DNA of 64,000 nucleotides from Ralstonia sp. NFACC01 (GTDB lineage Bacteria > Pseudomonadota > Gammaproteobacteria > Burkholderiales > Burkholderiaceae). The notes beneath the pieces were generated by a model. That model saw only the letters and a list, made by a program, of their open reading frames with translations, ran no database searches and was not told the origin of the DNA. Where the stretch lies: assembly GCF_900115545.1 (NCBI RefSeq), contig NZ_FOWV01000005.1, positions 372,001 through 436,000 on the forward strand. The letters run 5' to 3'. A program made the position numbers and the translations under genes. Shown here one piece after another: positions 1 through 64,000 of the stretch (positions are counted from its first letter, which is position 1; every line of letters begins with the position of its first letter).

Positions 1-169
1 CGAACTTGCCCTCGGCCAGCGGGATGTCCTGGTGCGGGCAGATTCCCTGGAACGCGCGCGGTTCACCCCCTTCGGGGCGCACCAGCACGATCACATGGCC
101 GGCGACTTCGACCTCGGTCATGTCGCCTTCCCAAAGCTCGTCGAGCGAGCAGACTTTCTGGAAGTTCAT
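1..169 (-). CDS. tmoC: Toluene monooxygenase Rieske ferredoxin (TmoC/TbuB type), partial
   Basis: Partial gene: the ORF runs leftward from an ATG at 169 and leaves the window after about 56 codons. The visible N-terminus matches the TmoC/TbuB family of small Rieske [2Fe-2S] ferredoxins, which carry electrons from the reductase to the diiron hydroxylase. The first Rieske Cys-X-His pair is visible in ICPHQDIPLAEGKF; the second pair lies outside. It starts 7 bp after tmoB, in the conserved A-B-C order of tmo and tbu operons. The effector protein, beta subunit and reductase genes (tmoD, E, F) should follow to the left. Confidence 0.93.
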   Translation of the reverse strand, partial: MNFQKVCSLDELWEGDMTEVEVAGHVIVLVRPEGGEPRAFQGICPHQDIPLAEGKF

Positions 170-176
170 CGCGGCC

Positions 177-437
177 TCATGCATCGCAAAAAATGAATTC
201 GAGCGCTTCCATCGGCTTGATGTCGGTGTCGGCCAGCTTGGCGTTGCGCGGATAGAACTGCTCGCCGCCCTGGCGCCGGACCCTGACGATCTTGCCGGGC
301 TGCGGTGCCACGCGGCGCCCCACCGAGTGGTGTGCCGCTGCTGCGGCCACCTCGTCGATCGTGTTCTCGGTATCCACCGCGACGAGCTGCAGCACGAAGT
401 CGTACTGAAAATTCGAAATCACAGGAAAAAGTGCCAT
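177..437 (-). CDS. tmoB: Toluene monooxygenase hydroxylase gamma subunit (TmoB/TbuU type)
   Basis: An 86-residue protein matching the small gamma subunit of four-component toluene/benzene monooxygenases (TmoB in Pseudomonas mendocina, TbuU in Ralstonia pickettii PKO1). In the family it is a ubiquitin-like fold that decorates the (alpha-beta-gamma)2 hydroxylase and has no active-site residues. Its length is normal for the family, and the sequence opens MALFPVISNFQYDFVLQLV. It lies 24 bp downstream of tmoA and 7 bp upstream of tmoC, so all three are clearly co-transcribed. Confidence 0.93.
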   Translation of the reverse strand: MALFPVISNFQYDFVLQLVAVDTENTIDEVAAAAAHHSVGRRVAPQPGKIVRVRRQGGEQFYPRNAKLADTDIKPMEALEFIFCDA

Positions 438-461
438 GTCGTCCTCCGTTTGCGTGCCGCC

Positions 462-1967
462 TCACGCGGCTTTCTTTTCGTAGCGCTGATTGCGATACGC
501 CTCGACCCACGCGTAGTGATGGGCGTCGTCTCCGCACTCGCCAGGCGCCAGGTTCATGTACTGAAGTGCGCCCATCAGGTTGGGTGGCTGAATCTGCCCC
601 GCGAGGAATCGGTCGACCAGCGTCAGGTGGTCGCGATAGCGCAGCGGGTCTTGCTGGAAGACCCAGCGGTCGATCTCGGAATTGAAGTGGTACGTGCGGC
701 CCTTGTAGTCGAGCGGGTAGTCCTTCACGTTCCAGCCGTTGCCCGGAATTGCGCAGATCGGCAGCTGGCTCATGTTGCATACGATCGGCAGTGTCTCGGG
801 CACGGTCAGTTCGGGCTTGCCGGCCAAGAGGTTGTCGATGATGACGTCCCAGGCTTTGCCGAATGTGTCGTTCCAGCCGGGGTATTTTTCTTCGAGCCAG
901 TCGCGGCAATCAGGCGTCATGCCGGCAGCTGGGTTCCACCAGATCGTCGGACGCCAGAACCAGATACCCATCTGGTAGGCGTGGTGCTGGTAGTCGAACT
1001 CGTTGATCATCTGATCCCAGTACCAGGGCAGGTCCAGGCCCAGGTCGATCAAGGTGCGTTCAAACTGCCCGACGATCCACTCCGTCATGAATTCCTTGAA
1101 CGACTCCTTGCGATGGTGCAGCGGCGTTGCGTAATCCATCGAGGTGCCGGTGAGCAGCGAGAACAGCCGCCAGGCGCGCGCAATGGCAATGTCGACGAGT
1201 TTCTGCGCCTGCTCCTTGTGACCGTTCGCGATTAGGATCTGCAGTGCCGGACCACCGATCTGCGCATGCCGCGACTCATCGGTCTGGATGCTTGAGATGA
1301 GGCTGGCGAAGGTGAAATCACCCGCCTCTGCAGCGTCGGCGGCGAGGCCGAGGAACTGCATGTTGGTAAAGCCCGTCTCAAAAGCGAACGTCAGCATGAT
1401 CGCAATATCGATCGCGCTGCGCGACATGAACAGATCATCGAACGTGCTGCGTGCCGCGATCGCGCCCCATTCGTTGGTGTGATAAGCCTTATGGGCCCAA
1501 TCGAACTGACGGTCCTTGGCGCAATAGTCGTGCGGGAAATACAACTGCAGCTGGCCGTGCCGATTCTCGTCGAGCATGCCGAAGGTGGCCATGTTGCGCA
1601 TGCCCGGTGCGCGGCCGAAGCGGGCCATGCGTGCCTCCGCGCTCATCGCGGCGTATTCGCCGAGCGCAATGGCGCCGTAGTGCGCCTTCAGAATCGACAG
1701 CCAGCCCGGGTCGGCGTCTTCGAACATGCGGCTGCGTTCTAGCGCAGCCTTGACCGAGTACGCACCGGCATCTTTCTCGCGCTGGATGCGGACGTATTCG
1801 GGATACGACGTCTTGTATGGCTCGTCGTAGGTTTCCCATGTCTGCATCGGTACGCCCTGCGCGCCGGTCATGATGTCGGGAAACAGCTCGGACTCGGTGA
1901 CGTAGCTCGGGGTCCAGTTGGTCGTGCGTGCGATGTCGTACCACGCGGCGCGTTCCAGTAACGCCAT
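462..1967 (-). CDS. tmoA: Toluene/benzene monooxygenase hydroxylase alpha subunit (TmoA/TbuA1 type)
   Basis: A 501-residue catalytic subunit of a soluble diiron toluene monooxygenase, which hydroxylates the ring of toluene or benzene. All six expected diiron ligands are present at the same numbers as in TmoA: Glu104, Glu134, His137 (in DENRH), Glu197, Glu231 and His234 (in DESRH). The active-site Thr201 is also present. The regiospecificity (para, meta or ortho) cannot be read safely from sequence. It is the first gene of the leftward operon, with a sigma-54 promoter about 80 bp upstream of the ATG and GGAGACATC just before the start. The closest named relatives I recall are TbuA1 of Ralstonia pickettii PKO1 and TmoA. 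Confidence 0.96.
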   Translation of the reverse strand: MALLERAAWYDIARTTNWTPSYVTESELFPDIMTGAQGVPMQTWETYDEPYKTSYPEYVRIQREKDAGAYSVKAALERSRMFEDADPGWLSILKAHYGAIALGEYAAMSAEARMARFGRAPGMRNMATFGMLDENRHGQLQLYFPHDYCAKDRQFDWAHKAYHTNEWGAIAARSTFDDLFMSRSAIDIAIMLTFAFETGFTNMQFLGLAADAAEAGDFTFASLISSIQTDESRHAQIGGPALQILIANGHKEQAQKLVDIAIARAWRLFSLLTGTSMDYATPLHHRKESFKEFMTEWIVGQFERTLIDLGLDLPWYWDQMINEFDYQHHAYQMGIWFWRPTIWWNPAAGMTPDCRDWLEEKYPGWNDTFGKAWDVIIDNLLAGKPELTVPETLPIVCNMSQLPICAIPGNGWNVKDYPLDYKGRTYHFNSEIDRWVFQQDPLRYRDHLTLVDRFLAGQIQPPNLMGALQYMNLAPGECGDDAHHYAWVEAYRNQRYEKKAA

Positions 1968-2048
1968 GGTGATGTCTCCTTGGTGGGTCTGTAGTGCTTT
2001 TGCTTGGTGGTCTCAGCGCGGTCGCATTTGCGCTGGGCGGTCCTCCAT

Positions 2049-2064
2049 TGCAAGGGCGGTGCCA
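2049..2064 (-). promoter_or_regulatory. Sigma-54 promoter of the toluene monooxygenase operon
   Basis: On the minus strand the sequence reads TGGCACCGCCCTTGCA, a near-perfect -24/-12 element with GG and GC separated by exactly 10 bp. It lies about 80 bp upstream of the tmoA ATG and points at it. Toluene monooxygenase operons of this type (for example tbuA1 with TbuT) are known to be driven by sigma-54 and an NtrC-family aromatic sensor, which fits this site. Confidence 0.85.
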
Positions 2065-2231
2065 ACCGCAGCGCCTGCCGTGGGTTGGTGCAACGCAAAA
2101 GTCCCTGACGCCTGTATCGACGCGCGCCGTCGACACGCCTGTGCGCTGCCTGTGTGCAGTGCAGAAGCGCTCATCCCCATCGCGATTTCAGTTTTTGATC
2201 AGATTCGGTCGCCGTTGGCTTGCCGTCTGAT

Positions 2232-2247
2232 TTGATCAATTGATAAG
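2232..2247. promoter_or_regulatory. Upstream activator site, DmpR/XylR-type palindrome (left)
   Basis: TTGATCAATTGATAAG matches 14 of 16 positions of the palindrome TTGATCAATTGATCAA typical of DmpR/MopR/PhlR activator sites. It lies about 170 bp upstream of the leftward sigma-54 promoter, within the usual range for looping. A further half site (TTGATCAG) begins at 2195. The binding protein is not encoded in the window. Confidence 0.65.
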
Positions 2248-2444
2248 AATCTCGAGAATATGGATTCTGCTTCGGCGTAGCGCACCCCGGACAGCCGATA
2301 TACGCCTATCCGTCGCCAGAGTGTTTTCTCGAAGTCGGAGCGCGCGGCTCGCAATGAGCGTGTCGTCCGCCTGTTTTCCGGTTATTCCAAGCCTGTAAGG
2401 CCACGGACGGGCTCGACGATTTGATGAAAACCGCCCCGAGTGGC

Positions 2445-2460
2445 TCGATCAAATGATCAA
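2445..2460. promoter_or_regulatory. Upstream activator site, DmpR/XylR-type palindrome (right)
   Basis: TCGATCAAATGATCAA matches 14 of 16 positions of the DmpR-family palindrome. It lies about 130 bp upstream of the rightward sigma-54 promoter of the phenol hydroxylase operon. A further half site (TGATCAAG) lies at 2470-2477, suggesting the usual paired arrangement for a hexameric NtrC-type activator. Confidence 0.65.
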
Positions 2461-2591
2461 TTCGCCTGCCTGATCAAGCGAAATTCGCTGCCATTGCCCC
2501 GTGTTTTGCGTGCATGACACCGCATAAAGGCTGTCTCGTTGTTGGGGTTTTCCCTTGAAATATCGAGATTTTTGAAGAAGCTCCGCCCAGC

Positions 2592-2606
2592 TGGCACAGC
2601 TTCTGC
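2592..2606 (+). promoter_or_regulatory. Sigma-54 promoter of the phenol hydroxylase/meta-cleavage operon
   Basis: TGGCACAGCTTCTGCA (from 2592) has the -24 GG and -12 GC dinucleotides separated by exactly 10 bp. Transcription would start near 2617, about 55 bp before dmpK. Dmp-type phenol operons are classically sigma-54/DmpR dependent, and the palindrome at 2445-2460 provides a matching activator site. Confidence 0.82.
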
Positions 2607-2669
2607 AAAAGAGGAGCCGTCACCGGCGACAGCTCAGCGTCGGTGGCAATCCCGACCTCAACAGCGGAT

Positions 2670-2885
2670 ATGCCCATGACCACGCAAATCAACCTGTCAT
2701 CCGACGAGATGCCCATCGTCGATCTCACGCGCAAATACGTGAGTCGTATTGAGCGACGCGACGATGGGCTGGTGAGCTTCGAGTTCGCCATCGGCTGGCC
2801 CGAGCTGAGTGTCGACTTGCTGCTGCCCGAGCCGGCCTTCACCGCGTTCTGTCAGCGCCACCAGGTGACGAGGCTGGATTCCTGA
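2670..2885 (+). CDS. dmpK: Phenol hydroxylase assembly subunit P0 (DmpK type)
   Basis: A small protein of 69-71 residues of the DmpK/PhK family. In the Dmp system DmpK is not part of the turning-over enzyme but is needed to assemble active hydroxylase, probably through iron loading. Two in-frame ATGs (2670 and 2676) are both plausible starts and neither has a strong Shine-Dalgarno sequence. It is the first gene of the rightward operon, 55 bp before dmpL, which is the standard order. Confidence 0.85.
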   Translation: MPMTTQINLSSDEMPIVDLTRKYVSRIERRDDGLVSFEFAIGWPELSVDLLLPEPAFTAFCQRHQVTRLDS

Positions 2886-2940
2886 GACGGCGCAGACCGT
2901 CCACCGCCACACCCCATAAAACACCCAGGAGACAACCCGC

Positions 2941-3948
2941 ATGAACATCGACTTGCAGGCCCGCGAAATCACACCGCTGCGGCAGACCTTCGCCCACGTT
3001 GCCCGCCTCATCGGCGAAGGCAAGGCAGCCACGCGCTACCAGGAAGCGACTTACGGCGCGCAGTCCATGGCGAACTTTCACTACCGTCCGACGTGGGACC
3101 CAGCGCACGAGTTGTACGACCCGAGCCGCAGCCGCATTCACTTGGCTGACTGGCAGGCGCTCAAAGATCCGCGCCAGTTCTATTACGCCACCTGGACCAT
3201 GACCCGCGCGCGTCAACAGGAAGCGGTGGAAGCGAACTTCCAGTTTGTCGAATCGCGCGGGCTGGCATCTGCGATGGGTGATGCGCTGCGCGACCGCGCG
3301 CTGCAGGTGCTGCTGCCGCTGCGCCACGTGGCGTGGGGCGCCAACATGAACAACGCGTCGATCTGCGCGTATGGCTACGGCACGGCCTTCACCGCGCCCG
3401 CGATGTTCCACGCCATGGACGATCTCGGGATTGCGCAGCTGATTACCCGTCTGGCCCTGGCACTGGACGAGCCTGCCGTGCTCGATGCCGGCAAGCGGGC
3501 CTGGCTGGAAGACCCCCGTTGGCAAGGCTTGCGCCGCTACGTGGAAGACAGCTTCGTGGTGCAGGACCCGGTCGAGCTGTTCGTGGCCCAGAACCTTGCA
3601 CTGGACGGGCTGCTGTATCCGCTCATCTGTGGGCACTTTGTCGATGACCACCTCGCTCTGCAAGGCGGTACGGCCGTGGCCATCCTGACGAGCTTCATGC
3701 CCGAGTGGCATGACGAAACCGCGCGCTGGATCGACGCCGTCATCAAGACCATGGCGAGCGCCGTGGAGCCCGAAGCCGCAGGCAATCGCGCATTGCTCTC
3801 GGAATGGTTCGCACACTGGGCCGACCGCGCCCAGGCCGCGCTCGCGCCCGTCGCCGAGATGGCCTTGGGAGAGCACGGCGCTGCGGCACTGGGCGAAGTG
3901 CGTGCGGCGCTCGATGCGCGCGCCGCCAAAGCCGGCCTGTCGCTCTGA
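2941..3948 (+). CDS. dmpL: Phenol hydroxylase P1 oxygenase (beta) subunit
   Basis: A 335-residue protein of the DmpL/TomA1 family, the non-catalytic beta subunit that pairs with DmpN in the dimeric diiron hydroxylase. It belongs to the ferritin-like bacterial multicomponent monooxygenase fold but lacks the two EXXH iron motifs, as expected for this subunit. The start has AGGAGACAACCCGC immediately upstream. The next gene, dmpM, begins 36 bp later. Confidence 0.93.
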   Translation: MNIDLQAREITPLRQTFAHVARLIGEGKAATRYQEATYGAQSMANFHYRPTWDPAHELYDPSRSRIHLADWQALKDPRQFYYATWTMTRARQQEAVEANFQFVESRGLASAMGDALRDRALQVLLPLRHVAWGANMNNASICAYGYGTAFTAPAMFHAMDDLGIAQLITRLALALDEPAVLDAGKRAWLEDPRWQGLRRYVEDSFVVQDPVELFVAQNLALDGLLYPLICGHFVDDHLALQGGTAVAILTSFMPEWHDETARWIDAVIKTMASAVEPEAAGNRALLSEWFAHWADRAQAALAPVAEMALGEHGAAALGEVRAALDARAAKAGLSL

Positions 3949-3984
3949 ACGCCACGTCTTCCGATTGCTTGCAGAGGAAACCCC

Positions 3985-4254
3985 ATGTCACAAGTCTTTA
4001 TTGCCTTCCAGGCCAATGAGGAGTCGCGCCCCGTCATCGAGGCCATCGTCACCGACAACCCGGAAGCCGTCGTCACCTACCCGACCGGGCTCGTCAAGAT
4101 CGACGCTCCGGGGCGGCTGACCATCCGCCGCGAAACCATCGAAGAGCAGACCGGCCGGCCCTTCGACCTTCAGCAACTGCACGTCAACCTCGTGACGCTC
4201 TCGGGCCACATCGACGAAGACGACGATCAGTTGACGCTGAGCTGGCAGCACTGA
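3985..4254 (+). CDS. dmpM: Phenol hydroxylase P2 effector (coupling) protein
   Basis: An 89-residue cofactor-less effector protein of the MmoB/DmpM family. It binds the hydroxylase and couples electron input to oxygen activation. The sequence shows the typical features: an opening MSQVFIAFQANEESRP, a central NLVTLSGHIDEDDD segment and no cysteines. It has a strong ribosome binding site (AGAGGAAACCCC) and sits between the beta and alpha hydroxylase genes, as in dmp and tom operons. Confidence 0.93.
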   Translation: MSQVFIAFQANEESRPVIEAIVTDNPEAVVTYPTGLVKIDAPGRLTIRRETIEEQTGRPFDLQQLHVNLVTLSGHIDEDDDQLTLSWQH

Positions 4255-4299
4255 ACACGAAAGACCTCGCACACCTACACATACGAGAGGAGACACCCT

Positions 4300-5844
4300 A
4301 TGGACACCCGTGTTGCCAAGAAGAAGCTTGGCCTGAAAGAGCGCTACGCCGCCATGACGCGCGGCCTGGGCTGGGAAACGACCTATCAGCCGATGGACAA
4401 GGTCTTTCCGTACGACACCTACGAGGGGATCAAGATCCACGACTGGGACAAGTGGCAAGACCCGTTCCGCCTGACCATGGATGCGTACTGGAAGTATCAG
4501 GGCGAGAAGGAGAAGAAGCTCTACGCCGTGATTGAGGCTTTTGCGCAGAACAACGGTCAGCTCGGCATCAGCGATGCGCGCTACGTCAACGCGCTCAAGC
4601 TGTTCATCCAGGGCGTCACGCCACTGGAATACAACGCGCACCGTGGGTTTGCCCACGTGGGCCGTCAGTTCACGGGCGAAGGTGCGCGCGTGGCTGCGCA
4701 GATGCAGTCCATCGACGAACTGCGCCACTACCAGACCGAGACGCATGCGATCTCGCACTACAACAAATACTTCAACGGCATGCACAGCCCGAACCACTGG
4801 TTCGACCGTGTCTGGTACCTGTCGGTGCCGAAGTCGTTCTTCGAAGATGCGTGCACGGCCGGTCCGTTCGAGTTCCTGACGGCGGTCAGCTTCTCGTTCG
4901 AATACGTGCTGACCAACCTGTTGTTCGTGCCGTTCATGTCCGGCGCCGCGCACAACGGCGACATGAGCACCGTCACCTTCGGCTTCTCTGCGCAGTCCGA
5001 TGAGTCGCGGCACATGACGCTGGGCATCGAATGCATCAAGTTCATGCTGGAGCAGGATCCCGACAACGTGCCCATCGTTCAGCGCTGGATCGACAAGTGG
5101 TTCTGGCGCGGCTACCGGCTGCTGACCATCGTCGCGATGATGCAGGACTACATGCTGCCCAAGCGCGTGATGAGCTGGAAGGAGGCCTGGGAGATGTACG
5201 CCGAGGGCAACGGCGGCGCGCTCTTCAAGGACCTGGCGCGCTATGGCATTCGCGAGCCGGCGGGCTGGAAGGACGCGTGCGAAGGCAAGGACCACATCAG
5301 CCACCAGGCGTGGGCCACGTTCTACAACTACGGCGCGGCCGCACCGTTCCACACGTGGATTCCGAACGAGGACGAGATGCAGTGGCTCGCGCAGAAGTAT
5401 CCGGACTCCTTCGACAAGCTCTATCGCCCGCGCTTTGAATTCTGGCGCGAGCGGGCCGAGGAAGGACGGCGCTTCTACAACAAGACGTTGCCGATGCTGT
5501 GCACGACCTGCCAGGTGCCGATGTTCTTCACCGAGCCGGGCGACGCCACCAAGATCGCCTATCGCGAGAGCGACTACTTCGGCAACAAGTATCACTTCTG
5601 CTCGGACCACTGCAAACACATCTTCGACGACGAACCCGAGAAGTATGTGCAGAGCTGGCTGCCTGTGCACCAGGTCTACCAGGGTCATTGCTTCCCTGAG
5701 GGCACAGACCCGACCGCCGAAGGGTTCGACCCGTTGATGGCGGTGCTCAAGTACTACGAGATGAACATCGGACGTGACAACTTCGACTTCGAAGGCTCGG
5801 AAGACCAGAAGAACTTCGCCGCCTGGACGGGAGAAACAGCATGA
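4300..5844 (+). CDS. dmpN: Phenol hydroxylase P3 catalytic (alpha) subunit
   Basis: A 514-residue diiron catalytic subunit that hydroxylates phenol (and in relatives toluene or benzene) to catechol. Predicted iron ligands are Glu110, Glu140 and His143 (in DELRH), Glu201, Glu235 and His238 (in DESRH). The C-terminus, from about residue 400, carries the structural YHS/zinc segment with CTTC and FCSDHC cysteines that is typical of DmpN and absent from TmoA. AGGAGACACCC precedes the ATG. It overlaps dmpO by 4 bp (ATGA), implying translational coupling. Confidence 0.96.
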   Translation: MDTRVAKKKLGLKERYAAMTRGLGWETTYQPMDKVFPYDTYEGIKIHDWDKWQDPFRLTMDAYWKYQGEKEKKLYAVIEAFAQNNGQLGISDARYVNALKLFIQGVTPLEYNAHRGFAHVGRQFTGEGARVAAQMQSIDELRHYQTETHAISHYNKYFNGMHSPNHWFDRVWYLSVPKSFFEDACTAGPFEFLTAVSFSFEYVLTNLLFVPFMSGAAHNGDMSTVTFGFSAQSDESRHMTLGIECIKFMLEQDPDNVPIVQRWIDKWFWRGYRLLTIVAMMQDYMLPKRVMSWKEAWEMYAEGNGGALFKDLARYGIREPAGWKDACEGKDHISHQAWATFYNYGAAAPFHTWIPNEDEMQWLAQKYPDSFDKLYRPRFEFWRERAEEGRRFYNKTLPMLCTTCQVPMFFTEPGDATKIAYRESDYFGNKYHFCSDHCKHIFDDEPEKYVQSWLPVHQVYQGHCFPEGTDPTAEGFDPLMAVLKYYEMNIGRDNFDFEGSEDQKNFAAWTGETA

Positions 5845-6206
5845 GCGTCGTGACCAATCCGAAAGCCGCGCCCTACAAGTTTCCGATGAAGGACGTGCGC
5901 GAGAACTTTCCTGCGCCGCTGCTCTACATCGGGTGGGAAGACCACCTGATGTTCAGCGCACCGTTCTGCCTGCCACTGCCGGCGGAGATGCCATTCGGCG
6001 CGGTGGTGACACAGGTGCTGCCCGCGCTGTATGCCGAGCACCCCGACTTTGAACGCATCGACTGGAGCGCTGTGCAGTGGTTCAAGTCCGGCCAGCCCTG
6101 GACGCCCGATTCGGCCAAGTCGTTGGCCGGTAACGGGCTGGGCCACAAGGACGTGATCCGTTTTCGTACGCCGGGCCTCACCGGCATCAACGGTTCCTGC
6201 AGTTAA
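5841..6206 (+). CDS. dmpO: Phenol hydroxylase P4 (gamma) subunit
   Basis: A 121-residue protein of the DmpO family, the gamma subunit of the phenol hydroxylase (alpha-beta-gamma)2 complex. Its start overlaps the dmpN stop by 4 bp, and dmpP follows after 3 bp. The sequence contains DVIRFRTPGLTG near the C-terminus and no cofactor motifs. Length and position match the family. Confidence 0.93.
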   Translation: MSVVTNPKAAPYKFPMKDVRENFPAPLLYIGWEDHLMFSAPFCLPLPAEMPFGAVVTQVLPALYAEHPDFERIDWSAVQWFKSGQPWTPDSAKSLAGNGLGHKDVIRFRTPGLTGINGSCS

Positions 6207-6209
6207 GCC

Positions 6210-7274
6210 ATGTGTAATCAACTCACCATCGAGCCCATTGGCGCCACGCTGGACGTGGCCGAGGGCCAGACCCTGCTCGACGCCGCGTTGCGCTCGGGGG
6301 TGTACATCCCGCATGCGTGCGGCCACGGACTGTGCGGTACGTGCAAGGTGCAGGTCACGCACGGCGAGGTGGACCACGGCCCAGCCAATCCCTTCGCGCT
6401 CATGGACATCGAGCGTGAAGAAGGGAAGACGCTGGCGTGTTGCGCCACCGCGCTGAGCGACGTTTGCATCGAAGCCGATGTGGACGACGAGCCGGACGCG
6501 CGTGTCATTCCCGTGCGGGATTTTGTGGCGACGGTCACGCGCGTTGAAGCCCTCACGCCCACCATCAAGGGGCTGCGCCTGAAGCTCGATCAGCCGATCG
6601 ACTTCCAGGCTGGCCAGTACGTGATGGTGGAGATTCCAGGGCTCGGTCAACGGCGTGCCTTCTCGATCGCCAATTCGCCCAGCAATGTGGCAAGCACGGA
6701 CGAGATCGAGTTGCAGGTGCGCCGCGTCCCCGGCGGCGCCGGAACCGGTGTGCTGCACGAGCAAGTTGGCGCGGGCGACACGCTGCACGTGACAGGTCCT
6801 TACGGCCGGTTCTTCGTGCGGCAGTCAGCGGCCAAGCCGATGCTGTTCGTCGCAGGTGGTTCGGGTCTGTCCAGCCCGCGGTCGATGATCCTTGATCTGC
6901 TGGAACAGGGCTGCACGTTGCCCATCACGCTGGTCAACGGACAACGCAGTCGTGAAGAGCTGTACGGCCACGAGGAGTTTGTTGCGCTGGCCAATCGCCA
7001 CCCGAACTTTCACTACGTGCCGGTGCTGTCGAACGAAGCCGAGGGGAGCGCCTGGGACGGTGCGCGCGGCTTTGCCCACGACGCTGCCAAGGTGCATTTC
7101 AACGGACAGTTCTCAGGGCACAAGGCGTATCTGTGCGGGCCGCCGCCGATGGTCGAGGCTGCCATCGGTGCGCTCATGCAGGGCCGGCTGTTCGAGGATG
7201 ACATCTACACCGAGAAGTTCCTCTCCGCAGCCGATGCCAACGCGCAGCGCAGCCCGCTGTTCAAGCGGGTTTGA
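6210..7274 (+). CDS. dmpP: Phenol hydroxylase P5 reductase (ferredoxin-FAD/NADH)
   Basis: A 354-residue reductase that passes electrons from NADH through FAD and a plant-type [2Fe-2S] cluster to the diiron hydroxylase. The N-terminal ferredoxin domain has the cluster cysteines Cys37, Cys42 and Cys45 (HACGHGLCGTC), with the fourth in the CC pair at 77-78. The FAD site RAFSIANSP follows. The C-terminal NAD-binding half contains the family's GGSG motif (FVAGGSGLSSP) and CGPPPMV. Order and length are as in dmpP. Confidence 0.95.
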   Translation: MCNQLTIEPIGATLDVAEGQTLLDAALRSGVYIPHACGHGLCGTCKVQVTHGEVDHGPANPFALMDIEREEGKTLACCATALSDVCIEADVDDEPDARVIPVRDFVATVTRVEALTPTIKGLRLKLDQPIDFQAGQYVMVEIPGLGQRRAFSIANSPSNVASTDEIELQVRRVPGGAGTGVLHEQVGAGDTLHVTGPYGRFFVRQSAAKPMLFVAGGSGLSSPRSMILDLLEQGCTLPITLVNGQRSREELYGHEEFVALANRHPNFHYVPVLSNEAEGSAWDGARGFAHDAAKVHFNGQFSGHKAYLCGPPPMVEAAIGALMQGRLFEDDIYTEKFLSAADANAQRSPLFKRV

Positions 7275-7289
7275 AAGGAGGGCCACGCA

Positions 7290-7655
7290 ATGCTGGATAC
7301 CCGACCCAAGGTGGACGTGTGCGTGGAACAGACCCAGGAGCACTACCCATGCGCCACCACCGAGAGCTTGCTGACGGGCATGTTGCGCCTCGGGCGCAAG
7401 GGCATTCCCGTGGGCTGTGTCAATGGCGGCTGCGGGGTGTGCAAGGTGCGCGTGCTTGAAGGCAGCACCGTGCGCCTGGGGCCGCTCAGCCGTGCCCACG
7501 TCAGCGCAGACGAAGAAGCGCAGGGCGTGACGCTGGCCTGCCGTGAAGCACCGCTGACCGCCGTCCGGCTGGCTGTGCTGGGCAGATTTGAAAAACCGTT
7601 TTCGAGAGGCTTCGCCGCATCTGCGGGGGCGCAGTCCGACAAGAAACCGCAGTGA
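7290..7655 (+). CDS. dmpQ: Chloroplast-type ferredoxin that reactivates catechol 2,3-dioxygenase (DmpQ/XylT type)
   Basis: A 121-residue protein with a plant-type [2Fe-2S] domain; cluster cysteines are Cys43, Cys48, Cys51 ([10 protein letters not shown]) and Cys84. DmpQ/XylT proteins re-reduce the catalytic iron of catechol 2,3-dioxygenase after oxidative inactivation by substituted catechols. Its position directly before dmpB is the conserved one. It has AAGGAGGGCC as ribosome binding site. The 20-25 residues after the ferredoxin fold look disordered. Confidence 0.9.
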
Positions 7656-7678
7656 GTTTGATCAACCAGGAGACAAGC

Positions 7679-8623
7679 ATGGGTGTTCTACGAATCGGGC
7701 ATGCCAGCCTAAAGGTGATGGACATGGCCGCCGCCGTTCGGCACTACGAAAACGTGCTCGGCCTGAAGGTGACGATGCAGGACAACGCCGGCAACGTCTA
7801 CTTCAAGTGCTGGGACGAGTGGGACAAATACTCGCTCATCCTCACGCCGTCGGACCAGGCAGGCCTGAACCATCTCGCCTACAAGGTCGAGAAAGACGCC
7901 GACCTCGACGAGCTGCAGGGGAAGATTGAAGCGTGGGGTCTCAAGACGGTGATGCTGCCAGAGGGGACGCTGCCTGCTACTGGCCGCATGCTGCAGTTCA
8001 ATCTGCCAAGCGGCCACGAGATGCGGCTCTATGCGATGAAAGAGGTGGTCGGCACCGAGGTGGGCAGTCTCAACCCCGACCCGTGGCCGGACAACCTCAA
8101 GGGCGCTGGCGTGCATTGGCTGGATCATGCCCTGCTGATGTGCGAGCTGAATCCGGAAGCTGGCATCAACACGGTTGCCGAAAACACGCGGTTCATGCAG
8201 GAGGTGCTGGGCTTCTTCCTGACGGAGCAGGTCGTCGTCGGCCCGGGCGGCGCCGTACAGGCTGCCGCATGGCTGGCCCGCAGCACCACGCCGCACGACA
8301 TCGCGTTCGTCGGTGGTCCACGCAGTGGCCTGCACCACATCGCCTTCTTCCTGGATTCATGGCACGACGTGCTCAAGGCTGCAGACGTCATGGCCAAGAA
8401 CCAGACCAAGATCGACGTGGCACCTACGCGCCACGGCATCACGCGCGGGGAGACGATTTACTTCTTCGACCCCAGCGGCAACCGCAACGAGACGTTCGCT
8501 GGACTGGGCTACCTCGCGCAGCCAGACCGTCCCGTCACCACGTGGAGCGAAGACAAGCTGTGGACCGGCATCTTCTACCACACGGGTGAAGCGGTGCCGT
8601 CGTTCACCGATGTCTACACCTGA
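7679..8623 (+). CDS. dmpB: Catechol 2,3-dioxygenase (extradiol, meta cleavage)
   Basis: A 314-residue two-domain vicinal-oxygen-chelate dioxygenase that cleaves catechol to 2-hydroxymuconic semialdehyde using Fe(II). Predicted iron ligands are His150 (WLDHALL), one of His219/His220 (GLHHIAF) and Glu271 (PSGNRNETF). The active-site His252 and Tyr261 region is also intact. I chose the ATG at 7679 because CCAGGAGACAAGC precedes it and the protein then starts like XylE/DmpB; a GTG at 7652 overlapping the dmpQ stop is possible but less likely. Confidence 0.95.
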
Positions 8624-8681
8624 TCTGTCCGAGCCTGTTTGCCGAGCCGCCTGAACCGCCATTTCCACGTCCCGTCTTGCC

Positions 8682-9131
8682 ATGTCCACATGTACTGCAC
8701 ACGACGCCACCTTCCTCAGCGAGGTACGCAGCCAGATCACGCTCCCCGCGGCCCAGGCTGCCGTTGCGGCGGCGGTGGAGTCGGCGCAGGCACAGGGGCT
8801 GTGCATCAACGTGGCCGTGGTCGATGGCGGCGGCACGCTCGTGGCTTTTGCGCGCATGTCGGGCGCGTTTCTGCACTCGATCGACATTGCCATCGACAAG
8901 GCTTATACGGCGGCCAGCTTCGGCTTTCCCACCGCGCAGTGGGGCGACTTGCTGGCCGGCGATGAAATGCTGCGCCTGGGGCTGGCCGAGCGCCCGCGAC
9001 TGGTGATGTTTGGCGGTGGCCTGCCGATCATCAACGCGGGCCAGCGCATCGGTGGCATTGGCGTGTCTGGCGGCTCGGCGGAGCAGGACGAAGCGTGTGC
9101 CCGCGCAGGGCTACGCGCGATCGGCCTGTGA
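8682..9131 (+). CDS. GlcG/HbpS-family (DUF336) protein within the meta-cleavage operon
   Basis: A 149-residue member of the GlcG/HbpS (DUF336) family, recognised from the segments VVDGGGTLVAFARM and IGGIGVSGGSAEQDEAC. Some relatives bind haem and others are accessory proteins of catabolic operons; no enzyme activity can be assigned. It sits between dmpB and dmpC, in the same direction and with short gaps (58 and 52 bp). It is therefore probably expressed with the pathway and may protect or assist one of its enzymes. It is absent from the classical dmp operon. Confidence 0.85.
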   Translation: MSTCTAHDATFLSEVRSQITLPAAQAAVAAAVESAQAQGLCINVAVVDGGGTLVAFARMSGAFLHSIDIAIDKAYTAASFGFPTAQWGDLLAGDEMLRLGLAERPRLVMFGGGLPIINAGQRIGGIGVSGGSAEQDEACARAGLRAIGL

Positions 9132-9183
9132 AGAAGGTCTCTCCTCAACCAAAAGAAGAATCGTCTGTTTCGGGAATCCAACC

Positions 9184-10638
9184 GTGAAGCAATTCCTCAA
9201 TTTCATCAATGGCGAGTTCGTCGCCACCCACAAGACGTTCGAGAACCGCGCGCCGGTGGATAACAGCGTGATCGGCCTGGTTCACGAGGCTGGTCAGGCA
9301 GAGGTGGATGCCGCCGTCGCTGCTGCGCGAGCCGCGTTGCAAGGCGACTGGGGCCGGATGACCGTGGTCAAGCGCGTCGAGTTGCTGCATGCGGTGGCAG
9401 ACGAGATCAATCGGCGTTTTGACGATTTCCTTGAAGCCGAACTGGCTGACACAGGTAAGCCGCGCAGCTTGGCCGCGCACATCGACATTCCGCGCGGCGC
9501 GGCCAACTTCAAGGTGTTTGCCGACATCGTGAAGAACGTGCCGACCGAGAGTTTCGAGATGGCTACGCCCGACGGCGGTACTGCCGTCAGCTATGCGCTG
9601 CGTTCGCCGCTGGGTGTGGTGGCTGTGGTGTGCCCTTGGAACTTGCCGCTGCTACTGATGACGTGGAAGGTGGGGCCCGCGCTGGCTTGCGGCAACACCG
9701 TCATCGTCAAGCCCTCGGAAGAGACGCCAGCCACGGCCACGCTGCTGGGTGAGGTCATGGCGCACGTGGGTATCCCCAAGGGCGTCTACAACGTCGTGCA
9801 CGGCTTCGGGCCGGGCTCTGCCGGAGAGTTCCTCACGCGACATCCGGGGGTCAACGGCATCACCTTCACCGGTGAGACGCGCACCGGAGAGGCCATCATG
9901 ACCGCGGCTGCCAAAGGCGTGCGACCGGTGAGCTTCGAACTGGGCGGCAAGAACGCGGGCATCGTTTTCGCGGATGCCGATTTCGACAAGGCCGTGGCCG
10001 GCATCACGCGCAGTGCGTTCGAGAACTGCGGGCAGGTCTGCCTGGGCACCGAGCGCGTCTACGTTCAACGGCCGATCTTCGACAAGTTTGTGCAAGCACT
10101 GAAGGAGAAGGCTGAGGCATTGAAGATCGGGCCATCGGGTGAGCCGGGGGTGGGTCTGGGCCCGTTGATCTCCGCCGAGCACAAGGCCAAGGTCATGTCC
10201 TACTACGCACTGGCCCAGGAGGAGGGCGCAACTGTGATCACCGGAGGCGGTGCGCCGGACATGCCCGCCGCGCTGGCCGAGGGCCATTGGGTACAGCCGA
10301 CCATCTGGACCGGGCTGCCGGAAAGCGCCCGCGTGATTCGCGAAGAGATCTTCGGTCCCTGCTGCCACATTGCCCCGTTCGACACCGAGGAAGAAGCCAT
10401 CGCGCTTGCGAACGCCACGGACTACGGCCTGGCCACCACGGTGTGGACGCAAAACCTGGGCACGGCCCACCGCATGGCGCGCGCCGTTGAGGTGGGACTG
10501 TGCTGGATCAACAGCTGGTTCCTGCGCGACCTGCGCACCGCATTCGGCGGCGCCAAGGCATCCGGCATCGGCCGCGAAGGCGGCGTGCATTCGCTGGAGT
10601 TCTATACCGAGCTGCGCAACGTGATGGTGAAGCTATGA
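9184..10638 (+). CDS. dmpC: 2-hydroxymuconic semialdehyde dehydrogenase
   Basis: A 484-residue NAD-dependent aldehyde dehydrogenase that opens the oxalocrotonate branch by oxidising 2-hydroxymuconic semialdehyde. Catalytic residues are visible: general base Glu252 (FELGGKN) and nucleophile Cys286 (FENCGQVCLG). The start is taken as the GTG at 9184 (KQFLNFINGEFV follows), which gives the normal length of about 486 residues. The reading frame stays open far upstream, but that part overlaps the DUF336 gene. It overlaps dmpD by 4 bp. Confidence 0.93.
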   Translation: MKQFLNFINGEFVATHKTFENRAPVDNSVIGLVHEAGQAEVDAAVAAARAALQGDWGRMTVVKRVELLHAVADEINRRFDDFLEAELADTGKPRSLAAHIDIPRGAANFKVFADIVKNVPTESFEMATPDGGTAVSYALRSPLGVVAVVCPWNLPLLLMTWKVGPALACGNTVIVKPSEETPATATLLGEVMAHVGIPKGVYNVVHGFGPGSAGEFLTRHPGVNGITFTGETRTGEAIMTAAAKGVRPVSFELGGKNAGIVFADADFDKAVAGITRSAFENCGQVCLGTERVYVQRPIFDKFVQALKEKAEALKIGPSGEPGVGLGPLISAEHKAKVMSYYALAQEEGATVITGGGAPDMPAALAEGHWVQPTIWTGLPESARVIREEIFGPCCHIAPFDTEEEAIALANATDYGLATTVWTQNLGTAHRMARAVEVGLCWINSWFLRDLRTAFGGAKASGIGREGGVHSLEFYTELRNVMVKL

Positions 10639-11486
10639 GCACGATCAACCTTGAAGGCGCGGATGCCCGCTACGTCCGCACCGGTGCCGTACAGACCTAC
10701 GTGCACGATGTCGGGCAGGGCGCACCGGTGCTGCTCATACACGGGTCAGGCCCGGGTGTGAGCGCATGGGTCAACTGGCGGCCGGTCATGCCTGCGCTGG
10801 CCCGGCAGCGCCGCGTCATTGCGCCCGACATGCTGGGCTTCGGCCTGAGCGACCGGCCCGCGGGGCAGGTCTACAACATGGACGTTTGGGTTCAGCAAGC
10901 CATCGACCTGCTGGATGCCCTTGGATTGCCGCAGGTCGATCTGGTTGGCAATTCCTTTGGCGGCGGATTGTCACTGGCGCTGGCGATCCGGGCGCCCGAG
11001 CGTGTGCGGCGGCTGGTGCTGATGGGCGCGGTGGGTGTGCCGTTTGCCATCACGCCGGCGCTCGATGCGGTGTGGGGCTACACACCATCGCTGGCGGCCA
11101 TGCGCGGTCTGCTCGACGTGTTTGCCTACGACCGCGGCCGTGTGACAGACGAACTTGCGCAACTGCGCTACGAGGCCACCATCGTGCCGGGTGTGCAGGA
11201 GTCCTATGCCGCCATGTTCCCGGCGCCCAGGCAGCGCTGGGTGGATGCCATGGCGAGCGCCGAAGCCGACATCCGCGCGCTGCCGCACGAAACACTGGTG
11301 CTGCACGGGCGGGAGGATCAGGTGATCCCGGTATCGAACTCGCTCACCCTGGCCGACTGGATTCCCAACAGCCAGCTGCACGTCTTCGGTCACTGCGGGC
11401 ACTGGACGCAGATCGAGCACAGCGCCCGCTTTGCCCAACTCGTGAACAACTTCCTGGCCGAAGCCGATGCTGGCGCAGCCACCTGA
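10635..11486 (+). CDS. dmpD: 2-hydroxymuconic semialdehyde hydrolase
   Basis: A 283-residue alpha/beta-hydrolase of the meta-cleavage product hydrolase family. It hydrolyses the ring-cleavage product of alkylcatechols (the hydrolytic branch) to 2-hydroxypentadienoate and an acid. The triad is Ser107 in GNSFGGG, Asp228 in HGREDQV and His256 in GHCGHW; the oxyanion segment HGSGPG is also present. The start codon overlaps the dmpC stop (ATGA). Confidence 0.93.
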   Translation: MSTINLEGADARYVRTGAVQTYVHDVGQGAPVLLIHGSGPGVSAWVNWRPVMPALARQRRVIAPDMLGFGLSDRPAGQVYNMDVWVQQAIDLLDALGLPQVDLVGNSFGGGLSLALAIRAPERVRRLVLMGAVGVPFAITPALDAVWGYTPSLAAMRGLLDVFAYDRGRVTDELAQLRYEATIVPGVQESYAAMFPAPRQRWVDAMASAEADIRALPHETLVLHGREDQVIPVSNSLTLADWIPNSQLHVFGHCGHWTQIEHSARFAQLVNNFLAEADAGAAT

Positions 11487-11511
11487 ACCACTCTCTTACG
11501 CAGACCTTCCC

Positions 11512-12294
11512 ATGGACGCTCTCAAGATCCAACACTACGGCGATGCGCTCTACGAATCGCTGCGCTCGCGCACACCGGTGGAGCCGCTGACCGACCGCGA
11601 ACCCGGCATCACCATCGACGACGCCTACCAGATCCAGCTGCGCATGATCAGCCGCCGCATCGAAGCCGGCGAAACCGTGATCGGCAAGAAGATCGGCGTG
11701 ACCAGCCAGATCGTGATGGACATGCTTGGCGTGAACCAGCCCGACTTCGGCCATCTGCTCTCGGGCATGGTTTTCAACGAGGGCGAGCCGGTCGACACCG
11801 GCAAGATGATCGCGCCGAAGGCCGAGGCCGAGGTGGCCTTCGTGCTCTCACGGGACCTTTGCGGCCCCGGCGTGACGGCGGCCGACGTGCTGCGCGCGAC
11901 CGACTGCGTGATGCCATGTTTCGAGATCGTCGATTCGCGCATCCGTGACTGGAAGATCAAGATCCAGGACACCGTGGCCGACAACGCCTCGTGCGGCGTC
12001 TTCACGCTGGGCGGCACGCGCCGCAGCCCGCGCGATCTTGATCTGGCGCTGGCCGGCATGGTGCTGGAGAAGAACGGCGAGATCGTGAGCACCTCGTGCG
12101 GTGCCTCCGTCCAGGGCTCGCCTGTGAACGCCGTGGCGTGGCTGGCGAATACGCTGGGGCGGCTTGGCATCGCGCTCAAGGCCGGCGATGTGATTTTGTC
12201 GGGTTCGCAATCGCCGCTCGTGCCGGTCAAGCCGGGTGACAGCCTTCACTGCAGCGTGGGCGGCCTCGGTAGCACCTCGGTGCGCTTCATCTGA
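11512..12294 (+). CDS. dmpE: 2-oxopent-4-enoate hydratase (2-hydroxypenta-2,4-dienoate hydratase)
   Basis: A 260-residue member of the hydratase/decarboxylase family that adds water to 2-hydroxypentadienoate to give 4-hydroxy-2-oxovalerate. Metal-binding acidic residues of the family are visible in KAEAEVAFVL and the following CFEIVDSRI. It is homologous to the decarboxylase DmpH immediately downstream; the two enzymes form a complex in the Dmp and Xyl systems. The start is the ATG at 11512; an upstream GTG/ATG region belongs to dmpD. Confidence 0.92.
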   Translation: MDALKIQHYGDALYESLRSRTPVEPLTDREPGITIDDAYQIQLRMISRRIEAGETVIGKKIGVTSQIVMDMLGVNQPDFGHLLSGMVFNEGEPVDTGKMIAPKAEAEVAFVLSRDLCGPGVTAADVLRATDCVMPCFEIVDSRIRDWKIKIQDTVADNASCGVFTLGGTRRSPRDLDLALAGMVLEKNGEIVSTSCGASVQGSPVNAVAWLANTLGRLGIALKAGDVILSGSQSPLVPVKPGDSLHCSVGGLGSTSVRFI

Positions 12295-12325
12295 CACCCA
12301 ATCGAGCATCGAGGAGACACACACC

Positions 12326-13117
12326 ATGGCACTGAATCGCCAAACCATTGAAGCGCTGGCTGCGCATGTGGAATCCGCGCAGTTGCACGTACGCGACATC
12401 ACCAAGATCACCGACGAATACCCCGACATAGACTGGGCCGATGCCTACGACATCCAGGACGAGATCCGTCGGCGCAAGGAAGCGCGCGGGCTGAAGATCG
12501 TCGGCTTGAAGGCGGGGCTGACCTCCTTCGCGAAGATGAAGCAAATGGGCGTTGAAACGCCGGTCTTCGGCTTCGTGAGCGAGGACATGGCCCGTGCGGA
12601 GGGCAGTGAAATTCGCATGTCGGAGCTGATCCATCCCAAGGTGGAAGCCGAGATCTGCATCGTCACAAAGGCTGCGCTGCGTGGTCCGGGCTGCCATGTC
12701 GGCAATGTGCTGGCGGCAATCGACTTCGTGATCCCGGCTGTCGAGATCATTGACAGCCGGTACCGCGATTTCAAGTTTGACCTCAAGAGCGTGATTGCCG
12801 ATAACACGTCGGCCGCGCGTTTCGTGGTCGGTGGCCGTTCCCGCGGTCTGGAGGAGCTGGACCTGCGCACCCTGGGCGTGGTGCTGGAGAAGAATGGCCG
12901 CGCTGTCGCCATGGCGGCGGGCGCTGCCGTGCTTGGCCACCCGGCGGCCGCCGTGGCCATGATGGCCAACCACCTCGGCGCACGAGGCCAGGAGATCCCG
13001 GCTGGCACCTTCATCATGACCGGCGGCGTCACCGAGGCGATTGCGGTGGCAGCAGGCGACAGCGTATGCGTGCGTTTCCAGGATCTGGGCAACGTGTCGA
13101 TGCGCTTCGTGAATTGA
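12326..13117 (+). CDS. dmpH: 4-oxalocrotonate decarboxylase
   Basis: A 263-residue enzyme of the same hydratase/decarboxylase family as DmpE. It decarboxylates 2-oxo-3-hexenedioate to 2-hydroxypentadienoate. Diagnostic segments are [16 protein letters not shown] and [11 protein letters not shown] with the acidic metal ligands. It is preceded by GAGGAGACACACACC. Here dmpH follows dmpE directly, whereas in the Pseudomonas dmp operon it lies after dmpG; the adjacency fits the known DmpE-DmpH complex. Confidence 0.92.
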
Positions 13118-13154
13118 ATGCCAAGTTGAACATTGCGTATTGGAGACCGCGACC

Positions 13155-14090
13155 ATGACTCAAAAGATCAAATGCGCCCTGATCGGCCCCGGCAACATTG
13201 GCACCGATCTGCTGGCCAAACTGCAGCGCAGCCCCGTGCTGGAACCTGTGTGGATGGTGGGCATCGACCCGGAATCCGACGGGCTCAAGCGTGCCCGCGA
13301 GATGGGCATCAAGACCACGGCAGACGGTGTCGACGGCCTGCTTCCGCACGTGCTGGCCGACGGCGTGCAGATTGCCTTTGACGCCACCAGCGCCTATGTG
13401 CATGCGGAGAACTCCCGCAAGCTCAATGCGCTGGGCGTGTTGATGATTGACCTCACACCTGCGGCCATTGGCCCGTATTGCGTGCCGCCGGTTAACCTGA
13501 AAGAGCACCTCGGTCGCGCCGAGATGAACGTCAACATGGTGACCTGCGGCGGGCAGGCCACCATCCCGATGGTGGCGGCCGTCAGCCGCGTGCAACCCGT
13601 GGCGTATGGCGAGATCGTTGCTACGGTGTCGAGCCGGTCGGTGGGGCCGGGCACCCGCAAGAACATCGACGAATTCACGCGCACCACGGCCGGTGCGGTC
13701 GAGCGCGTGGGTGGAGCGAAGAAGGGCAAGGCCATCATCGTCATCAACCCCGCCGAGCCACCGCTGATCATGCGCGATACCGTGCATTGCCTGACGGAAA
13801 CTGAGCCGGATCAGGCGGCCATCACCGCGTCGATCCACGCGATGATCAAAGAGGTACAGAAGTACGTGCCGGGCTACAAGCTCGTCAACGGCCCGGTGTT
13901 CGACGGCAACCGCGTGAGCGTGTTCCTGGAGGTCGAGGGCCTAGGCGATTACCTGCCCAAGTACGCCGGCAACCTCGACATCATGACCGCCGCTGCCGCG
14001 CGCACTGCCGAGATGTTCGCCGAGGAGATCCTCAAGGGTGAACTGACCCTGCGCGCCACCTCGGCCGCCCCCGCCGCTGAAACCGCCTGA
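13155..14090 (+). CDS. dmpF: Acetaldehyde dehydrogenase (acylating)
   Basis: A 311-residue CoA-dependent acetaldehyde dehydrogenase that turns the acetaldehyde released by DmpG into acetyl-CoA. The N-terminal Rossmann motif is [10 protein letters not shown]. The catalytic thiol is Cys131 in MVTCGGQAT, equivalent to Cys132 of DmpF. In the family it forms a channelling complex with the aldolase DmpG, whose gene starts 13 bp downstream. Confidence 0.95.
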
Positions 14091-14103
14091 CGAGGAGCCT
14101 CAC

Positions 14104-15150
14104 ATGACTACGCTGCAAGGCAAGAGCATTACCGTTCACGACATGACGTTGCGCGACGGCATGCATCCCAAGCGCCACCTGATGACGCTTGAGCAGATGC
14201 GCTCCATTGCGCAGGGGCTGGACGCCGCCGGAGTTCCCCTGATTGAAGTCACCCACGGCGACGGTCTGGGCGGCTCATCGCTCAACTACGGCTTTCCCGC
14301 GCACAGCGACGAGGAGTACCTGGGTGCAGTCATCCCGCTCATGAAGCAAGCCAAGGTGTCGGCGCTGCTGCTGCCCGGTATTGGCACGGTTGACCATCTC
14401 AAAATGGCGCGTGAACTCGGCGTGCATACGATTCGCGTGGCCACGCACTGCACTGAGGCCGACGTCTCGGAGCAGCACATCAGCTACGCGCGCAAGCTCG
14501 ATATGGACACCGTCGGCTTTCTAATGATGGCGCATATGAACAGCCCCGAAGGCTTGGTCAAGCAAGCCAAGCTGATGGAGAGCTACGGCGCCAACTGCAT
14601 CTACATCACCGACTCAGCCGGCTACATGCTGCCCGATGACGTGAAGGCGCGCCTTGCTGCCGTGCGCGACGCGCTCGAGCCTGAGACCGAACTGGGTTTC
14701 CATGGCCACCACAACCTGGCCATGGGCATTGCCAACTCCATTACCGCGATCGAATGCGGTGCTACGCGCATCGATGCGGCTGCAGCGGGGCTGGGAGCCG
14801 GTGCAGGCAATACGCCAATGGAGGTGCTGGTGGCGGTGTGCGACCGCATGGGCATCAAGACCGGCGTGGATGTTTGGAAGATTCAGGACGTGGCTGAAGA
14901 CCTTGTGGTGCCCATCATGGATTTCCCCATCCGCATCGACCGCGATGCGCTCACGCTCGGCTATGCCGGTGTGTACGGAAGCTTCCTGCTGTTCGCCAAA
15001 CGTGCAGAAAAGAAATACGGTGTACCGGCGCGTGATCTGCTGGTCGAACTGGGCCGGCGCGGCATGGTGGGCGGTCAGGAAGACATGATCGAGGACACGG
15101 CACTCACCATGGCTCGTCAGCGCGGCATCCTGGCAGCGCAGGCGGCCTGA
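14104..15150 (+). CDS. dmpG: 4-hydroxy-2-oxovalerate aldolase
   Basis: A 348-residue aldolase of the HMGL-like/DmpG family that splits 4-hydroxy-2-oxovalerate into pyruvate and acetaldehyde. The DMTLRDGMH motif supplies the catalytic Arg and the metal-binding Asp, and [11 protein letters not shown] supplies the metal-binding histidines. The C-terminal communication domain that docks DmpF is present. GAGGAGCCTCAC precedes the ATG. Confidence 0.95.
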
Positions 15151-15187
15151 CTATCGCCGGCCATTGCAAATACCAAGGAGGAAAGCC

Positions 15188-15379
15188 ATGCCGTTTGCAC
15201 AGATCTACATGATCGAAGGTCGCACCACCGAGCAGAAGCGCGCCGTAATCGACAAGGTTACGACCGCCCTTGTCGAGGCGACCGGCGCTCCGAAGGAGAA
15301 CGTCCGGGTATGGATCCATGACGTGCCAAAGGAGAACTGGGGCATTGCGGGCGTGTCGGCAAAGGATCTGGGGCGGTAG
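15188..15379 (+). CDS. dmpI: 4-oxalocrotonate tautomerase
   Basis: A 63-residue 4-oxalocrotonate tautomerase that converts 2-hydroxymuconate to 2-oxo-3-hexenedioate. After removal of Met the catalytic Pro1, Arg11 and Arg39 are all in register with the classical enzyme. Position 50, Phe in the classical enzyme, is Trp here (KENWGIAG), a conservative active-site change. AAGGAGGAAAGCC precedes the start. It is the last gene of the operon and is followed by an intrinsic terminator. Confidence 0.93.
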   Translation: MPFAQIYMIEGRTTEQKRAVIDKVTTALVEATGAPKENVRVWIHDVPKENWGIAGVSAKDLGR

Positions 15380-15491
15380 CTCAACTGCCCTGGGTCCCCG
15401 GATTTGGCAGCCGTAGCAGGGCGGAGTTTTACGGGCGATTCAGCGAGAATGATCGATGCATGTCGCTCGCGGCACCCCGCCGTGGATGTGG

Positions 15492-15530
15492 AAAAACCCC
15501 GGCAGCTTCGGCTCGCCGGGGTTTTTTGTT
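15492..15530 (+). terminator. Intrinsic terminator of the phenol/meta-cleavage operon
   Basis: An AACCCCGGC stem pairs with GCCGGGGTT around an 11-nt loop and is followed by TTTTTTGTTTT. It lies 113 bp after the dmpI stop codon and closes the rightward catabolic operon. The A-run on its 5' side could also let it work from the other strand. Confidence 0.85.
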
Positions 15531-15671
15531 TTAAGCGCAGCCGACCATCTGCAGATGCTCGCAGTCTTGACCGGTTCGTACTCGCAAAAAGGGCGGGCGA
15601 GCCCCAACAAGCCCCAACGCCGATGCTGCAACAAGGGCGCCGCGGCCTATGCGCTGGGCCTCGCCCATGAA

Positions 15672-15866
15672 TCAGCGGGGTTGCTCGGGGTGTTCTGGCG
15701 AGTCCGTCGTGCTGGTTGCGGAATGCTTGGGGGCTGCGGCGCGCGCGGACAGGGCACGCAAAAATTCACGCGCAGCGCCAACACCTTTCTGATATTTGGC
15801 GAGCGAATTGCCAGCCGGGGAATCGACGGATTGGGAGATCGAGCGGGTCACGGCATTCCTCTTCAT
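15672..15866 (-). CDS. Small hypothetical protein (64 aa) downstream of a structured region
   Basis: An ORF of 64 codons starting at ATG 15866 (MKRNAVTRSISQSVDSPAGN...). I do not recognise a family. It is rich in Ala, Ser and Arg with a Pro/Ser-rich tail and has no signal peptide or membrane segment. No clear Shine-Dalgarno sequence precedes the ATG, and the frame stays open upstream. It may be a real small gene because a conspicuously structured stretch (15922-16098) lies just upstream in its transcription direction. It could equally be a chance ORF in GC-rich DNA. Confidence 0.35.
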   Translation of the reverse strand: MKRNAVTRSISQSVDSPAGNSLAKYQKGVGAAREFLRALSARAAAPKHSATSTTDSPEHPEQPR

Positions 15867-15921
15867 GTGATGAACGGAACCGCGCCCAACCCATGGGAGA
15901 GGGGTGGGCGAGCACAGGCAA

Positions 15922-16098
15922 GGTGGAAAACCGATGCGTAACAGTCGGCGCGGCCGAAGCCGCTCATGCCTGGCTCGCCCCAGGAGGGAGACGAAGCCAA
16001 GCCATAGCAATCGAGGGCAAGAACCTATGCTCGGTTCTCACCCGTTACGCACGAGGTTTCCACACCTCGATCGCTTTCCCTATGGCACTGAAAGCGAT
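15922..16098. ncRNA. Candidate structured RNA (riboswitch-like or small RNA), strand uncertain
   Basis: About 180 bp with dense inverted repeats and no convincing ORF. A long-range imperfect stem joins 15922-15942 to 16044-16066 (GCGTAAC pairs with GTTACGC; GGTGGAAAACC pairs with GGTTTCCACACC). Inside it are GCGGC-CGAA-GCCGC, CCTGG-CTCGC-CCAGG and GAACC-TATGCTC-GGTTC. The 3' arm can instead form a local hairpin (CGAGGT-TTCCAC-ACCTCG), so two mutually exclusive folds are possible. ATCGCTTTC at 16070 pairs perfectly with GAAAGCGAT ending at 16098. I could not match it to 6S, tmRNA, RNase P, SRP or a riboswitch consensus I know. Confidence 0.4.
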
Positions 16099-16301
16099 GG
16101 CGCAGAGTGTACCGATGGCCGCTTCGTCTGAGCAGGGGCGAAACTATAAATCAGAATTTGCTGACGACCGGCGCCAATGCCGCCCGGTGTGCCCTGTTGG
16201 ATGACTGGTCTCTCGGTTTCCTGTTGGTCCGGCAACGTCGCCGAGCACTCCCGCAAAGCCCGGCGTACACTAAAAAATCTACTCAGTAGGGGAGAAACAT
16301 C

Positions 16302-16619
16302 ATGCCCGAGACCGACCCCAAGAGCACTTTTCGCGGGCTTCCATTGACTCCCGAACAAGATGCTGAGATTCGTCATTACATAAAGCAAAAGATGCACCGA
16401 GGCGAGCCATGGGACACGCCCGAGTTGGGTGCCATGCTGGACGATATGCTGGAGCCTCCTCCCGGCGAGCTGGAGGAGTCGGATGAATTCCTGGCCGAAG
16501 AGCGAGGCGAAATAGAACGCGCGGCCTCCTCGATTGATGAGGCAATGGATCCGATTGAGGCCAGCGAAGAACTGAACGCCGCGAGAGAATCCGAGGCCAT
16601 GAAGAAGCCGCAGCACTAG
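16302..16619 (+). CDS. Conserved-looking small acidic hypothetical protein (105 aa)
   Basis: A 105-residue, strongly acidic protein without signal peptide or membrane segment. The N-terminal half (LTPEQDAEIRHYIKQKMHRGEPWDTPELGAMLDDML) looks like a folded helical domain. The C-terminal half is Glu-rich and probably helical or disordered. No function can be assigned. A good ribosome binding site (GGGGAGAAACATC) precedes the ATG, which supports it being a gene. It lies alone between the catabolic operon and the cyd operon. Confidence 0.65.
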   Translation: MPETDPKSTFRGLPLTPEQDAEIRHYIKQKMHRGEPWDTPELGAMLDDMLEPPPGELEESDEFLAEERGEIERAASSIDEAMDPIEASEELNAARESEAMKKPQH

Positions 16620-16639
16620 AGGTTGCCGACGGGTGGACG

Positions 16640-17029
16640 TCACCTGTCGCTGACGGCCGCATTGATCTGCAGCACAAGCCGGTCAGGCAGGCTGATGTTC
16701 AGGCGCACGGCCTTCGATCCGATCCTGGTGAGGTCAATGTTGACGAACAGCCAGCATCCGCTGTCGTCCTCGCTGAACATCCTGCATAGCGAATTGACGT
16801 CGTGGGCGAGTGCACGAACATCTTGATCGCCGTCTTCATGCATCGGCTCGACGGCTTCCTGCGCGTTGCGTTTCAGTTCTTCCAGCGTTGCGCCGGAGGT
16901 GTTCACGCACGAGAGGGCTAGCGGCCTCCGTGGCAAAACGTCACGAAAAACGCCGTCGACGGCGGCCCGCTCAAGCGCCCGATACCTCACAACTCCCCTC
17001 AGAAATGGTTTGTCACCCCTTCCATCCAT
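16640..17029 (-). pseudogene. Degenerate HicB-family antitoxin remnant
   Basis: The open frame has 129 codons, but only the middle and end resemble a HicB antitoxin: a segment TSGATLEELKRNAQEAVEP, then CWLFVNIDLTRIGSKAVRLN and ISLPDRLVLQIN. The N-terminal 35-40 residues do not look like the normal HicB start. The protein stops right after the strand that normally leads into the final DNA-binding helix. No hicA toxin gene is adjacent. I read it as a decayed toxin-antitoxin remnant; a functional shortened protein is possible. Confidence 0.6.
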
Positions 17030-17036
17030 GACTAGA

Positions 17037-17084
17037 CTGGATCACATGTGACTTTCTGTGCTGGATCACATGTGACTTTCTGTG
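17037..17084. repeat. Perfect 24-bp tandem repeat containing a TCACATGTGA palindrome
   Basis: Two identical head-to-tail copies (17037-17060 and 17061-17084) of a 24-bp unit beginning CTGGATCACATGTGAC and ending TTTCTGTG. Each contains the perfect 10-bp palindrome TCACATGTGA. They lie between the hicB remnant and cydP, 57 bp before the cydP start. Either they are operator sites for the cyd operon (24-bp phasing is close to two helical turns) or the residual end of a transposable element. No transposase is present. Confidence 0.9.
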
Positions 17085-17140
17085 CCACTGGCCGGGACCC
17101 CCTGCAAGTGGCACCGACGCGCGCCAAGTCTCGTCCGCCC

Positions 17141-17320
17141 GTGAGCCCCAACGACCGCCGACTCGTCCGCCATCTGCTCATCGTCGTCGCCATCAAGCTG
17201 GTGGTGCTGAGCGCGCTGTGGTGGGTATTCGTGCGAGATCACCGGGTGCCGGTCGATGCCGAGCGGGCCGCTGATCGCCTGATCGTGACACCGTCAGCAG
17301 CGCAGGGAGGGCAACCGTGA
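17141..17320 (+). CDS. cydP: Cytochrome bd oxidase small accessory subunit CydP
   Basis: A 59-residue protein with one hydrophobic segment (LLIVVAIKLVVLSALWWVFV, about residues 11-30) and a short periplasmic tail. It matches the putative small subunit CydP found before cydA in Burkholderia and Ralstonia. The start is the GTG at 17141 (SPNDRRLVRH follows). The stop overlaps the cydA GTG start by 4 bp, so translation is coupled to cydA. Confidence 0.8.
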   Translation: MSPNDRRLVRHLLIVVAIKLVVLSALWWVFVRDHRVPVDAERAADRLIVTPSAAQGGQP

Positions 17321-18873
17321 TTTCCGAACATCTCGTCGATCTGTCCCGGCTTCAGTTTGCGGCCACGGCGATGTACCACTTCCTGTTCGTGCCGCTCACG
17401 CTGGGCATGGTCTGGCTGCTGGTCATCATGGAAAGCGTCTACGTGATGACCAACAAGGTCATCTGGAAAGACATGACGCGCTTCTGGGGCAAGCTGTTCG
17501 GCATCAACTTTGCGCTGGGCGTGACGACGGGCATCACGCTCGAATTCCAGTTCGGCACCAACTGGGCGTATTACTCGCACTACGTGGGCGATGTCTTTGG
17601 TGCGCCGCTGGCCATTGAAGGGCTGATGGCGTTTTTTCTGGAATCCACCTTTATCGGCCTGTTCTTCTTCGGGTGGGATCGCCTTTCCAAGACGCAGCAC
17701 TTGCTGGTGACGACGCTGATGGCGATCGGCACCAACCTTTCCGCGCTGTGGATTCTGATCGCCAACGGCTGGATGCAGAACCCGGTCGGTGCCGAATTCA
17801 ACTGGCAGACCATGCGCATGGAGATGCACGACTTCTGGGCCGTGGTCTTCAACCCCATCGCGCAGGCCAAGTTCGTGCATACCGTGTCGGCGGGTTACGT
17901 GACGGGCGCGATGTTCGTGCTGTCGATTTCGAGCTGGTACTTGCTGCGCGGCCGCGATGTGGAATTCGCGCGGCGCAGCTTTCGCGTGGCGGCGGCGTTC
18001 GGGCTGGCCAGCGTGTGCTCCGTGATCGTGCTGGGCGACGAGTCCGGCTACACCGTGGGCGAAGCGCAGCAAACCAAGATGGCCGCCATCGAGGCCATGT
18101 GGGAGACCGAGCCCGCGCCGGCCAGCTTCAACGTGATTGCGTCGATCAACCAGCGCGAGCAGAAGAACGACTGGGCGGTCGAGATTCCGTGGGTGATGGG
18201 GCTGATCGGCACGCGCTCGGTGTCCAAGCAGATTCCGGGAATCCATGAGATCAAGGCGCGAAATCGCGGCCGAATCATGAGCGGTATCGAAGCTGTGGCC
18301 GCGCTGGAAACGGTGCGCCAGCACCCCGGCGATGCGGCGGCGCTCCAGACCCTGCAGATCCATCAGCAAGACTTGGGCTTTGGCCTGCTGCTCAAGAAGT
18401 ACGTGGCCGACGTGCGGCAAGCCACGCCCGAGATGATCGACAAGGCCGTCGACGATACCGTGCCGCGCGTTTGGCCGATGTTCTGGGGTTTTCGTGTGAT
18501 GGTCGGGTTGGGCTTCCTGATGCTGGCGCTGTTTGGCCTGTCGTTCTGGAGCACGTTGCGGCCGCAGCGCAAGGCACCGGCATGGCTGCTGCGCTGTGCG
18601 CTGTGGATGCTGCCCGCGCCATGGATCGCCATCGAGCTGGGTTGGGTGGTGGCGGAGTACGGCCGTCAGCCGTGGACCATCTACGGCGTGCTGCCCACGC
18701 ATCTGAGTGTGTCGACGTTGAGCGAGGCCAGCCTGTATGGGTCGCTCGCGGGCTTCATCGGTTTCTACACGCTGCTGCTGATCGTTGAGATGTACCTGAT
18801 GATCCGGTTCGCGCGCCAGGGGCCGGGCAGCCTCGGCACTGGCCGCTACGATTTCGAAGCCGCCCACGCCTGA
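17317..18873 (+). CDS. cydA: Cytochrome bd quinol oxidase subunit I
   Basis: A 518-residue inner-membrane subunit I of the high-affinity cytochrome bd oxidase, which oxidises quinol and reduces oxygen at haems b558, b595 and d. His21 (AMYHFLFVPL) is the N-terminal haem ligand, and FVHTVSAGYVTGAMF carries the next conserved His. The quinol-binding GRQPW motif is present (EYGRQPWTIYG). The long Q-loop insert (around residues 310-380) places it in the E. coli-like long form. The start is GTG, overlapping the cydP stop. Confidence 0.96.
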   Translation: MISEHLVDLSRLQFAATAMYHFLFVPLTLGMVWLLVIMESVYVMTNKVIWKDMTRFWGKLFGINFALGVTTGITLEFQFGTNWAYYSHYVGDVFGAPLAIEGLMAFFLESTFIGLFFFGWDRLSKTQHLLVTTLMAIGTNLSALWILIANGWMQNPVGAEFNWQTMRMEMHDFWAVVFNPIAQAKFVHTVSAGYVTGAMFVLSISSWYLLRGRDVEFARRSFRVAAAFGLASVCSVIVLGDESGYTVGEAQQTKMAAIEAMWETEPAPASFNVIASINQREQKNDWAVEIPWVMGLIGTRSVSKQIPGIHEIKARNRGRIMSGIEAVAALETVRQHPGDAAALQTLQIHQQDLGFGLLLKKYVADVRQATPEMIDKAVDDTVPRVWPMFWGFRVMVGLGFLMLALFGLSFWSTLRPQRKAPAWLLRCALWMLPAPWIAIELGWVVAEYGRQPWTIYGVLPTHLSVSTLSEASLYGSLAGFIGFYTLLLIVEMYLMIRFARQGPGSLGTGRYDFEAAHA

Positions 18874-18883
18874 GGAGAACGCC

Positions 18884-20026
18884 ATGTTCGATTACCCAAC
18901 CCTCAAGGTCATCTGGTGGCTGCTCATCGGCGTGTTGCTGATCGGCTTTGCCATCATGGACGGACACGACATGGGCGTCGGCACGCTGCTGCCCTTTGTC
19001 GGCAAGACGGACGACGAGCGCCGCGTGATGATCAACACCATCGGCCCGCACTGGGACGGCAACCAGGTCTGGTTTATCACGGGCGGTGGCGCCATCTTTG
19101 CCGCGTGGCCGCTGGTATACGCCACCGCGTTCAGCGGGTTCTACTGGGCGATGCTGGCGGTGCTGTGGGCGTTGTTCTTCCGGCCGGTCGGGTTTGACTA
19201 CCGGAGCAAGATCCATAACGCCACGTGGCGCAAAGTGTGGGACGTGGGCCTCTTCATCGGGGGCGCGGTGCCGCCGCTCATCTTTGGCGTGGCGTTCGGC
19301 AACCTGCTGCAGGGCGTGCCGTTTCACTTCGACAACTTCATGGTGGTGACGTACACCGGCACGTTCTGGCAACTGCTGAATCCGTTTGCCATCCTGACGG
19401 GCGTGGTGTCGAGCGCGATGATCACCATGCATGGCGGCATCTATCTCGCCCACCGGACGGAGGGCGTTGTCCAACAACGCGCCACCAGTGCTGCCACTGG
19501 CGCAGCCATCGTCGCGGTGGTGGCGTTTATTGCGGCCGGCGCATGGTTGCACGCCGGCAGCATCGAAGGCTACGTCATCACGTCGGCTATCGACCCCGCG
19601 GGGCTTGCCAACCCGATGGCCAAGACCGTCGCGCGCACGGCTGACGCATGGTGGCGCAACTATCAGAAGCAGCCGTTGCTGTGGGCGTTGCCGGCAATTG
19701 GCGTGATTGGCCCGCTGCTGGCCGTCGTGCTGTCGCGGGCGGGGCGCACGCTTACTGCGTTTGTGCTGTCGTCGCTGGGGCTGGCGGGCATCATCACCAC
19801 GGCCGGGGCATCGATGTTCCCGTTCGTGCTGCCTTCGTCCAGCATGCCCGGCGCCAGCCTCACGGTGTGGGACAGCGTTTCCAGCCACTTCACGCTGGGC
19901 CTGATGTTCTGGGCGGCGATCATCTTCACGCCCATCGTCATCGCCTACACAAGCTGGTGCTACCGCGTGATGCGCGGCAAGGTGACGGTCGAACACATCC
20001 GCGCCAACGAGCACTCGGCTTACTAA
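18884..20026 (+). CDS. cydB: Cytochrome bd quinol oxidase subunit II
   Basis: A 380-residue multi-spanning inner-membrane protein, the structural partner of CydA. The family signature near the N-terminus (FAIMDGHDMGVGTLLPF and NTIGPHWDGNQVW) is intact. It starts 10 bp after cydA with GAGGAGAACGCC as ribosome binding site. Length is the normal 378-384 residues. Confidence 0.96.
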   Translation: MFDYPTLKVIWWLLIGVLLIGFAIMDGHDMGVGTLLPFVGKTDDERRVMINTIGPHWDGNQVWFITGGGAIFAAWPLVYATAFSGFYWAMLAVLWALFFRPVGFDYRSKIHNATWRKVWDVGLFIGGAVPPLIFGVAFGNLLQGVPFHFDNFMVVTYTGTFWQLLNPFAILTGVVSSAMITMHGGIYLAHRTEGVVQQRATSAATGAAIVAVVAFIAAGAWLHAGSIEGYVITSAIDPAGLANPMAKTVARTADAWWRNYQKQPLLWALPAIGVIGPLLAVVLSRAGRTLTAFVLSSLGLAGIITTAGASMFPFVLPSSSMPGASLTVWDSVSSHFTLGLMFWAAIIFTPIVIAYTSWCYRVMRGKVTVEHIRANEHSAY

Positions 20027-20049
20027 CCGCCGCACAGGAGAGCAAATCC

Positions 20050-20178
20050 ATGTGGTACTTCAGTTGGGTCCTGGGTGTCGGCTTTGCTGTGCTGCTGGCG
20101 GTGCTCAACGCAATGTGGGGTGAGGTGAGCGACGACCGCGCCGCCAACGCGAACAATCCGAACTCGGACCGCGAGTGA
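20050..20178 (+). CDS. cydX: Cytochrome bd oxidase small subunit CydX
   Basis: A 42-residue single-span protein beginning MWYFSWVLGVGFAVLLAVL, the hallmark of CydX. CydX stabilises the haem site of the CydAB complex. It lies 23 bp after cydB, has CAGGAGAGC upstream, and its stop overlaps the next start (GTGA). Confidence 0.92.
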   Translation: MWYFSWVLGVGFAVLLAVLNAMWGEVSDDRAANANNPNSDRE

Positions 20179-20462
20179 GCACAGCCAACGTGAGCACCAC
20201 CGACAAGCCGCGCATCCACGCCGCCAGCCTGGCAGCCGGGTTGCTCGTGATGGCGGTGGGCACGGTGTATCCGTACATCCTCGCCAATCGCGACGGGCAT
20301 GCCGACCATGGTCTTGCCGTGCTGCTGTTCTGGGCGATGAGCGCGGGGCTGGTGCGCGGTGTGGGGTTTGTTCCGCGCAACAAGGTCTGGCGCGTGCTGT
20401 TTTCCGGGTGGGCGTGCGCGCTGGCCCTGACGTTGTTCTGGCTGCTGCGCGCCTTTGGATAG
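20175..20462 (+). CDS. ybgE: Cyd operon protein YbgE
   Basis: A 95-residue membrane protein with three predicted hydrophobic segments, matching the YbgE family that follows cydX in proteobacterial cyd operons. Its exact role is unknown. It begins at a GTG that overlaps the cydX stop. It ends 4 bp before the convergent DUF4126 gene. Confidence 0.85.
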   Translation: MSTANVSTTDKPRIHAASLAAGLLVMAVGTVYPYILANRDGHADHGLAVLLFWAMSAGLVRGVGFVPRNKVWRVLFSGWACALALTLFWLLRAFG

Positions 20463-20466
20463 CGCC

Positions 20467-21087
20467 TTAGCGCGGCAGCCGGGTGGTGCCGGCCGGCGGC
20501 GGCTCAGGTGATCGCCCGCGCAGCGCATCCCGCAGGCGCCGCACGCCGCGCCACAGCTTGGGCAGTAACCACACCGATACCAACAGCAGCAGCCCCAGGA
20601 CCACCAAGAACGCAACTGGCAGGAAAAATGCCATCAGCAAACCACCGCTGGCGGCTACGTCTTCACTGAACGACGCCACCCAGTTCGAGAACGGTTCCGG
20701 CGACGTGTTGATCAGCGCGCGCGTACCGGCCTTGGTGGCATGTGCCGTGCCGGCCAGCGTCCCGCCAATCAGTCCGGCAGCCACCATCCATTGCGGATCG
20801 AGCTGCCCGAACGCGGCCGCAGCCAGAATCGCGCCCGCAGGCACGCGGATGAAGGTCTGAATGCCATCCCAAACGGAATCGAAACCGGGAATCTTGTCGG
20901 CGAGAAATTCCGCCACGGCCAGTACGCCGGCCAGGCCAATCACCCACCACGATTCCAGCATCTGCAGGCCGGGCGGCAAATGCAGCCAACCCGTGCGGCC
21001 GAGTACGCCAGCAGCAAATACGGCCAGATAGAGGCGGAATCCGCTGGTCCAAGACAGCCCGGCGGCCAGCGCGGCGGTTTCCAGCAT
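20467..21087 (-). CDS. DUF4126 domain-containing membrane protein
   Basis: A 206-residue protein of the DUF4126 family with about five hydrophobic segments; no biochemical function is known. The family signature at the N-terminus (AAGLSWTSGFRLYLAVFAAG) and the ADKIPGFDSVWDGIQTF segment are clear. It is convergent with the cyd operon and lies 79 bp downstream of the DUF2501 gene in the same direction. Confidence 0.85.
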   Translation of the reverse strand: MLETAALAAGLSWTSGFRLYLAVFAAGVLGRTGWLHLPPGLQMLESWWVIGLAGVLAVAEFLADKIPGFDSVWDGIQTFIRVPAGAILAAAAFGQLDPQWMVAAGLIGGTLAGTAHATKAGTRALINTSPEPFSNWVASFSEDVAASGGLLMAFFLPVAFLVVLGLLLLVSVWLLPKLWRGVRRLRDALRGRSPEPPPAGTTRLPR

Positions 21088-21166
21088 GAGGCTCCCTCGG
21101 GGCGTGGAAGACAGGCGAACGGTCAGTCGATATTGCAGTGTAGTGCGCGCTTGCCTGCGCCGCGGC

Positions 21167-21622
21167 TCAAAGCAGGGATTTGCCCTGCGACAGGATCTTG
21201 TCGCACGCCTGCCGGGTGATTTGCGACTTGATGCTGCTCAGGTCGAATGAGTTGCCATCCGAGCCGGTCAGGATGCCTTTTGTGCCGTCGGTGTAACCCG
21301 GGTTGGACGTCGGCGCACCGCCCAGCTTGCCGAGCAGCTTGTCCTTGACCGACGCCGCATCGGTCGCGCCGCCCAGGTAATTGTTCTTCATGCAGAACTC
21401 CAGCACGCCAGCTACATTGCCGGTGCTCCCCGACGTCAATGACCCGAGCGACGGCACACCGCCCGGGCTGCCAATGCTGCCAAGGCCGCCTGTGGCGCCC
21501 TGGCTGTTGCCCTGCGTGGCCCCCTTGATGAGGTCGCCAAGCTGGGCGCGGGCGGCTGCGGGAAATAGCACGGCAATCAGCAGCGTGGCCGTGGCGGCGG
21601 TGCGGGGCAGAGAATGTTTCAT
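21167..21622 (-). CDS. DUF2501 domain-containing periplasmic protein
   Basis: A 151-residue protein with a cleavable signal peptide (cleavage likely after ALA-type residues in FPAAARAQ, about residue 26). A Gly/Ser-rich low-complexity segment follows. The C-terminal DUF2501 domain has two conserved cysteines (EFCMKNNYLGG and RQACDKIL). The family includes E. coli YjjA; function is unknown. Confidence 0.85.
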   Translation of the reverse strand: MKHSLPRTAATATLLIAVLFPAAARAQLGDLIKGATQGNSQGATGGLGSIGSPGGVPSLGSLTSGSTGNVAGVLEFCMKNNYLGGATDAASVKDKLLGKLGGAPTSNPGYTDGTKGILTGSDGNSFDLSSIKSQITRQACDKILSQGKSLL

Positions 21623-21736
21623 GGGCGGGGGCTCCTTGAAATGACACGGGGATCATCCATGCCGTAGCGCACAACCCGCTGAAATGACGTGTTGCGCGCG
21701 GCGAGATATCTCCGGCATTGTCTCGCGCCGCGGCAA

Positions 21737-21768
21737 CAAAAAACCCGGCATATCGCCGGGTTTTTTGC
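21737..21768 (-). terminator. Intrinsic terminator of cspA (bidirectional in form)
   Basis: A hairpin CCCGGC/GCCGGG flanked by A6 on the left and T6 on the right, so it can terminate on either strand. It lies about 45 bp past the cspA stop in the direction of cspA transcription. Confidence 0.85.
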
Positions 21769-21812
21769 ATTTGGACACCGTCGCCATCCGGCGGGGTGCC
21801 GCGCAACGCCTA

Positions 21813-22016
21813 TCAGGCAGCCTGGATGTTGGTGGCCTGCTTGCCCTTCGGGCCTTGCGTCACTTCAAACGAGACGCGCTGATTTTCCTTGAGCGTCTTG
21901 AAGCCAGCCATTTGGATGGCCGAGAAATGCGCAAACAGCTCTTCACCGCCTTCGTCAGGCGAGATGAAACCGAAACCCTTGGCGTCGTTAAACCATTTGA
22001 CCGTACCGAGTGCCAT
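21813..22016 (-). CDS. cspA: Cold-shock protein (CspA family)
   Basis: A 67-residue cold-shock domain protein; the RNA-binding motifs KGFGFISPD (RNP1) and ELFAHFSAI (RNP2) are intact. It acts as an RNA chaperone or single-strand nucleic-acid binder. The start is the ATG at 22016 with GGAGGGGTTTTC upstream. It has its own promoter at 22297-22325 and an unusually long leader, as cold-inducible csp genes do. Its position next to clpSA is conserved in related beta-proteobacteria. Confidence 0.95.
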
Positions 22017-22290
22017 GAAAACCCCTCCGTTAAAACACAAGTCCGAGCCGGGAGGTATGCCTGTCGGGGCAGTGCAGAGCGGTACCGCGCAGTCATCGCC
22101 CGGCCGCCGGCCAGCACGGCACGACGAATGGCGCGGGTGGAACCGCGCCGCAAGCGATCGGTCTTCTTGTGGCAAACGCCACAGCCTGAAGCGGTTGTCG
22201 ATCTGTTGTCGACTGGTGTGAGGCCTCCCGGGCTCACCATTCATGCGGCTCGCTGCCAACGGTTTGCGGGGCAGTAGGGCGCACATGCTG
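22017..22290 (-). promoter_or_regulatory. Long 5' untranslated leader of cspA
   Basis: About 275 nt lie between the predicted cspA transcription start (near 22290) and the ATG. The stretch has several GC-rich inverted repeats and no credible ORF. Long structured leaders acting as RNA thermosensors are known for csp genes of enteric bacteria; by analogy this leader may do the same. The remaining 22326-22557 stretch shows nothing I can name. Confidence 0.5.
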
Positions 22291-22296
22291 AATTCG

Positions 22297-22325
22297 ATTG
22301 TTCGAGGATTGTAAGAGACTGTCAA
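22297..22325 (-). promoter_or_regulatory. Sigma-70 promoter of cspA
   Basis: On the minus strand TTGACA (22325-22320), a 17-bp spacer and AACAAT (22302-22297). The -35 box is a perfect consensus and the -10 box matches 4 of 6. Confidence 0.65.
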
Positions 22326-22557
22326 GGCCACAAAGGGTGGGTTTGTGGCGAAAAACGGTCAGTTTCTGAAGAGGTTTTGCTCGAAATCCAGCCGATCGCC
22401 TCCAAGTACGGAAAACGATTGGCATCTCAGGCGCGGAGCTTGCGCCGGTTCCAGCCAACGCAGGGGCGGTAAAACGCCTCGCGCCCGAGGGCTGACGGAC
22501 GCACGCTCCACGGGCCAAACCGTTTGTAGACCTTGAAGTCGGTGTTATTTCCCCAAA

Positions 22558-22585
22558 TTGCGAACTCGAAAGGAGTGGTTAGAAT
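22558..22585 (+). promoter_or_regulatory. Sigma-70 promoter of clpSA, placed for a leaderless start
   Basis: TTGCGA (22558-22563), a 16-bp spacer and TAGAAT (22580-22585). Exactly six bases separate the -10 box from the clpS ATG, so transcription would begin at or next to the A of the start codon. The AAAGGAG at 22568-22574 is 17 nt from the ATG, too far for a normal Shine-Dalgarno sequence. Confidence 0.5.
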
Positions 22586-22591
22586 AAGACC

Positions 22592-22914
22592 ATGGCAATC
22601 CGGCAAGCGACCACTCCACAACACGATGCAGGCACCGTCCTCGAGCGGAAAGAGCAAGCGCTCAAACCGCCCGCGATGTACAAGGTGCTGCTGCTCAACG
22701 ACGACTACACCCCGATGGAATTCGTCGTGATGATTCTTCAGCAGTATTTCAGCAAAGACCGGGAGACCGCCACACAGATCATGCTGACTGTGCATCGGGA
22801 AGGTAGGGGCGTGTGCGGTATCTACACACGGGATATCGCCGCGACGAAAGTGGAATTAGTGTCAACCCATGCACGGCAAGCGGGGCATCCGCTGCAGTGC
22901 GTGATGGAGGAAGC

Positions 22915-22918
<4 letters not shown>
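22592..22918 (+). CDS. clpS: ATP-dependent Clp protease adaptor ClpS
   Basis: A 108-residue ClpS adaptor that delivers N-degron substrates to ClpAP. The family core is clear: [17 protein letters not shown] with the Asp-Asp pair that reads the N-terminal residue, and the [11 protein letters not shown] loop. Its last bases overlap the clpA start by 4 bp, so the adaptor and unfoldase are translationally coupled. Confidence 0.95.
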
Positions 22919-25203
<2,285 letters not shown>

Positions 25204-25223
25204 CGAAGTTTGTCGCACCAAAC

Positions 25224-25254
25224 AAAAGGCCCGGAATCTCCGGGCCTTTTTCTT
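25224..25254. terminator. Bidirectional terminator between clpA and dut
   Basis: AAAAGGCCCGGA pairs with TCCGGGCCTTTTT around a short loop. It has A-rich and T-rich flanks on opposite sides, so it serves both the rightward clpSA and the leftward dut transcripts. Confidence 0.88.
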
Positions 25255-25271
25255 ATGTGTGGGCGATGTTG

Positions 25272-25718
25272 TCAGTGGCGCCCGGTGCTGCCGAAACCAC
25301 CTGCGCCACGCTCGCTCTCGGCAAAGTCATCGACGATGTTCAGCTCTGCCTGCACCACCGGCACGATCACGAGTTGTGCAAGGCGCTCCATCGGATTGAG
25401 CACGAACGCCGTGCTGCCACGGTTCCACGTGCTGACCATGAGCTGGCCCTGGTAGTCGGAATCGATCAGGCCGACCAGGTTGCCGAGCACGATGCCGTGC
25501 TTGTGGCCCATGCCAGAGCGCGGCAGGATCAGCGCGGCATAACCCGGATCAGCCAGGTGGATGGCCATGCCGGTCGGGACCAGATGCGTGGTGCCGGGCT
25601 CAATGGTGAGCGGGGCGTCGATGCATGCGCGCAGGTCCAGCCCGGCGCTGCCGGTGGTGGCGTACTGCGGGAGCTGTTCGTGCAGGCGGGCGTCGAGGAT
25701 CTTGACGTCGAGTTTCAT
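25272..25718 (-). CDS. dut: Deoxyuridine 5'-triphosphate nucleotidohydrolase (dUTPase)
   Basis: A 148-residue trimeric dUTPase that hydrolyses dUTP to dUMP and limits uracil in DNA. All five family motifs are visible, including [28 protein letters not shown] and the C-terminal [11 protein letters not shown]-loop-like tail. Its ATG overlaps the stop of the upstream LLM gene by 4 bp. Confidence 0.96.
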
Positions 25719-26761
25719 GCGGGGCAGGCCGAAGAGGTTGCAGAAGCCGGAGATGGTAGCGCAAACGCCTCCGCCAGCAGCTCATATGAACGCAGGCGCG
25801 CCTTGTAGCTGGGTGCGACGGTCAGCACGATCAGTTCATCGGCGACGAAGCGTTCCTTGAGCGCATGCATCTGTTCGGCCACGGATTCCGGTGTGCCGAT
25901 GATGCTGCGTGGCCGCTCGCGCATGACGATGGCCTGGTCGCGCTCGGTGTAGACGTGGGCTTCGCCTTGCTCGACAGTCGGGATCGGACCGTTCACGCCG
26001 AGCGCCATCTGCACGCGGCGCAGGTCGATGGCGGCTTCATAGCGGCGCGCTTCCGCCTCGGTATCAGCCGCGATCACGAAGACGGCGGCGGCGCTATACG
26101 GGCGCGCATCGTAGCCGGGCTCGAAATCCGTGCGGTACTGCTGGGCGACGATGTGCCCGACGTGCGGGTTGATGAAATGCGCGAACGCGAAACGGATGCC
26201 CAGGCGCGCGGCCAGCGCCCCACCAAAATCGCTGGAGCCGAGCATCCACAACTCGGGCTTGGTATCGATCTCGGGTTGTAGTAGAACGCCGGCTGCGGGG
26301 TGGTCTGGCGGCAGCGTGCCTGTCAGGTGCCAGATCAGTTCCTGCACCTGCTGCGGGAAGATGTCGCCGCGGTTGTAATCGCCCATGGCCACGGCTTGCG
26401 CGGTGCGCATGTCGCCGCCGGGTGCGCGGCCGACACCCAGGTCGATGCGGTTCGGGAACAGTGCTTCCAGCAGGCGGAACTGCTCGGCCAGCTTGAACGG
26501 GCTGTAATACGGCAGCATCACGCCGCCAGAGCCCACGCGTAAGTGCCTCGTGGCGCTCGCCACGCGGGCAATCATCACTTCCGGCGCGGGGTTGCTCACG
26601 CCGCGCAGGCCGTGGTGCTCGGCGCACCAGTAGCGCGTGTAGCCGAGCGAATCCGTCAGTTGCGCCAGATCGACCGTCGCGGCAATGGCGTCGCGTGCGC
26701 TGTGGCCGTAGATGACCGGGCTTTGGTCCAGGACCGATAGACGGATCGGCGCGGCGCTCAT
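25715..26761 (-). CDS. LLM class flavin-dependent oxidoreductase (luciferase-like, MsnO8/TIGR03558 type)
   Basis: A 348-residue bacterial-luciferase-like flavin oxidoreductase without close experimental relatives that I recognise. The family features RYWCAEHHG near residue 45 and the segment [10 protein letters not shown] are clear. It is sandwiched between coaBC and dut with 4-bp overlaps at both ends, so it is co-transcribed with them. The substrate is unknown. The start is the ATG at 26761. Confidence 0.9.
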
Positions 26762-27963
26762 GACCGTGCTCCATGGACGCGGTCGGCGATGGCGGCGACG
26801 ATCTGGCGCGCCAGCGTCAGCTTGTCGGCGCGCGGCAAGCGCGTGATGCCCTTTGCATCGAAGAGTGCGACTTCGTTGTCGTCGCGGCCGAAGGTCTGCT
26901 GCCCAAGATTGCCGACCAGCAGAGGAATGCCTTTCTTCTTGCGCTTGGCCTCGCCGAACTCTTCCAACCGTTCGGTTTCGGCCGCAAAGCCGACGCAGAA
27001 AGGCGCATTCGCCCTGCGCGCCACACCGGCCAGGATGTCCGGGTTCTGTGTGAACGTAAGTGACGGTACGTCGGAATCGTTCTGCTTCTTGAGCTTCTGT
27101 TCCGCGGCTTGCGCCACGCGCCAGTCGGCCACAGCGGCCACGGCAATGAAGATGTCGTTCTTCGCCGCATCCAGCTCGTGCATGACGGCGTCGTGCATTT
27201 GCTGGGCGGTTTGCACATCGATGCGCAGCACGCCTGCGGGCGTGTCCTGATGGCACGGCCCGGCAACCAGCGTGACTTCTGCACCGGCCTGCGATGCGGC
27301 CCGCGCCAGCGCAAAACCCATCTTGCCGCTGGACAGATTCGTGATGCCGCGCACCGGGTCGATCGGCTCGAAGGTCGGGCCGGCCGTCAGCAGCACGCGG
27401 TGACCGCGCAGCAGCTTGGGCTGGAAGAAGCCGATGAGCTGCTCGACGATGTCTTCGGGCTCTAGCATGCGGCCGTCGCCGACTTCGCCGCAGGCCTGGT
27501 CGCCGGCATCGGGGCCGAGCAGGGTGACGTCATCCGCGCGCAACTGGGCGGCGTTACGTTGGGTGGCGGGCGCGGCCCACATCTGCCGGTTCATCGCGGG
27601 CGCGACGAGCAGCGGGCAATCGCGCGCGATGCACAGCGTGGAGAGCAGATCGTCGGCCATGCCGTGCGCGAGCTTGGCCAGAAAGTCGGTGGACGCCGGC
27701 GCGATGACGATGGCATCCGCCTCGCGCGAGAGGTCGATATGCGGCATGTTGTTGCCGATGCGGCCGTCCCACTGCGACGTGAAGACAGGTCGCCCGGAAA
27801 GCGCCTGCATTGTCACTGGCGTGATGAAGTGCGCGGCGGCCTCGGTCATCACCACCTGCACGGTTGCGCCCGCATTGGTCAACAGCCGCACCAGCTCGGC
27901 CGACTTGTAGCACGCGATGCCGCCGGTCAGGCCGAGCACGAAATGTTTGCCTTGCAGTTCCAT
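26758..27963 (-). CDS. coaBC: Bifunctional phosphopantothenoylcysteine decarboxylase/phosphopantothenate-cysteine ligase
   Basis: A 401-residue fusion of the two middle enzymes of coenzyme A synthesis. The N-terminal CoaC part binds FMN and has its catalytic His in AAAHFITPVT, the PAMNRQMW motif and the Cys of DQACGEVGDGRM. The C-terminal CoaB ligase begins at LTAGPTFEPIDPVRGITN. The start is the ATG at 27963; the upstream open frame is not conserved. A gene cluster lspA-coaBC-dut is common in the family; here two extra genes lie in between. Confidence 0.95.
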   Translation of the reverse strand: MELQGKHFVLGLTGGIACYKSAELVRLLTNAGATVQVVMTEAAAHFITPVTMQALSGRPVFTSQWDGRIGNNMPHIDLSREADAIVIAPASTDFLAKLAHGMADDLLSTLCIARDCPLLVAPAMNRQMWAAPATQRNAAQLRADDVTLLGPDAGDQACGEVGDGRMLEPEDIVEQLIGFFQPKLLRGHRVLLTAGPTFEPIDPVRGITNLSSGKMGFALARAASQAGAEVTLVAGPCHQDTPAGVLRIDVQTAQQMHDAVMHELDAAKNDIFIAVAAVADWRVAQAAEQKLKKQNDSDVPSLTFTQNPDILAGVARRANAPFCVGFAAETERLEEFGEAKRKKKGIPLLVGNLGQQTFGRDDNEVALFDAKGITRLPRADKLTLARQIVAAIADRVHGARS

Positions 27964-28113
27964 AACAACCCGCTTGGGAATCCGATTGACGCAATATGCG
28001 CGGGCAGGATACAACCCGGTGCCCGGGGCTTCCTGCTGAACAGAGGCGATGATACCGGCTTGCCCCGCGGCGCGTCTGGCGCTCGGGTTTTTCCTCAAAA
28101 GCGCATTCTCGAT

Positions 28114-28692
28114 ATGGTTTTCGGTTGTTCCGCAGTTCGCAATGTTCTCGCTTGGATTGGCGGTTGCGCCATCGTTGCGGTGGTGGCCGGCGCGGTACTC
28201 GTCTGCGGGGCGAAGGCATGGCTGCGTGAGGAGCCGGGGCTCGCGCACGCAGACGTGATCGTCGTACTGGGCGGCGAATCGGGGCAGCGCGTGATCGGCG
28301 CTGCCGAGCTGTATCACGCGGGCGTAGCGCCTCGCGTGTTCGTTAGCGGACAGGGCGATTGCCTGCTGATCGAGCGCCGCCTTGTAATGGCCGGCGTGCC
28401 GGCGGAGCGCATCGGCCACGAATGTGTGTCCGGCAGCACGATGGAAAATGCGCGGATGACGCGCGAGACGTTGGCGGGCCTGCACGTCAACAGCGCAATA
28501 CTGGTGACGAGCTGGTATCACACCGGCCGGGCGCTGGCGGTGTTCCGCAAGGTATGGCCGGAAGTCACTTGGGGTGCACACGGCGTATTCCCGGGCGATA
28601 CGCTGGCCAAGTCGGTGCCGATCTACGAAGCCGGGTCGATTCTTGCCGAGTACGTCAAACGGGCGTGGTACGCCGTGCGTTACTGGGCCTGA
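28114..28692 (+). CDS. YdcF family protein (DUF218), membrane-anchored
   Basis: A 192-residue protein with one N-terminal membrane helix (about residues 9-32) followed by a DUF218 domain. The DUF218 motifs VIVVLGGESGQR, SGSTMENARM and VTSWYH are clear. Relatives include SanA and ElyC, which affect cell-envelope integrity; the exact function is unknown. It is divergent from coaBC and ends 3 bp before the convergent DUF4180 gene. The ATG at 28114 is the most sensible start because it precedes the membrane segment. Confidence 0.8.
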   Translation: MVFGCSAVRNVLAWIGGCAIVAVVAGAVLVCGAKAWLREEPGLAHADVIVVLGGESGQRVIGAAELYHAGVAPRVFVSGQGDCLLIERRLVMAGVPAERIGHECVSGSTMENARMTRETLAGLHVNSAILVTSWYHTGRALAVFRKVWPEVTWGAHGVFPGDTLAKSVPIYEAGSILAEYVKRAWYAVRYWA

Positions 28693-28695
28693 GCC

Positions 28696-29073
28696 TCATT
28701 CAGCAGGCATGGGCCGCGTATCGGCGGCCAGGTCGTCCAGCGAGGGGACGAAGCGGATCGTGTCGCGCTTGTTGGATTCCCGCACCCAGTCGCGCAGGGC
28801 GCTGCTGGCCTCCAGGTGCGCCGAGATGTCGCCGACCACGGCGAGCTTGAGTCGGTAGTTCGTGATCTTCTGCGCGATGCCGCCGGCCAGGCCGGTGCGC
28901 AGCGCAAAGAACGCCGCATCAAGGCGGCTGACCGGCACGGCAACCATCGATGCGCCATGCCCCAGCGCCTCGCCGATCAGGTGGTCCAGCGCATCCTGCT
29001 CGCTGGCGATACGCGGGCCAGCCTCATCGAGGCACAGCACCGCTTCGCCGTTCCAATGCTGGAGGTTTGACAC
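28696..29073 (-). CDS. DUF4180 domain-containing protein
   Basis: A protein of about 125 residues of the DUF4180 family, recognised from VLCLDEAGPRIASEQDALDHL, the AAFFALRTGLAGGIAQK helix and LKLAVVGDISAH. No biochemical role is known. I chose the GTG at 29073, just after the lspA stop; an ATG at 29109 would overlap the end of lspA and add 12 residues unlike the family. It is probably the last gene of the ribF-ileS-lspA transcription unit. Confidence 0.8.
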   Translation of the reverse strand: MSNLQHWNGEAVLCLDEAGPRIASEQDALDHLIGEALGHGASMVAVPVSRLDAAFFALRTGLAGGIAQKITNYRLKLAVVGDISAHLEASSALRDWVRESNKRDTIRFVPSLDDLAADTRPMPAE

Positions 29074-29080
29074 GGCAGCG

Positions 29081-29605
29081 TCAGCGACGCACCCGCCGCA
29101 GTTCGTCAACGATCAGCAGCACCGCACCGATGGTGATGCCGCAGTCCGCCACGTTGAAGGCCGGCCAGTGGTAGTTGTGCAGGTAGAAGTCGAGGAAGTC
29201 CACCACATGACCGTAGATGACACGGTCAATCACGTTGCCCAGCGCGCCGCCCAGAATGAGCGCCAGCGCAAAGCAGAACAGCTTTTGCCCGCTGTGCCGC
29301 TTGAGCAGCCACACGATGAACAGCGCCGCCGCCACGCCGAGGCCCGTGAAGAACCAGCGCTGCCAGCCGCCGGCCGCGGCCAGGAACGAAAACGCCGCTC
29401 CCTTGTTATAGGCCAGCACCAGGTTGAAGAAGCCGGTGATCGGCCGCGACTCGCCGTAGGTGAAGGTCTTGAGGATGGCGATCTTGGTCAACTGGTCCAG
29501 CAGGATCCAGATGACGGCCAGGCCGAGCCAGGGGCCCACGCCATGACCGCCGCCGCTCTTCTTCAACCCGATCGATTTGCTCTTGCCGTTGTTGCGAGTG
29601 GCCAT
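29081..29605 (-). CDS. lspA: Lipoprotein signal peptidase (signal peptidase II)
   Basis: A 174-residue, four-helix inner-membrane aspartyl protease that removes signal peptides from prolipoproteins. The catalytic aspartates lie in NVIDRV and [14 protein letters not shown] and NKGAAFSFL are the other family motifs. A Lys/Gly-rich N-terminal extension of about 20 residues precedes the first helix. Its ATG shares one base with the ileS stop. Confidence 0.95.
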
Positions 29606-32484
29606 CAGGCAGCGCTCCGTTGTTCGCCGGCGCCGAACAGGTTGTCGGTGCAACGCTTGCAGAGGGTCGGGTGAGCCGCGTCGTGGCCGACATCGGCGCG
29701 GTAGTGCCAGCAGCGCTCGCACTTGGCGTGCGTGGACGGCACCACGGTGATGAGCAGATCGCCGCCTTCCGGGGCGCGCTCCAATTTAGCTGCGGACGTG
29801 ATCAGCACGAAGCGCAGGTCGTCGCCAAGGCTGGCCAGCGCGTCATGCACCGACTCACCCGCCGACACCGTCACTTCCGCCTGCAGCGACGAGCCGATCT
29901 TGCCGTCGATGCGCAGCGCTTCCAGCTGCTTGGTCACTTCGCCGCGCACGTTGCGGATGGCGGCCCACTTCTCCAGCAGCGCGCTGGCGCCTTGCGGTAC
30001 TGGAGCGTTGTAGTAGGTGCTGGTGAAGATGGTGTCGGTGTGCTCGGTGCCGTGTGCGAAGACCTGCCATGCCTCTTCGGCCGTGAACGACAAGAACGGT
30101 GCCATCCAGTGCAGCATTGCCTGGGTGATGTGGTACAGCGCGTTCTGTGCCGAGCGGCGCGCCACGGAGTCGGGCGCCGTGGTGTACAGGCGGTCCTTCA
30201 GCACATCGAGGTAGAAGCCGCCCAAGTCTTCCGAGCAGAACGTCTGCAACTTGGCGACGACCGGGTGGAACTCGTACACGTCGTAGTGCGACAGGACTTC
30301 CTTCTGCAGCGAATCCGTCAGCGCCACGGCATAGCGGTCGATTTCGAGCCATTGCTCGGTCGGCAGCGCATGCTTGGCGTGGTCGTAATCCGTCAGATTG
30401 GCGAGCAGGAAGCGCAGCGTGTTGCGGATGCGGCGATAGCCTTCCACCACGCGCTTCAGGATTTCATCCGAGATGGCGAGTTCGCCCGAGTAGTCGGTCG
30501 AGGCGACCCACAGGCGAATGATCTCCGCGCCCATCTTGTTGGCGATTTCCTGCGGCGCGATCGTGTTTCCGATCGACTTGGACATCTTGCGGCCTTCGCC
30601 GTCCACCGTGAAGCCGTGCGTGAGCAGGCCCTTGTACGGTGGCTTGCCGTACAGCATCGAAGCCGTCAGCAGCGACGAGTGGAACCAGCCGCGGTGCTGG
30701 TCTGAGCCTTCCAGGTACAGATCGGCCAGGCGACCGTCCGGCAGGTCGGCCGAAGCGTCGTAAAGATCCGCCGCGTGCGAGCCACGGATGACGTGCCAGT
30801 GCGTCGTGCCCGAGTCGAACCACACGTCGAGCGTGTCGCGGTTCTTCTCGTACATATCGGCTTCATCGCCGAGCAGCTCGCGCGGGTCGAGCGTCTGCCA
30901 GGCTTCGATGCCGCTCAGTTCGATGCGCTGGGCGACCTGCTCCAGCAGCTCAGGCGTGCGCGGGTGCAGCGCGCCGGTTTCCTTGTGTACGAAGAAGGCC
31001 ATCGGCACGCCCCATTGGCGCTGACGCGAGAGCGTCCAGTCCGGGCGGTTGGCGATCATGTTGTGCAGGCGCTGCTTGCCCCAGGACGGGTAGAACGCGG
31101 TGGCATCGATGCCTGCCAGCGCGGTCTCGCGCAGCGTAGCGTTGCCGTCGTTGGGCTGCACGTCCATCCCTGCAAACCACTGCGACGTGGCGCGATAGAT
31201 GATCGGCGTCTTGTGGCGCCAGCAGTGCATGTAGCTGTGCGGGTGCTTGTGGGCGTCGAACAGGTTGCCGGATTCGCGCAGCACTTCGACGATCTTCGGA
31301 TTGGCGTCCCAGATCATCTGGCCGCCGAACAGCGGCAGCGTCGATGCGTACACGCCGTTGCCCATCACCGGGTTGATGATTTCCGAGTCGGGCATGCCGT
31401 GCGATTTGCACGACTGGAAGTCTTCCACGCCATAGGCAGGCGCGGAGTGGACGATGCCGGTACCGGTATCGATGGTCACGTAGTCGCCCAGGTAGACGGG
31501 CGAGGTGCGGTCGTAGCCCGCGTCCATCTTGGCGAGCGGGTGGTGGAAGCGCACGCCCGACAGCGCCGCGCCTTCGCACGTGGCCAGCACGGTGCCTTCG
31601 AGCTTCCAGCTTTGCAGGCAGGCCTCGACGCGCTCCTTGGCGACGATCAGCAGACCGCGCGGCGTGTCGACCAGCGCGTATTCGATTTCCGGGTGCAGGT
31701 TCAGCGCCTGGTTGGAGGGGATCGTCCACGGGGTCGTCGTCCAGATCACGATCCAGCCCGGCTTGGCCTTGAGCACGTCGGCGCCAACGTGGAAGGCGCT
31801 GGCCAGTGCGTCGATATCGGCAAACGGGAAGCCGACGTCGATCGACAGGTCGGTGCGGTCCGCGTATTCGACTTCAGCTTCAGCGAGCGCCGAGCCGCAG
31901 TCGAAGCACCAGTTGACCGGCTTCAGGCCGCGAAAGACGTAGCCCTTCTCCAGGATCTTGCCCAGCGCGCGAACTTCATCCGCTTCGTTGCGGAAGTTCA
32001 TGGTCAGGTACGGATCGGCCCAGTCGCCCAGCACGCCCAGGCGCTCGAAATCCGCCTTCTGGCGCGCGATCTGGCCGGTGGCGTACGCACGCGCTTTCTC
32101 TTGCACTTCCTTGACCGGCAGGCCCTTGCCGAACTGCTTCTCGATCTGGATTTCGATCGGCATGCCATGGCAATCCCAGCCCGGCACGTAGACGGCGTCC
32201 AGGCCAGTCAAACCGCGCGCCTTGATCACCATGTCCTTGAGGATCTTGTTGACCGCGTGGCCGATGTGCAGATCACCGTTGGCATACGGGGGGCCATCGT
32301 GGAGGATGAACTTCTTCGCGCCCTTGCGCGCGGCGCGGATCTTCTTGTAAAGCTGCTTGTCCTGCCATTGCTTGACCCACTGCGGCTCGCGCTTGGGCAG
32401 GTCGCCGCGCATGGGGAAAGGCGTGTCCAGCAGGTTGACCGGGTACTTGCTCTTCTCCGGCGTGGGCTTCTTGGCGTCAGACAT
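29605..32484 (-). CDS. ileS: Isoleucyl-tRNA synthetase
   Basis: A 959-residue class I synthetase that charges tRNA-Ile. The HIGH motif is HIGHAV at residues 73-78, the KMSKS loop is near residue 633, and the C-terminal zinc ribbon has CERCWH and CKRC. The editing domain lies between these. The start is the ATG at 32484 ([17 protein letters not shown] follows). It lies between ribF and lspA, a conserved order in proteobacteria, and overlaps lspA by one base. Confidence 0.97.
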
Positions 32485-32593
32485 GATGTGATGTGGGGCA
32501 GATTCGGGCAATTCGGGTGGGTGCAGGCGCGGCTGACAGTGCAGGACGCGCGTGCGCAGCGTGTGGCTTCTGGGCGGCGAACGTGTCGGCCGC

Positions 32594-33592
32594 CTACTGA
32601 ATTCGGTCGGTGGCCGAGGTGGCGAAGTCGCGCCGCAGCGTGGGCGACTCGCCAGCCGGCGGAACAGGCAGGCCGAAGAACTGCCGCGCGTGAACACAGT
32701 CCTGCGCGATGGCGTCCTTGAGCGCATCGAGCGAGTCGTAGCGAGCCTCGTCGCGCAGCTTCTTCATGAATTCCACGCGGACCAGCTTGCCGTAGACGCT
32801 GGCGTTGTAATCAAAGACGTGCACTTCCAGCAGCACGCGGCCGGAGTCGTCCACCGTCGGGCGTACGCCAATGCTGGCGACGGCCGGCAGCGGTTTTTCA
32901 GCCAGCCCGTGCACCTGCACGACGAAGATGCCGGCCACTGCCGGCTTGCGGTGCGAGATGCGCAGATTCAGCGTCGGGAAGCCGAGCGAGCGGCCGAGCT
33001 TTTGCCCATGCACCACGTGTCCGCTGATGGCATAACCGTGACCGAGCAGGCGGCGGGCATGTTCGAGGTCGCCCGCGGCCAGCGCCTCGCGCACGGCCGA
33101 GCTGGAAATGCGGATGCCGGATTCCGACACCGAGCCCATCTGCTCGACTTCAAAGCCGAACTGGGCACCGGCGGCCTGCAGATAGTTGAAATCGCCCGCG
33201 CGCTTGGCGCCGAAGCGGAAATCATCGCCCACCAGCAGCCAGCGCGTGTGCAGGCCATCGACCAGAACATTGCGCACGAACTCGTCCGGCGTCTGCCCAG
33301 CGAAATGCGCATTGAAATGCTCCACGACCACGCGGTCGACGCCCTGGCGACGCAGGCTTTCCAGCTTGTCGCGCAGCAGCGCAATGCGGGTGGGCGCGCG
33401 GTCCGGCATGAAGAATTCGCGCGGATGCGGCTCGAACGTCATCACCGTGAGCGGCAATCCGCGTGCGTCAGCCGCCGCGCGTGCGCGGGCCAGCAGAGAC
33501 TGGTGCCCGCGGTGCACGCCGTCGAAGTTGCCGATGGTCAACGCGCAGGGCGCGCGACTTTCGGCGTTGGGCAGGCCGCGAAAGACTTTCAC
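32594..33592 (-). CDS. ribF: Bifunctional riboflavin kinase/FMN adenylyltransferase
   Basis: A 332-residue enzyme making FMN and FAD from riboflavin. The N-terminal FAD synthetase part shows [16 protein letters not shown] and the SSSAVREAL motif; the C-terminal flavokinase has [11 protein letters not shown] and [15 protein letters not shown] at 33592 (KVFRGLPN follows) is the best start. A TATAAT at 33682-33677 on the minus strand is a likely -10 box. Confidence 0.93.
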
Positions 33593-33766
33593 GAGAAGCG
33601 TCGGTGGTCGAGGAAAGGGGAAGTGCGTTTTCGTGCCGGATTGGCGTGGCAGCCGCCAAAATCCAGCAAAACGCACATTATATAAGGGATTGCCCCATCC
33701 CCGGCGCGCACGCGGCTGGGTGTCGGGGTGTTGCACAATCGTCCGAACGGTGCGCCCGCGCGGCGC

Positions 33767-35644
33767 ATGCTTGCGGCACAATCCGGTATCCAGTTTCTTC
33801 CCAATATTTCCTTGAACGCCTCGCTGCGCCTTTTCTTCGCCAAGTTCGGGCTTGCCAGCCGCGCGCCGCTTGAACTGGACGCCCGAGCCAAGCTGCTCGC
33901 CGCCGTGCATCGCGGGGCCCCCATGGGGATTGCTGCCTCGGTCGTGCTGCCCGCCTTGACGGTCGCTGCGTTCTGGGATGCCTCGAACCGCCCCGTGCTG
34001 CTGGGCTGGTGCCTGATCATGCTGTGCCTGACGGCGTCAGGTCTGCGCTTCTATTTCGGCTATCGCTACGACCTGACCCGCATGACGCTGGCCGCGCACA
34101 CTCGCAAGTGGTGGACGGGCATGCACGTCATGTCGGCGGTGGGCGGGGTGGCGTGGGGCTGTTCGGCGGGGCTGTATCTGATGTCGCCGTCGCTGGAGTT
34201 CAGCAGCCTGCTGATGATCGTGATCATCGGTGTGGCGGCGGCGGCCGTGTTGTCGCAGGCGCCGGTACCGTCCAGCCTGCTGATCCTCGGGACGGGCATC
34301 CTGGCGCCGCACTTTGTGCTGGCCGAGCAGGCGTTTCCGGGGCATGGGCTGTATTTGCGCGGTGTGCTGCTGTTCTTTGCGGCGCTGCTGACGCGGCATG
34401 CCGTGAACATCCACAACACGCTGGTGCGCGAAATTCAGCTTGAAAACGAGAGCCGCCAGCTTGCGCGCCGCTATCAGGACGAGAAGCAGCGCGCTTTGTC
34501 GGCATCGGAAGAAAAATCGCGCTTCCTGGCTGCGGCCAGTCACGACTTGCGCCAGCCGGTGCATGCGATCGTGCTGCTGGTGGAGGCGCTGCGGGCGCGC
34601 AACCAGTCGGAATCCTTGGCGCCGCTGGTGGAGCAATTGGCCTCGGGCGCTGCGACCATCGATCTGCTCTTCCGCTCGCTGCTGGATCTGTCCAAGCTGG
34701 AGAGCCGCAAAACCTCGCCGACGCTGGAGCCGGTGGATCTGGGTGAGGTCATCACCGAAGTGGTCCAGCAGTTCATGCCCGACGCGCGCGCCAAGGGCCT
34801 GACGCTCGCAGCGCGCATTCCGCCGCTGCCGGTATTCGGGATGGCCGAGCCGGTGCTGCTGCGCCGGGCGCTGTTCAATCTGCTGCAGAACGCGCTGCGT
34901 TACACCGAGCGCGGCGGCGTGATGGTGGCGCTGCGCGTGCGCCAGAAGCATTTGCGGATCGAGGTCTGGGATACCGGCATCGGCATCGCGCCTGAGCATC
35001 AGAAAGACATCTTCTCGACGTACTACCAGGTCGAAAACCCCGAGCGCGATCCGAGCCAGGGCTTGGGTTTGGGCCTGTCGATCTACAAGGAATGTGTGCG
35101 TCTGCTGCGCGGGACGTTTGGCGTGCGCTCGGTGCCGGGGCGCGGCTCGATGTTCTGGATGGCGCTGCGGCCGGTGCCTGCTGAGATCAAGGCGCCGCTG
35201 GCCACCCAGCCACGCGCCGAGCAAAAGCGCGCCGTGCTCGATCAGCCGCGGTTCTCCGGCGTGGTGCTGGTGGTGGATGACGACCCGCAGATCCGCAAGG
35301 CCTGGCACGCGCTGCTAGAAGCGTGGGGTGTGGAGGTCCACAGCGCCGCAGATGGCCGCTCCGCAGAGCAACTTCTCGCGCGCGGCATCCGTCCGCAGAT
35401 CATCTTCTGCGACCTGCGCCTGCCTGGCGAGGAGGATGGCCTGCAACTGCTCGAACGCTGGCAAGTCAGCCACCCCGATGCCCACGCCGTACTGCTGACT
35501 GGCGATCGCAACTCCGCCGCCCTCGCGCGCGCCGAAGAAGCCGGCTATCTACTGCTGGCCAAGCCGATGGACCCGAACATGCTGCGCGTGCTGCTCAAGC
35601 GCTGGCTGCGCGGTCGCTCAGCCGAGCCCCAGGTCGCTTACTGA
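33767..35644 (+). CDS. Hybrid sensor histidine kinase with receiver domain
   Basis: A protein of about 625 residues. An N-terminal membrane region has about five to six hydrophobic segments (residues 35-205). A coiled-coil linker follows, then a HisKA domain with phospho-accepting His in AASHDLRQPVHAI (about 259). The HATPase_c domain has the N, G1 and G2 boxes (FNLLQNALRYTE, DTGIGI, GLGLGLSIYK). A C-terminal receiver has its Asp in FCDLRLPG and the Lys in LLAKPMDP. The start may also be a GTG at 33728. The signal is unknown. It is convergent with the LuxR-type regulator, a likely partner. Confidence 0.88.
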   Translation: MLAAQSGIQFLPNISLNASLRLFFAKFGLASRAPLELDARAKLLAAVHRGAPMGIAASVVLPALTVAAFWDASNRPVLLGWCLIMLCLTASGLRFYFGYRYDLTRMTLAAHTRKWWTGMHVMSAVGGVAWGCSAGLYLMSPSLEFSSLLMIVIIGVAAAAVLSQAPVPSSLLILGTGILAPHFVLAEQAFPGHGLYLRGVLLFFAALLTRHAVNIHNTLVREIQLENESRQLARRYQDEKQRALSASEEKSRFLAAASHDLRQPVHAIVLLVEALRARNQSESLAPLVEQLASGAATIDLLFRSLLDLSKLESRKTSPTLEPVDLGEVITEVVQQFMPDARAKGLTLAARIPPLPVFGMAEPVLLRRALFNLLQNALRYTERGGVMVALRVRQKHLRIEVWDTGIGIAPEHQKDIFSTYYQVENPERDPSQGLGLGLSIYKECVRLLRGTFGVRSVPGRGSMFWMALRPVPAEIKAPLATQPRAEQKRAVLDQPRFSGVVLVVDDDPQIRKAWHALLEAWGVEVHSAADGRSAEQLLARGIRPQIIFCDLRLPGEEDGLQLLERWQVSHPDAHAVLLTGDRNSAALARAEEAGYLLLAKPMDPNMLRVLLKRWLRGRSAEPQVAY

Positions 35645-35704
35645 CGGAAATGTAAAACGGCGCCGTCGATGGCGGCGCCGGCATGATCAGTTCAGATGCG
35701 CAGA

Positions 35705-36370
35705 TCAGGCTGCGCCCGTCAGGCGAAAGCGTTCCATGCGCGAGATGATCTGGATGCGCGTGCGCACGCCCAGCCGCTGCAAAATCGCCGAGACGTGTTC
35801 TTTGACGGTGTTTTCCGTCAGGCCCAACTGGCGTGCGATCGACTTGTTCGGCAGGCCTTCGAGCAGCAGCGCCAGCACCGAGCCCTGGCGCGGCGTCAGC
35901 CCCAGTTCTGCCGGCGTGATGGGGATGCCATGCGAGGCGCCCCCTTTGCCGTTGATGCCCCCCATATCGTCTTCCGACGGGAACGACGCATCGCCGCCAA
36001 AAATACCGGCCACTGCCTTGGAGAATGCATGGGCATCGGCGTGCTTGCCGATGAACCCGATGGCGCCCAGCGCTTGAGCCTTGGCGACGATTTCCGGCGT
36101 GTTTTCCGCCGACATGAAGGCAAAGCGCGCTTCCGGCAGTTTGCCGCGCAGTTCGCGCATGGCGTCGAAACCTGTGCAATCGGACAGCCACACGTCCAGC
36201 AGCACGACGTCCGGTCGGACGCCTTCTTCAATCAGCGCCAGCGCTTGGCGCCGGCCAATAGCCGCGTGCACCTGAACTTCAGGCAAGGCGTGCGCAAGAA
36301 ACGTGGTCGTGCCAGATAAGGCGAGAGGGTGGTCGTCGACCACCAGCAGGCTACGCAGCGAGCTCGTCAT
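35705..36370 (-). CDS. LuxR/NarL-type response regulator
   Basis: A 221-residue two-domain regulator. The receiver has acidic residues VVDDHPLA and phospho-acceptor Asp in VVLLDVWLSD. The C-terminal HTH_LuxR domain has LTPRQGSVLALLLEGLPNKS and the recognition helix TENTVKEHVSAIL. It is encoded opposite the hybrid kinase, with the two stop codons 60 bp apart. A GC-rich hairpin without a T-run lies between them (35661-35682). Confidence 0.9.
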   Translation of the reverse strand: MTSSLRSLLVVDDHPLALSGTTTFLAHALPEVQVHAAIGRRQALALIEEGVRPDVVLLDVWLSDCTGFDAMRELRGKLPEARFAFMSAENTPEIVAKAQALGAIGFIGKHADAHAFSKAVAGIFGGDASFPSEDDMGGINGKGGASHGIPITPAELGLTPRQGSVLALLLEGLPNKSIARQLGLTENTVKEHVSAILQRLGVRTRIQIISRMERFRLTGAA

Positions 36371-36772
36371 TCTTATTCCCCGGTGAGGGCAATGCCCTCT
36401 TGTTGTTGTACGCGTGTCGACCCGGCGCGGGCGATGGCCGACGGGCCGGGTGTCTCACCCGGTGCCGATCGACCGTCACGGTATCGCCCGCACGATGTTG
36501 CAGCGCAGGATGAACGGACGTTTGATACGCGTCGGATCACCGCTGGCAGCCCACCCGACCCCTCGGGAGCGCGGACAATTATGGCGCTGAGATTATCAGA
36601 GCGCGCCAAAGCGCGCCAACGGTTGCCCCTTCCTTTTGCCGGCATGACAGAGTTTTTGCGGGCATGCGTCGGCAAAATGCCACGGTGGCTGCAAAAGCGC
36701 CCGCGGCATGGCTGCGCAGGCGTCACACCCGATTTTCTCGGGGAACTCCGGCGCACTTGATAAAATGCCGCG
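36371..36772. other. Intergenic region between the response regulator and purN
   Basis: About 400 bp separating two divergent genes. It is GC-rich with several overlapping chance ORFs on both strands, none with a family match or a ribosome binding site. The only feature I can support is the TAAAAT box at 36761-36766 in front of purN. Confidence 0.5.
36761..36766 (+). promoter_or_regulatory. -10 box of purN, six bases before the start codon
   Basis: TAAAAT followed by GCCGCG and then the purN ATG, with no Shine-Dalgarno sequence. Transcription would start at the ATG, giving a leaderless mRNA. No good -35 box is visible at 17 bp, though TTGA directly precedes TAAAAT. Confidence 0.4.
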
Positions 36773-37423
36773 ATGAAAAACATCGTCATTCTCATTTCCG
36801 GACGCGGCTCCAATATGGAAGCCATTGTCCGCGCCTGTCAGGCTGAAGGTTGGTCGGGACGCATTGCCGCCGTCATTTCTAATCGGCCCGATGCGGCAGG
36901 ACTTAAATTTGCCGCTTCGCACGGCATTGCCACCGCGGTGGTCGACCACAAGGCGTTCCCCGATCGCGACAGCTTCGACGCCGCCCTGGCACAGGTGATC
37001 GACGGCTTTTCGCCCGATCTCGTGGTGCTGGCCGGCTTCATGCGCATCCTTACGCCCGGCTTTGTAAAGCGCTACGCGGGGCGCATGCTGAACATTCATC
37101 CGTCGCTGTTGCCGTGCTTCCCGGGTTTGCACACGCACGAGGCCGCGTTGGCCATGGGCGTGAAGGTGCATGGCGCGACGGTGCATTTCGTCACGGCTGA
37201 CCTGGACCACGGCCCGATCGTGCTGCAGGCCATCATCGACGTGCGTCAGGACGACTCGCCGGATTCGCTGGCCGGGCGGCTGCTGGCGCAGGAACACACG
37301 ATTTATCCGCGTGCCGTGCGCTGGTTCGTGGAAGGGCGGTTGTCGATCGAAGACGGTGTTGTGCGCGTCTCTCCGGATGAATCGCAGCTTGTCATTGGCG
37401 TCAACGCCCGGGAGGCAGCATGA
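36773..37423 (+). CDS. purN: Phosphoribosylglycinamide formyltransferase (PurN)
   Basis: A 216-residue folate-dependent GAR transformylase, the third step of purine synthesis. The phosphate-binding GRGSNMEAI lies near residue 10. Catalytic residues are in MLNIHPSLLPCFPG (Asn and His) and in VTADLDHGP (Asp). It overlaps the following methyltransferase gene by 4 bp. It lacks a ribosome binding site, and a -10-like box sits six bases upstream. Confidence 0.95.
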   Translation: MKNIVILISGRGSNMEAIVRACQAEGWSGRIAAVISNRPDAAGLKFAASHGIATAVVDHKAFPDRDSFDAALAQVIDGFSPDLVVLAGFMRILTPGFVKRYAGRMLNIHPSLLPCFPGLHTHEAALAMGVKVHGATVHFVTADLDHGPIVLQAIIDVRQDDSPDSLAGRLLAQEHTIYPRAVRWFVEGRLSIEDGVVRVSPDESQLVIGVNAREAA

Positions 37424-38814
37424 GTCAGGATCGTCAGCGTTCGCGCGGCAATGGAAACAGCGGGTCGGCCAACAAGCGCGCGGGTTCCGGCGGTGGTGGC
37501 TGGTATCGGGCACCGCAGGGCAAGCCGGCACCCCGCAGCGCTCCGCGCCCGCGTACGGGCGTGCATGGCAGCCATCTGGAACACCTAGACAAGGTGCTTG
37601 CGCGCCTGCTCCACTTCGCGGCGCCCGCTGACATGGTGGTCAGCCAGTATTTCCGCGAGCACCATGAACTGGGCCACCGAGAGCGCGGCATCATCGCCGA
37701 AGCGGCCTTTGCTGTGCTTCGCCGCAAGGTGGAATTCGGCCAGTTTGCCGAGAGCGGCACTGGCCCGGCGCGTCGTCGCCTAGTGCTGCTCGGTTTGCTG
37801 CAGACGGCCGGGCGTGAGGCCATTGCCCCGTTCCTGAACCCGGCGGAGGCCGAATGGCTGGATCGCTGGGAAAATTGGGACCGCGCCGCGCTGGCGGCCC
37901 GCGTGCGTGCCAACCTGCCCGACTGGCTGTTCGACGCGCTGGTTGCCCAGCACGGTGCGGACTTCACCGAAGCACTGGCGCAAGCGTGGCTCACGCCCGC
38001 GCCGCTGGACTTGCGTGTGAATACGCTCAAGGGCGAGCGCGAAGCCGTGCTCGCCACACTGGCCGAAGCCGGTATCGAAGGTGCTGCGGCGCCGTTGTCG
38101 CCAGTGGGCATTCGCCTGGCGGGCAAGCCGGCGTTGAACAAGCTCGATATCTTCACCAACGGCACGGTCGAGGTGCAGGACGAGGGCAGTCAACTGCTCT
38201 GCCAATTGCTGGCACCTAAGCGCGGCGAGATGGTGGTCGATTTCTGTGCCGGCGCCGGTGGCAAGACCCTGGCGATCGGCGCGGCGATGCGCTCGACGGG
38301 GCGCCTGTATGCCTTCGACGTATCGGAAAAGCGCTTGTCGAACCTGGGGCCACGCCTGGCGCGCAGCGGCCTGTCGAACGTGCATCCGGGCCGCATCGAC
38401 AGCGAGCACGATGCCAAGGTCAAGCGCCTGGCGGGCAAGATCGATCGTGTGCTGGTCGACGCCCCGTGCAGCGGCTTGGGCACGCTGCGCCGCAATCCGG
38501 ACCTGAAGTGGCGCCAATCTGCCCAGGCCGTGGAAGAAATGTCGGCCAAGCAGTTGTCGATCCTCACGTCGGCGGCGCGGCTGCTGAAACCGGGTGGCCG
38601 CCTCGTCTACGCGACCTGCAGCGTGTTGGCGCGCGAGAACCAGCAGGTGGTCGAGCAGTTCCTGGCTGCGCATGAAGACTTTGTGCTCGTGCCCGCCGGT
38701 GAGGTGCTCGCCGCGCAGAAGATCGCCCTGGAAATGGGGCCCTACCTGGAGCTGTATCCGCACACGCATCAGACCGACGGCTTCTTCGCGGCCGTGCTGG
38801 AGCGCTGCGCATGA
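37420..38814 (+). CDS. RsmB/NOP-family RNA (cytosine-5) methyltransferase
   Basis: A 464-residue SAM-dependent RNA m5C methyltransferase. A basic, Gly-rich N-terminal tail precedes a NusB-like/PUA-like region. The Rossmann domain has VVDFCAGAGGKTLAI (SAM binding) and the catalytic pair of cysteines in VDAPCSGLGTLRRNPD and YATCSVLARENQ. It resembles RsmB but lacks the full NusB domain, so a target other than 16S C967 is possible. It overlaps purN upstream and the PLD gene downstream by 4 bp each. Confidence 0.9.
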   Translation: MSQDRQRSRGNGNSGSANKRAGSGGGGWYRAPQGKPAPRSAPRPRTGVHGSHLEHLDKVLARLLHFAAPADMVVSQYFREHHELGHRERGIIAEAAFAVLRRKVEFGQFAESGTGPARRRLVLLGLLQTAGREAIAPFLNPAEAEWLDRWENWDRAALAARVRANLPDWLFDALVAQHGADFTEALAQAWLTPAPLDLRVNTLKGEREAVLATLAEAGIEGAAAPLSPVGIRLAGKPALNKLDIFTNGTVEVQDEGSQLLCQLLAPKRGEMVVDFCAGAGGKTLAIGAAMRSTGRLYAFDVSEKRLSNLGPRLARSGLSNVHPGRIDSEHDAKVKRLAGKIDRVLVDAPCSGLGTLRRNPDLKWRQSAQAVEEMSAKQLSILTSAARLLKPGGRLVYATCSVLARENQQVVEQFLAAHEDFVLVPAGEVLAAQKIALEMGPYLELYPHTHQTDGFFAAVLERCA

Positions 38815-39380
38815 TGCTGCGCCGTTTGGGTTGGCTGCTGGCCGCATGGCTGGCGTTTGCTGCAGGTGGCGAGGCGCTGGCCCGCAGCACGCCGCCGGTG
38901 CAGCCGGCCAAGGGCACGGTGCAGGCTGCGTTCACACCCGACGATGACATCGAAGGGTTGTTGGCAGACGCCATCGACCAGGCGCGTGAGCAGGTGCTGG
39001 TGCAGGCATATCTGCTGTCAAACAAGGCGATTACGCATGCACTGCTGGCGGCGCATCAGCGCGGCGTGGATGTGCGGGTGCTGGCCGATCGCGAACAGAT
39101 GACGCGCTCCGGCGGCAGCCGCGTGCCCGAGGTGGCGAATGCGGGCATCCCCGTCTGGCTGGAGGTGCGCTACAAGAACGCGCACAACAAGGTCATCGTG
39201 ATCGACCCGCGCGGGGCGCACCCAGTGCTGGTCACCGGCAGCTTCAACTTTACGCAGACCGCGCAGCGCGGCAATGCCGAGAACGTCTTGATCGTGCGCG
39301 GCGACGCTGACCTTGCCCAGCGCTATGCCGCCAACTGGCAGAAGCATGCGGGCGACGCGTTGCCCTATCGGACCCAATAA
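38811..39380 (+). CDS. Secreted phospholipase D-family nuclease-like protein
   Basis: A 189-residue protein with a signal peptide (LGWLLAAWLAFAAGGEALA, cleavage near residue 25) and a single HKD domain. The active site HNKVIVID is followed by GSFNFTQTAQRGNAEN, as in the Nuc family of periplasmic endonucleases, which dimerise to build the site. It could cleave DNA or a phosphodiester. It is co-transcribed with the upstream methyltransferase (4-bp overlap). Confidence 0.88.
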   Translation: MMLRRLGWLLAAWLAFAAGGEALARSTPPVQPAKGTVQAAFTPDDDIEGLLADAIDQAREQVLVQAYLLSNKAITHALLAAHQRGVDVRVLADREQMTRSGGSRVPEVANAGIPVWLEVRYKNAHNKVIVIDPRGAHPVLVTGSFNFTQTAQRGNAENVLIVRGDADLAQRYAANWQKHAGDALPYRTQ

Positions 39381-39405
39381 GGGTTCGCAATAACCGGTCA
39401 CGCCA

Positions 39406-40782
39406 ATGAACGGATTGCCGCTGAATCTGAACCATATCGCGCTGGGCCACATGATCGACGACATCGTCTCCGATCTGGGTGGTCCGCGCTTCATCTGGCA
39501 ACTGGGCGTGCTGGTGCTGGTGCTCGTTGCCGCGTGGCTGGTCGCGCGACCGATTTCGCGGCGCTTGCATACGGCCCATGTGAACGACACGTTCGCCCTG
39601 CGTTTTGCCTGGTCGAGCCTGGAGCGGGCGGTGTTTCCGCTGATCGGCTGGCTGGTGGTGGTGGGCGCGCGCTATGCCCTGATCGGCACCATGCCGATCA
39701 GCGTGTTCCGCCTGGCTGCCGTGCCGCTGTTCGGCCTGGCGATTCTCTATCTCGGCTTCTACGTACTGCGCCGTGTGCTGTCGGGCAATGGTGAGTTGCA
39801 CGGCATGCTCGTCGTCGCCGAGCGGGTGCTGACCACGCTGATGTGGATGGGCATGGTGCTCTATGTACTGGGTGTGCTGGGCGACGTGGTGGACTACCTC
39901 GACGGCATTCGCTTTGCGCTGGGCGGCAAGCAGAAGGTGAGCCTCGCCGCCATGCTGATGGGCGTGGTGTGGATTCTCGTCACAGTGCTCGTGGCGATGT
40001 GGTTCGGCTCGTGGCTGGACAGCCGCATTACGCGCGCTTCGGCCATTGATGCCAACCTGAAGGTGGTGCTGTCGCGTGTAACCAAGGCGGTGCTGCTGCT
40101 GGTGTCGCTGCTACTGAGCCTGTCGCTCGTGGGCATCGATTTGACGGTGCTGTCGGTGTTTGGCGGCGCGCTGGGTGTGGGCTTGGGCTTTGGCTTGCAG
40201 AAGATCGCCAGCAATTACGTCTCGGGCTTCATCATCCTGCTCGAGCGCTCGCTCAAGCTCGGCGATCAGATTACGGTCAGCACATACACCGGCATCGTCA
40301 CGCAGATCCGCACGCGCTACACCGTGGTGCGCAACGGCGATGGCGATACGCTGGTTCCGAACGAATTGATGGTCGCGCAGGCGGTGCAGAACCACAACGA
40401 GCGCGGCACGGTGCGCGTGACAGTGCGCGTGCAGGCATCGTATGCCGCCGATCCGGAAATGGTGCTGGCGCTGCTGCTGCAATGCGCCGAGGGCATCCCG
40501 CGCATTCTGCCCGAGCCGGCCCCTGCCGCGTTCATGGCCTTGTTTGCCGACAGCGGCATCGAATACGAACTTGGTGTGTGGATCGGCGATCCACACAACG
40601 GCAAGCTTGGCGTGCAGTCTGACCTGAACCGCGCCATCTATCGCCGCTTCAAGGCGGCCGGCATCGACATTCCGTATCCGCAGCGGGAAGTGCGTGTGCT
40701 CGGGCCGCTGGCGCTGCAGCAGGGCGCTTCAAGCACTTCGGGTGATGCGGTAGCCTCATCCGGCGCGTCCCTGCAGGCCTAA
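39406..40782 (+). CDS. Mechanosensitive ion channel of the MscS family
   Basis: A 458-residue inner-membrane protein with about five to six transmembrane segments before the conserved pore helix and beta domain. The pore segment is Gly/Ala-rich (FGGALGVGLGFGLQKIASNYVSG), and the beta domain GDQITVSTYTGIVTQI follows. It probably releases solutes on hypo-osmotic shock. It lies 25 bp after the PLD gene. The C-terminal 25 residues are Ser/Ala-rich and likely disordered. Confidence 0.9.
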   Translation: MNGLPLNLNHIALGHMIDDIVSDLGGPRFIWQLGVLVLVLVAAWLVARPISRRLHTAHVNDTFALRFAWSSLERAVFPLIGWLVVVGARYALIGTMPISVFRLAAVPLFGLAILYLGFYVLRRVLSGNGELHGMLVVAERVLTTLMWMGMVLYVLGVLGDVVDYLDGIRFALGGKQKVSLAAMLMGVVWILVTVLVAMWFGSWLDSRITRASAIDANLKVVLSRVTKAVLLLVSLLLSLSLVGIDLTVLSVFGGALGVGLGFGLQKIASNYVSGFIILLERSLKLGDQITVSTYTGIVTQIRTRYTVVRNGDGDTLVPNELMVAQAVQNHNERGTVRVTVRVQASYAADPEMVLALLLQCAEGIPRILPEPAPAAFMALFADSGIEYELGVWIGDPHNGKLGVQSDLNRAIYRRFKAAGIDIPYPQREVRVLGPLALQQGASSTSGDAVASSGASLQA

Positions 40783-41154
40783 CATACCTGCGGGCGGAAC
40801 GGTGCACCCTTGTCCGAGGTCAAAACGGCGGTTTTCCCCCATGGAATAGAGGGGGTATTCGGTTAAAATGCCGATTGCTCCCACAAAGGATCAGACGGGC
40901 CGTCGCAAAGGCCTAGCATTTGCGACAAAGCACCGCAAATACCTTGTATTGCGCTGGGGCGGAGATCACATGACCGGCAGCGAGAAGCTCGCCGATGTGA
41001 CGCGCAAGCCGGGTGCCCGCACCCGAATCACCGCCAACACGACCCCATTGTCGTAACGCTACGACAGCGGATGGCCTTAAGAGGCAGCACCGTTCCGATC
41101 GATTGACGGACCAAAGGCTGCTTTGATCACCCCGAGTTGACCACGGAGAACACT
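40783..41154. other. Intergenic region before the fatty-acid desaturase gene
   Basis: A 372-bp gap. It contains an imperfect CCCCC/GGGGG inverted repeat (around 40834-40855) and a TAAAAT box at 40864-40869. A 62-codon ORF at 40868-41056 (MPIAPTKDQTGRRKG...) has no recognisable family and no ribosome binding site. It most likely holds the promoter and leader of the desaturase gene. Confidence 0.45.
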
Positions 41155-42345
41155 TTGATCGACTCCTTTCTGACTTTCCTTGCCAACGGCACCCTGGACT
41201 GGGCCTGGTGGCAGATTCTGATTTTCACGCTGGTGATGACGCACATCACCATCGCCAGCGTCACGATTTTTCTGCACCGTTGCCAAGCGCACCGGGCGCT
41301 GGACGTGCATCCCATCGCCGGACACTTCTTCCGTTTCTGGCTGTGGATGACCACCGGCATGGTTACCAAGGAATGGACCGCCATTCACCGCAAGCACCAC
41401 GCTAAGTGTGAAACCGAAGAGGATCCGCACAGCCCGCAGACCCGTGGCATCCGCAAGGTGCTGATGGAAGGTGCTGAGCTGTATCGCGCCGAGGCCAAGA
41501 ACAAGGAAACGATCCAGAAGTTTGGCCACGGTACGCCGGACGATTGGGTCGAGAAGAACGTGTATTCGAAGTTCACATGGCAGGGCGTCGGTTTGATGCT
41601 GATTCTGGACGTGCTGATGTTCGGCGCGCTGGGCCTGACGGTGTGGGCGGTGCAGATGCTATGGATCCCGATCCACGCTGCCGGCATCATCAACGGTCTG
41701 GGCCACTTCTGGGGCTACCGCAACTTCGACTGCGAAGATGCTTCGACCAACGTGTCGCCGTGGGGCATCATCATCGGCGGCGAAGAGCTGCACAACAACC
41801 ACCACACGTACGCCACGTCGGCCAAGTTCTCGGTCAAGTGGTATGAGTTCGACATCGGCTGGGGTTACATCCGAGCGCTGGAGATCATCGGTCTGGCGAA
41901 GGTCAAGAAAGTGGCGCCCAAGGCCCGTTTTGGCGACGTGAAGCCGGTTGACCAGAACACGCTGGAAGCCATCATCGCCAACCGCTACGACGTGATGGCC
42001 CGCTACGCCAAGACTGTGAAGGCGGCTTACCGCCAAGAGCTGGCCAAGCTGAAGGACTCGCGGGCTGTGGAATATCGTGCACTAAAGCCCGCCCGCAAGT
42101 GGTTCCACCGCGACGAGACCAAGCTGGGCGCGCCGCAGCGTGAGCAGCTCTCGCAAATCGTGTCGGACCATTCGGCGTTGCACACCTTCGTTGAGATGCG
42201 CCGCGAGCTTGGCGCGCTGTGGGGTCGTTCGAACGCCACGCGTGAGCAACTCCTGCATCAACTGCAAGAGTGGTGCAAGCGCGCTGAGGAAAGCGGCATC
42301 CACGCGCTGCAGGAATTTGCTGTTCGCCTGCGCCGTTACGCCTGA
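41155..42345 (+). CDS. Fatty-acid (delta-9 type) desaturase
   Basis: A 396-residue membrane diiron desaturase. The three histidine boxes are present: HRCQAH, HRKHH and HNNHH, with hydrophobic segments before and between them. It most resembles acyl-CoA/acyl-lipid delta-9 desaturases, which introduce a cis double bond to adjust membrane fluidity. A C-terminal region of about 130 residues after the last membrane part is charged and helical and looks cytoplasmic. A TTG at 41155 is preferred because CGGAGAA lies six bases upstream; an upstream TTG (41137) is also in frame. Confidence 0.9.
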   Translation: MIDSFLTFLANGTLDWAWWQILIFTLVMTHITIASVTIFLHRCQAHRALDVHPIAGHFFRFWLWMTTGMVTKEWTAIHRKHHAKCETEEDPHSPQTRGIRKVLMEGAELYRAEAKNKETIQKFGHGTPDDWVEKNVYSKFTWQGVGLMLILDVLMFGALGLTVWAVQMLWIPIHAAGIINGLGHFWGYRNFDCEDASTNVSPWGIIIGGEELHNNHHTYATSAKFSVKWYEFDIGWGYIRALEIIGLAKVKKVAPKARFGDVKPVDQNTLEAIIANRYDVMARYAKTVKAAYRQELAKLKDSRAVEYRALKPARKWFHRDETKLGAPQREQLSQIVSDHSALHTFVEMRRELGALWGRSNATREQLLHQLQEWCKRAEESGIHALQEFAVRLRRYA

Positions 42346-42363
42346 GTTTCTTGTTTCATAGGT

Positions 42364-42395
42364 GAAGCCCCGCTCCGCAGCGGGGCTTTTCTTTT
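42364..42395 (+). terminator. Intrinsic terminator after the desaturase gene
   Basis: GCCCCGCT pairs with AGCGGGGC, followed by TTTTCTTTT, 18 bp past the stop codon. Confidence 0.88.
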
Positions 42396-42532
42396 GGGTA
42401 AACTGCCCCAACTCACATTTTTAACGGGCCGCGACAATGTATCGCGGTGCCAGTCCTCCTCACACGCCGTCCCTTTCATTGCCGCGCCAGCTTCTCGGCG
42501 CCTTAACAGCGCGAATGGACGCGGAGACCACC

Positions 42533-43681
42533 ATGGAAACCCACATCAAGACGGTTGAATTCGAGCGCCCGGATATGCTTTCCGAGGCGCAATCCGGCGC
42601 CAGTTGCGTGGCCCACGCCTGGGCCAAGGTGCCGCCGGTGCTGTCGCGAGAGGAACGCGACGAACTGAAGGCTCGCATCAAGCGCCTGCTCAAGGAACGC
42701 GAGGCCGTCCTGGTCGCGCACTACTACGTTGACGCCGACCTGCAGGACTTGGCTGAGGAGACCGGTGGCTGCGTGTCCGATTCGCTTGAGATGGCACGCT
42801 TTGGCCGCGACCATTCGGCCAAGACACTGATCGTGGCGGGCGTGCGCTTCATGGGCGAGACCGCCAAGATTCTGAGCCCCGAAAAGACCGTGTTGATGCC
42901 GGATCTTGACGCGACCTGCTCGCTGGATCTGGGTTGCCCGCCGGAAGAGTTCGCCGCCTTTTGCGATGCGCATCCGGATCGCACCGTGGTCGTCTATGCC
43001 AACACCAGCGCCGCCGTAAAGGCGCGTGCCGACTGGATGGTGACCTCGTCCATTGGCCTGAAGATCGTCCAGCACCTGCACGCGCAGGGAAAGAAGATCC
43101 TGTGGGCGCCCGATCGCCACCTGGGCAGCTACATTCAGAAGCAGACCGGCGCCGACATGCTGATGTGGCAGGGCTCCTGTTTGGTGCACGACGAGTTCAA
43201 GGGCGTCGAGCTTGACCTGCTGCGCGCCGAGCACCCGAACGCGAAGATTCTCGTCCACCCTGAATCGCCGGAATCGGTGGTGGCGCAGGCCGATGTGGTG
43301 GGTTCGACTTCGCAGCTGATTGCGGCAGCGCAGTCGTTGTCCGCGCAGGAATTCATCGTGGCGACCGACAACGGCATCCTGCACAAGATGCGCATGGCGG
43401 CTCCGGGCAAGCGCTTCATCGAGGCGCCGACCGCCGGCAACGCCGCCACCTGCAAAAGTTGCGCGCATTGCCCATGGATGGCGATGAATGCGCTGACCAA
43501 TCTGGCCGAGGTGCTGGAGACCGGTCGCAACGAGATCCACGTCGATCCCGCCGTCGGCAAGCAGGCCGTGGTCTGCATCGATCGCATGCTGGATTTTGCC
43601 GCGCGGGAAAAGGCCATGGTCCGCCCGCAAGGTGAGCTGGCAGCAAACGCGCAACTCTTTCAAGGAATCGGCCCGGCATGA
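42533..43681 (+). CDS. nadA: Quinolinate synthase A
   Basis: A 382-residue [4Fe-4S] enzyme that condenses iminoaspartate with dihydroxyacetone phosphate to quinolinate in NAD synthesis. The cluster cysteines lie in [24 protein letters not shown] and the [10 protein letters not shown] motif. The start is taken as the ATG at 42533 with GCGGAGACC upstream; the frame is open to 42437 and an ATG at 42515 is possible. It overlaps nadC by 4 bp. Confidence 0.95.
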
Positions 43682-44577
43682 CGGCAACCCAGATTAACGC
43701 GACGAGCTTTGCCACACCGGCTCAGACAATTTTCGATAGCTTTGGCCCGGCACTGCGCGAGGCGCTGTCCGCCAACGTGTCTGCTGCTATTGCCGAGGAC
43801 GTCGGCACGGGTGACCGCACCGGTTTGCTGATCCCCTCCGATCGCCATGCGCGCGCGCGGGTGATCGTGCGCGAGACCGCCGTGCTGTGCGGCACGCCTT
43901 GGTTCGATGCGTGCATGCGCGCCGTTGATCCGGCGCTGCGCGTTACATGGCGCCAGCACGAAGGCGACCGCATGGCGCCCGATTCGGTGGTGTGCGAGAT
44001 TGAAGGCCTGGCGCGATCCCTGCTGACAGCCGAACGCCCGTCGCTGAACTTCCTGCAATTGCTTTCCGGTGTGGCGACAACGACGTCGCGTTACGCTGCG
44101 GCCATCGACGGCACGCGCGCCCGCGTGCTCGATACGCGCAAGACGCTGCCGGGCCTGCGCCTGGCGCAGAAGTACGCCGTGCGTATCGGTGGTGGCGAGA
44201 ATCAACGCCTGGCGTTGTATGACGGCATCCTGATCAAGGAAAACCACATCGCTGCGGCGGGCGGCGTGACGGCAGCCCTGCGTGCGGCGCAGGCACTGAA
44301 CACCGGCGTGACAATCCAGATCGAGGTAGAAACGCTGACTCAGCTTGAAGAGGCGCTGGCGGCGGGCGCTACCTCCGTGCTGCTCGACAACTTCGAACCG
44401 CCCGCGATGCGTGAGGCTGTGCGCGTGACGGCGGGCAGGGCGCTGCTGGAGGTGTCCGGCGGCGTGAACATCGAGACGATCCGCACCTTTGCCGAAACGG
44501 GTGTGGACCGTATCTCTGTCGGCGCGCTGACAAAGGACGTGCGCGCGACCGACTACTCTCTGCGGATCGTTGAGTAA
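43678..44577 (+). CDS. nadC: Quinolinate phosphoribosyltransferase (nicotinate-nucleotide pyrophosphorylase, carboxylating)
   Basis: A 299-residue enzyme that converts quinolinate and PRPP to nicotinate mononucleotide. Recognisable segments are [24 protein letters not shown] and [16 protein letters not shown]. It is coupled to nadA by a 4-bp overlap and ends 3 bp before the convergent nadB stop. Confidence 0.95.
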
Positions 44578-44580
44578 GCC

Positions 44581-46182
44581 TTAGCGTTTCCGGGCGATCT
44601 GCCGATGGGTCGGCTGCATGACCGTCGGCAGCGCCTTGGGCAACGTTTCGGGGTAGTCGCGCGAGAAATGCAGGCCGCGGCTCTCATGCCGTGACAGCGC
44701 ACTGTCGACGATCAGCGAGGCAGCCTCGACGAGATTGCGCAGCTCCAGCAGATCGTGGCTCACGCGGAAGTTGGCGTAGTACTCCGTGATCTCTTCGCGC
44801 AACAGCGCAATGCGGTGCTGCGCCCGCTCCAGCCGCTTGTTCGTACGCACGATGCCGACGTAGTTCCACATCATGCGGCGCAGTTCGTCCCAGTTGTGTG
44901 AGACGACGACTTCCTCATCGGGATCGGTCACGCGGCTTTCGTCCCATGCGGGAATCTGCACCGATGTTGGGCCGGAGGCCGGTTGCGCGAGGATGTCTTC
45001 CGCCGCGCCGCGCCCGATCACCATGCACTCCAGCAACGAATTGCTCGCCAGCCGGTTGGCGCCGTGCAGGCCGGTGTAAGCCGTCTCGCCGACGGCGTAC
45101 AGGCCAGCGATATCCGTGCGCCCAAGATGGTCCGTCACCACGCCGCCGCACGTGTAGTGCGCTGCCGGCACGACCGGAATCGGTTGGCGTGTGATGTCGA
45201 TGCCCAGCTCCAAGCAGCGCGCCATGATGGTCGGGAAGTGTTCCTTGAGGAACGCGGGGCTCTGGTGGCTGATGTCCAGGTAGACGCAATCCAGGCCACG
45301 TTTCTTCATCTCGAAGTCGATGGCGCGGGCGACGATATCGCGTGGAGCGAGCTCAGCGCGCTCATCATGCGCCGGCATGAAGCGCGTGCCGTCGGGCAGG
45401 ATCAGCTTGCCGCCTTCACCGCGCACGGCTTCGGTAATCAGGAACGATTTTGCGAACGGGTGGTACAGGCACGTGGGATGGAACTGGATGAACTCCATGT
45501 TCGCCACACGACAGCCCGCACGCCAAGCCATGGCGATGCCGTCGCCGCTGGCCGTGTCCGGATTCGTCGTGTAGAGATAGACCTTGCCTGCGCCGCCCGT
45601 GGCCATCACGGTTTGGCTTGCGGTAATCGTCTTGACGTGGCCTGATGCAATGTCGAGTGCGTACAGGCCATGGCAGCGCATGCCCGGCTGGCCCAGCTTC
45701 GCATCGGTAATCAGGTCGATCGCAAAGTGGTCTTCCAGCAGCGTGATGTTCGGGTGGTTGCGTACCTTCTCAACCAGCGTCGTGACCACGGCATGGCCGG
45801 TGGCATCGGCGGCGTGGATGATGCGTCGATGGCGATGGCCGCCTTCGCGCGTCAGGTGGAAGCCGAGTTCAGCCTGCTCGTCGCGCGTGAAAGGCACGCC
45901 ATGGCCGATCAACCATTCAATGGCCGAGCGCCCATTTTCGACGATGTAGCGGGTGGCAGCTTCATCGCATAGCCCCGCCCCGGCGATGAGCGTGTCGTCG
46001 ACGTGCTCGTCATGGCTGTCGCCTGAATCGAGCACTGCGGCAATACCGCCCTGCGCCCAATCGCTGGCGCCTTCAGGCAGGCTGCGTTTGCTGATGACGA
46101 CCACGCGGCGGTGATCGGCTAGGTGCAGGGCGACGGTCAGGCCCGCCAGGCCGCTGCCAACAACGGCAACATCGAAATTCAT
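44581..46182 (-). CDS. nadB: L-aspartate oxidase
   Basis: A 533-residue flavoprotein that oxidises L-aspartate to iminoaspartate, the substrate of NadA. The N-terminal FAD motif is [13 protein letters not shown]. Active-site segments [11 protein letters not shown] and [26 protein letters not shown] follow. The start is the ATG at 46182; the upstream open frame crosses no ribosome binding site. It is convergent with nadAC, so the whole quinolinate pathway is encoded here but on two transcripts. Confidence 0.95.
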
Positions 46183-46288
46183 GAAAGACGCGGGACGCGG
46201 TGCAGGCGCGGCTGGTGAATAACACAGTCGCGTGTCAATCGGAAAGAAGAGCAGTGTACACCGCAGCATGCGCCAAACAGCAGGCAAC

Positions 46289-46315
46289 AAAAAACCCGCC
46301 TGAGAGCGGGTTTTT
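46289..46315 (-). terminator. Terminator of the rpmBG operon
   Basis: An AAAACCCGC/GCGGGTTTT hairpin with A-rich and T-rich flanks. It lies about 45 bp after the rpmG stop in the direction of transcription and before nadB. Confidence 0.85.
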
Positions 46316-46360
46316 GCTGTCGGTCATGCCGACGGAAGCAAGATGCGCAATCCGCGAGGA

Positions 46361-46531
46361 TTACTTGATCTTGGTTTCCTTGTAAGCGACGTGCTTGCGG
46401 GCGACGGGATCGAACTTCATGATCTCCATCTTTTCCGGCTTGGTGCGCTTGTTCTTGGTGGTCGTGTAGAAATGACCCGTACCTGCGGTCGATTCCAGCT
46501 TGATCTTGTCGCGTCCGCCTTTGCTGGCCAT
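46361..46531 (-). CDS. rpmG: 50S ribosomal protein L33
   Basis: A 56-residue ribosomal protein starting [19 protein letters not shown] and ending in the lysine-rich [10 protein letters not shown]. It lacks the CXXC zinc motif, so it is the zinc-independent form. It follows rpmB after 13 bp, as in most proteobacteria, with TAGGAGTTAAAC as ribosome binding site. Confidence 0.95.
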
Positions 46532-46544
46532 GTTTAACTCCTAA

Positions 46545-46778
46545 TTAGACTTCGCCGCGTGCGCGCAGGTCCACGAGCACTTCGTCGATGCCTTTTTTAT
46601 CGATCAGGCGCAGACCAGCGTTCGAGACGCGCAGGCTCACCCAGCGGTTTTCGGATTCGACCCAGAAGCGACGATTCTGCAGGTTCGGCAGAAAACGGCG
46701 CTTGGTCTTGTTGTTTGCGTGGGAAACGTTATTGCCGACCATCGGCGCTTTCCCGGTCACTTGACAGACGCGTGCCAT
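46545..46778 (-). CDS. rpmB: 50S ribosomal protein L28
   Basis: A 77-residue ribosomal protein L28. It begins [20 protein letters not shown] and contains [16 protein letters not shown], both diagnostic. It is preceded by TAGGAGTGCTCC and by a sigma-70 promoter about 100 bp upstream. Confidence 0.96.
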
Positions 46779-46881
46779 GGAGCACTCCTAACTAAATTCG
46801 TTGGCTACAGTTTGCGACCGGGCGCTGGGACCAAAACCAAGCGCAGCGCCACTGTAGGGGTGGGACTTCAGCGAAACGCGG

Positions 46882-46911
46882 ATTATACACACAAAACCGC
46901 TGACAAATCAA
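46882..46911 (-). promoter_or_regulatory. Sigma-70 promoter of rpmBG
   Basis: On the minus strand TTGATT (46911-46906), an 18-bp spacer and a perfect TATAAT (46887-46882). Transcription would start near 46876, giving a leader of about 100 nt before rpmB. Confidence 0.65.
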
Positions 46912-46958
46912 CGAGATCGATGGATTGCCGTTGGGCACTGTGCAATGCGGCATCGGCG

Positions 46959-47633
46959 CTACATTTTGCCGTGTTCCCGGAAGCCGTAGACGTGAGTGCG
47001 ACCGACGATCATGTGATCCAGGACCATCACGTCGAGCATGGCCAGCGCGCGGCACAATTCGCGGGTCAGCGTGATGTCGGATTCGCTGGGCTCTGTATTC
47101 CCGGTCGGGTGGTTGTGGGCCAGGATCACGGCGGCTGCATTGTGATGTAGCGCGCGCTTGGCAATCTCGCGCGGATAGACGCGGGCTTCCGTCAGCGTGC
47201 CCCGGAAGAGTTCCTCCCAGGCAATCAGTCGGTGTCGCACATCTAGAAAGAAGCAGGCGAAAACCTCGTGCGGGCGGTGGCCGAGCGTCAGGCGTAAGAA
47301 ATCTTTCACGCTTTGTGGAGAGTCAAAGGTCTGGCCTTGGGTGAAGTCTTCTTTTAGTGCACGCCGACCAACTTCGAGCAGCGCATGCAGTTGCGCGTAT
47401 TTGGCGGGGCCCATGCCGTTGATCGACGAGAACTCCTGTTGTGACGCATGGCACAGCCGTGCGAGCGATCCAAAGTGCATGAGCAGTTCGCGGGCGAGGT
47501 CGACAGCGCTTTTGCCTGGCATGCCCACGCGCAGGAAGATGGCTAGCAATTCCGCGTCGGAGAGCGCGGCAGGGCCGTGGGCGAGCAGTTTTTCACGCGG
47601 CCGCTCGTGGGCGGGCCAGTCGACGATTGCCAT
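46959..47633 (-). CDS. radC: RadC family JAB-domain protein
   Basis: A 224-residue protein. An N-terminal helix-hairpin-helix region (residues 1-95, with [15 protein letters not shown]) is followed by a JAB/MPN metalloprotease-like domain whose zinc motif is [15 protein letters not shown]. It was historically called a DNA repair protein, but that role is doubtful and its function is unknown. It is divergent from fkpB. Confidence 0.93.
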
Positions 47634-47752
47634 AGGGTAGCCAGGAGCAGAGGAAAGGCCCCGCCAGCGAGAGTGCGGTGGGCTTCGCGCCTGCGGCCGC
47701 GGGGAGGGCTGACGTACAATAACGGGTTACTTTTTGGTCAAGCAGGTTAAGC

Positions 47753-48241
47753 GTGCAAAATTTGGTGAACGAGGCGTCCGGGGCGGCGCCGAGCGACGCA
47801 GGCAAGGTGGTTGGCCCGGATTCCTTTCTGACGCTGCACTATCGCATCGCGCTGGAAAACGACACGGACATCGTCACCACGTTCGACGACAAGCCGGCCA
47901 CGCTGTTGCTGGGGCAAGGCCAGATGGCGCCGACGCTGGAACAGGCGCTGCTCGGCATGCGCGAGGGCGAGCGCACGACGTTCCGCCTGGCGCCCGAGCA
48001 CGCGTTCGGCCCACGCAATCCGGAACTGTTGCAGCGCGTGTCGCTGGCCACGCTGCGCGAAAACTCTTCGTTTGAAGAGGATTACCAGCCGGGCGACCTG
48101 GTTGAGTTCAATGCGCCGAGCGGCGGTAAATATGCTGGTGTGCTCAAGGAAGTCGGTGAGACCTCCGCACTGTTCGACTTCAATCACCCGCTGGCTGGCC
48201 AGACGATCGTGTTTGAAGTCCAGTTGATCGGCATCCTCTGA
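47753..48241 (+). CDS. fkpB: FKBP-type peptidyl-prolyl isomerase (SlpA/FkpB type)
   Basis: A 162-residue two-domain SlyD/SlpA-like prolyl isomerase. The FKBP part starts at [11 protein letters not shown] and carries [16 protein letters not shown]. The inserted flap domain has [17 protein letters not shown] and the [15 protein letters not shown]-terminus. Start at GTG 47753. A TACAAT box lies at 47715-47720. It is followed 1 bp later by ispH, a conserved pair. Confidence 0.9.
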
Positions 48242-48242
48242 T

Positions 48243-49226
48243 ATGAGCAACGCTGTGAACACCCCGCTCGATTCCATTGATCCTGTCACCCAGGCCGACG
48301 CCGAGGTCTTGCTGGCGCAGCCGCGCGGCTTCTGCGCCGGCGTGGATCGCGCCATCGAGATCGTCGAGCGCGCGCTGGAGCTGTTTGGCGCGCCCATTTA
48401 CGTGCGTCACGAGATCGTGCACAACGCCTATGTCGTGGGCGATCTGCGCAACAAGGGCGCGGTGTTCGTGCAGGAGCTCGACGATGTGCCTGTGGGCGGC
48501 ACGGTCATCTTCAGCGCGCATGGTGTGTCGCGTGCGGTGCGCGAGGCGGCGGAGGCGCGCGGCCTACGCGTGTTCGATGCGACTTGCCCGCTGGTGACCA
48601 AGGTGCACGTGGAAGTCTCGAAGATGCGCGCGCAGGGTTTCGAGATCATCATGATCGGGCACAAGGGGCACCCGGAGGTGGAAGGCACCATGGGCCAAGC
48701 CAACGACGGCATGCTGCTGGTCGAATCCGTCGACGACGTAGCGCATCTTGAGGTGAAAGACCCGAGGCGTCTGGCCTACGTGACGCAGACCACGTTGTCG
48801 GTGGACGAGACCCAGGAGATTGTGGCGGCCATCAAGGCACGTTTTCCGGCGGTGCACGAGCCGAAGAAGCAGGACATCTGCTACGCGACGCAGAATCGCC
48901 AAGACGCGGTGAAATTCATGGCGCCGCAAGTGGAAGTGGTGATCGTGGTCGGCAGTCCGAACAGTTCGAACTCAAACCGCCTGCGTGAGCTGGCCGAAAA
49001 GCTGGGTGTGCCCGCCTATATGGTGGACACGCCTGAACAGGTGAGGCCCGAATGGGTGGCGGGCAAGCGCCGCGTCGGGCTGACCGCGGGGGCTTCGGCG
49101 CCCGAAGAACTGGCGCAATCGATCGTTGACCGTCTCAAGGCGCTGGGCGCGCGCACCGTGCGTCCGCTTGATGGCATCCAGGAAAACATGTCCTTCCCCC
49201 TTCCGAGGGGTCTTCAAATCAATTGA
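48243..49226 (+). CDS. ispH: 4-hydroxy-3-methylbut-2-enyl diphosphate reductase
   Basis: A 327-residue [4Fe-4S] enzyme, the last step of the MEP isoprenoid pathway, giving IPP and DMAPP. Cluster cysteines lie in [22 protein letters not shown] and [11 protein letters not shown]. Conserved His residues include VRHEIVHN and MIGHKGHPE. It is coupled to fkpB and followed by a terminator. Confidence 0.96.
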
Positions 49227-49309
49227 ATGCCTTTATGTAAATGCCCACTTAAAAACGCACAAAAACTGTGCGCCCTAATGCGGTGCATAAAGCGCTTTCG
49301 AGGAATCGA

Positions 49310-49343
49310 CGGCCACTTCTTTCAGGAGTGGCCGTTTTGTTTT
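49310..49343 (+). terminator. Intrinsic terminator after fkpB-ispH
   Basis: CGGCCACT pairs with AGTGGCCG, followed by TTTTGTTTT, about 85 bp past the ispH stop. Between here and the livJ promoter (49344-49561) I see no gene. Confidence 0.82.
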
Positions 49344-49561
49344 GTGCATTGCAGAAACCTCTTCAATACCGGCGAAGCCTTGATTTATCGTGCGAATCGC
49401 CCGCCAAGCCGCACAAATAGGGGGTTTCCCTTAGTCTGGCACGGTTCTTGATAGGCCTATGCGCCGTTCGCGAATGCCTGCGCGAAATGACGCCTGTTTG
49501 GGCATTGGGGAAAGCCCGTAAAGCGGCGTAGTTACTGCAAAAATCGTTGTTGCGACGCGTA

Positions 49562-49589
49562 TTGCATCCGCAATAAAAGGGGATACAAT
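49562..49589 (+). promoter_or_regulatory. Sigma-70 promoter of livJ
   Basis: TTGCAT (49562-49567), a 16-bp spacer and TACAAT (49584-49589). The start would be near 49596, about 85 nt upstream of the livJ ATG. Confidence 0.6.
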
Positions 49590-49680
49590 TCGCGCGTTTC
49601 AAATTGAAACAATCGGCGCGGGGGGAGCGGCCGGGAGGCAGGACGCTCTTCTTGCTCTTGCGAGATCTAGGAGATCACTC

Positions 49681-50889
49681 ATGCAAATTAAGTTTGCCAA
49701 AGTTCTGCCGCTTGCGGCTGCCGTGGCACTCGTAGCAGCTTGCGGTAAGAACGAGGAAAAGCCCGCAGACCAAGCTGCTGCACCTGCAGCAACGTCGGCT
49801 CCGGCTGCTGCTGCCGGCGGCGGCGAGACCGTCGTCAAGATCGGTCACGCGGCTCCGCTCACGGGCGGTATTGCTCACCTTGGCAAAGACAACGAAAACG
49901 GTGCACGCCTGGCCGTTGAAGAAGCCAACAAGGACGGCCTGACCATCGACGGCAAGAAGATCAAGCTGGAACTGGTCGGTGAAGACGATGCGGGCGACCC
50001 GAAGACCGGCACCGCCGTCGCCCAGAAGCTGGTTGACGAGCACGTTGTTGCTGTCGTGGGCCACCTGAACTCGGGCGTTTCGATCCCGGCCTCGAAGATC
50101 TACAGCGATGCAGGCATCGTGCAGATCTCGCCGTCGTCGACGAACCCTGACTACACCAAGCAAGGCTTCAAGACGACCTATCGCGTGGTTGCGACCGACG
50201 CGCAGCAAGGCCCGGCACTGGCGAACTACGCCGCCAAGACCCTGGGTGCCAAGACCGTGGCCATCGTTGACGATGCCACCGCCTACGGTAAGGGCCTGGC
50301 CGACGAGTTCGAGAAGACCGCGAAGGCTGACGGCGTGAACGTTGTGGCGCGTGAGGCCACCAACGACAAGGCGACCGACTTCAAGGCCATTCTGACCAAG
50401 ATCAAGGGTAAGAAGCCGGACGTGATCATGTACGGCGGCATGGATGCCACCGGCGGTCCGTTCGCCAAGCAAGCCAAGGAACTGGGCATCACGGCCAAGA
50501 TCGTTGGCGGCGACGGCGTGTGTACCGACAAGGTGGCCGAACTGGCTGGCGACGCAATCGACAACATCGTCTGCTCGGAAGCAGGCCTGGCGCTGTCGAA
50601 GATGGAGAAGGGCGCGGACTTCGAGAAGAAGTACCAAGCGCGCTTCAACACGCCGGTGCAGATCTACGCACCGTTCACGTATGACGCCGTCAATGTGATC
50701 ATCGACGCGATGAAGCGTGCCAACTCGACCGACGCTGCCAAGATCCTGGCTGCCATGCCGGCAACCAACTACAACGGCGTGATCGGCAACATCGCGTTCG
50801 ACGACAAGGGTGACCTGAAGCAAGGCTCCATCACCCTGTACAACTACAAGGACAAGAAGAAGAGCGTTCTTGACGTTGTGAAGATGTAA
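49681..50889 (+). CDS. livJ: Branched-chain amino acid ABC transporter, substrate-binding lipoprotein
   Basis: A 402-residue periplasmic binding protein. The N-terminal signal ends in a lipobox-like VAAC with Cys21, so it is probably lipid-anchored. An Ala-rich linker precedes the Leu/Ile/Val-binding fold (VVKIGHAAPLTGGIAHLGKD). It delivers branched-chain amino acids to LivHM. A strong terminator after it separates it from livHMGF and would allow higher expression of the binding protein. Confidence 0.93.
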   Translation: MQIKFAKVLPLAAAVALVAACGKNEEKPADQAAAPAATSAPAAAAGGGETVVKIGHAAPLTGGIAHLGKDNENGARLAVEEANKDGLTIDGKKIKLELVGEDDAGDPKTGTAVAQKLVDEHVVAVVGHLNSGVSIPASKIYSDAGIVQISPSSTNPDYTKQGFKTTYRVVATDAQQGPALANYAAKTLGAKTVAIVDDATAYGKGLADEFEKTAKADGVNVVAREATNDKATDFKAILTKIKGKKPDVIMYGGMDATGGPFAKQAKELGITAKIVGGDGVCTDKVAELAGDAIDNIVCSEAGLALSKMEKGADFEKKYQARFNTPVQIYAPFTYDAVNVIIDAMKRANSTDAAKILAAMPATNYNGVIGNIAFDDKGDLKQGSITLYNYKDKKKSVLDVVKM

Positions 50890-50909
50890 TCGAAGGGTTA
50901 TCCGCCCTA

Positions 50910-50948
50910 AAAACGGCACCGCGACTACCCCTGCGGTGCCGTTTTTTA
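50910..50948 (+). terminator. Terminator between livJ and livH
   Basis: AAAACGGCACCGC pairs with GCGGTGCCGTTTT, followed by a T-run, about 20 bp after livJ. It should end most livJ transcripts, with readthrough or a separate promoter serving livHMGF. Confidence 0.9.
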
Positions 50949-51099
50949 TAGCCTCGCCAATGAAACAAGGCCCTCACCATGGGCGTGTCGGCAGGCCGCT
51001 TACCAGCAACCTCACCTTACCCATCCGATTGATCGCATACCTTGCGGGCACGTCATCCCGTCGCCTACAACAAAGCAAGGCATAGCAGGAGCTGTTCTC

Positions 51100-52035
51100 A
51101 TGGATATCTTTATCCAGCAGATCGTGAACGGTCTGGTGCTCGGCAGCATTTACGCGCTGATCGCACTTGGCTACACCATGGTCTACGGTATTCTCGGCAT
51201 CATCAACTTCGCCCACGGCGATGTTCTGATGGTTGGGGCAATGTCTGCCCTGACTGCCATCAACTTCCTCCAAAAGTATTTCCCCAATCTGCCTGACTGG
51301 CTCACGCTGGTGTTTGCGTTGCTGTTTGCAATGCCGGTCTGCGCCATCGTGGCCTACACCATCGAGCGCGTCGCTTACCGGCCGCTGCGCAATGCGCCGC
51401 GCCTGGCGCCGCTGATCACCGCCATCGGCGTGTCGATCGTGCTGCAGACGCTTGCGATGATGATCTGGTCGCGCAACCCGCTCACCTTCCCGCAACTGCT
51501 GCCTTCGAGCCCGATTGATATCGGCTCCACCGGCGCAACGATTACGGGCAAGGAAATCGTCATCATCGTGGTCTCGATCCTGGTGATGGTTGGGCTGATC
51601 CTGCTGGTCAACCGCACCAAGCTTGGCCGCGCGATGCGCGCTACCGCCGAGAACCAGCGTGTGGCAGGCCTGATGGGCGTCAACCCGAACTTCGTGATCT
51701 CCGCCACCTTCATGATCGGCGCTGCCATGGCTGCGGTCGCTGGCGTGATGATGGCGACCAACTACGGCAACGCTCACTTCTACATGGGCTTCATCCCGGG
51801 CCTGAAGGCGTTTACCGCCGCAGTGCTGGGCGGCATCGGCAACCTCGCAGGCGCCATGGTTGGCGGCATGCTGCTGGGCCTGATCGAAGCACTGGGTGCC
51901 GGTTATATCGGCGATCTGACTGGCGGTGTGTTCGGTTCGAACTACCAGGATGTGTTCGCATTCATCGTGCTGATTGGCGTGCTGCTGTTCCGCCCGTCCG
52001 GCATCATGGGCGAACGCGTTGCGGACCGCGCATAA
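51100..52035 (+). CDS. livH: Branched-chain amino acid ABC transporter permease LivH
   Basis: A 311-residue inner-membrane permease of the LivH family with about eight hydrophobic segments. The N-terminal GSIYALIALGYTMVYGILG segment and the EAA-like RATAENQRVAGLMG loop are typical. GCAGGAGCTGTTCTC precedes the ATG. It is followed 13 bp later by livM. Confidence 0.94.
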   Translation: MDIFIQQIVNGLVLGSIYALIALGYTMVYGILGIINFAHGDVLMVGAMSALTAINFLQKYFPNLPDWLTLVFALLFAMPVCAIVAYTIERVAYRPLRNAPRLAPLITAIGVSIVLQTLAMMIWSRNPLTFPQLLPSSPIDIGSTGATITGKEIVIIVVSILVMVGLILLVNRTKLGRAMRATAENQRVAGLMGVNPNFVISATFMIGAAMAAVAGVMMATNYGNAHFYMGFIPGLKAFTAAVLGGIGNLAGAMVGGMLLGLIEALGAGYIGDLTGGVFGSNYQDVFAFIVLIGVLLFRPSGIMGERVADRA

Positions 52036-52048
52036 GAAGGGGAGCGCC

Positions 52049-53176
52049 ATGACAGAAAATTTCAAAGCGCCGATGAAGACGCGCGCCGCGCTGTACGGCT
52101 TCCTGATCCTCGCGATCTTCGCGCCGTTCATCGTGGGTGCCGCAGGTGGCAACTACTGGGTGCGCGTGCTGGACTTCGCGCTGCTGTACATCATGCTGGC
52201 CCTGGGCCTGAACATCGTGGTGGGCTTTGCCGGCCTGCTTGATCTGGGCTACATCGCGTTCTACGCGGTGGGCGCCTACATGATGGCGTTGCTGGGTTCG
52301 CCGCACCTGTCCAATCAGTTTGAGTGGATCCACAACCTGTTCCCCAATGGGTTGCACCTGATCGTCTGGTGGGTGATTCCGCTGGGTGCCGGGTTGGCGG
52401 CGCTGTTCGGCATTCTGCTGGGCACGCCGGTGCTGAAGCTGCGCGGTGACTACCTCGCCATCGTGACGCTGGGCTTTGGTGAAATCATCCGGATCTTCAT
52501 GAACAACCTCGACCGCCCGGTGAACATCACCAACGGTCCGAAGGGCATCAACCTGATCGAGCCGGTCAAGATCTTCGGGTTCGACTTCTCGAAGCGCCAT
52601 GACTTCTTCGGCATCCGCTTCGACTCGGTCTACATGTACTACTACCTGTTCGTGTTCCTGGCCGCGATCATCATCATCGTGTGCCTGCGGTTGCAGAACT
52701 CGCGTATCGGTCGCGCGTGGGTGGCGCTGCGTGAAGATGAAATCGCTGCCAAGGCGATGGGCATCAACACCCGCAACATCAAGCTGCTGGCCTTTGCGAT
52801 GGGTGCGTCGTTCGGTGGCGTGTCGGGTGCGATGTTCGCGTCGTTCCAGGGCTTCGTGTCGCCGGAATCGTTCGTGCTGTGGGAGTCGATCTACATCCTG
52901 GCAATCGTGGTGCTCGGCGGCATGGGCCATATCCCGGGCGTGATCCTGGGCGGCATTCTGCTGGTGGGCTTCCAGGAACTGCTGCGCGCGCTGGCCGAGC
53001 CGGTGCAGAACAAGCTGTTCGGCCATGTGATCGTGGAAGCGGAAGTGCTGCGTCAGTTGCTGTTCGGCCTGGCGATGGTGGTGGTGATGCTGTATCGCCC
53101 CGCGGGCCTGTGGCCCTCGCCGCGCAAGGAAGACCGTCCGCAAAAGCAGCGGGCTGGTGGACTGTCCCGTATCTGA
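52049..53176 (+). CDS. livM: Branched-chain amino acid ABC transporter permease LivM
   Basis: A 375-residue permease of the LivM family, partner of LivH. Typical segments are ALGLNIVVGFAGLLDLGYIA and the cytoplasmic loop GRAWVALREDEIAAKAMGIN that contacts the ATPases. The start is the ATG at 52049 with AAGGGGAGCGCC upstream. Confidence 0.94.
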   Translation: MTENFKAPMKTRAALYGFLILAIFAPFIVGAAGGNYWVRVLDFALLYIMLALGLNIVVGFAGLLDLGYIAFYAVGAYMMALLGSPHLSNQFEWIHNLFPNGLHLIVWWVIPLGAGLAALFGILLGTPVLKLRGDYLAIVTLGFGEIIRIFMNNLDRPVNITNGPKGINLIEPVKIFGFDFSKRHDFFGIRFDSVYMYYYLFVFLAAIIIIVCLRLQNSRIGRAWVALREDEIAAKAMGINTRNIKLLAFAMGASFGGVSGAMFASFQGFVSPESFVLWESIYILAIVVLGGMGHIPGVILGGILLVGFQELLRALAEPVQNKLFGHVIVEAEVLRQLLFGLAMVVVMLYRPAGLWPSPRKEDRPQKQRAGGLSRI

Positions 53177-53189
53177 TGGAGGCACGCAC

Positions 53190-53966
53190 ATGAGCAACAA
53201 CAACGTCCTCCTCTCGATCCGAGGAGTCCAGAAGCGTTTCGGCGGCCTGCAAGCGCTGTCCGACGTGAGCCTGGAAATTCGCGAAGGCGAAATCTACGGT
53301 TTGATCGGCCCGAACGGCGCCGGCAAGACCACGTTCTTCAACGTCATCACGGGCCTGTATACGCCTGACGCAGGCGAGTTCGTGCTGGGCGGCACGCCCT
53401 ACCAGCCCACCGCCGTGCACGAAGTGGCCAAGGCCGGTATTGCGCGCACGTTCCAGAACATCCGCCTGTTTGGCGACATGACTGCGGCGGAGAACGTCAT
53501 GGTGGGCCGCCACGTGCGGACCAAGGCCGGCCTGATCGGCGCGGTGTTCCGCACCAAGGCGGCACGCGAGGAAGAAGCCTCCATCGAAGACTGGGCGCAC
53601 GATCTGCTGGACTACGTCGGCATCGGCAAGTACGCCAACTACACGGCGCGCAACCTGTCGTACGGTCACCAGCGTCGTCTGGAAATCGCGCGTGCCCTGG
53701 CCACGCAGCCCAAGCTGCTGGCCCTGGACGAACCGGCTGCCGGCATGAACGCCACTGAAAAGGTGGAGCTCCGTGGCCTGCTCGACAAGATCCGTTCCGA
53801 CGGCAAGACCATCCTGCTCATCGAGCACGATGTGAAGCTGGTGATGGGCCTGTGCAACCGCCTGACCGTGTTGGATTACGGCAAGGTGATCGCACAAGGC
53901 CTGCCGCAGGAAGTGCAGACCAACCCGGCGGTGATCGAGGCCTACCTCGGCGCGTCAGCGCACTGA
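53190..53966 (+). CDS. livG: Branched-chain amino acid ABC transporter ATP-binding protein LivG
   Basis: A 258-residue ABC ATPase. Walker A is GPNGAGKTTFFN, the signature is LSYGHQRRLEIARAL and Walker B is LLALDEPAAGMN. The segment GIARTFQNIRLF is diagnostic for LivG. The start is the ATG at 53190 with TGGAGGCACGCAC upstream, 13 bp after livM. Confidence 0.95.
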   Translation: MSNNNVLLSIRGVQKRFGGLQALSDVSLEIREGEIYGLIGPNGAGKTTFFNVITGLYTPDAGEFVLGGTPYQPTAVHEVAKAGIARTFQNIRLFGDMTAAENVMVGRHVRTKAGLIGAVFRTKAAREEEASIEDWAHDLLDYVGIGKYANYTARNLSYGHQRRLEIARALATQPKLLALDEPAAGMNATEKVELRGLLDKIRSDGKTILLIEHDVKLVMGLCNRLTVLDYGKVIAQGLPQEVQTNPAVIEAYLGASAH

Positions 53967-53982
53967 CGCAGAGGAACGGAAT

Positions 53983-54699
53983 ATGAAACCAGTAATGTTG
54001 AAGATCGACAGCCTGAAGGTCGCTTACGGCGGCATCCAGGCGGTCAAGGGCGTGGATCTGGAGATTCGCGAAGGTGAGCTGGTCACGCTGATCGGTGCCA
54101 ACGGCGCCGGCAAGACGACCACCATGAAGGCCATCACCGGCTTGCAAGGCTGGGCCGGCGGTGACGTGCAGTATCTGGGCAAGTCCATCAAGGGCGTGCC
54201 GAGCTACAACCTGCTCAAGCAGGGCTTGGCGATGGTGCCGGAAGGCCGCGGCGTGTTCGCGCGCATGACCATCGTCGAGAACCTGCAGATGGGCGCCTTC
54301 ACGCGCAACGACGAGGCCCAGATCAAGGCCGATATCGACCGCATGTTCGGCATCTTCCCGCGCCTGAAGGAACGTGCAAACCAGCTGGCCGGCACGATGT
54401 CGGGCGGCGAGCAGCAGATGCTGGCCATGGCGCGTGCGCTGATGAGCCAACCGAAGCTGCTGCTGCTGGACGAGCCGTCGATGGGTCTCTCCCCGATCAT
54501 GGTGGAGAAGATCTTCGAGGTCGTGCGCGACATCTCGGCGCAAGGCGTGACCGTGCTGCTCGTTGAGCAGAACGCGCGCCTGGCGCTGCAGGCAGCGCAC
54601 CGCGGCTACGTGATGGACTCCGGTCTCATCACCATGAGCGGCGATGCCAAGCAGATGCTCGACGATCCGAAGGTGCGTGCCGCCTACCTGGGCGAATAA
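53983..54699 (+). CDS. livF: Branched-chain amino acid ABC transporter ATP-binding protein LivF
   Basis: A 238-residue ABC ATPase. Walker A is GANGAGKTTTMK, the signature is MSGGEQQMLAMARAL and Walker B is LLLLDEPSMGLSP. MVPEGRGVFARMTI is typical of LivF. It is the last gene of the liv cluster, followed by a terminator. Confidence 0.95.
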   Translation: MKPVMLKIDSLKVAYGGIQAVKGVDLEIREGELVTLIGANGAGKTTTMKAITGLQGWAGGDVQYLGKSIKGVPSYNLLKQGLAMVPEGRGVFARMTIVENLQMGAFTRNDEAQIKADIDRMFGIFPRLKERANQLAGTMSGGEQQMLAMARALMSQPKLLLLDEPSMGLSPIMVEKIFEVVRDISAQGVTVLLVEQNARLALQAAHRGYVMDSGLITMSGDAKQMLDDPKVRAAYLGE

Positions 54700-54718
54700 G
54701 CACCCTCAAGCATCATGA

Positions 54719-54751
54719 AAAAGCCCCGCAATTGCGGGGCTTTTTCTTTGC
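54719..54751. terminator. Bidirectional terminator between livF and the GNAT gene
   Basis: AAAAAGCCCCGCA pairs with TGCGGGGCTTTTT around a short AT loop, with A and T flanks. It serves both the rightward liv and the leftward acetyltransferase transcripts. Confidence 0.9.
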
Positions 54752-54765
54752 GCGTGCCCGACGAT

Positions 54766-55242
54766 TCAGGCAGATGCTGCTGTGTAGATGTTCGGTCGAT
54801 GCAATTGCATGAACCCGACGCCCTCGCGCACATCGGCAAAGCCATGCTTGCGGTAAAGCCAGTCGGCGCCCGTTGTCACTAACACAGTGCGGCGAAGTGT
54901 CTGCAGTTCCGGATGCTCGCGCAGGAAATCCATCAGCGCGTGCGAGACGCCTTTTCCACGCCACGCCGGCAACACGAACACATCGCACAGATACGCAAAC
55001 GTCGCACGATCGGTAATGACCCGCGCAAAGCCCACGAGGTCGCCCTGCGAGCCATCGCCGTTCCGACGATAGGCGGCGAAGCACAGTGAGTTCGCGACCG
55101 ATCGGTCAAACACATCGCGGGGCAGGCCGCGGGCCCAGAACGTTTCCTGCGAGAGGAAGTTGTAGATGTCGTCCAGCGGAAGCCACGCGGAATCATCAGA
55201 CAACACGATCCCCGTGGCCGGAACTTCTCGCGTCACGGCCAT
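54766..55242 (-). CDS. GNAT family N-acetyltransferase
   Basis: A 158-residue acetyltransferase with the GNAT core: DLVGFARVITDRATFAYLCDVFV (motif D/A strand) and PAWRGKGVSHALMDFL, where RGKGVS is the acetyl-CoA pyrophosphate loop. The substrate is unknown. It lies 79 bp downstream of argD in the same direction, so it may be co-transcribed. Confidence 0.88.
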   Translation of the reverse strand: MAVTREVPATGIVLSDDSAWLPLDDIYNFLSQETFWARGLPRDVFDRSVANSLCFAAYRRNGDGSQGDLVGFARVITDRATFAYLCDVFVLPAWRGKGVSHALMDFLREHPELQTLRRTVLVTTGADWLYRKHGFADVREGVGFMQLHRPNIYTAASA

Positions 55243-55321
55243 GGCGAACCTCAGAGTGGGAGCAGCGATGGAGCGATGAAGGGCGACGCATTGCGCGCCG
55301 CCCCGGGTCGAACGATGCGTG

Positions 55322-56509
55322 TTAGGCGTGCGCCTTCAGCAGCGTGCGCAGCATGCCGATCATCGTGTCGATTTCTTCGGTCGTCACGTTGAGCGCGGGC
55401 ATGAATCGGAGGATGTTCGGACGCGGGGCGTTCAGCAGCAGGCCCGTCGGGTTCATCTCGCGTGCAGCTTCGACCAGTTGGCCGCCGATGTCCTTGCCGA
55501 GCAGCAGGGCGCGCAGCAGGCCGTCACCGCGTTCGCCGGCCAAGCCGAACTCTTCGCTCAGCTTGAGCAGTTGCGTACGCAGATAGGCGCCGCGTTCTTG
55601 CACGCCGGCCAGGAAGCCGGGGGCTAGGAGTTGCTCGATCACCGAGCAGCCGACGGCCGTCATCAGCGGGTTGCCGTTGTAAGTGCCGCCTTGGTCGCCG
55701 GCCTCGAAGCTGGCAACTTCATCCGTGCACAGCAGGGCCGAGAGCGGCACGCCGCCGCCGATGCCCTTGCCCAGCGTCATGATGTCCGGCTCGATGTTCG
55801 AAAGCTGATAGGCGAAGAGCGTGCCGCAGCGGCCGCAACCGGCCTGCACTTCATCAACGATCAAGAGGATCTTGTGCTTCTTGGTCAGCGCGCGCAGTTG
55901 CTGCATGAATTCCGGCGTGGCCGGCAGCACGCCGCCTTCGCCTTGCACCGGCTCAAGCATCACGCCGACAGTCTCGTCGGTGATGAGCGCTTCCACCGAG
56001 GCAATGTCGTTCAGGATGGCTTTCGGGAAGCCCGGTACCTGCGGCGCAAAGATGGTGTCCCAGCCGGCCTTGCCCGACGCGCTCATGGTGGCGAGCGTGC
56101 GGCCGTGGAAGCTGTGATCAAACGTGATGATCTGGAACGCGCCATTCTTATGCTTCTTGCCCCACTTGCGAGCGAGCTTGATGGCACCTTCGTTGGCTTC
56201 AGCGCCGCTGTTGGCGAAGAACACCTTGTCGAAACAGCTGTGCGCGGTCAACAGGCCGGCCAGCTTGGCCATCGGCTCGTTGTAGAACGCCGGGCTCGGG
56301 TTGATCAGCTTACGGGCCTGCGCGTTCAGCGCTTCGATCATGCCGTCGTTGGAGTGACCGAGGCAGTTGACGGCCCAGCCTTGCACGAAGTCCAGGTATC
56401 GCTTGCCGTTGTGGTCCGTCAGCCACGAGCCCTTGCCTTCGGTGAAGACGATCTCGGGCCGGTTGGTGATGTACATCAGGGACTGGACGGGGTAGTCAGC
56501 AAACGCCAT
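55322..56509 (-). CDS. argD: Acetylornithine aminotransferase
   Basis: A 395-residue class III PLP aminotransferase. In arginine synthesis it makes N-acetylornithine from N-acetylglutamate semialdehyde; relatives also act in lysine synthesis or arginine catabolism. Diagnostic segments are [36 protein letters not shown] and [11 protein letters not shown] with the PLP lysine. The start is the ATG at 56509 with CTGGAGCTTTGCC upstream. Its leader holds an Arg-rich mini-ORF and a terminator, suggesting attenuation control by arginine supply. Confidence 0.92.
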
Positions 56510-56575
56510 GGCAAAGCTCCAGAAAAAGGCGGCAGGAAGATGAAAAACCGAAAAAACACGAGTTGGAAAAAGACA

Positions 56576-56603
56576 AAGGCCACGGGGGTTGCCCCGTGGC
56601 CTT
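56576..56603 (-). terminator. Intrinsic terminator in the argD leader (candidate attenuator)
   Basis: A perfect 12-bp stem (AAGGCCACGGGG with CCCCGTGGCCTT) around a 4-base loop, followed on the minus strand by TTTGTCTTTTT. It is oriented for leftward transcription only. It lies 67 bp before the argD ATG and 33 nt past the stop of the Arg-rich leader ORF. It could also end transcripts of the upstream reductase gene. Confidence 0.88.
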
Positions 56604-56636
56604 GTGATCGTCGAATCCTGTGAACCCGATATGCAA

Positions 56637-56708
56637 TCAGCAGACAGCCGCGTGGCTTCCCGGAGGGAGCAACGTACGGCGGCGTCGGAGGTGCAGTGCT
56701 TGGTTCAT
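56637..56708 (-). CDS. Candidate arginine leader peptide of argD (23 aa)
   Basis: A 23-codon ORF in the argD leader; it starts [17 protein letters not shown]. It contains four consecutive arginine codons (CGA CGC CGC CGT, 56687-56676), and a TGA ends it 33 nt before the terminator. The ATG lies 8 nt after the -10 box of a good promoter, so the transcript would be leaderless or nearly so; no Shine-Dalgarno sequence is visible. The layout (promoter, short ORF with codons for the end product of the pathway, terminator, biosynthesis gene) is that of hisL or trpL. Expression and regulation are inferred. Confidence 0.6.
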
Positions 56709-56716
56709 AAGGCGCA

Positions 56717-56745
56717 AGAATAAGACGGATGCCAAGTCAAGTCAA
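56717..56745 (-). promoter_or_regulatory. Sigma-70 promoter of the argD leader
   Basis: On the minus strand TTGACT (56745-56740), a 17-bp spacer and TATTCT (56722-56717). The expected start is within 56710-56708, at or just before the leader-peptide ATG. The site lies just after the stop of the upstream reductase gene. Confidence 0.62.
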
Positions 56746-56780
56746 AACGAAATTTTGACCTTCTTGGGATTTGTGCAACG

Positions 56781-57830
56781 TCAGCCGGCCGGATGGAGAT
56801 CGGCCTCTGAGGTGAAGGAATCGGCGAAAAACGCGTCCGGGTGCATTCCGCATTTGGCGGCGAAGTCCGCGCGAGCCGAGTTGATCACCACCGGCGCGCC
56901 GCAGGCGTAGACCTCGTAGCCCGACAGATCGGGGTGATCGGCCATCACCGCTTGGTGAACGAAGCCGGTGCGGCCCGTCCACGCGTCTTCCGGCAAGGCG
57001 TTGGAGACGACCGGCACGTAGGTGAGGTTCGGCAGCGTGCGCGCCCATTCTTCGGCCTTGGCGTGCATGTACAGGTCTTGCGGGCGGCGGCCGCCCCAGT
57101 ACAGCGTCATCGGACGCGTGCTGCCGATGAACTGGGCGTGCTCGATGATCGCCTTGATGGGCGCGAAACCGGTGCCGGAGGCCAGCAGGATGATCGGCTT
57201 GTCGGATTCTTCACGCAGGAAGAAGCTGCCCAGCGGCCCCTCGAAGCGCAAGATGTCGCGCTCCTTCATGGCCGGGGCGCCTTCCTTGGCGCCGAACACA
57301 TAGTCGGTAAATGCACCGCCCGGCATGTGGCGGATATGCAGCTCGATCGGGCCTTCCTCGTGGGGCGGGTTGGCGATCGAGTAGCTGCGCCGCTTGCCGT
57401 CGCGCAGGAGGAATTCCACATACTGTCCGGCCAGAAATTGCATACGCTCGGTGGCAGGCAGTTGCAGCTTGACGATGGTGACGTCCGGCGCGGCCTTTTC
57501 CAGCGATGCTACGCGGCACGGAATCTTCTTGATGGGTACGTCGCCGGCGCCTTGCACCTCACGCACTTCAATCGTGATGTCAGTGGCGGGCGTAGCGCAG
57601 CAGAACAGCGCGCGGCCTTCGGTGGCTTCCTGGGCGGACAGCGCGTTGGGCGAGTGGTTGCCCTGGACGATGGAGCCCTCGCGCACGTGGCCCTTGCAGG
57701 AACCGCACGCACCGTTTTTGCAGCCGTATGGCAGGCCGATGCCCTGGCGCAGCGCCGCTGCAAGGATGGTCTCGCCGTCTTCGGCCTGGAACTGGCGGCC
57801 GCTGGGCAGCACGTTGATCTGGTAAGCCAT
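56781..57830 (-). CDS. Ferredoxin-NAD(P)H reductase of the CDP-6-deoxy-glucoseen reductase (AscD-like) type
   Basis: A 349-residue electron-transfer protein. The N-terminal plant-type [2Fe-2S] domain has cysteines 37, 42, 45 and 77 (YGCKNGACGSC and FCCAT). The FAD domain carries RRSYSIANPP and the C-terminal NAD(P) domain has LLASGTGFAPI and ACGAPVVI. It is usually annotated as a CDP-6-deoxy-delta-3,4-glucoseen reductase, but no dideoxysugar genes are nearby, so the true partner is unknown. Its cluster spacing is identical to that of DmpP. The start is the ATG at 57830; only 14 bp separate it from the divergent SDR gene. Confidence 0.88.
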   Translation of the reverse strand: MAYQINVLPSGRQFQAEDGETILAAALRQGIGLPYGCKNGACGSCKGHVREGSIVQGNHSPNALSAQEATEGRALFCCATPATDITIEVREVQGAGDVPIKKIPCRVASLEKAAPDVTIVKLQLPATERMQFLAGQYVEFLLRDGKRRSYSIANPPHEEGPIELHIRHMPGGAFTDYVFGAKEGAPAMKERDILRFEGPLGSFFLREESDKPIILLASGTGFAPIKAIIEHAQFIGSTRPMTLYWGGRRPQDLYMHAKAEEWARTLPNLTYVPVVSNALPEDAWTGRTGFVHQAVMADHPDLSGYEVYACGAPVVINSARADFAAKCGMHPDAFFADSFTSEADLHPAG

Positions 57831-57844
57831 ACTACAATCCGAAT

Positions 57845-58912
57845 ATGTTGAAAAGTGTGTCTGGTCGCCCGTCTGGGCATGCAACGATGGTCAATCCGGC
57901 AGCACGTCCGATGGTGAATCAGTCAGCCGCTTGGCCATCCAAAACTGCACCGCGCTTGGGCCTTCCCCGCGTGCTGATCGTCGGCTGCGGCGATGTCGGG
58001 CAACGCTGCCTGGCGATGCTCCGCACGCGTTTTCGCGTCTTCGCCGTCACCTCGCGCGTTGAAGGTCGCGCTTCGTTGCGCGAAGCCGGCGCCGTGCCGA
58101 TTGTCGCCAATCTGGACGATCCCGCGTCGCTGCGCCGCCTGCGAGGTTTAAGCCCCCGCGTGCTGCATCTGGCGCCGCCGCCCGCTATCGGCAACGATGA
58201 TCCGCGTACCGCCGCGTTACTGCACGCGCTGACGCAGCCGGCCCCGGTTTCCCCGGCCACAAAACGTCGCATTTTACCCGAGCGGGCACGCAGGTCGGGT
58301 GGCCTCACTGGCCGCTTGAAAACTCGCCTCCAAGCGCGTGCGTTCGTGTATGCCAGCACCAGTGGCGTTTACGGCGATGCGGGCGGTGCCTGGGTCGACG
58401 AATCCCGCACAGTAAAGCCAACCACGGCCCGTGCCCAACGCCGTGTCGCCGCTGAGCGCCGCGTGCGCTGGTTTGGCGCGGGCGGCGGCTGGCGCACGTC
58501 GATTTTGCGCATTCCCGGCATCTATGCGGCGAATCGGCTGCCCGTCGCGCGGCTCGAACGCGGCACGCCTGCCTTGCGTGCGGAAGACGATGTCTACACC
58601 AACCACATTCACGCCGACGACCTTGCGCGCGCCGTCATTGCCGCGCTGTTCCGGGGGAAACCGCAGCGCGTTGTGCATGCCAGCGATGCATCGGAGCTGC
58701 GCATGGGCGATTACTTTGATGCCGTGGCCGACGCGCGAGGCTTGCAGCGGCCGCCGCGCATTTCGCGGGCCGAGGCCGTTCAGCAGATCGAGCCGGCGCT
58801 GCTCTCGTTCATGAGCGAATCGCGCCGGCTGTGCAATACACGGCTTGCGCGCGAGTTGCGCGTGGCGCTGCGCTACCCGACGGTGGCGGATTTCCTGAGC
58901 AGCGAGGCCTGA
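57845..58912 (+). CDS. SDR family NAD(P)-binding protein (epimerase-like)
   Basis: A 355-residue extended-SDR-like protein related to the YeeZ group. The Rossmann motif is VLIVGCGDVGQRC (about residue 43) after a 40-residue N-terminal extension. FVYASTSGVYGDAGG and DDVYTNHIHADDLARA are epimerase-like segments. The substrate is unknown. A TACAAT box lies exactly six bases before the ATG with no Shine-Dalgarno sequence. The stop lies 1 bp before the diguanylate cyclase gene. Confidence 0.82.
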   Translation: MLKSVSGRPSGHATMVNPAARPMVNQSAAWPSKTAPRLGLPRVLIVGCGDVGQRCLAMLRTRFRVFAVTSRVEGRASLREAGAVPIVANLDDPASLRRLRGLSPRVLHLAPPPAIGNDDPRTAALLHALTQPAPVSPATKRRILPERARRSGGLTGRLKTRLQARAFVYASTSGVYGDAGGAWVDESRTVKPTTARAQRRVAAERRVRWFGAGGGWRTSILRIPGIYAANRLPVARLERGTPALRAEDDVYTNHIHADDLARAVIAALFRGKPQRVVHASDASELRMGDYFDAVADARGLQRPPRISRAEAVQQIEPALLSFMSESRRLCNTRLARELRVALRYPTVADFLSSEA

Positions 58913-58913
58913 C

Positions 58914-60581
58914 ATGAAGGTGCCCGCGCCCGCACCTGCAACGTCGTCGCACGGCGCCCGGCTGCGCGTTGCGCGGTTGGCGCTTTGGCTGTCGGCGGCG
59001 GTGGTGGGCGTAGGAGTCTCATGGTTTGCCGCAAGCTTCGTGGCGGATTCGATGGGCGCACGCGACATGCAGCAGATGGTCGATGCTCGCCGCCAGCTGG
59101 CTGCGCAGGTGGCGGAAGGGATGTCGAGCCAGATCACGGCCGACGTGGCCTTGCTGCGCGCGCTGCCGCAGACGCTCGCACAGATCGACGCCATCCCGCG
59201 TGCCGTGGCGCGCGTCGACACCCGGCGCTGGAACCTGATGGATCAGGGCTCGCGTGCTGAAGAGGCGATGTCGCACCCGGAAGTGGTCGATATCGATGCG
59301 TTCCTGAACGCGACCGCTGGCAATCTCGGGCTGGACTACGTGTGGGTCGTCAACGAGCACAACTACGTGGTGCTCGCCAATAACGCCGGTCATCCTGATT
59401 CGTTTGTCGGCGTGCAGTCGAGCATGCAGCCGTACATGAAGGAGGCGATGCTGGGCGGCCTGGGCGAGCAGTTCACGGTGGGCCGGGTGACGGGCGTGCC
59501 GGGCCTGTTCTTCGCTGCGCCGGTGTATGACGCCGGTGGATACCTGGTCGCGGCGATGGGCACCAAGGTGAGCCTCGCGAGGCTGCAGCACTGGGTGTCG
59601 CACCCGACATCGCTGGTGACCGATCCAAACGGGTTGATCATTCTGTCGACAGATGCGTCGCTGGTGGGGAAGATCCTGCCGGATGCGCGCCTGCAGCGCA
59701 TGGGTGCCAGCGACCGGTACAACGCCTACCAGCGCGTCGATTTCGAGCCCTGGCCCTATCAACCCACCGCCAGCGCGCATCACGATGTGCCGGGGTGGGT
59801 GCCGGCTGAGGTGCGGGACACGCTGGCCTGGCGTGAGGGCAGTGCGATGCCTTCGCTCACCGTGTCGCGCAATGCCAGTGCGGACCTCACCATCGTCGTG
59901 GCCGAGCCGCTACCTGCGTGGGGCCAGCAGCTCGCCAACCATGCGCGCAACCGCGCGATCGGCTTCGTGTTGTTCGTGAGCGTGCTGGTGACGTTCGTGC
60001 TGGTGGCGTGGTCTCTGGTGCGCGAGCGCCAGCATCACCGTGTAACGCGCCATCTCAACCAGCGGCTGCAGCGCACCAACAGCGCGCTCGCCAATGAGGC
60101 GCATTTCGACCATCTCACGGGTGTGCTCACGCGCCGCCGCTTCCTGGCGCTGTTCGACACGGTGCTTGCACGTTCCCACAACCGCGCCGAACCGCTCGTG
60201 CTTGTGCTGGCCGATCTGGATCACTTCAAACGCATCAACGACACGTGGGGCCACGCTGTGGGGGACATGGCGTTGCAGCGCTTTGCGTCGCTTGCCACGG
60301 GCGTGCTGCGCAGCAGTGATCTGGTCGGGCGTTTGGGCGGCGAGGAATTCGCCATGGTGATGGGCCGCACCACGTTGGAAACGGCCACCGAGGTAGCGGA
60401 GCGCCTGCGTACGGCGGTGGCCGAGACGGACGAGAGTTTCCCGACCGGGCTGTCGATGACCGTCAGCATGGGCATGACGGTCTGCCGGCCGGGCGATACC
60501 GCGTCGGAGATGCTCAAGCGCGCTGATCTGGCGCTGTATCGCGCCAAGGAAAGCGGGCGCAACCGGCACGTGGCCGGCTGA
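58914..60581 (+). CDS. Diguanylate cyclase with periplasmic Cache-type sensor
   Basis: A 555-residue membrane protein. A first membrane helix (about residues 20-45), a large periplasmic sensor of dCache type (about 45-340) and a second helix (about 345-370) precede a GGDEF domain. The active-site motif is GGEEF (about 475-479), and the product-inhibition I-site RSSD stands five residues before it. It should synthesise c-di-GMP and be feedback-inhibited. The ligand is unknown. It follows the SDR gene by 1 bp and ends 2 bp before the convergent ClC gene. Confidence 0.92.
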   Translation: MKVPAPAPATSSHGARLRVARLALWLSAAVVGVGVSWFAASFVADSMGARDMQQMVDARRQLAAQVAEGMSSQITADVALLRALPQTLAQIDAIPRAVARVDTRRWNLMDQGSRAEEAMSHPEVVDIDAFLNATAGNLGLDYVWVVNEHNYVVLANNAGHPDSFVGVQSSMQPYMKEAMLGGLGEQFTVGRVTGVPGLFFAAPVYDAGGYLVAAMGTKVSLARLQHWVSHPTSLVTDPNGLIILSTDASLVGKILPDARLQRMGASDRYNAYQRVDFEPWPYQPTASAHHDVPGWVPAEVRDTLAWREGSAMPSLTVSRNASADLTIVVAEPLPAWGQQLANHARNRAIGFVLFVSVLVTFVLVAWSLVRERQHHRVTRHLNQRLQRTNSALANEAHFDHLTGVLTRRRFLALFDTVLARSHNRAEPLVLVLADLDHFKRINDTWGHAVGDMALQRFASLATGVLRSSDLVGRLGGEEFAMVMGRTTLETATEVAERLRTAVAETDESFPTGLSMTVSMGMTVCRPGDTASEMLKRADLALYRAKESGRNRHVAG

Positions 60582-60583
60582 GA

Positions 60584-62401
60584 CTAGCGCGCGACGCGGC
60601 CCGCGCGGCGACGGCGAAGTTCGAGCTGGGTGCGCGTGCCCGACAGCGGCACACGGCGGAAGCGCTCTCGGCGCTGTTCCTCATCAAAGAATGCCAGCGA
60701 GGGTTTGACCAGATCGCTGCGTGAAACAATGCCCACCAGCGCGCGCGATTGCGAATCGGCCACCACCGGCAGCCGCTCCAACCCATGCACTGCCAGGCGC
60801 GTAGCGACGATGCGGCAGGTCTCACCAGGCAACGCCATCACGGGAGCATTCGCACCAAACAATTCGGCAACGGTGATGGCGCCGCGCTTCTGGCCCGCCA
60901 GCAGCGCATCGCGGTCGAGCATGCCGATCAATGCGCCATCTGGGCCACCTTGCACCACCGGAAACGCGCGGTGTGCCTGCTTGGCACCAAAGCGGTTGGC
61001 GAGTGTATCGGCCAGCGTGGCCTGCGCGTCGATGGTCTGCACCGAACGCGTCATCACCTCATCTACGGCGTGACGCTCGAGCGGATCGACGGCGTATTCG
61101 CGATAGATGTGGAAGCCGCGGCGCGCGATCTTCTCGGTCATGATCGAGCGCGGCATGGTCAGCACGACAAAGCCGTAGGACACTGCCACCGCCAGCAGAA
61201 TCGGCAGCAGCGCATTCACATCGTGTGTGAGCCCGAAGGCGAAGACGATGGCCGTGAGCGGAGCGCCCAGCACACCGGCCAGCATGGCGGCCATGCACAC
61301 GAGCGGCCACAGGCCCGGGTCCCCACCCGGCAGCACGGGACCGATCAGCACCCCCAAGCCGGCGCCCATCATCAGCAGCGGGGCGAGCACGCCGCCCGAC
61401 GTGCCGGAACCCAGCGCGATGACCCAGATGATGGCCTTGACCACCAGCAGCGCCAGCGCCACGCGGATAGCGAGATGGTTGTGCAGCAGATCGCCGATGA
61501 CGTCGTAGCCGACACCCAGCGCACGCGGCTCGAAATAGCCGCCAATGCCAACCACCAGACCGCCGATGGCCGGCCACCACATCCAGTGGATCGGCAGGCG
61601 GCCGAACAGGTCTTCGGTCTTGTACAGCGCCATCGACAGCGAGCGTGCAAGCGCGCCGCACAGCAACCCGGCGATCACGCACGAGCCTAGCGCTGGCAGC
61701 GTCGCCGGTGCGGTTTCCAGCGGGAAGAGGGGGCCGGGTTCCAGCGCCAGCACACGCAGAAAGCCCGCCACGGCGCACGCCACCGCCACGGGCAGCATGC
61801 TGCGCGGGCGCCATTCGAACAGCAGCAGTTCCACCGCGAGCAGCAGCGCAGCCACCGGCGTGCCGAACACGGCCGTCATGCCTGCCGTGGCACCGGCCAC
61901 CAGCAGCGTCTTGCGCTCGGCGGCCGTCAGCTTGAAGAACTGCGCGAACAGCGAGCCAATCGCGCCGCCCGTCATGATGATCGGGCCTTCCGCGCCAAAC
62001 GGGCCGCCGCTGCCGATTACGATGCCCGAGGACAGCGGCTTGAGCACCGCCACCTTCGGCGACATCTTGCTCTTGCCGAAGAGGATGGCTTCGATGGCCT
62101 CGGGAATGCCGTGGCCGCGAATCTTCTCCGAGCCAAAGCGCGCCATCAGCCCGACGATCAGCCCGCCGATGAGCGGTACCGCAATCACCCATGCGCCCAG
62201 CGTGTTGGTTGCCGGCGAGCGATCCGCCAGCGACAGCGTCTGGAAGAAGAACAGGTTGGTAAAGAAACGGATCAGATTGAGCAGCACCACGGCGGCCAGC
62301 GTGGCAAACGCAGCGATGACGACCGCCAGCGCGGTGGTGCGGAACAGCGTGGTGTCGGTCGCAAAGTCGCGCCGGTGCTGGTGGTGTTCAAGGGTGTGCA
62401 T
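60584..62401 (-). CDS. ClC family chloride channel/transporter with CBS domains
   Basis: A 605-residue membrane protein with the ClC fold followed by two CBS domains (about residues 450-585). Selectivity-filter motifs are GSGGPFGAEGPI (with the gating Glu) and SGTSGGVLAPLLMMG. The C-terminal 25 residues are Arg-rich. It probably moves chloride, either as a channel or a proton antiporter. It begins 4 bp after the marR-type gene, so the two form an operon. Confidence 0.92.
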   Translation of the reverse strand: MHTLEHHQHRRDFATDTTLFRTTALAVVIAAFATLAAVVLLNLIRFFTNLFFFQTLSLADRSPATNTLGAWVIAVPLIGGLIVGLMARFGSEKIRGHGIPEAIEAILFGKSKMSPKVAVLKPLSSGIVIGSGGPFGAEGPIIMTGGAIGSLFAQFFKLTAAERKTLLVAGATAGMTAVFGTPVAALLLAVELLLFEWRPRSMLPVAVACAVAGFLRVLALEPGPLFPLETAPATLPALGSCVIAGLLCGALARSLSMALYKTEDLFGRLPIHWMWWPAIGGLVVGIGGYFEPRALGVGYDVIGDLLHNHLAIRVALALLVVKAIIWVIALGSGTSGGVLAPLLMMGAGLGVLIGPVLPGGDPGLWPLVCMAAMLAGVLGAPLTAIVFAFGLTHDVNALLPILLAVAVSYGFVVLTMPRSIMTEKIARRGFHIYREYAVDPLERHAVDEVMTRSVQTIDAQATLADTLANRFGAKQAHRAFPVVQGGPDGALIGMLDRDALLAGQKRGAITVAELFGANAPVMALPGETCRIVATRLAVHGLERLPVVADSQSRALVGIVSRSDLVKPSLAFFDEEQRRERFRRVPLSGTRTQLELRRRRAGRVAR

Positions 62402-62405
62402 GACG

Positions 62406-62843
62406 TTACTGCTCGGCGGAGGGTTCGGCAGGGTGATCGAGGTGGGGGATCTTGAAAGCGCGGCTGAAGGCCGACAGCTCGCTCTGATGCAACCCGGCCA
62501 GCAGCGCGACGAGGTGGTCACCCTTCCGGGAAAGGTGCACTTCCACCTGGCGCGCGTCGGTGTCGCTCTGGCGGCGTTCGACAAGGCCCGCTTCTTCGCA
62601 ACGCGTGATGAGCGCCGCCGTGCCATGCGGCGCGGCCTGCAGCCGCTCGGCCAGTTCGCCGACGGTGGCCCATTCGCGCCCGGCATAGCCTTTCACGTGC
62701 AGCAGCAGTTGATACTGCAGCGGCGTGATGCCCTTGGCGTGGATGAGGTCTTCAGAGGCGCGCAGGAAGCGGCGCAGGTGGTAGCGGAAATCGGAGAGGC
62801 TCTCGAAATCCTGCTTGGACAAAGGTCGAGCGGGGGTGGCCAT
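62406..62843 (-). CDS. MarR family transcriptional regulator
   Basis: A 145-residue winged-helix regulator. The helix-turn-helix and wing are in ATVGELAERLQAAPHGTAALITRCEEAGLVERRQSDTDARQVE. I chose the ATG at 62843; an in-frame ATG at 62888 would put the start inside a palindrome that looks like its own operator. It is co-transcribed with the ClC gene, which it may control. Confidence 0.9.
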   Translation of the reverse strand: MATPARPLSKQDFESLSDFRYHLRRFLRASEDLIHAKGITPLQYQLLLHVKGYAGREWATVGELAERLQAAPHGTAALITRCEEAGLVERRQSDTDARQVEVHLSRKGDHLVALLAGLHQSELSAFSRAFKIPHLDHPAEPSAEQ

Positions 62844-62871
62844 GGCGGAATCAAACGGTTCAGGCCGGAAT

Positions 62872-62890
62872 ATATCACGATGTGACATAT
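62872..62890. promoter_or_regulatory. Imperfect palindrome, possible MarR operator
   Basis: ATATCACGATGTGACATAT has half sites ATATCAC and GTGA(C)ATAT with one inserted base. It lies about 30 bp upstream of the chosen MarR start, in the divergent region shared with the LLM gene. MarR proteins usually bind such short AT-rich palindromes and repress themselves. Confidence 0.4.
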
Positions 62891-63088
62891 TTGGGAAAAA
62901 CCTGCCTCCTGGTGTATTGCCAACCCGGAGTGCGTTCTGAGATGCATGGATTGTTGATTGCCAATCAAGACTGTTTCGTAGACGGCTGGGTTTTTCTGCA
63001 AAGGTGGAACACGCACACTGCGGTCCATGCTCATTGCGCTGATAGCGAACGCATCGCCCGCAGCGCGCCTTTTGACCCGATCACGACC

Positions 63089-64000
63089 ATGCCCCCCGTA
63101 CTCGACAAACTGACCCACGGCGGCTTCACCATCGGCATTGAACTGCCGCTCGACAACGATTGGTCCGCCACCGGCGACGCCAAGCGCCTGCATGACGGGC
63201 GCCGCCACGGTGTGCCCGATATCGAACACCACGCAGCCCTCGCGCAACTCGTGGATTCGCTCGGCTTTCGTGCCCTGTGGGTGCGCGATGTGCCGGTGTA
63301 TGACCCCGCATTCGGCGATGCTGCGCAGGTGTTCGAAGTCTTCACGTACCTGGGCTACCTGGCCGGCATCACGCGCAACATCCTGCTCGGCACGGCCGCC
63401 GTGGTGCTGCCGCTGCGCGAGCCGCTGCTGACGCTCAAATCGGCCGCAACGATCCAGGAGCTGAGCGGCGGTCGTCTGATGCTCGGTGTGGCCAGCGGTG
63501 ACCGACCCGTCGAATATCCGTTGTTCGGCCGCGACTTCGAATCGCGCGGGGAAAGCTTCCGTGACCAGCTCGCGCTTTTGCGTGACAGCGCGCGCGGCAG
63601 CTTGCCCGCCGGCGTAGAGATTCTGCCGGCCATGCGCGCGCCGCTCCCGCTGCTGGTGGCCGGCCTCGCGCAACAGACGCCGGCCTGGATCGGCACACAC
63701 ATGGACGGTTGCCTCGCCTATCCGGGCACCCCGGCCGATCACGCGCAACGCGCCGCCGCGTGGCGTGCCGTTGCCGGCGACAAGCCCTACGTGAGCTTCA
63801 TCCACCTCGATCTGACGGATGACCCGCACGAACCGCTGCAACGCCATCGCTTTGGCGCACGCGCCGGGCGCATCGCACTGACCGAAGAGTTGGCAGCGAT
63901 GCGCGAGGCCGGTGTGCAGCATATCGGGCTGCATTTCCGCCGAAATCGTCGCCCGCTTGCTGAAACGTTTGCGGAAATCGCGGCAGAGGTTCTGCCCGCT
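63089..64000 (+). CDS. LLM class flavin-dependent oxidoreductase (TIGR03571-like), partial
   Basis: Partial gene leaving the right edge, 304 codons visible. The protein starts MPPVLDKLTHGGFTIGIELP and continues with luciferase-like segments: GFRALWVRDVPVYDP, NILLGTAAVVLPLREPLLTL and GGRLMLGVASGDRP. It is an FMN-dependent oxidoreductase of unknown substrate. The frame is also open from an ATG at 62942, but the family start fits 63089 better. It is divergent from the marR-type gene and may share its control region. Confidence 0.85.
   Translation, partial: MPPVLDKLTHGGFTIGIELPLDNDWSATGDAKRLHDGRRHGVPDIEHHAALAQLVDSLGFRALWVRDVPVYDPAFGDAAQVFEVFTYLGYLAGITRNILLGTAAVVLPLREPLLTLKSAATIQELSGGRLMLGVASGDRPVEYPLFGRDFESRGESFRDQLALLRDSARGSLPAGVEILPAMRAPLPLLVAGLAQQTPAWIGTHMDGCLAYPGTPADHAQRAAAWRAVAGDKPYVSFIHLDLTDDPHEPLQRHRFGARAGRIALTEELAAMREAGVQHIGLHFRRNRRPLAETFAEIAAEVLPA

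Follow-up and report, generated by a model that had tools for sequence, protein, structure and literature searches.

The window, as we call the whole 64,000-nucleotide stretch of Ralstonia DNA that was analysed, carries the acetylornithine transaminase gene argD on its minus strand (NCBIfam NF002985 equivalog, 783.9 bits; cut-off 568). Downstream of argD lies a GNAT acetyltransferase gene (55242–54766, minus strand), and upstream lies an open reading frame (ORF) with 2Fe-2S, FAD, and NAD domains (57884–56781, minus strand), which precedes the leader element. The best named relative was R. pickettii SSH4, with 99% ArgD identity. The parts of the leader element and its gene are as follows.

56745–56740 and 56722–56717, minus strand: promoter, with −35 TTGACT, a 17-nt spacer, and −10 TATTCT (consensus scan, 9/12; relatives share this layout)
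56708–56637, minus strand: upstream ORF (uORF) for a leader peptide, 23 codons and a stop, from ATG at 56708 to TGA at 56639–56637 (read from the sequence)
56687–56676, minus strand: control codons CGA CGC CGC CGT, four Arg codons within the uORF
56657–56640, minus strand: candidate antiterminator segment (region 2), AGCCACGCGGCTGTCTGC (folding and cross-family comparison)
56603–56576, minus strand: intrinsic terminator stem-loop, with 5' arm 56603–56592 and 3' arm 56587–56576 (sequence and scan)
56520–56517, minus strand: Shine-Dalgarno-like GGAG of argD (read from the sequence)
56509–55322, minus strand: argD

The original prediction had named a promoter, a uORF with four consecutive Arg codons (RRRR), its stop, a terminator, and the argD ribosome binding site, and all of them were found where it had placed them when the sequence was read and scanned. 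The terminator stem comprises 12 pairs, nine of them G-C, closed by a 4-nt loop (−24.2 kcal/mol), and is followed by a T-rich tail at 56575–56566 on the minus strand, where the sequence after the stem reads TGTCTTTTTC. One promoter-like site was found at the locus against 0.1 in shuffles. For terminator-like sites the figures were one and 0.8, so that the terminator count alone is not unusual. Small ORFs of 8–45 amino acids were also surveyed on the window's two strands, with ATG, GTG, or TTG accepted as starts. Of 2252 such starts, a single one had a −35/−10 pair 5–9 nt before it. This was the argD leader uORF, the same ORF that has the RRRR run and the terminator.

The ATG of the uORF stands 8 nt downstream of the −10 element, which leaves no space for a Shine-Dalgarno site, and the uORF is therefore probably leaderless. 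The same probably holds for its relatives, and transcription probably begins at the uORF ATG or immediately ahead of it.

Conservation of the leader and its control codons

The named loci were the best 80 of 579 argD-like stretches and represent a sample of close relatives. In all 80, an ATG lay 7–9 nt past the −10 element, the uORF contained two or more Arg codons side by side, and a terminator stood ahead of argD. The uORF with its Arg run and the terminator also preceded argD in all 16 genomes sampled from the window's genus, which are partly the same genomes as the named loci. When the named loci, the genus genomes, and the order-wide argD matches were combined, the gap between the −10 element and the ATG was 6–9 nt. 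The original prediction had proposed an alignment upstream of argD orthologues and had regarded loss of the Arg codons or of the reading frame in close relatives as evidence against an attenuator. Both were retained, and the uORF, the Arg run, and the terminator were kept upstream of argD while the remainder varied.

Attenuators controlled by leader peptides are textbook knowledge for the his, trp, leu, ilv, thr, and phe genes. They are recognized by a small uORF with many codons for the amino acid that the pathway makes, found here as RRRR with its Arg run (80/80 of the best 80 of 579 stretches, 16/16 genus genomes), and by an intrinsic terminator between uORF and structural gene, found here as the 12-bp stem with its T tail and also present in the relatives. 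Such attenuators are further defined by a competing antiterminator, exposed by a ribosome on the control codons and masked by one at the stop, for which a candidate is described below, and by expression that increases during starvation for the amino acid in a manner dependent on uORF translation.

Across the order, a sample of 300 genomes yielded 47 argD matches in 46 genomes at E ≤ 1e-120, and 27 of these matches, in 9 of 11 families (f1, f3, f5, f8, f15, f21, f24, f35, and f39), had the arrangement. Inspection of the upstream regions showed that it was absent at the other 20, comprising all eight f4 matches, all three f30 matches, and part of those in f1 (three small g13 genomes), f8, f21, and f39. 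The automatic rule required at least four of six −10 positions and treated the −35 element as optional. Six of the 27 (L118, L142, L144, L145, L147, and L148) were accepted by eye after this rule had missed them, among them L148, whose uORF has no two adjacent Arg codons. L187 was inspected individually among the 27 and replaces L137, which came without upstream DNA. One automatic match, L131, was rejected for its poor −35 element and lack of a terminator; it is still counted among the 103 automatic hits.

The leader peptides were of the type MHMTFNRRRSFRTSLPAGVPRG or MNTAMIRRRARTLLPSGVPRG in Cupriavidus and MNRIQSELRRRRSPLP in Paraburkholderia, with Ralstonia forming a separate type, and outside the Arg run they differed widely between families. 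In one leader from Cupriavidus, L042, what appears to be an insertion of 9 nt repeats Ser-Phe-Arg in frame and gives the peptide one more Arg codon. At another locus, L117, the leader stays with argD although the upstream gene is a different one.

This last arrangement bears on whether the terminator could belong to the upstream reductase gene, with the ORF present by chance and argD not attenuated. The upstream ORF lies on the same strand and ends at 56781, and the scan of 56400–56950 detected no second terminator-like site, which would fit such an origin. However, the two genes are separated by a conserved promoter, and the arrangement recurs in nine families and also where the upstream gene differs. 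We give this explanation almost no credence.

Codon usage was compared in 42 equal-length Paraburkholderia-type leaders, drawn from a group of 45 (25 distinct). Every one of the 168 control-codon cells, four per leader, encoded Arg, and the three changes among them were synonymous. Codons 3, 5, 7, 14, 15, and 16, among others, changed residue in the same leaders. CGA was the first codon of the Arg pair in 100 of the 103 automatic hits, which are non-independent and include the false hit L131. In 40 long ORFs of the window, CGA made up 98 of 1304 Arg codons (7.5%). Among 21 leaders from other families, 48 of 127 Arg codons in the uORFs were CGA, compared with 31 of 465 in the argD frames. CGA, CGC, and CGU are decoded by one inosine-bearing tRNA, which reads CGA slowly. 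A caution comes from Salmonella speF, where rare and frequent Arg codons acted alike (PMC6386406).

The run could also act through its peptide, with the nascent chain binding arginine or ornithine in the ribosome tunnel, rather than through codons that sense charged tRNA. SpeFL and the arginine attenuator peptide of fungi are examples of such sensing by a nascent peptide. In Salmonella, speF is controlled by a uORF in which Arg codons directly follow one another (PMC6386406). Unlike the conserved domain of ORF34, however, the peptides studied here vary widely between families outside the Arg run, and CGA is favoured among synonymous codons, a preference that a peptide sensor would not need. 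We consider sensing by the nascent peptide very improbable.

Candidate antiterminator pairing

The antiterminator of the original prediction, an 8-bp pairing of 56673–56666 with 56595–56588, was variable among the relatives. In five of the eight named Ralstonia loci (L025, L026, L027, L028, and L063) the terminator loop was altered and the leader side unchanged. Among Cupriavidus loci the pairing was kept in L045 and L048 and broken in L031, L033, L036, L041, and L061. Because it was not consistently kept, we set it aside as the main antiterminator. An alternative pairing joins 56657–56640 to the 5' arm of the terminator (56603–56592), and its upstream segment begins 30 nt past the first Arg codon, clear of a stalled ribosome.

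We folded the leaders with limits that follow known ribosome footprint sizes. In the stalled state the RNA was free from 15 nt after the start of the first Arg codon, and in the stop state from 13 nt after the start of the stop codon. In the window's leader, 9 of 12 arm bases were predicted to pair upstream with the ribosome stalled, and none of the 12 once it had reached the stop codon. At least six bases of the 5' arm were paired upstream in the stalled-state folds of 20 of 20 representatives, a result that is weak by itself because about half of the arm is paired in shuffled leaders as well. Arm pairing exceeded the shuffle mean in 31 of 32 leaders, and it was higher in the stalled state than at the stop codon in 31 of 32, a difference that partly reflects the smaller amount of RNA left free in the stop state. 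L138 showed arm pairing no better than its shuffles, and the arm of L048 paired no less with the ribosome at the stop. Six of 20 leaders still paired at least six arm bases in the stop state, weakly (−1.0 to −8.1 kcal/mol). With no ribosome on the RNA, at least six arm bases remained paired upstream in 10 of 20 leaders, including that of the window (9/12), and the folds therefore do not predict termination without translation of the uORF.

Leaders of Ralstonia and Cupriavidus share the motif GCC-N-CGCGGCU in different reading frames, in which the variable N is the unpaired base; the exception is L035, with a mutated region 2 and poor pairing. Most Paraburkholderia leaders pair via GCCGCUGGCUU or GCCGCCGGCUU, and L144 (f5) pairs via CCGUGGC. 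Three further f5 leaders, L145, L147, and L148, carry several scattered CGA codons in Ala/Arg-rich uORF peptides, and in these the antiterminator is encoded by a shared GRGA stretch.

Leaders were matched to their own and to swapped terminators, which gave p values of 0.00005 (25 leaders) and 0.0002 (10 leaders, nine families). Fisher combination of dinucleotide shuffles over 10 leaders chosen per family gave 6e-7. Since the one-per-family leaders were picked after the pairing energies were known, family medians are the fairer figures in the remaining tests: 0.003 for natural windows of the same loci (Fisher; 0.002 for nine leaders, one per family), 0.005 for ensemble arm pairing (Fisher; 0.003 for the nine chosen leaders), and 0.017 for folding energy (0.001 for the chosen leaders). 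The natural-window test failed when the worst leader of each family was used (p = 0.17). Taken alone, the window's own leader was no better than chance (p = 0.449 for the swap, 0.58 for natural windows, and 0.257 and 0.168), and the case for an antiterminator in this copy rests on the relatives.

Relation to known RNAs and to other arginine genes

At Rfam's own threshold the window had no match. Below that threshold, one full-length match coincides with the leader.

56723–56575, minus strand: RF02884 (BcKCsr7, Burkholderia sRNA 7), 26.8 bits against a gathering threshold of 59, E = 0.001

The gathering threshold was passed by 6 of 12 related loci (L044, L054, L096, L104, L105, and L106; 84.6–163.7 bits), and L031, the one Cupriavidus locus tested, fell below it. 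The window leader is thus a homologue of RF02884, not a member by Rfam's rule. Within the family, 20 of 60 genomes gave RF02884 matches, 17 of them above the cut-off, and the window's genome gave none in this whole-genome scan, which used stricter filters. Coordinates compared with the argD match placed RF02884 directly ahead of argD in G024, G026, and G035, and the RNA coincided with the genus-sample leaders in G008, G015, and G045. One of these genomes, G035, has a second, weak match away from argD (C8:433348-433428, 32.6 bits, below the cut-off). In Paraburkholderia, Trinickia, and their kin, RF02884 is the same locus, spanning the −10 region through the terminator, immediately ahead of argD. 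BcKCsr7 was reportedly described in Microbiology in 2017.

Rfam types this RNA as 'Gene; sRNA', and we read it here as the leader of argD. The Rfam type would suit a trans-acting sRNA with its own promoter and terminator that stands before argD by chance, its ORF being incidental or secondary. The promoter and terminator do delimit a discrete transcript, and the trpL attenuator RNA of Sinorhizobium meliloti also acts in trans (PMC7298713). Against this, an in-frame Arg run whose amino acids are kept adjoins the terminator before an arginine gene, and the leader remains with argD when the upstream gene differs. We consider an RNA of this kind quite unlikely; a role of the leader RNA in trans could exist in addition to attenuation. 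On this evidence, RF02884, filed as an sRNA gene, appears to be a terminated argD leader.

Compared with the attenuators of the trp, his, leu, thr, ilv, and phe operons, the argD leader is alike in its end-product codons, in the overlap of its terminator with a candidate antiterminator, and in having an intrinsic terminator before a biosynthetic gene. It differs in that the sensed amino acid would be arginine, the target is argD, the uORF is probably leaderless, CGA is preferred as the first control codon, and the peptide is otherwise unconserved between families. Consecutive Arg codons in a uORF also sense arginine in the Salmonella speF leader (orf34; PMC6386406). The speF leader differs in acting via Rho, RNase G, and the accessibility of the ribosome site, in preceding a polyamine gene, and in having a conserved peptide domain, and the authors of that study found no Rho-independent terminator in it (PMC6386406). 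Our 23-aa leader peptide had no Pfam match at E 0.001, a search of low power for so short a query, and hence none to ORF34/DUF2618; the gene downstream of it is argD. The trpL attenuator RNA of S. meliloti likewise begins at the uORF ATG (PMC7298713) and differs in sensing tryptophan and in belonging to an alphaproteobacterium.

We found no earlier argD leader-peptide attenuator for Burkholderiales in a search of mainly open-access literature. In their main-text passages, neither Naville and Gautheret 2010 (PMC2965389) nor the Burkholderia cenocepacia transcriptome papers (PMC5688073, PMC4603805) contain 'argD' or 'arginine'.

The arginine repressor ArgR (Pfam PF01316) was detected in 0 of 100 genomes of the order, whereas nine of the 14 control genomes, including that of E. 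coli, gave a match. This agrees with a report that ArgR is conserved in gammaproteobacteria and absent from other classes (PMC5343134). In the window's genome, no Arg leader was found at argF (L172, the locus used out of 15 argF loci), argG, or argJ, and the attenuator would therefore control one step. Two argC-like matches fell below the family cut-off: L184 had no identifiable start codon, and L185 had a GTG ORF with RRR 147 nt upstream. Upstream of distant ArgD-like genes (about 40% identity) the full arrangement occurred in 0 of 19 regions, some of them with uncertain start codons, and L192 in this group had an RRR ORF without the remaining parts. These genes may encode another aminotransferase or another ArgD type.

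Other hairpins were seen near arginine-related genes. In L172, at about 1410–1479, the argF start codon is immediately preceded by a GC-rich hairpin (GGCGGC ... GCCGCC) with a T-rich stretch after it. The hairpin recurs in relatives, at the plus-strand argF loci L159, L164, L169, and L173, without a leaderless uORF with an Arg run; it is possibly a second kind of arginine-related leader. A similar CGGCGG ... CCGCCG hairpin lies near the starts of the distant ArgD-like genes in L190, L191, L202, L203, and L206, without an Arg uORF, and the start codons are uncertain in L190 and L203.

Proposed mechanism and meaning

We consider it very likely that the element is a ribosome-mediated transcription attenuator that couples argD to the arginine supply. 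Transcription would begin at or just before the uORF ATG, and the uORF would be translated as a leaderless ORF. With ample charged tRNA-Arg, the ribosome would clear the Arg codons, reach the stop, and cover the antiterminator segment, so that the terminator would form and a short RNA of ~140 nt would be released. When arginine is short, the ribosome would stall at the Arg run, which begins with CGA, and leave 56657–56640 exposed, so that this segment could pair with the terminator's 5' arm and RNA polymerase would continue into argD. The comparison of sequences supports this scheme through the order of the parts, the in-frame Arg run, CGA as its first codon, the terminator, the absence of ArgR from the searched genomes, and a pairing that appears to track the terminator across families. 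We infer the ends of the transcript, the stalling, and the arginine response of the argD leader.

Attenuation itself is already known. What appears to be new, as judged from sequence comparison, is arginine as the amino acid, the leaderless uORF, the preference for CGA, the wide range of the clade, and the connection with RF02884. A wider proposal, which we put forward as a doubtful one, is that in Burkholderiales, where ArgR was not detected, argD is controlled by a widespread leaderless attenuator that gauges the charging of the CGA-reading tRNA-Arg, and that the released leader (RF02884) acts in trans on other arginine genes that have no leader of their own.

The argD leader is common to many relatives for which searches gave no sign of the usual arginine repressor. 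ArgR was not detected in any of 100 genomes of the order, and the leader makes arginine sensing in this group testable. The use of CGA at the first control position suggests that the sensor is adjusted through the speed at which codons are read, and the argD leader would supply a role for an RNA that is an sRNA gene in Rfam's listing.
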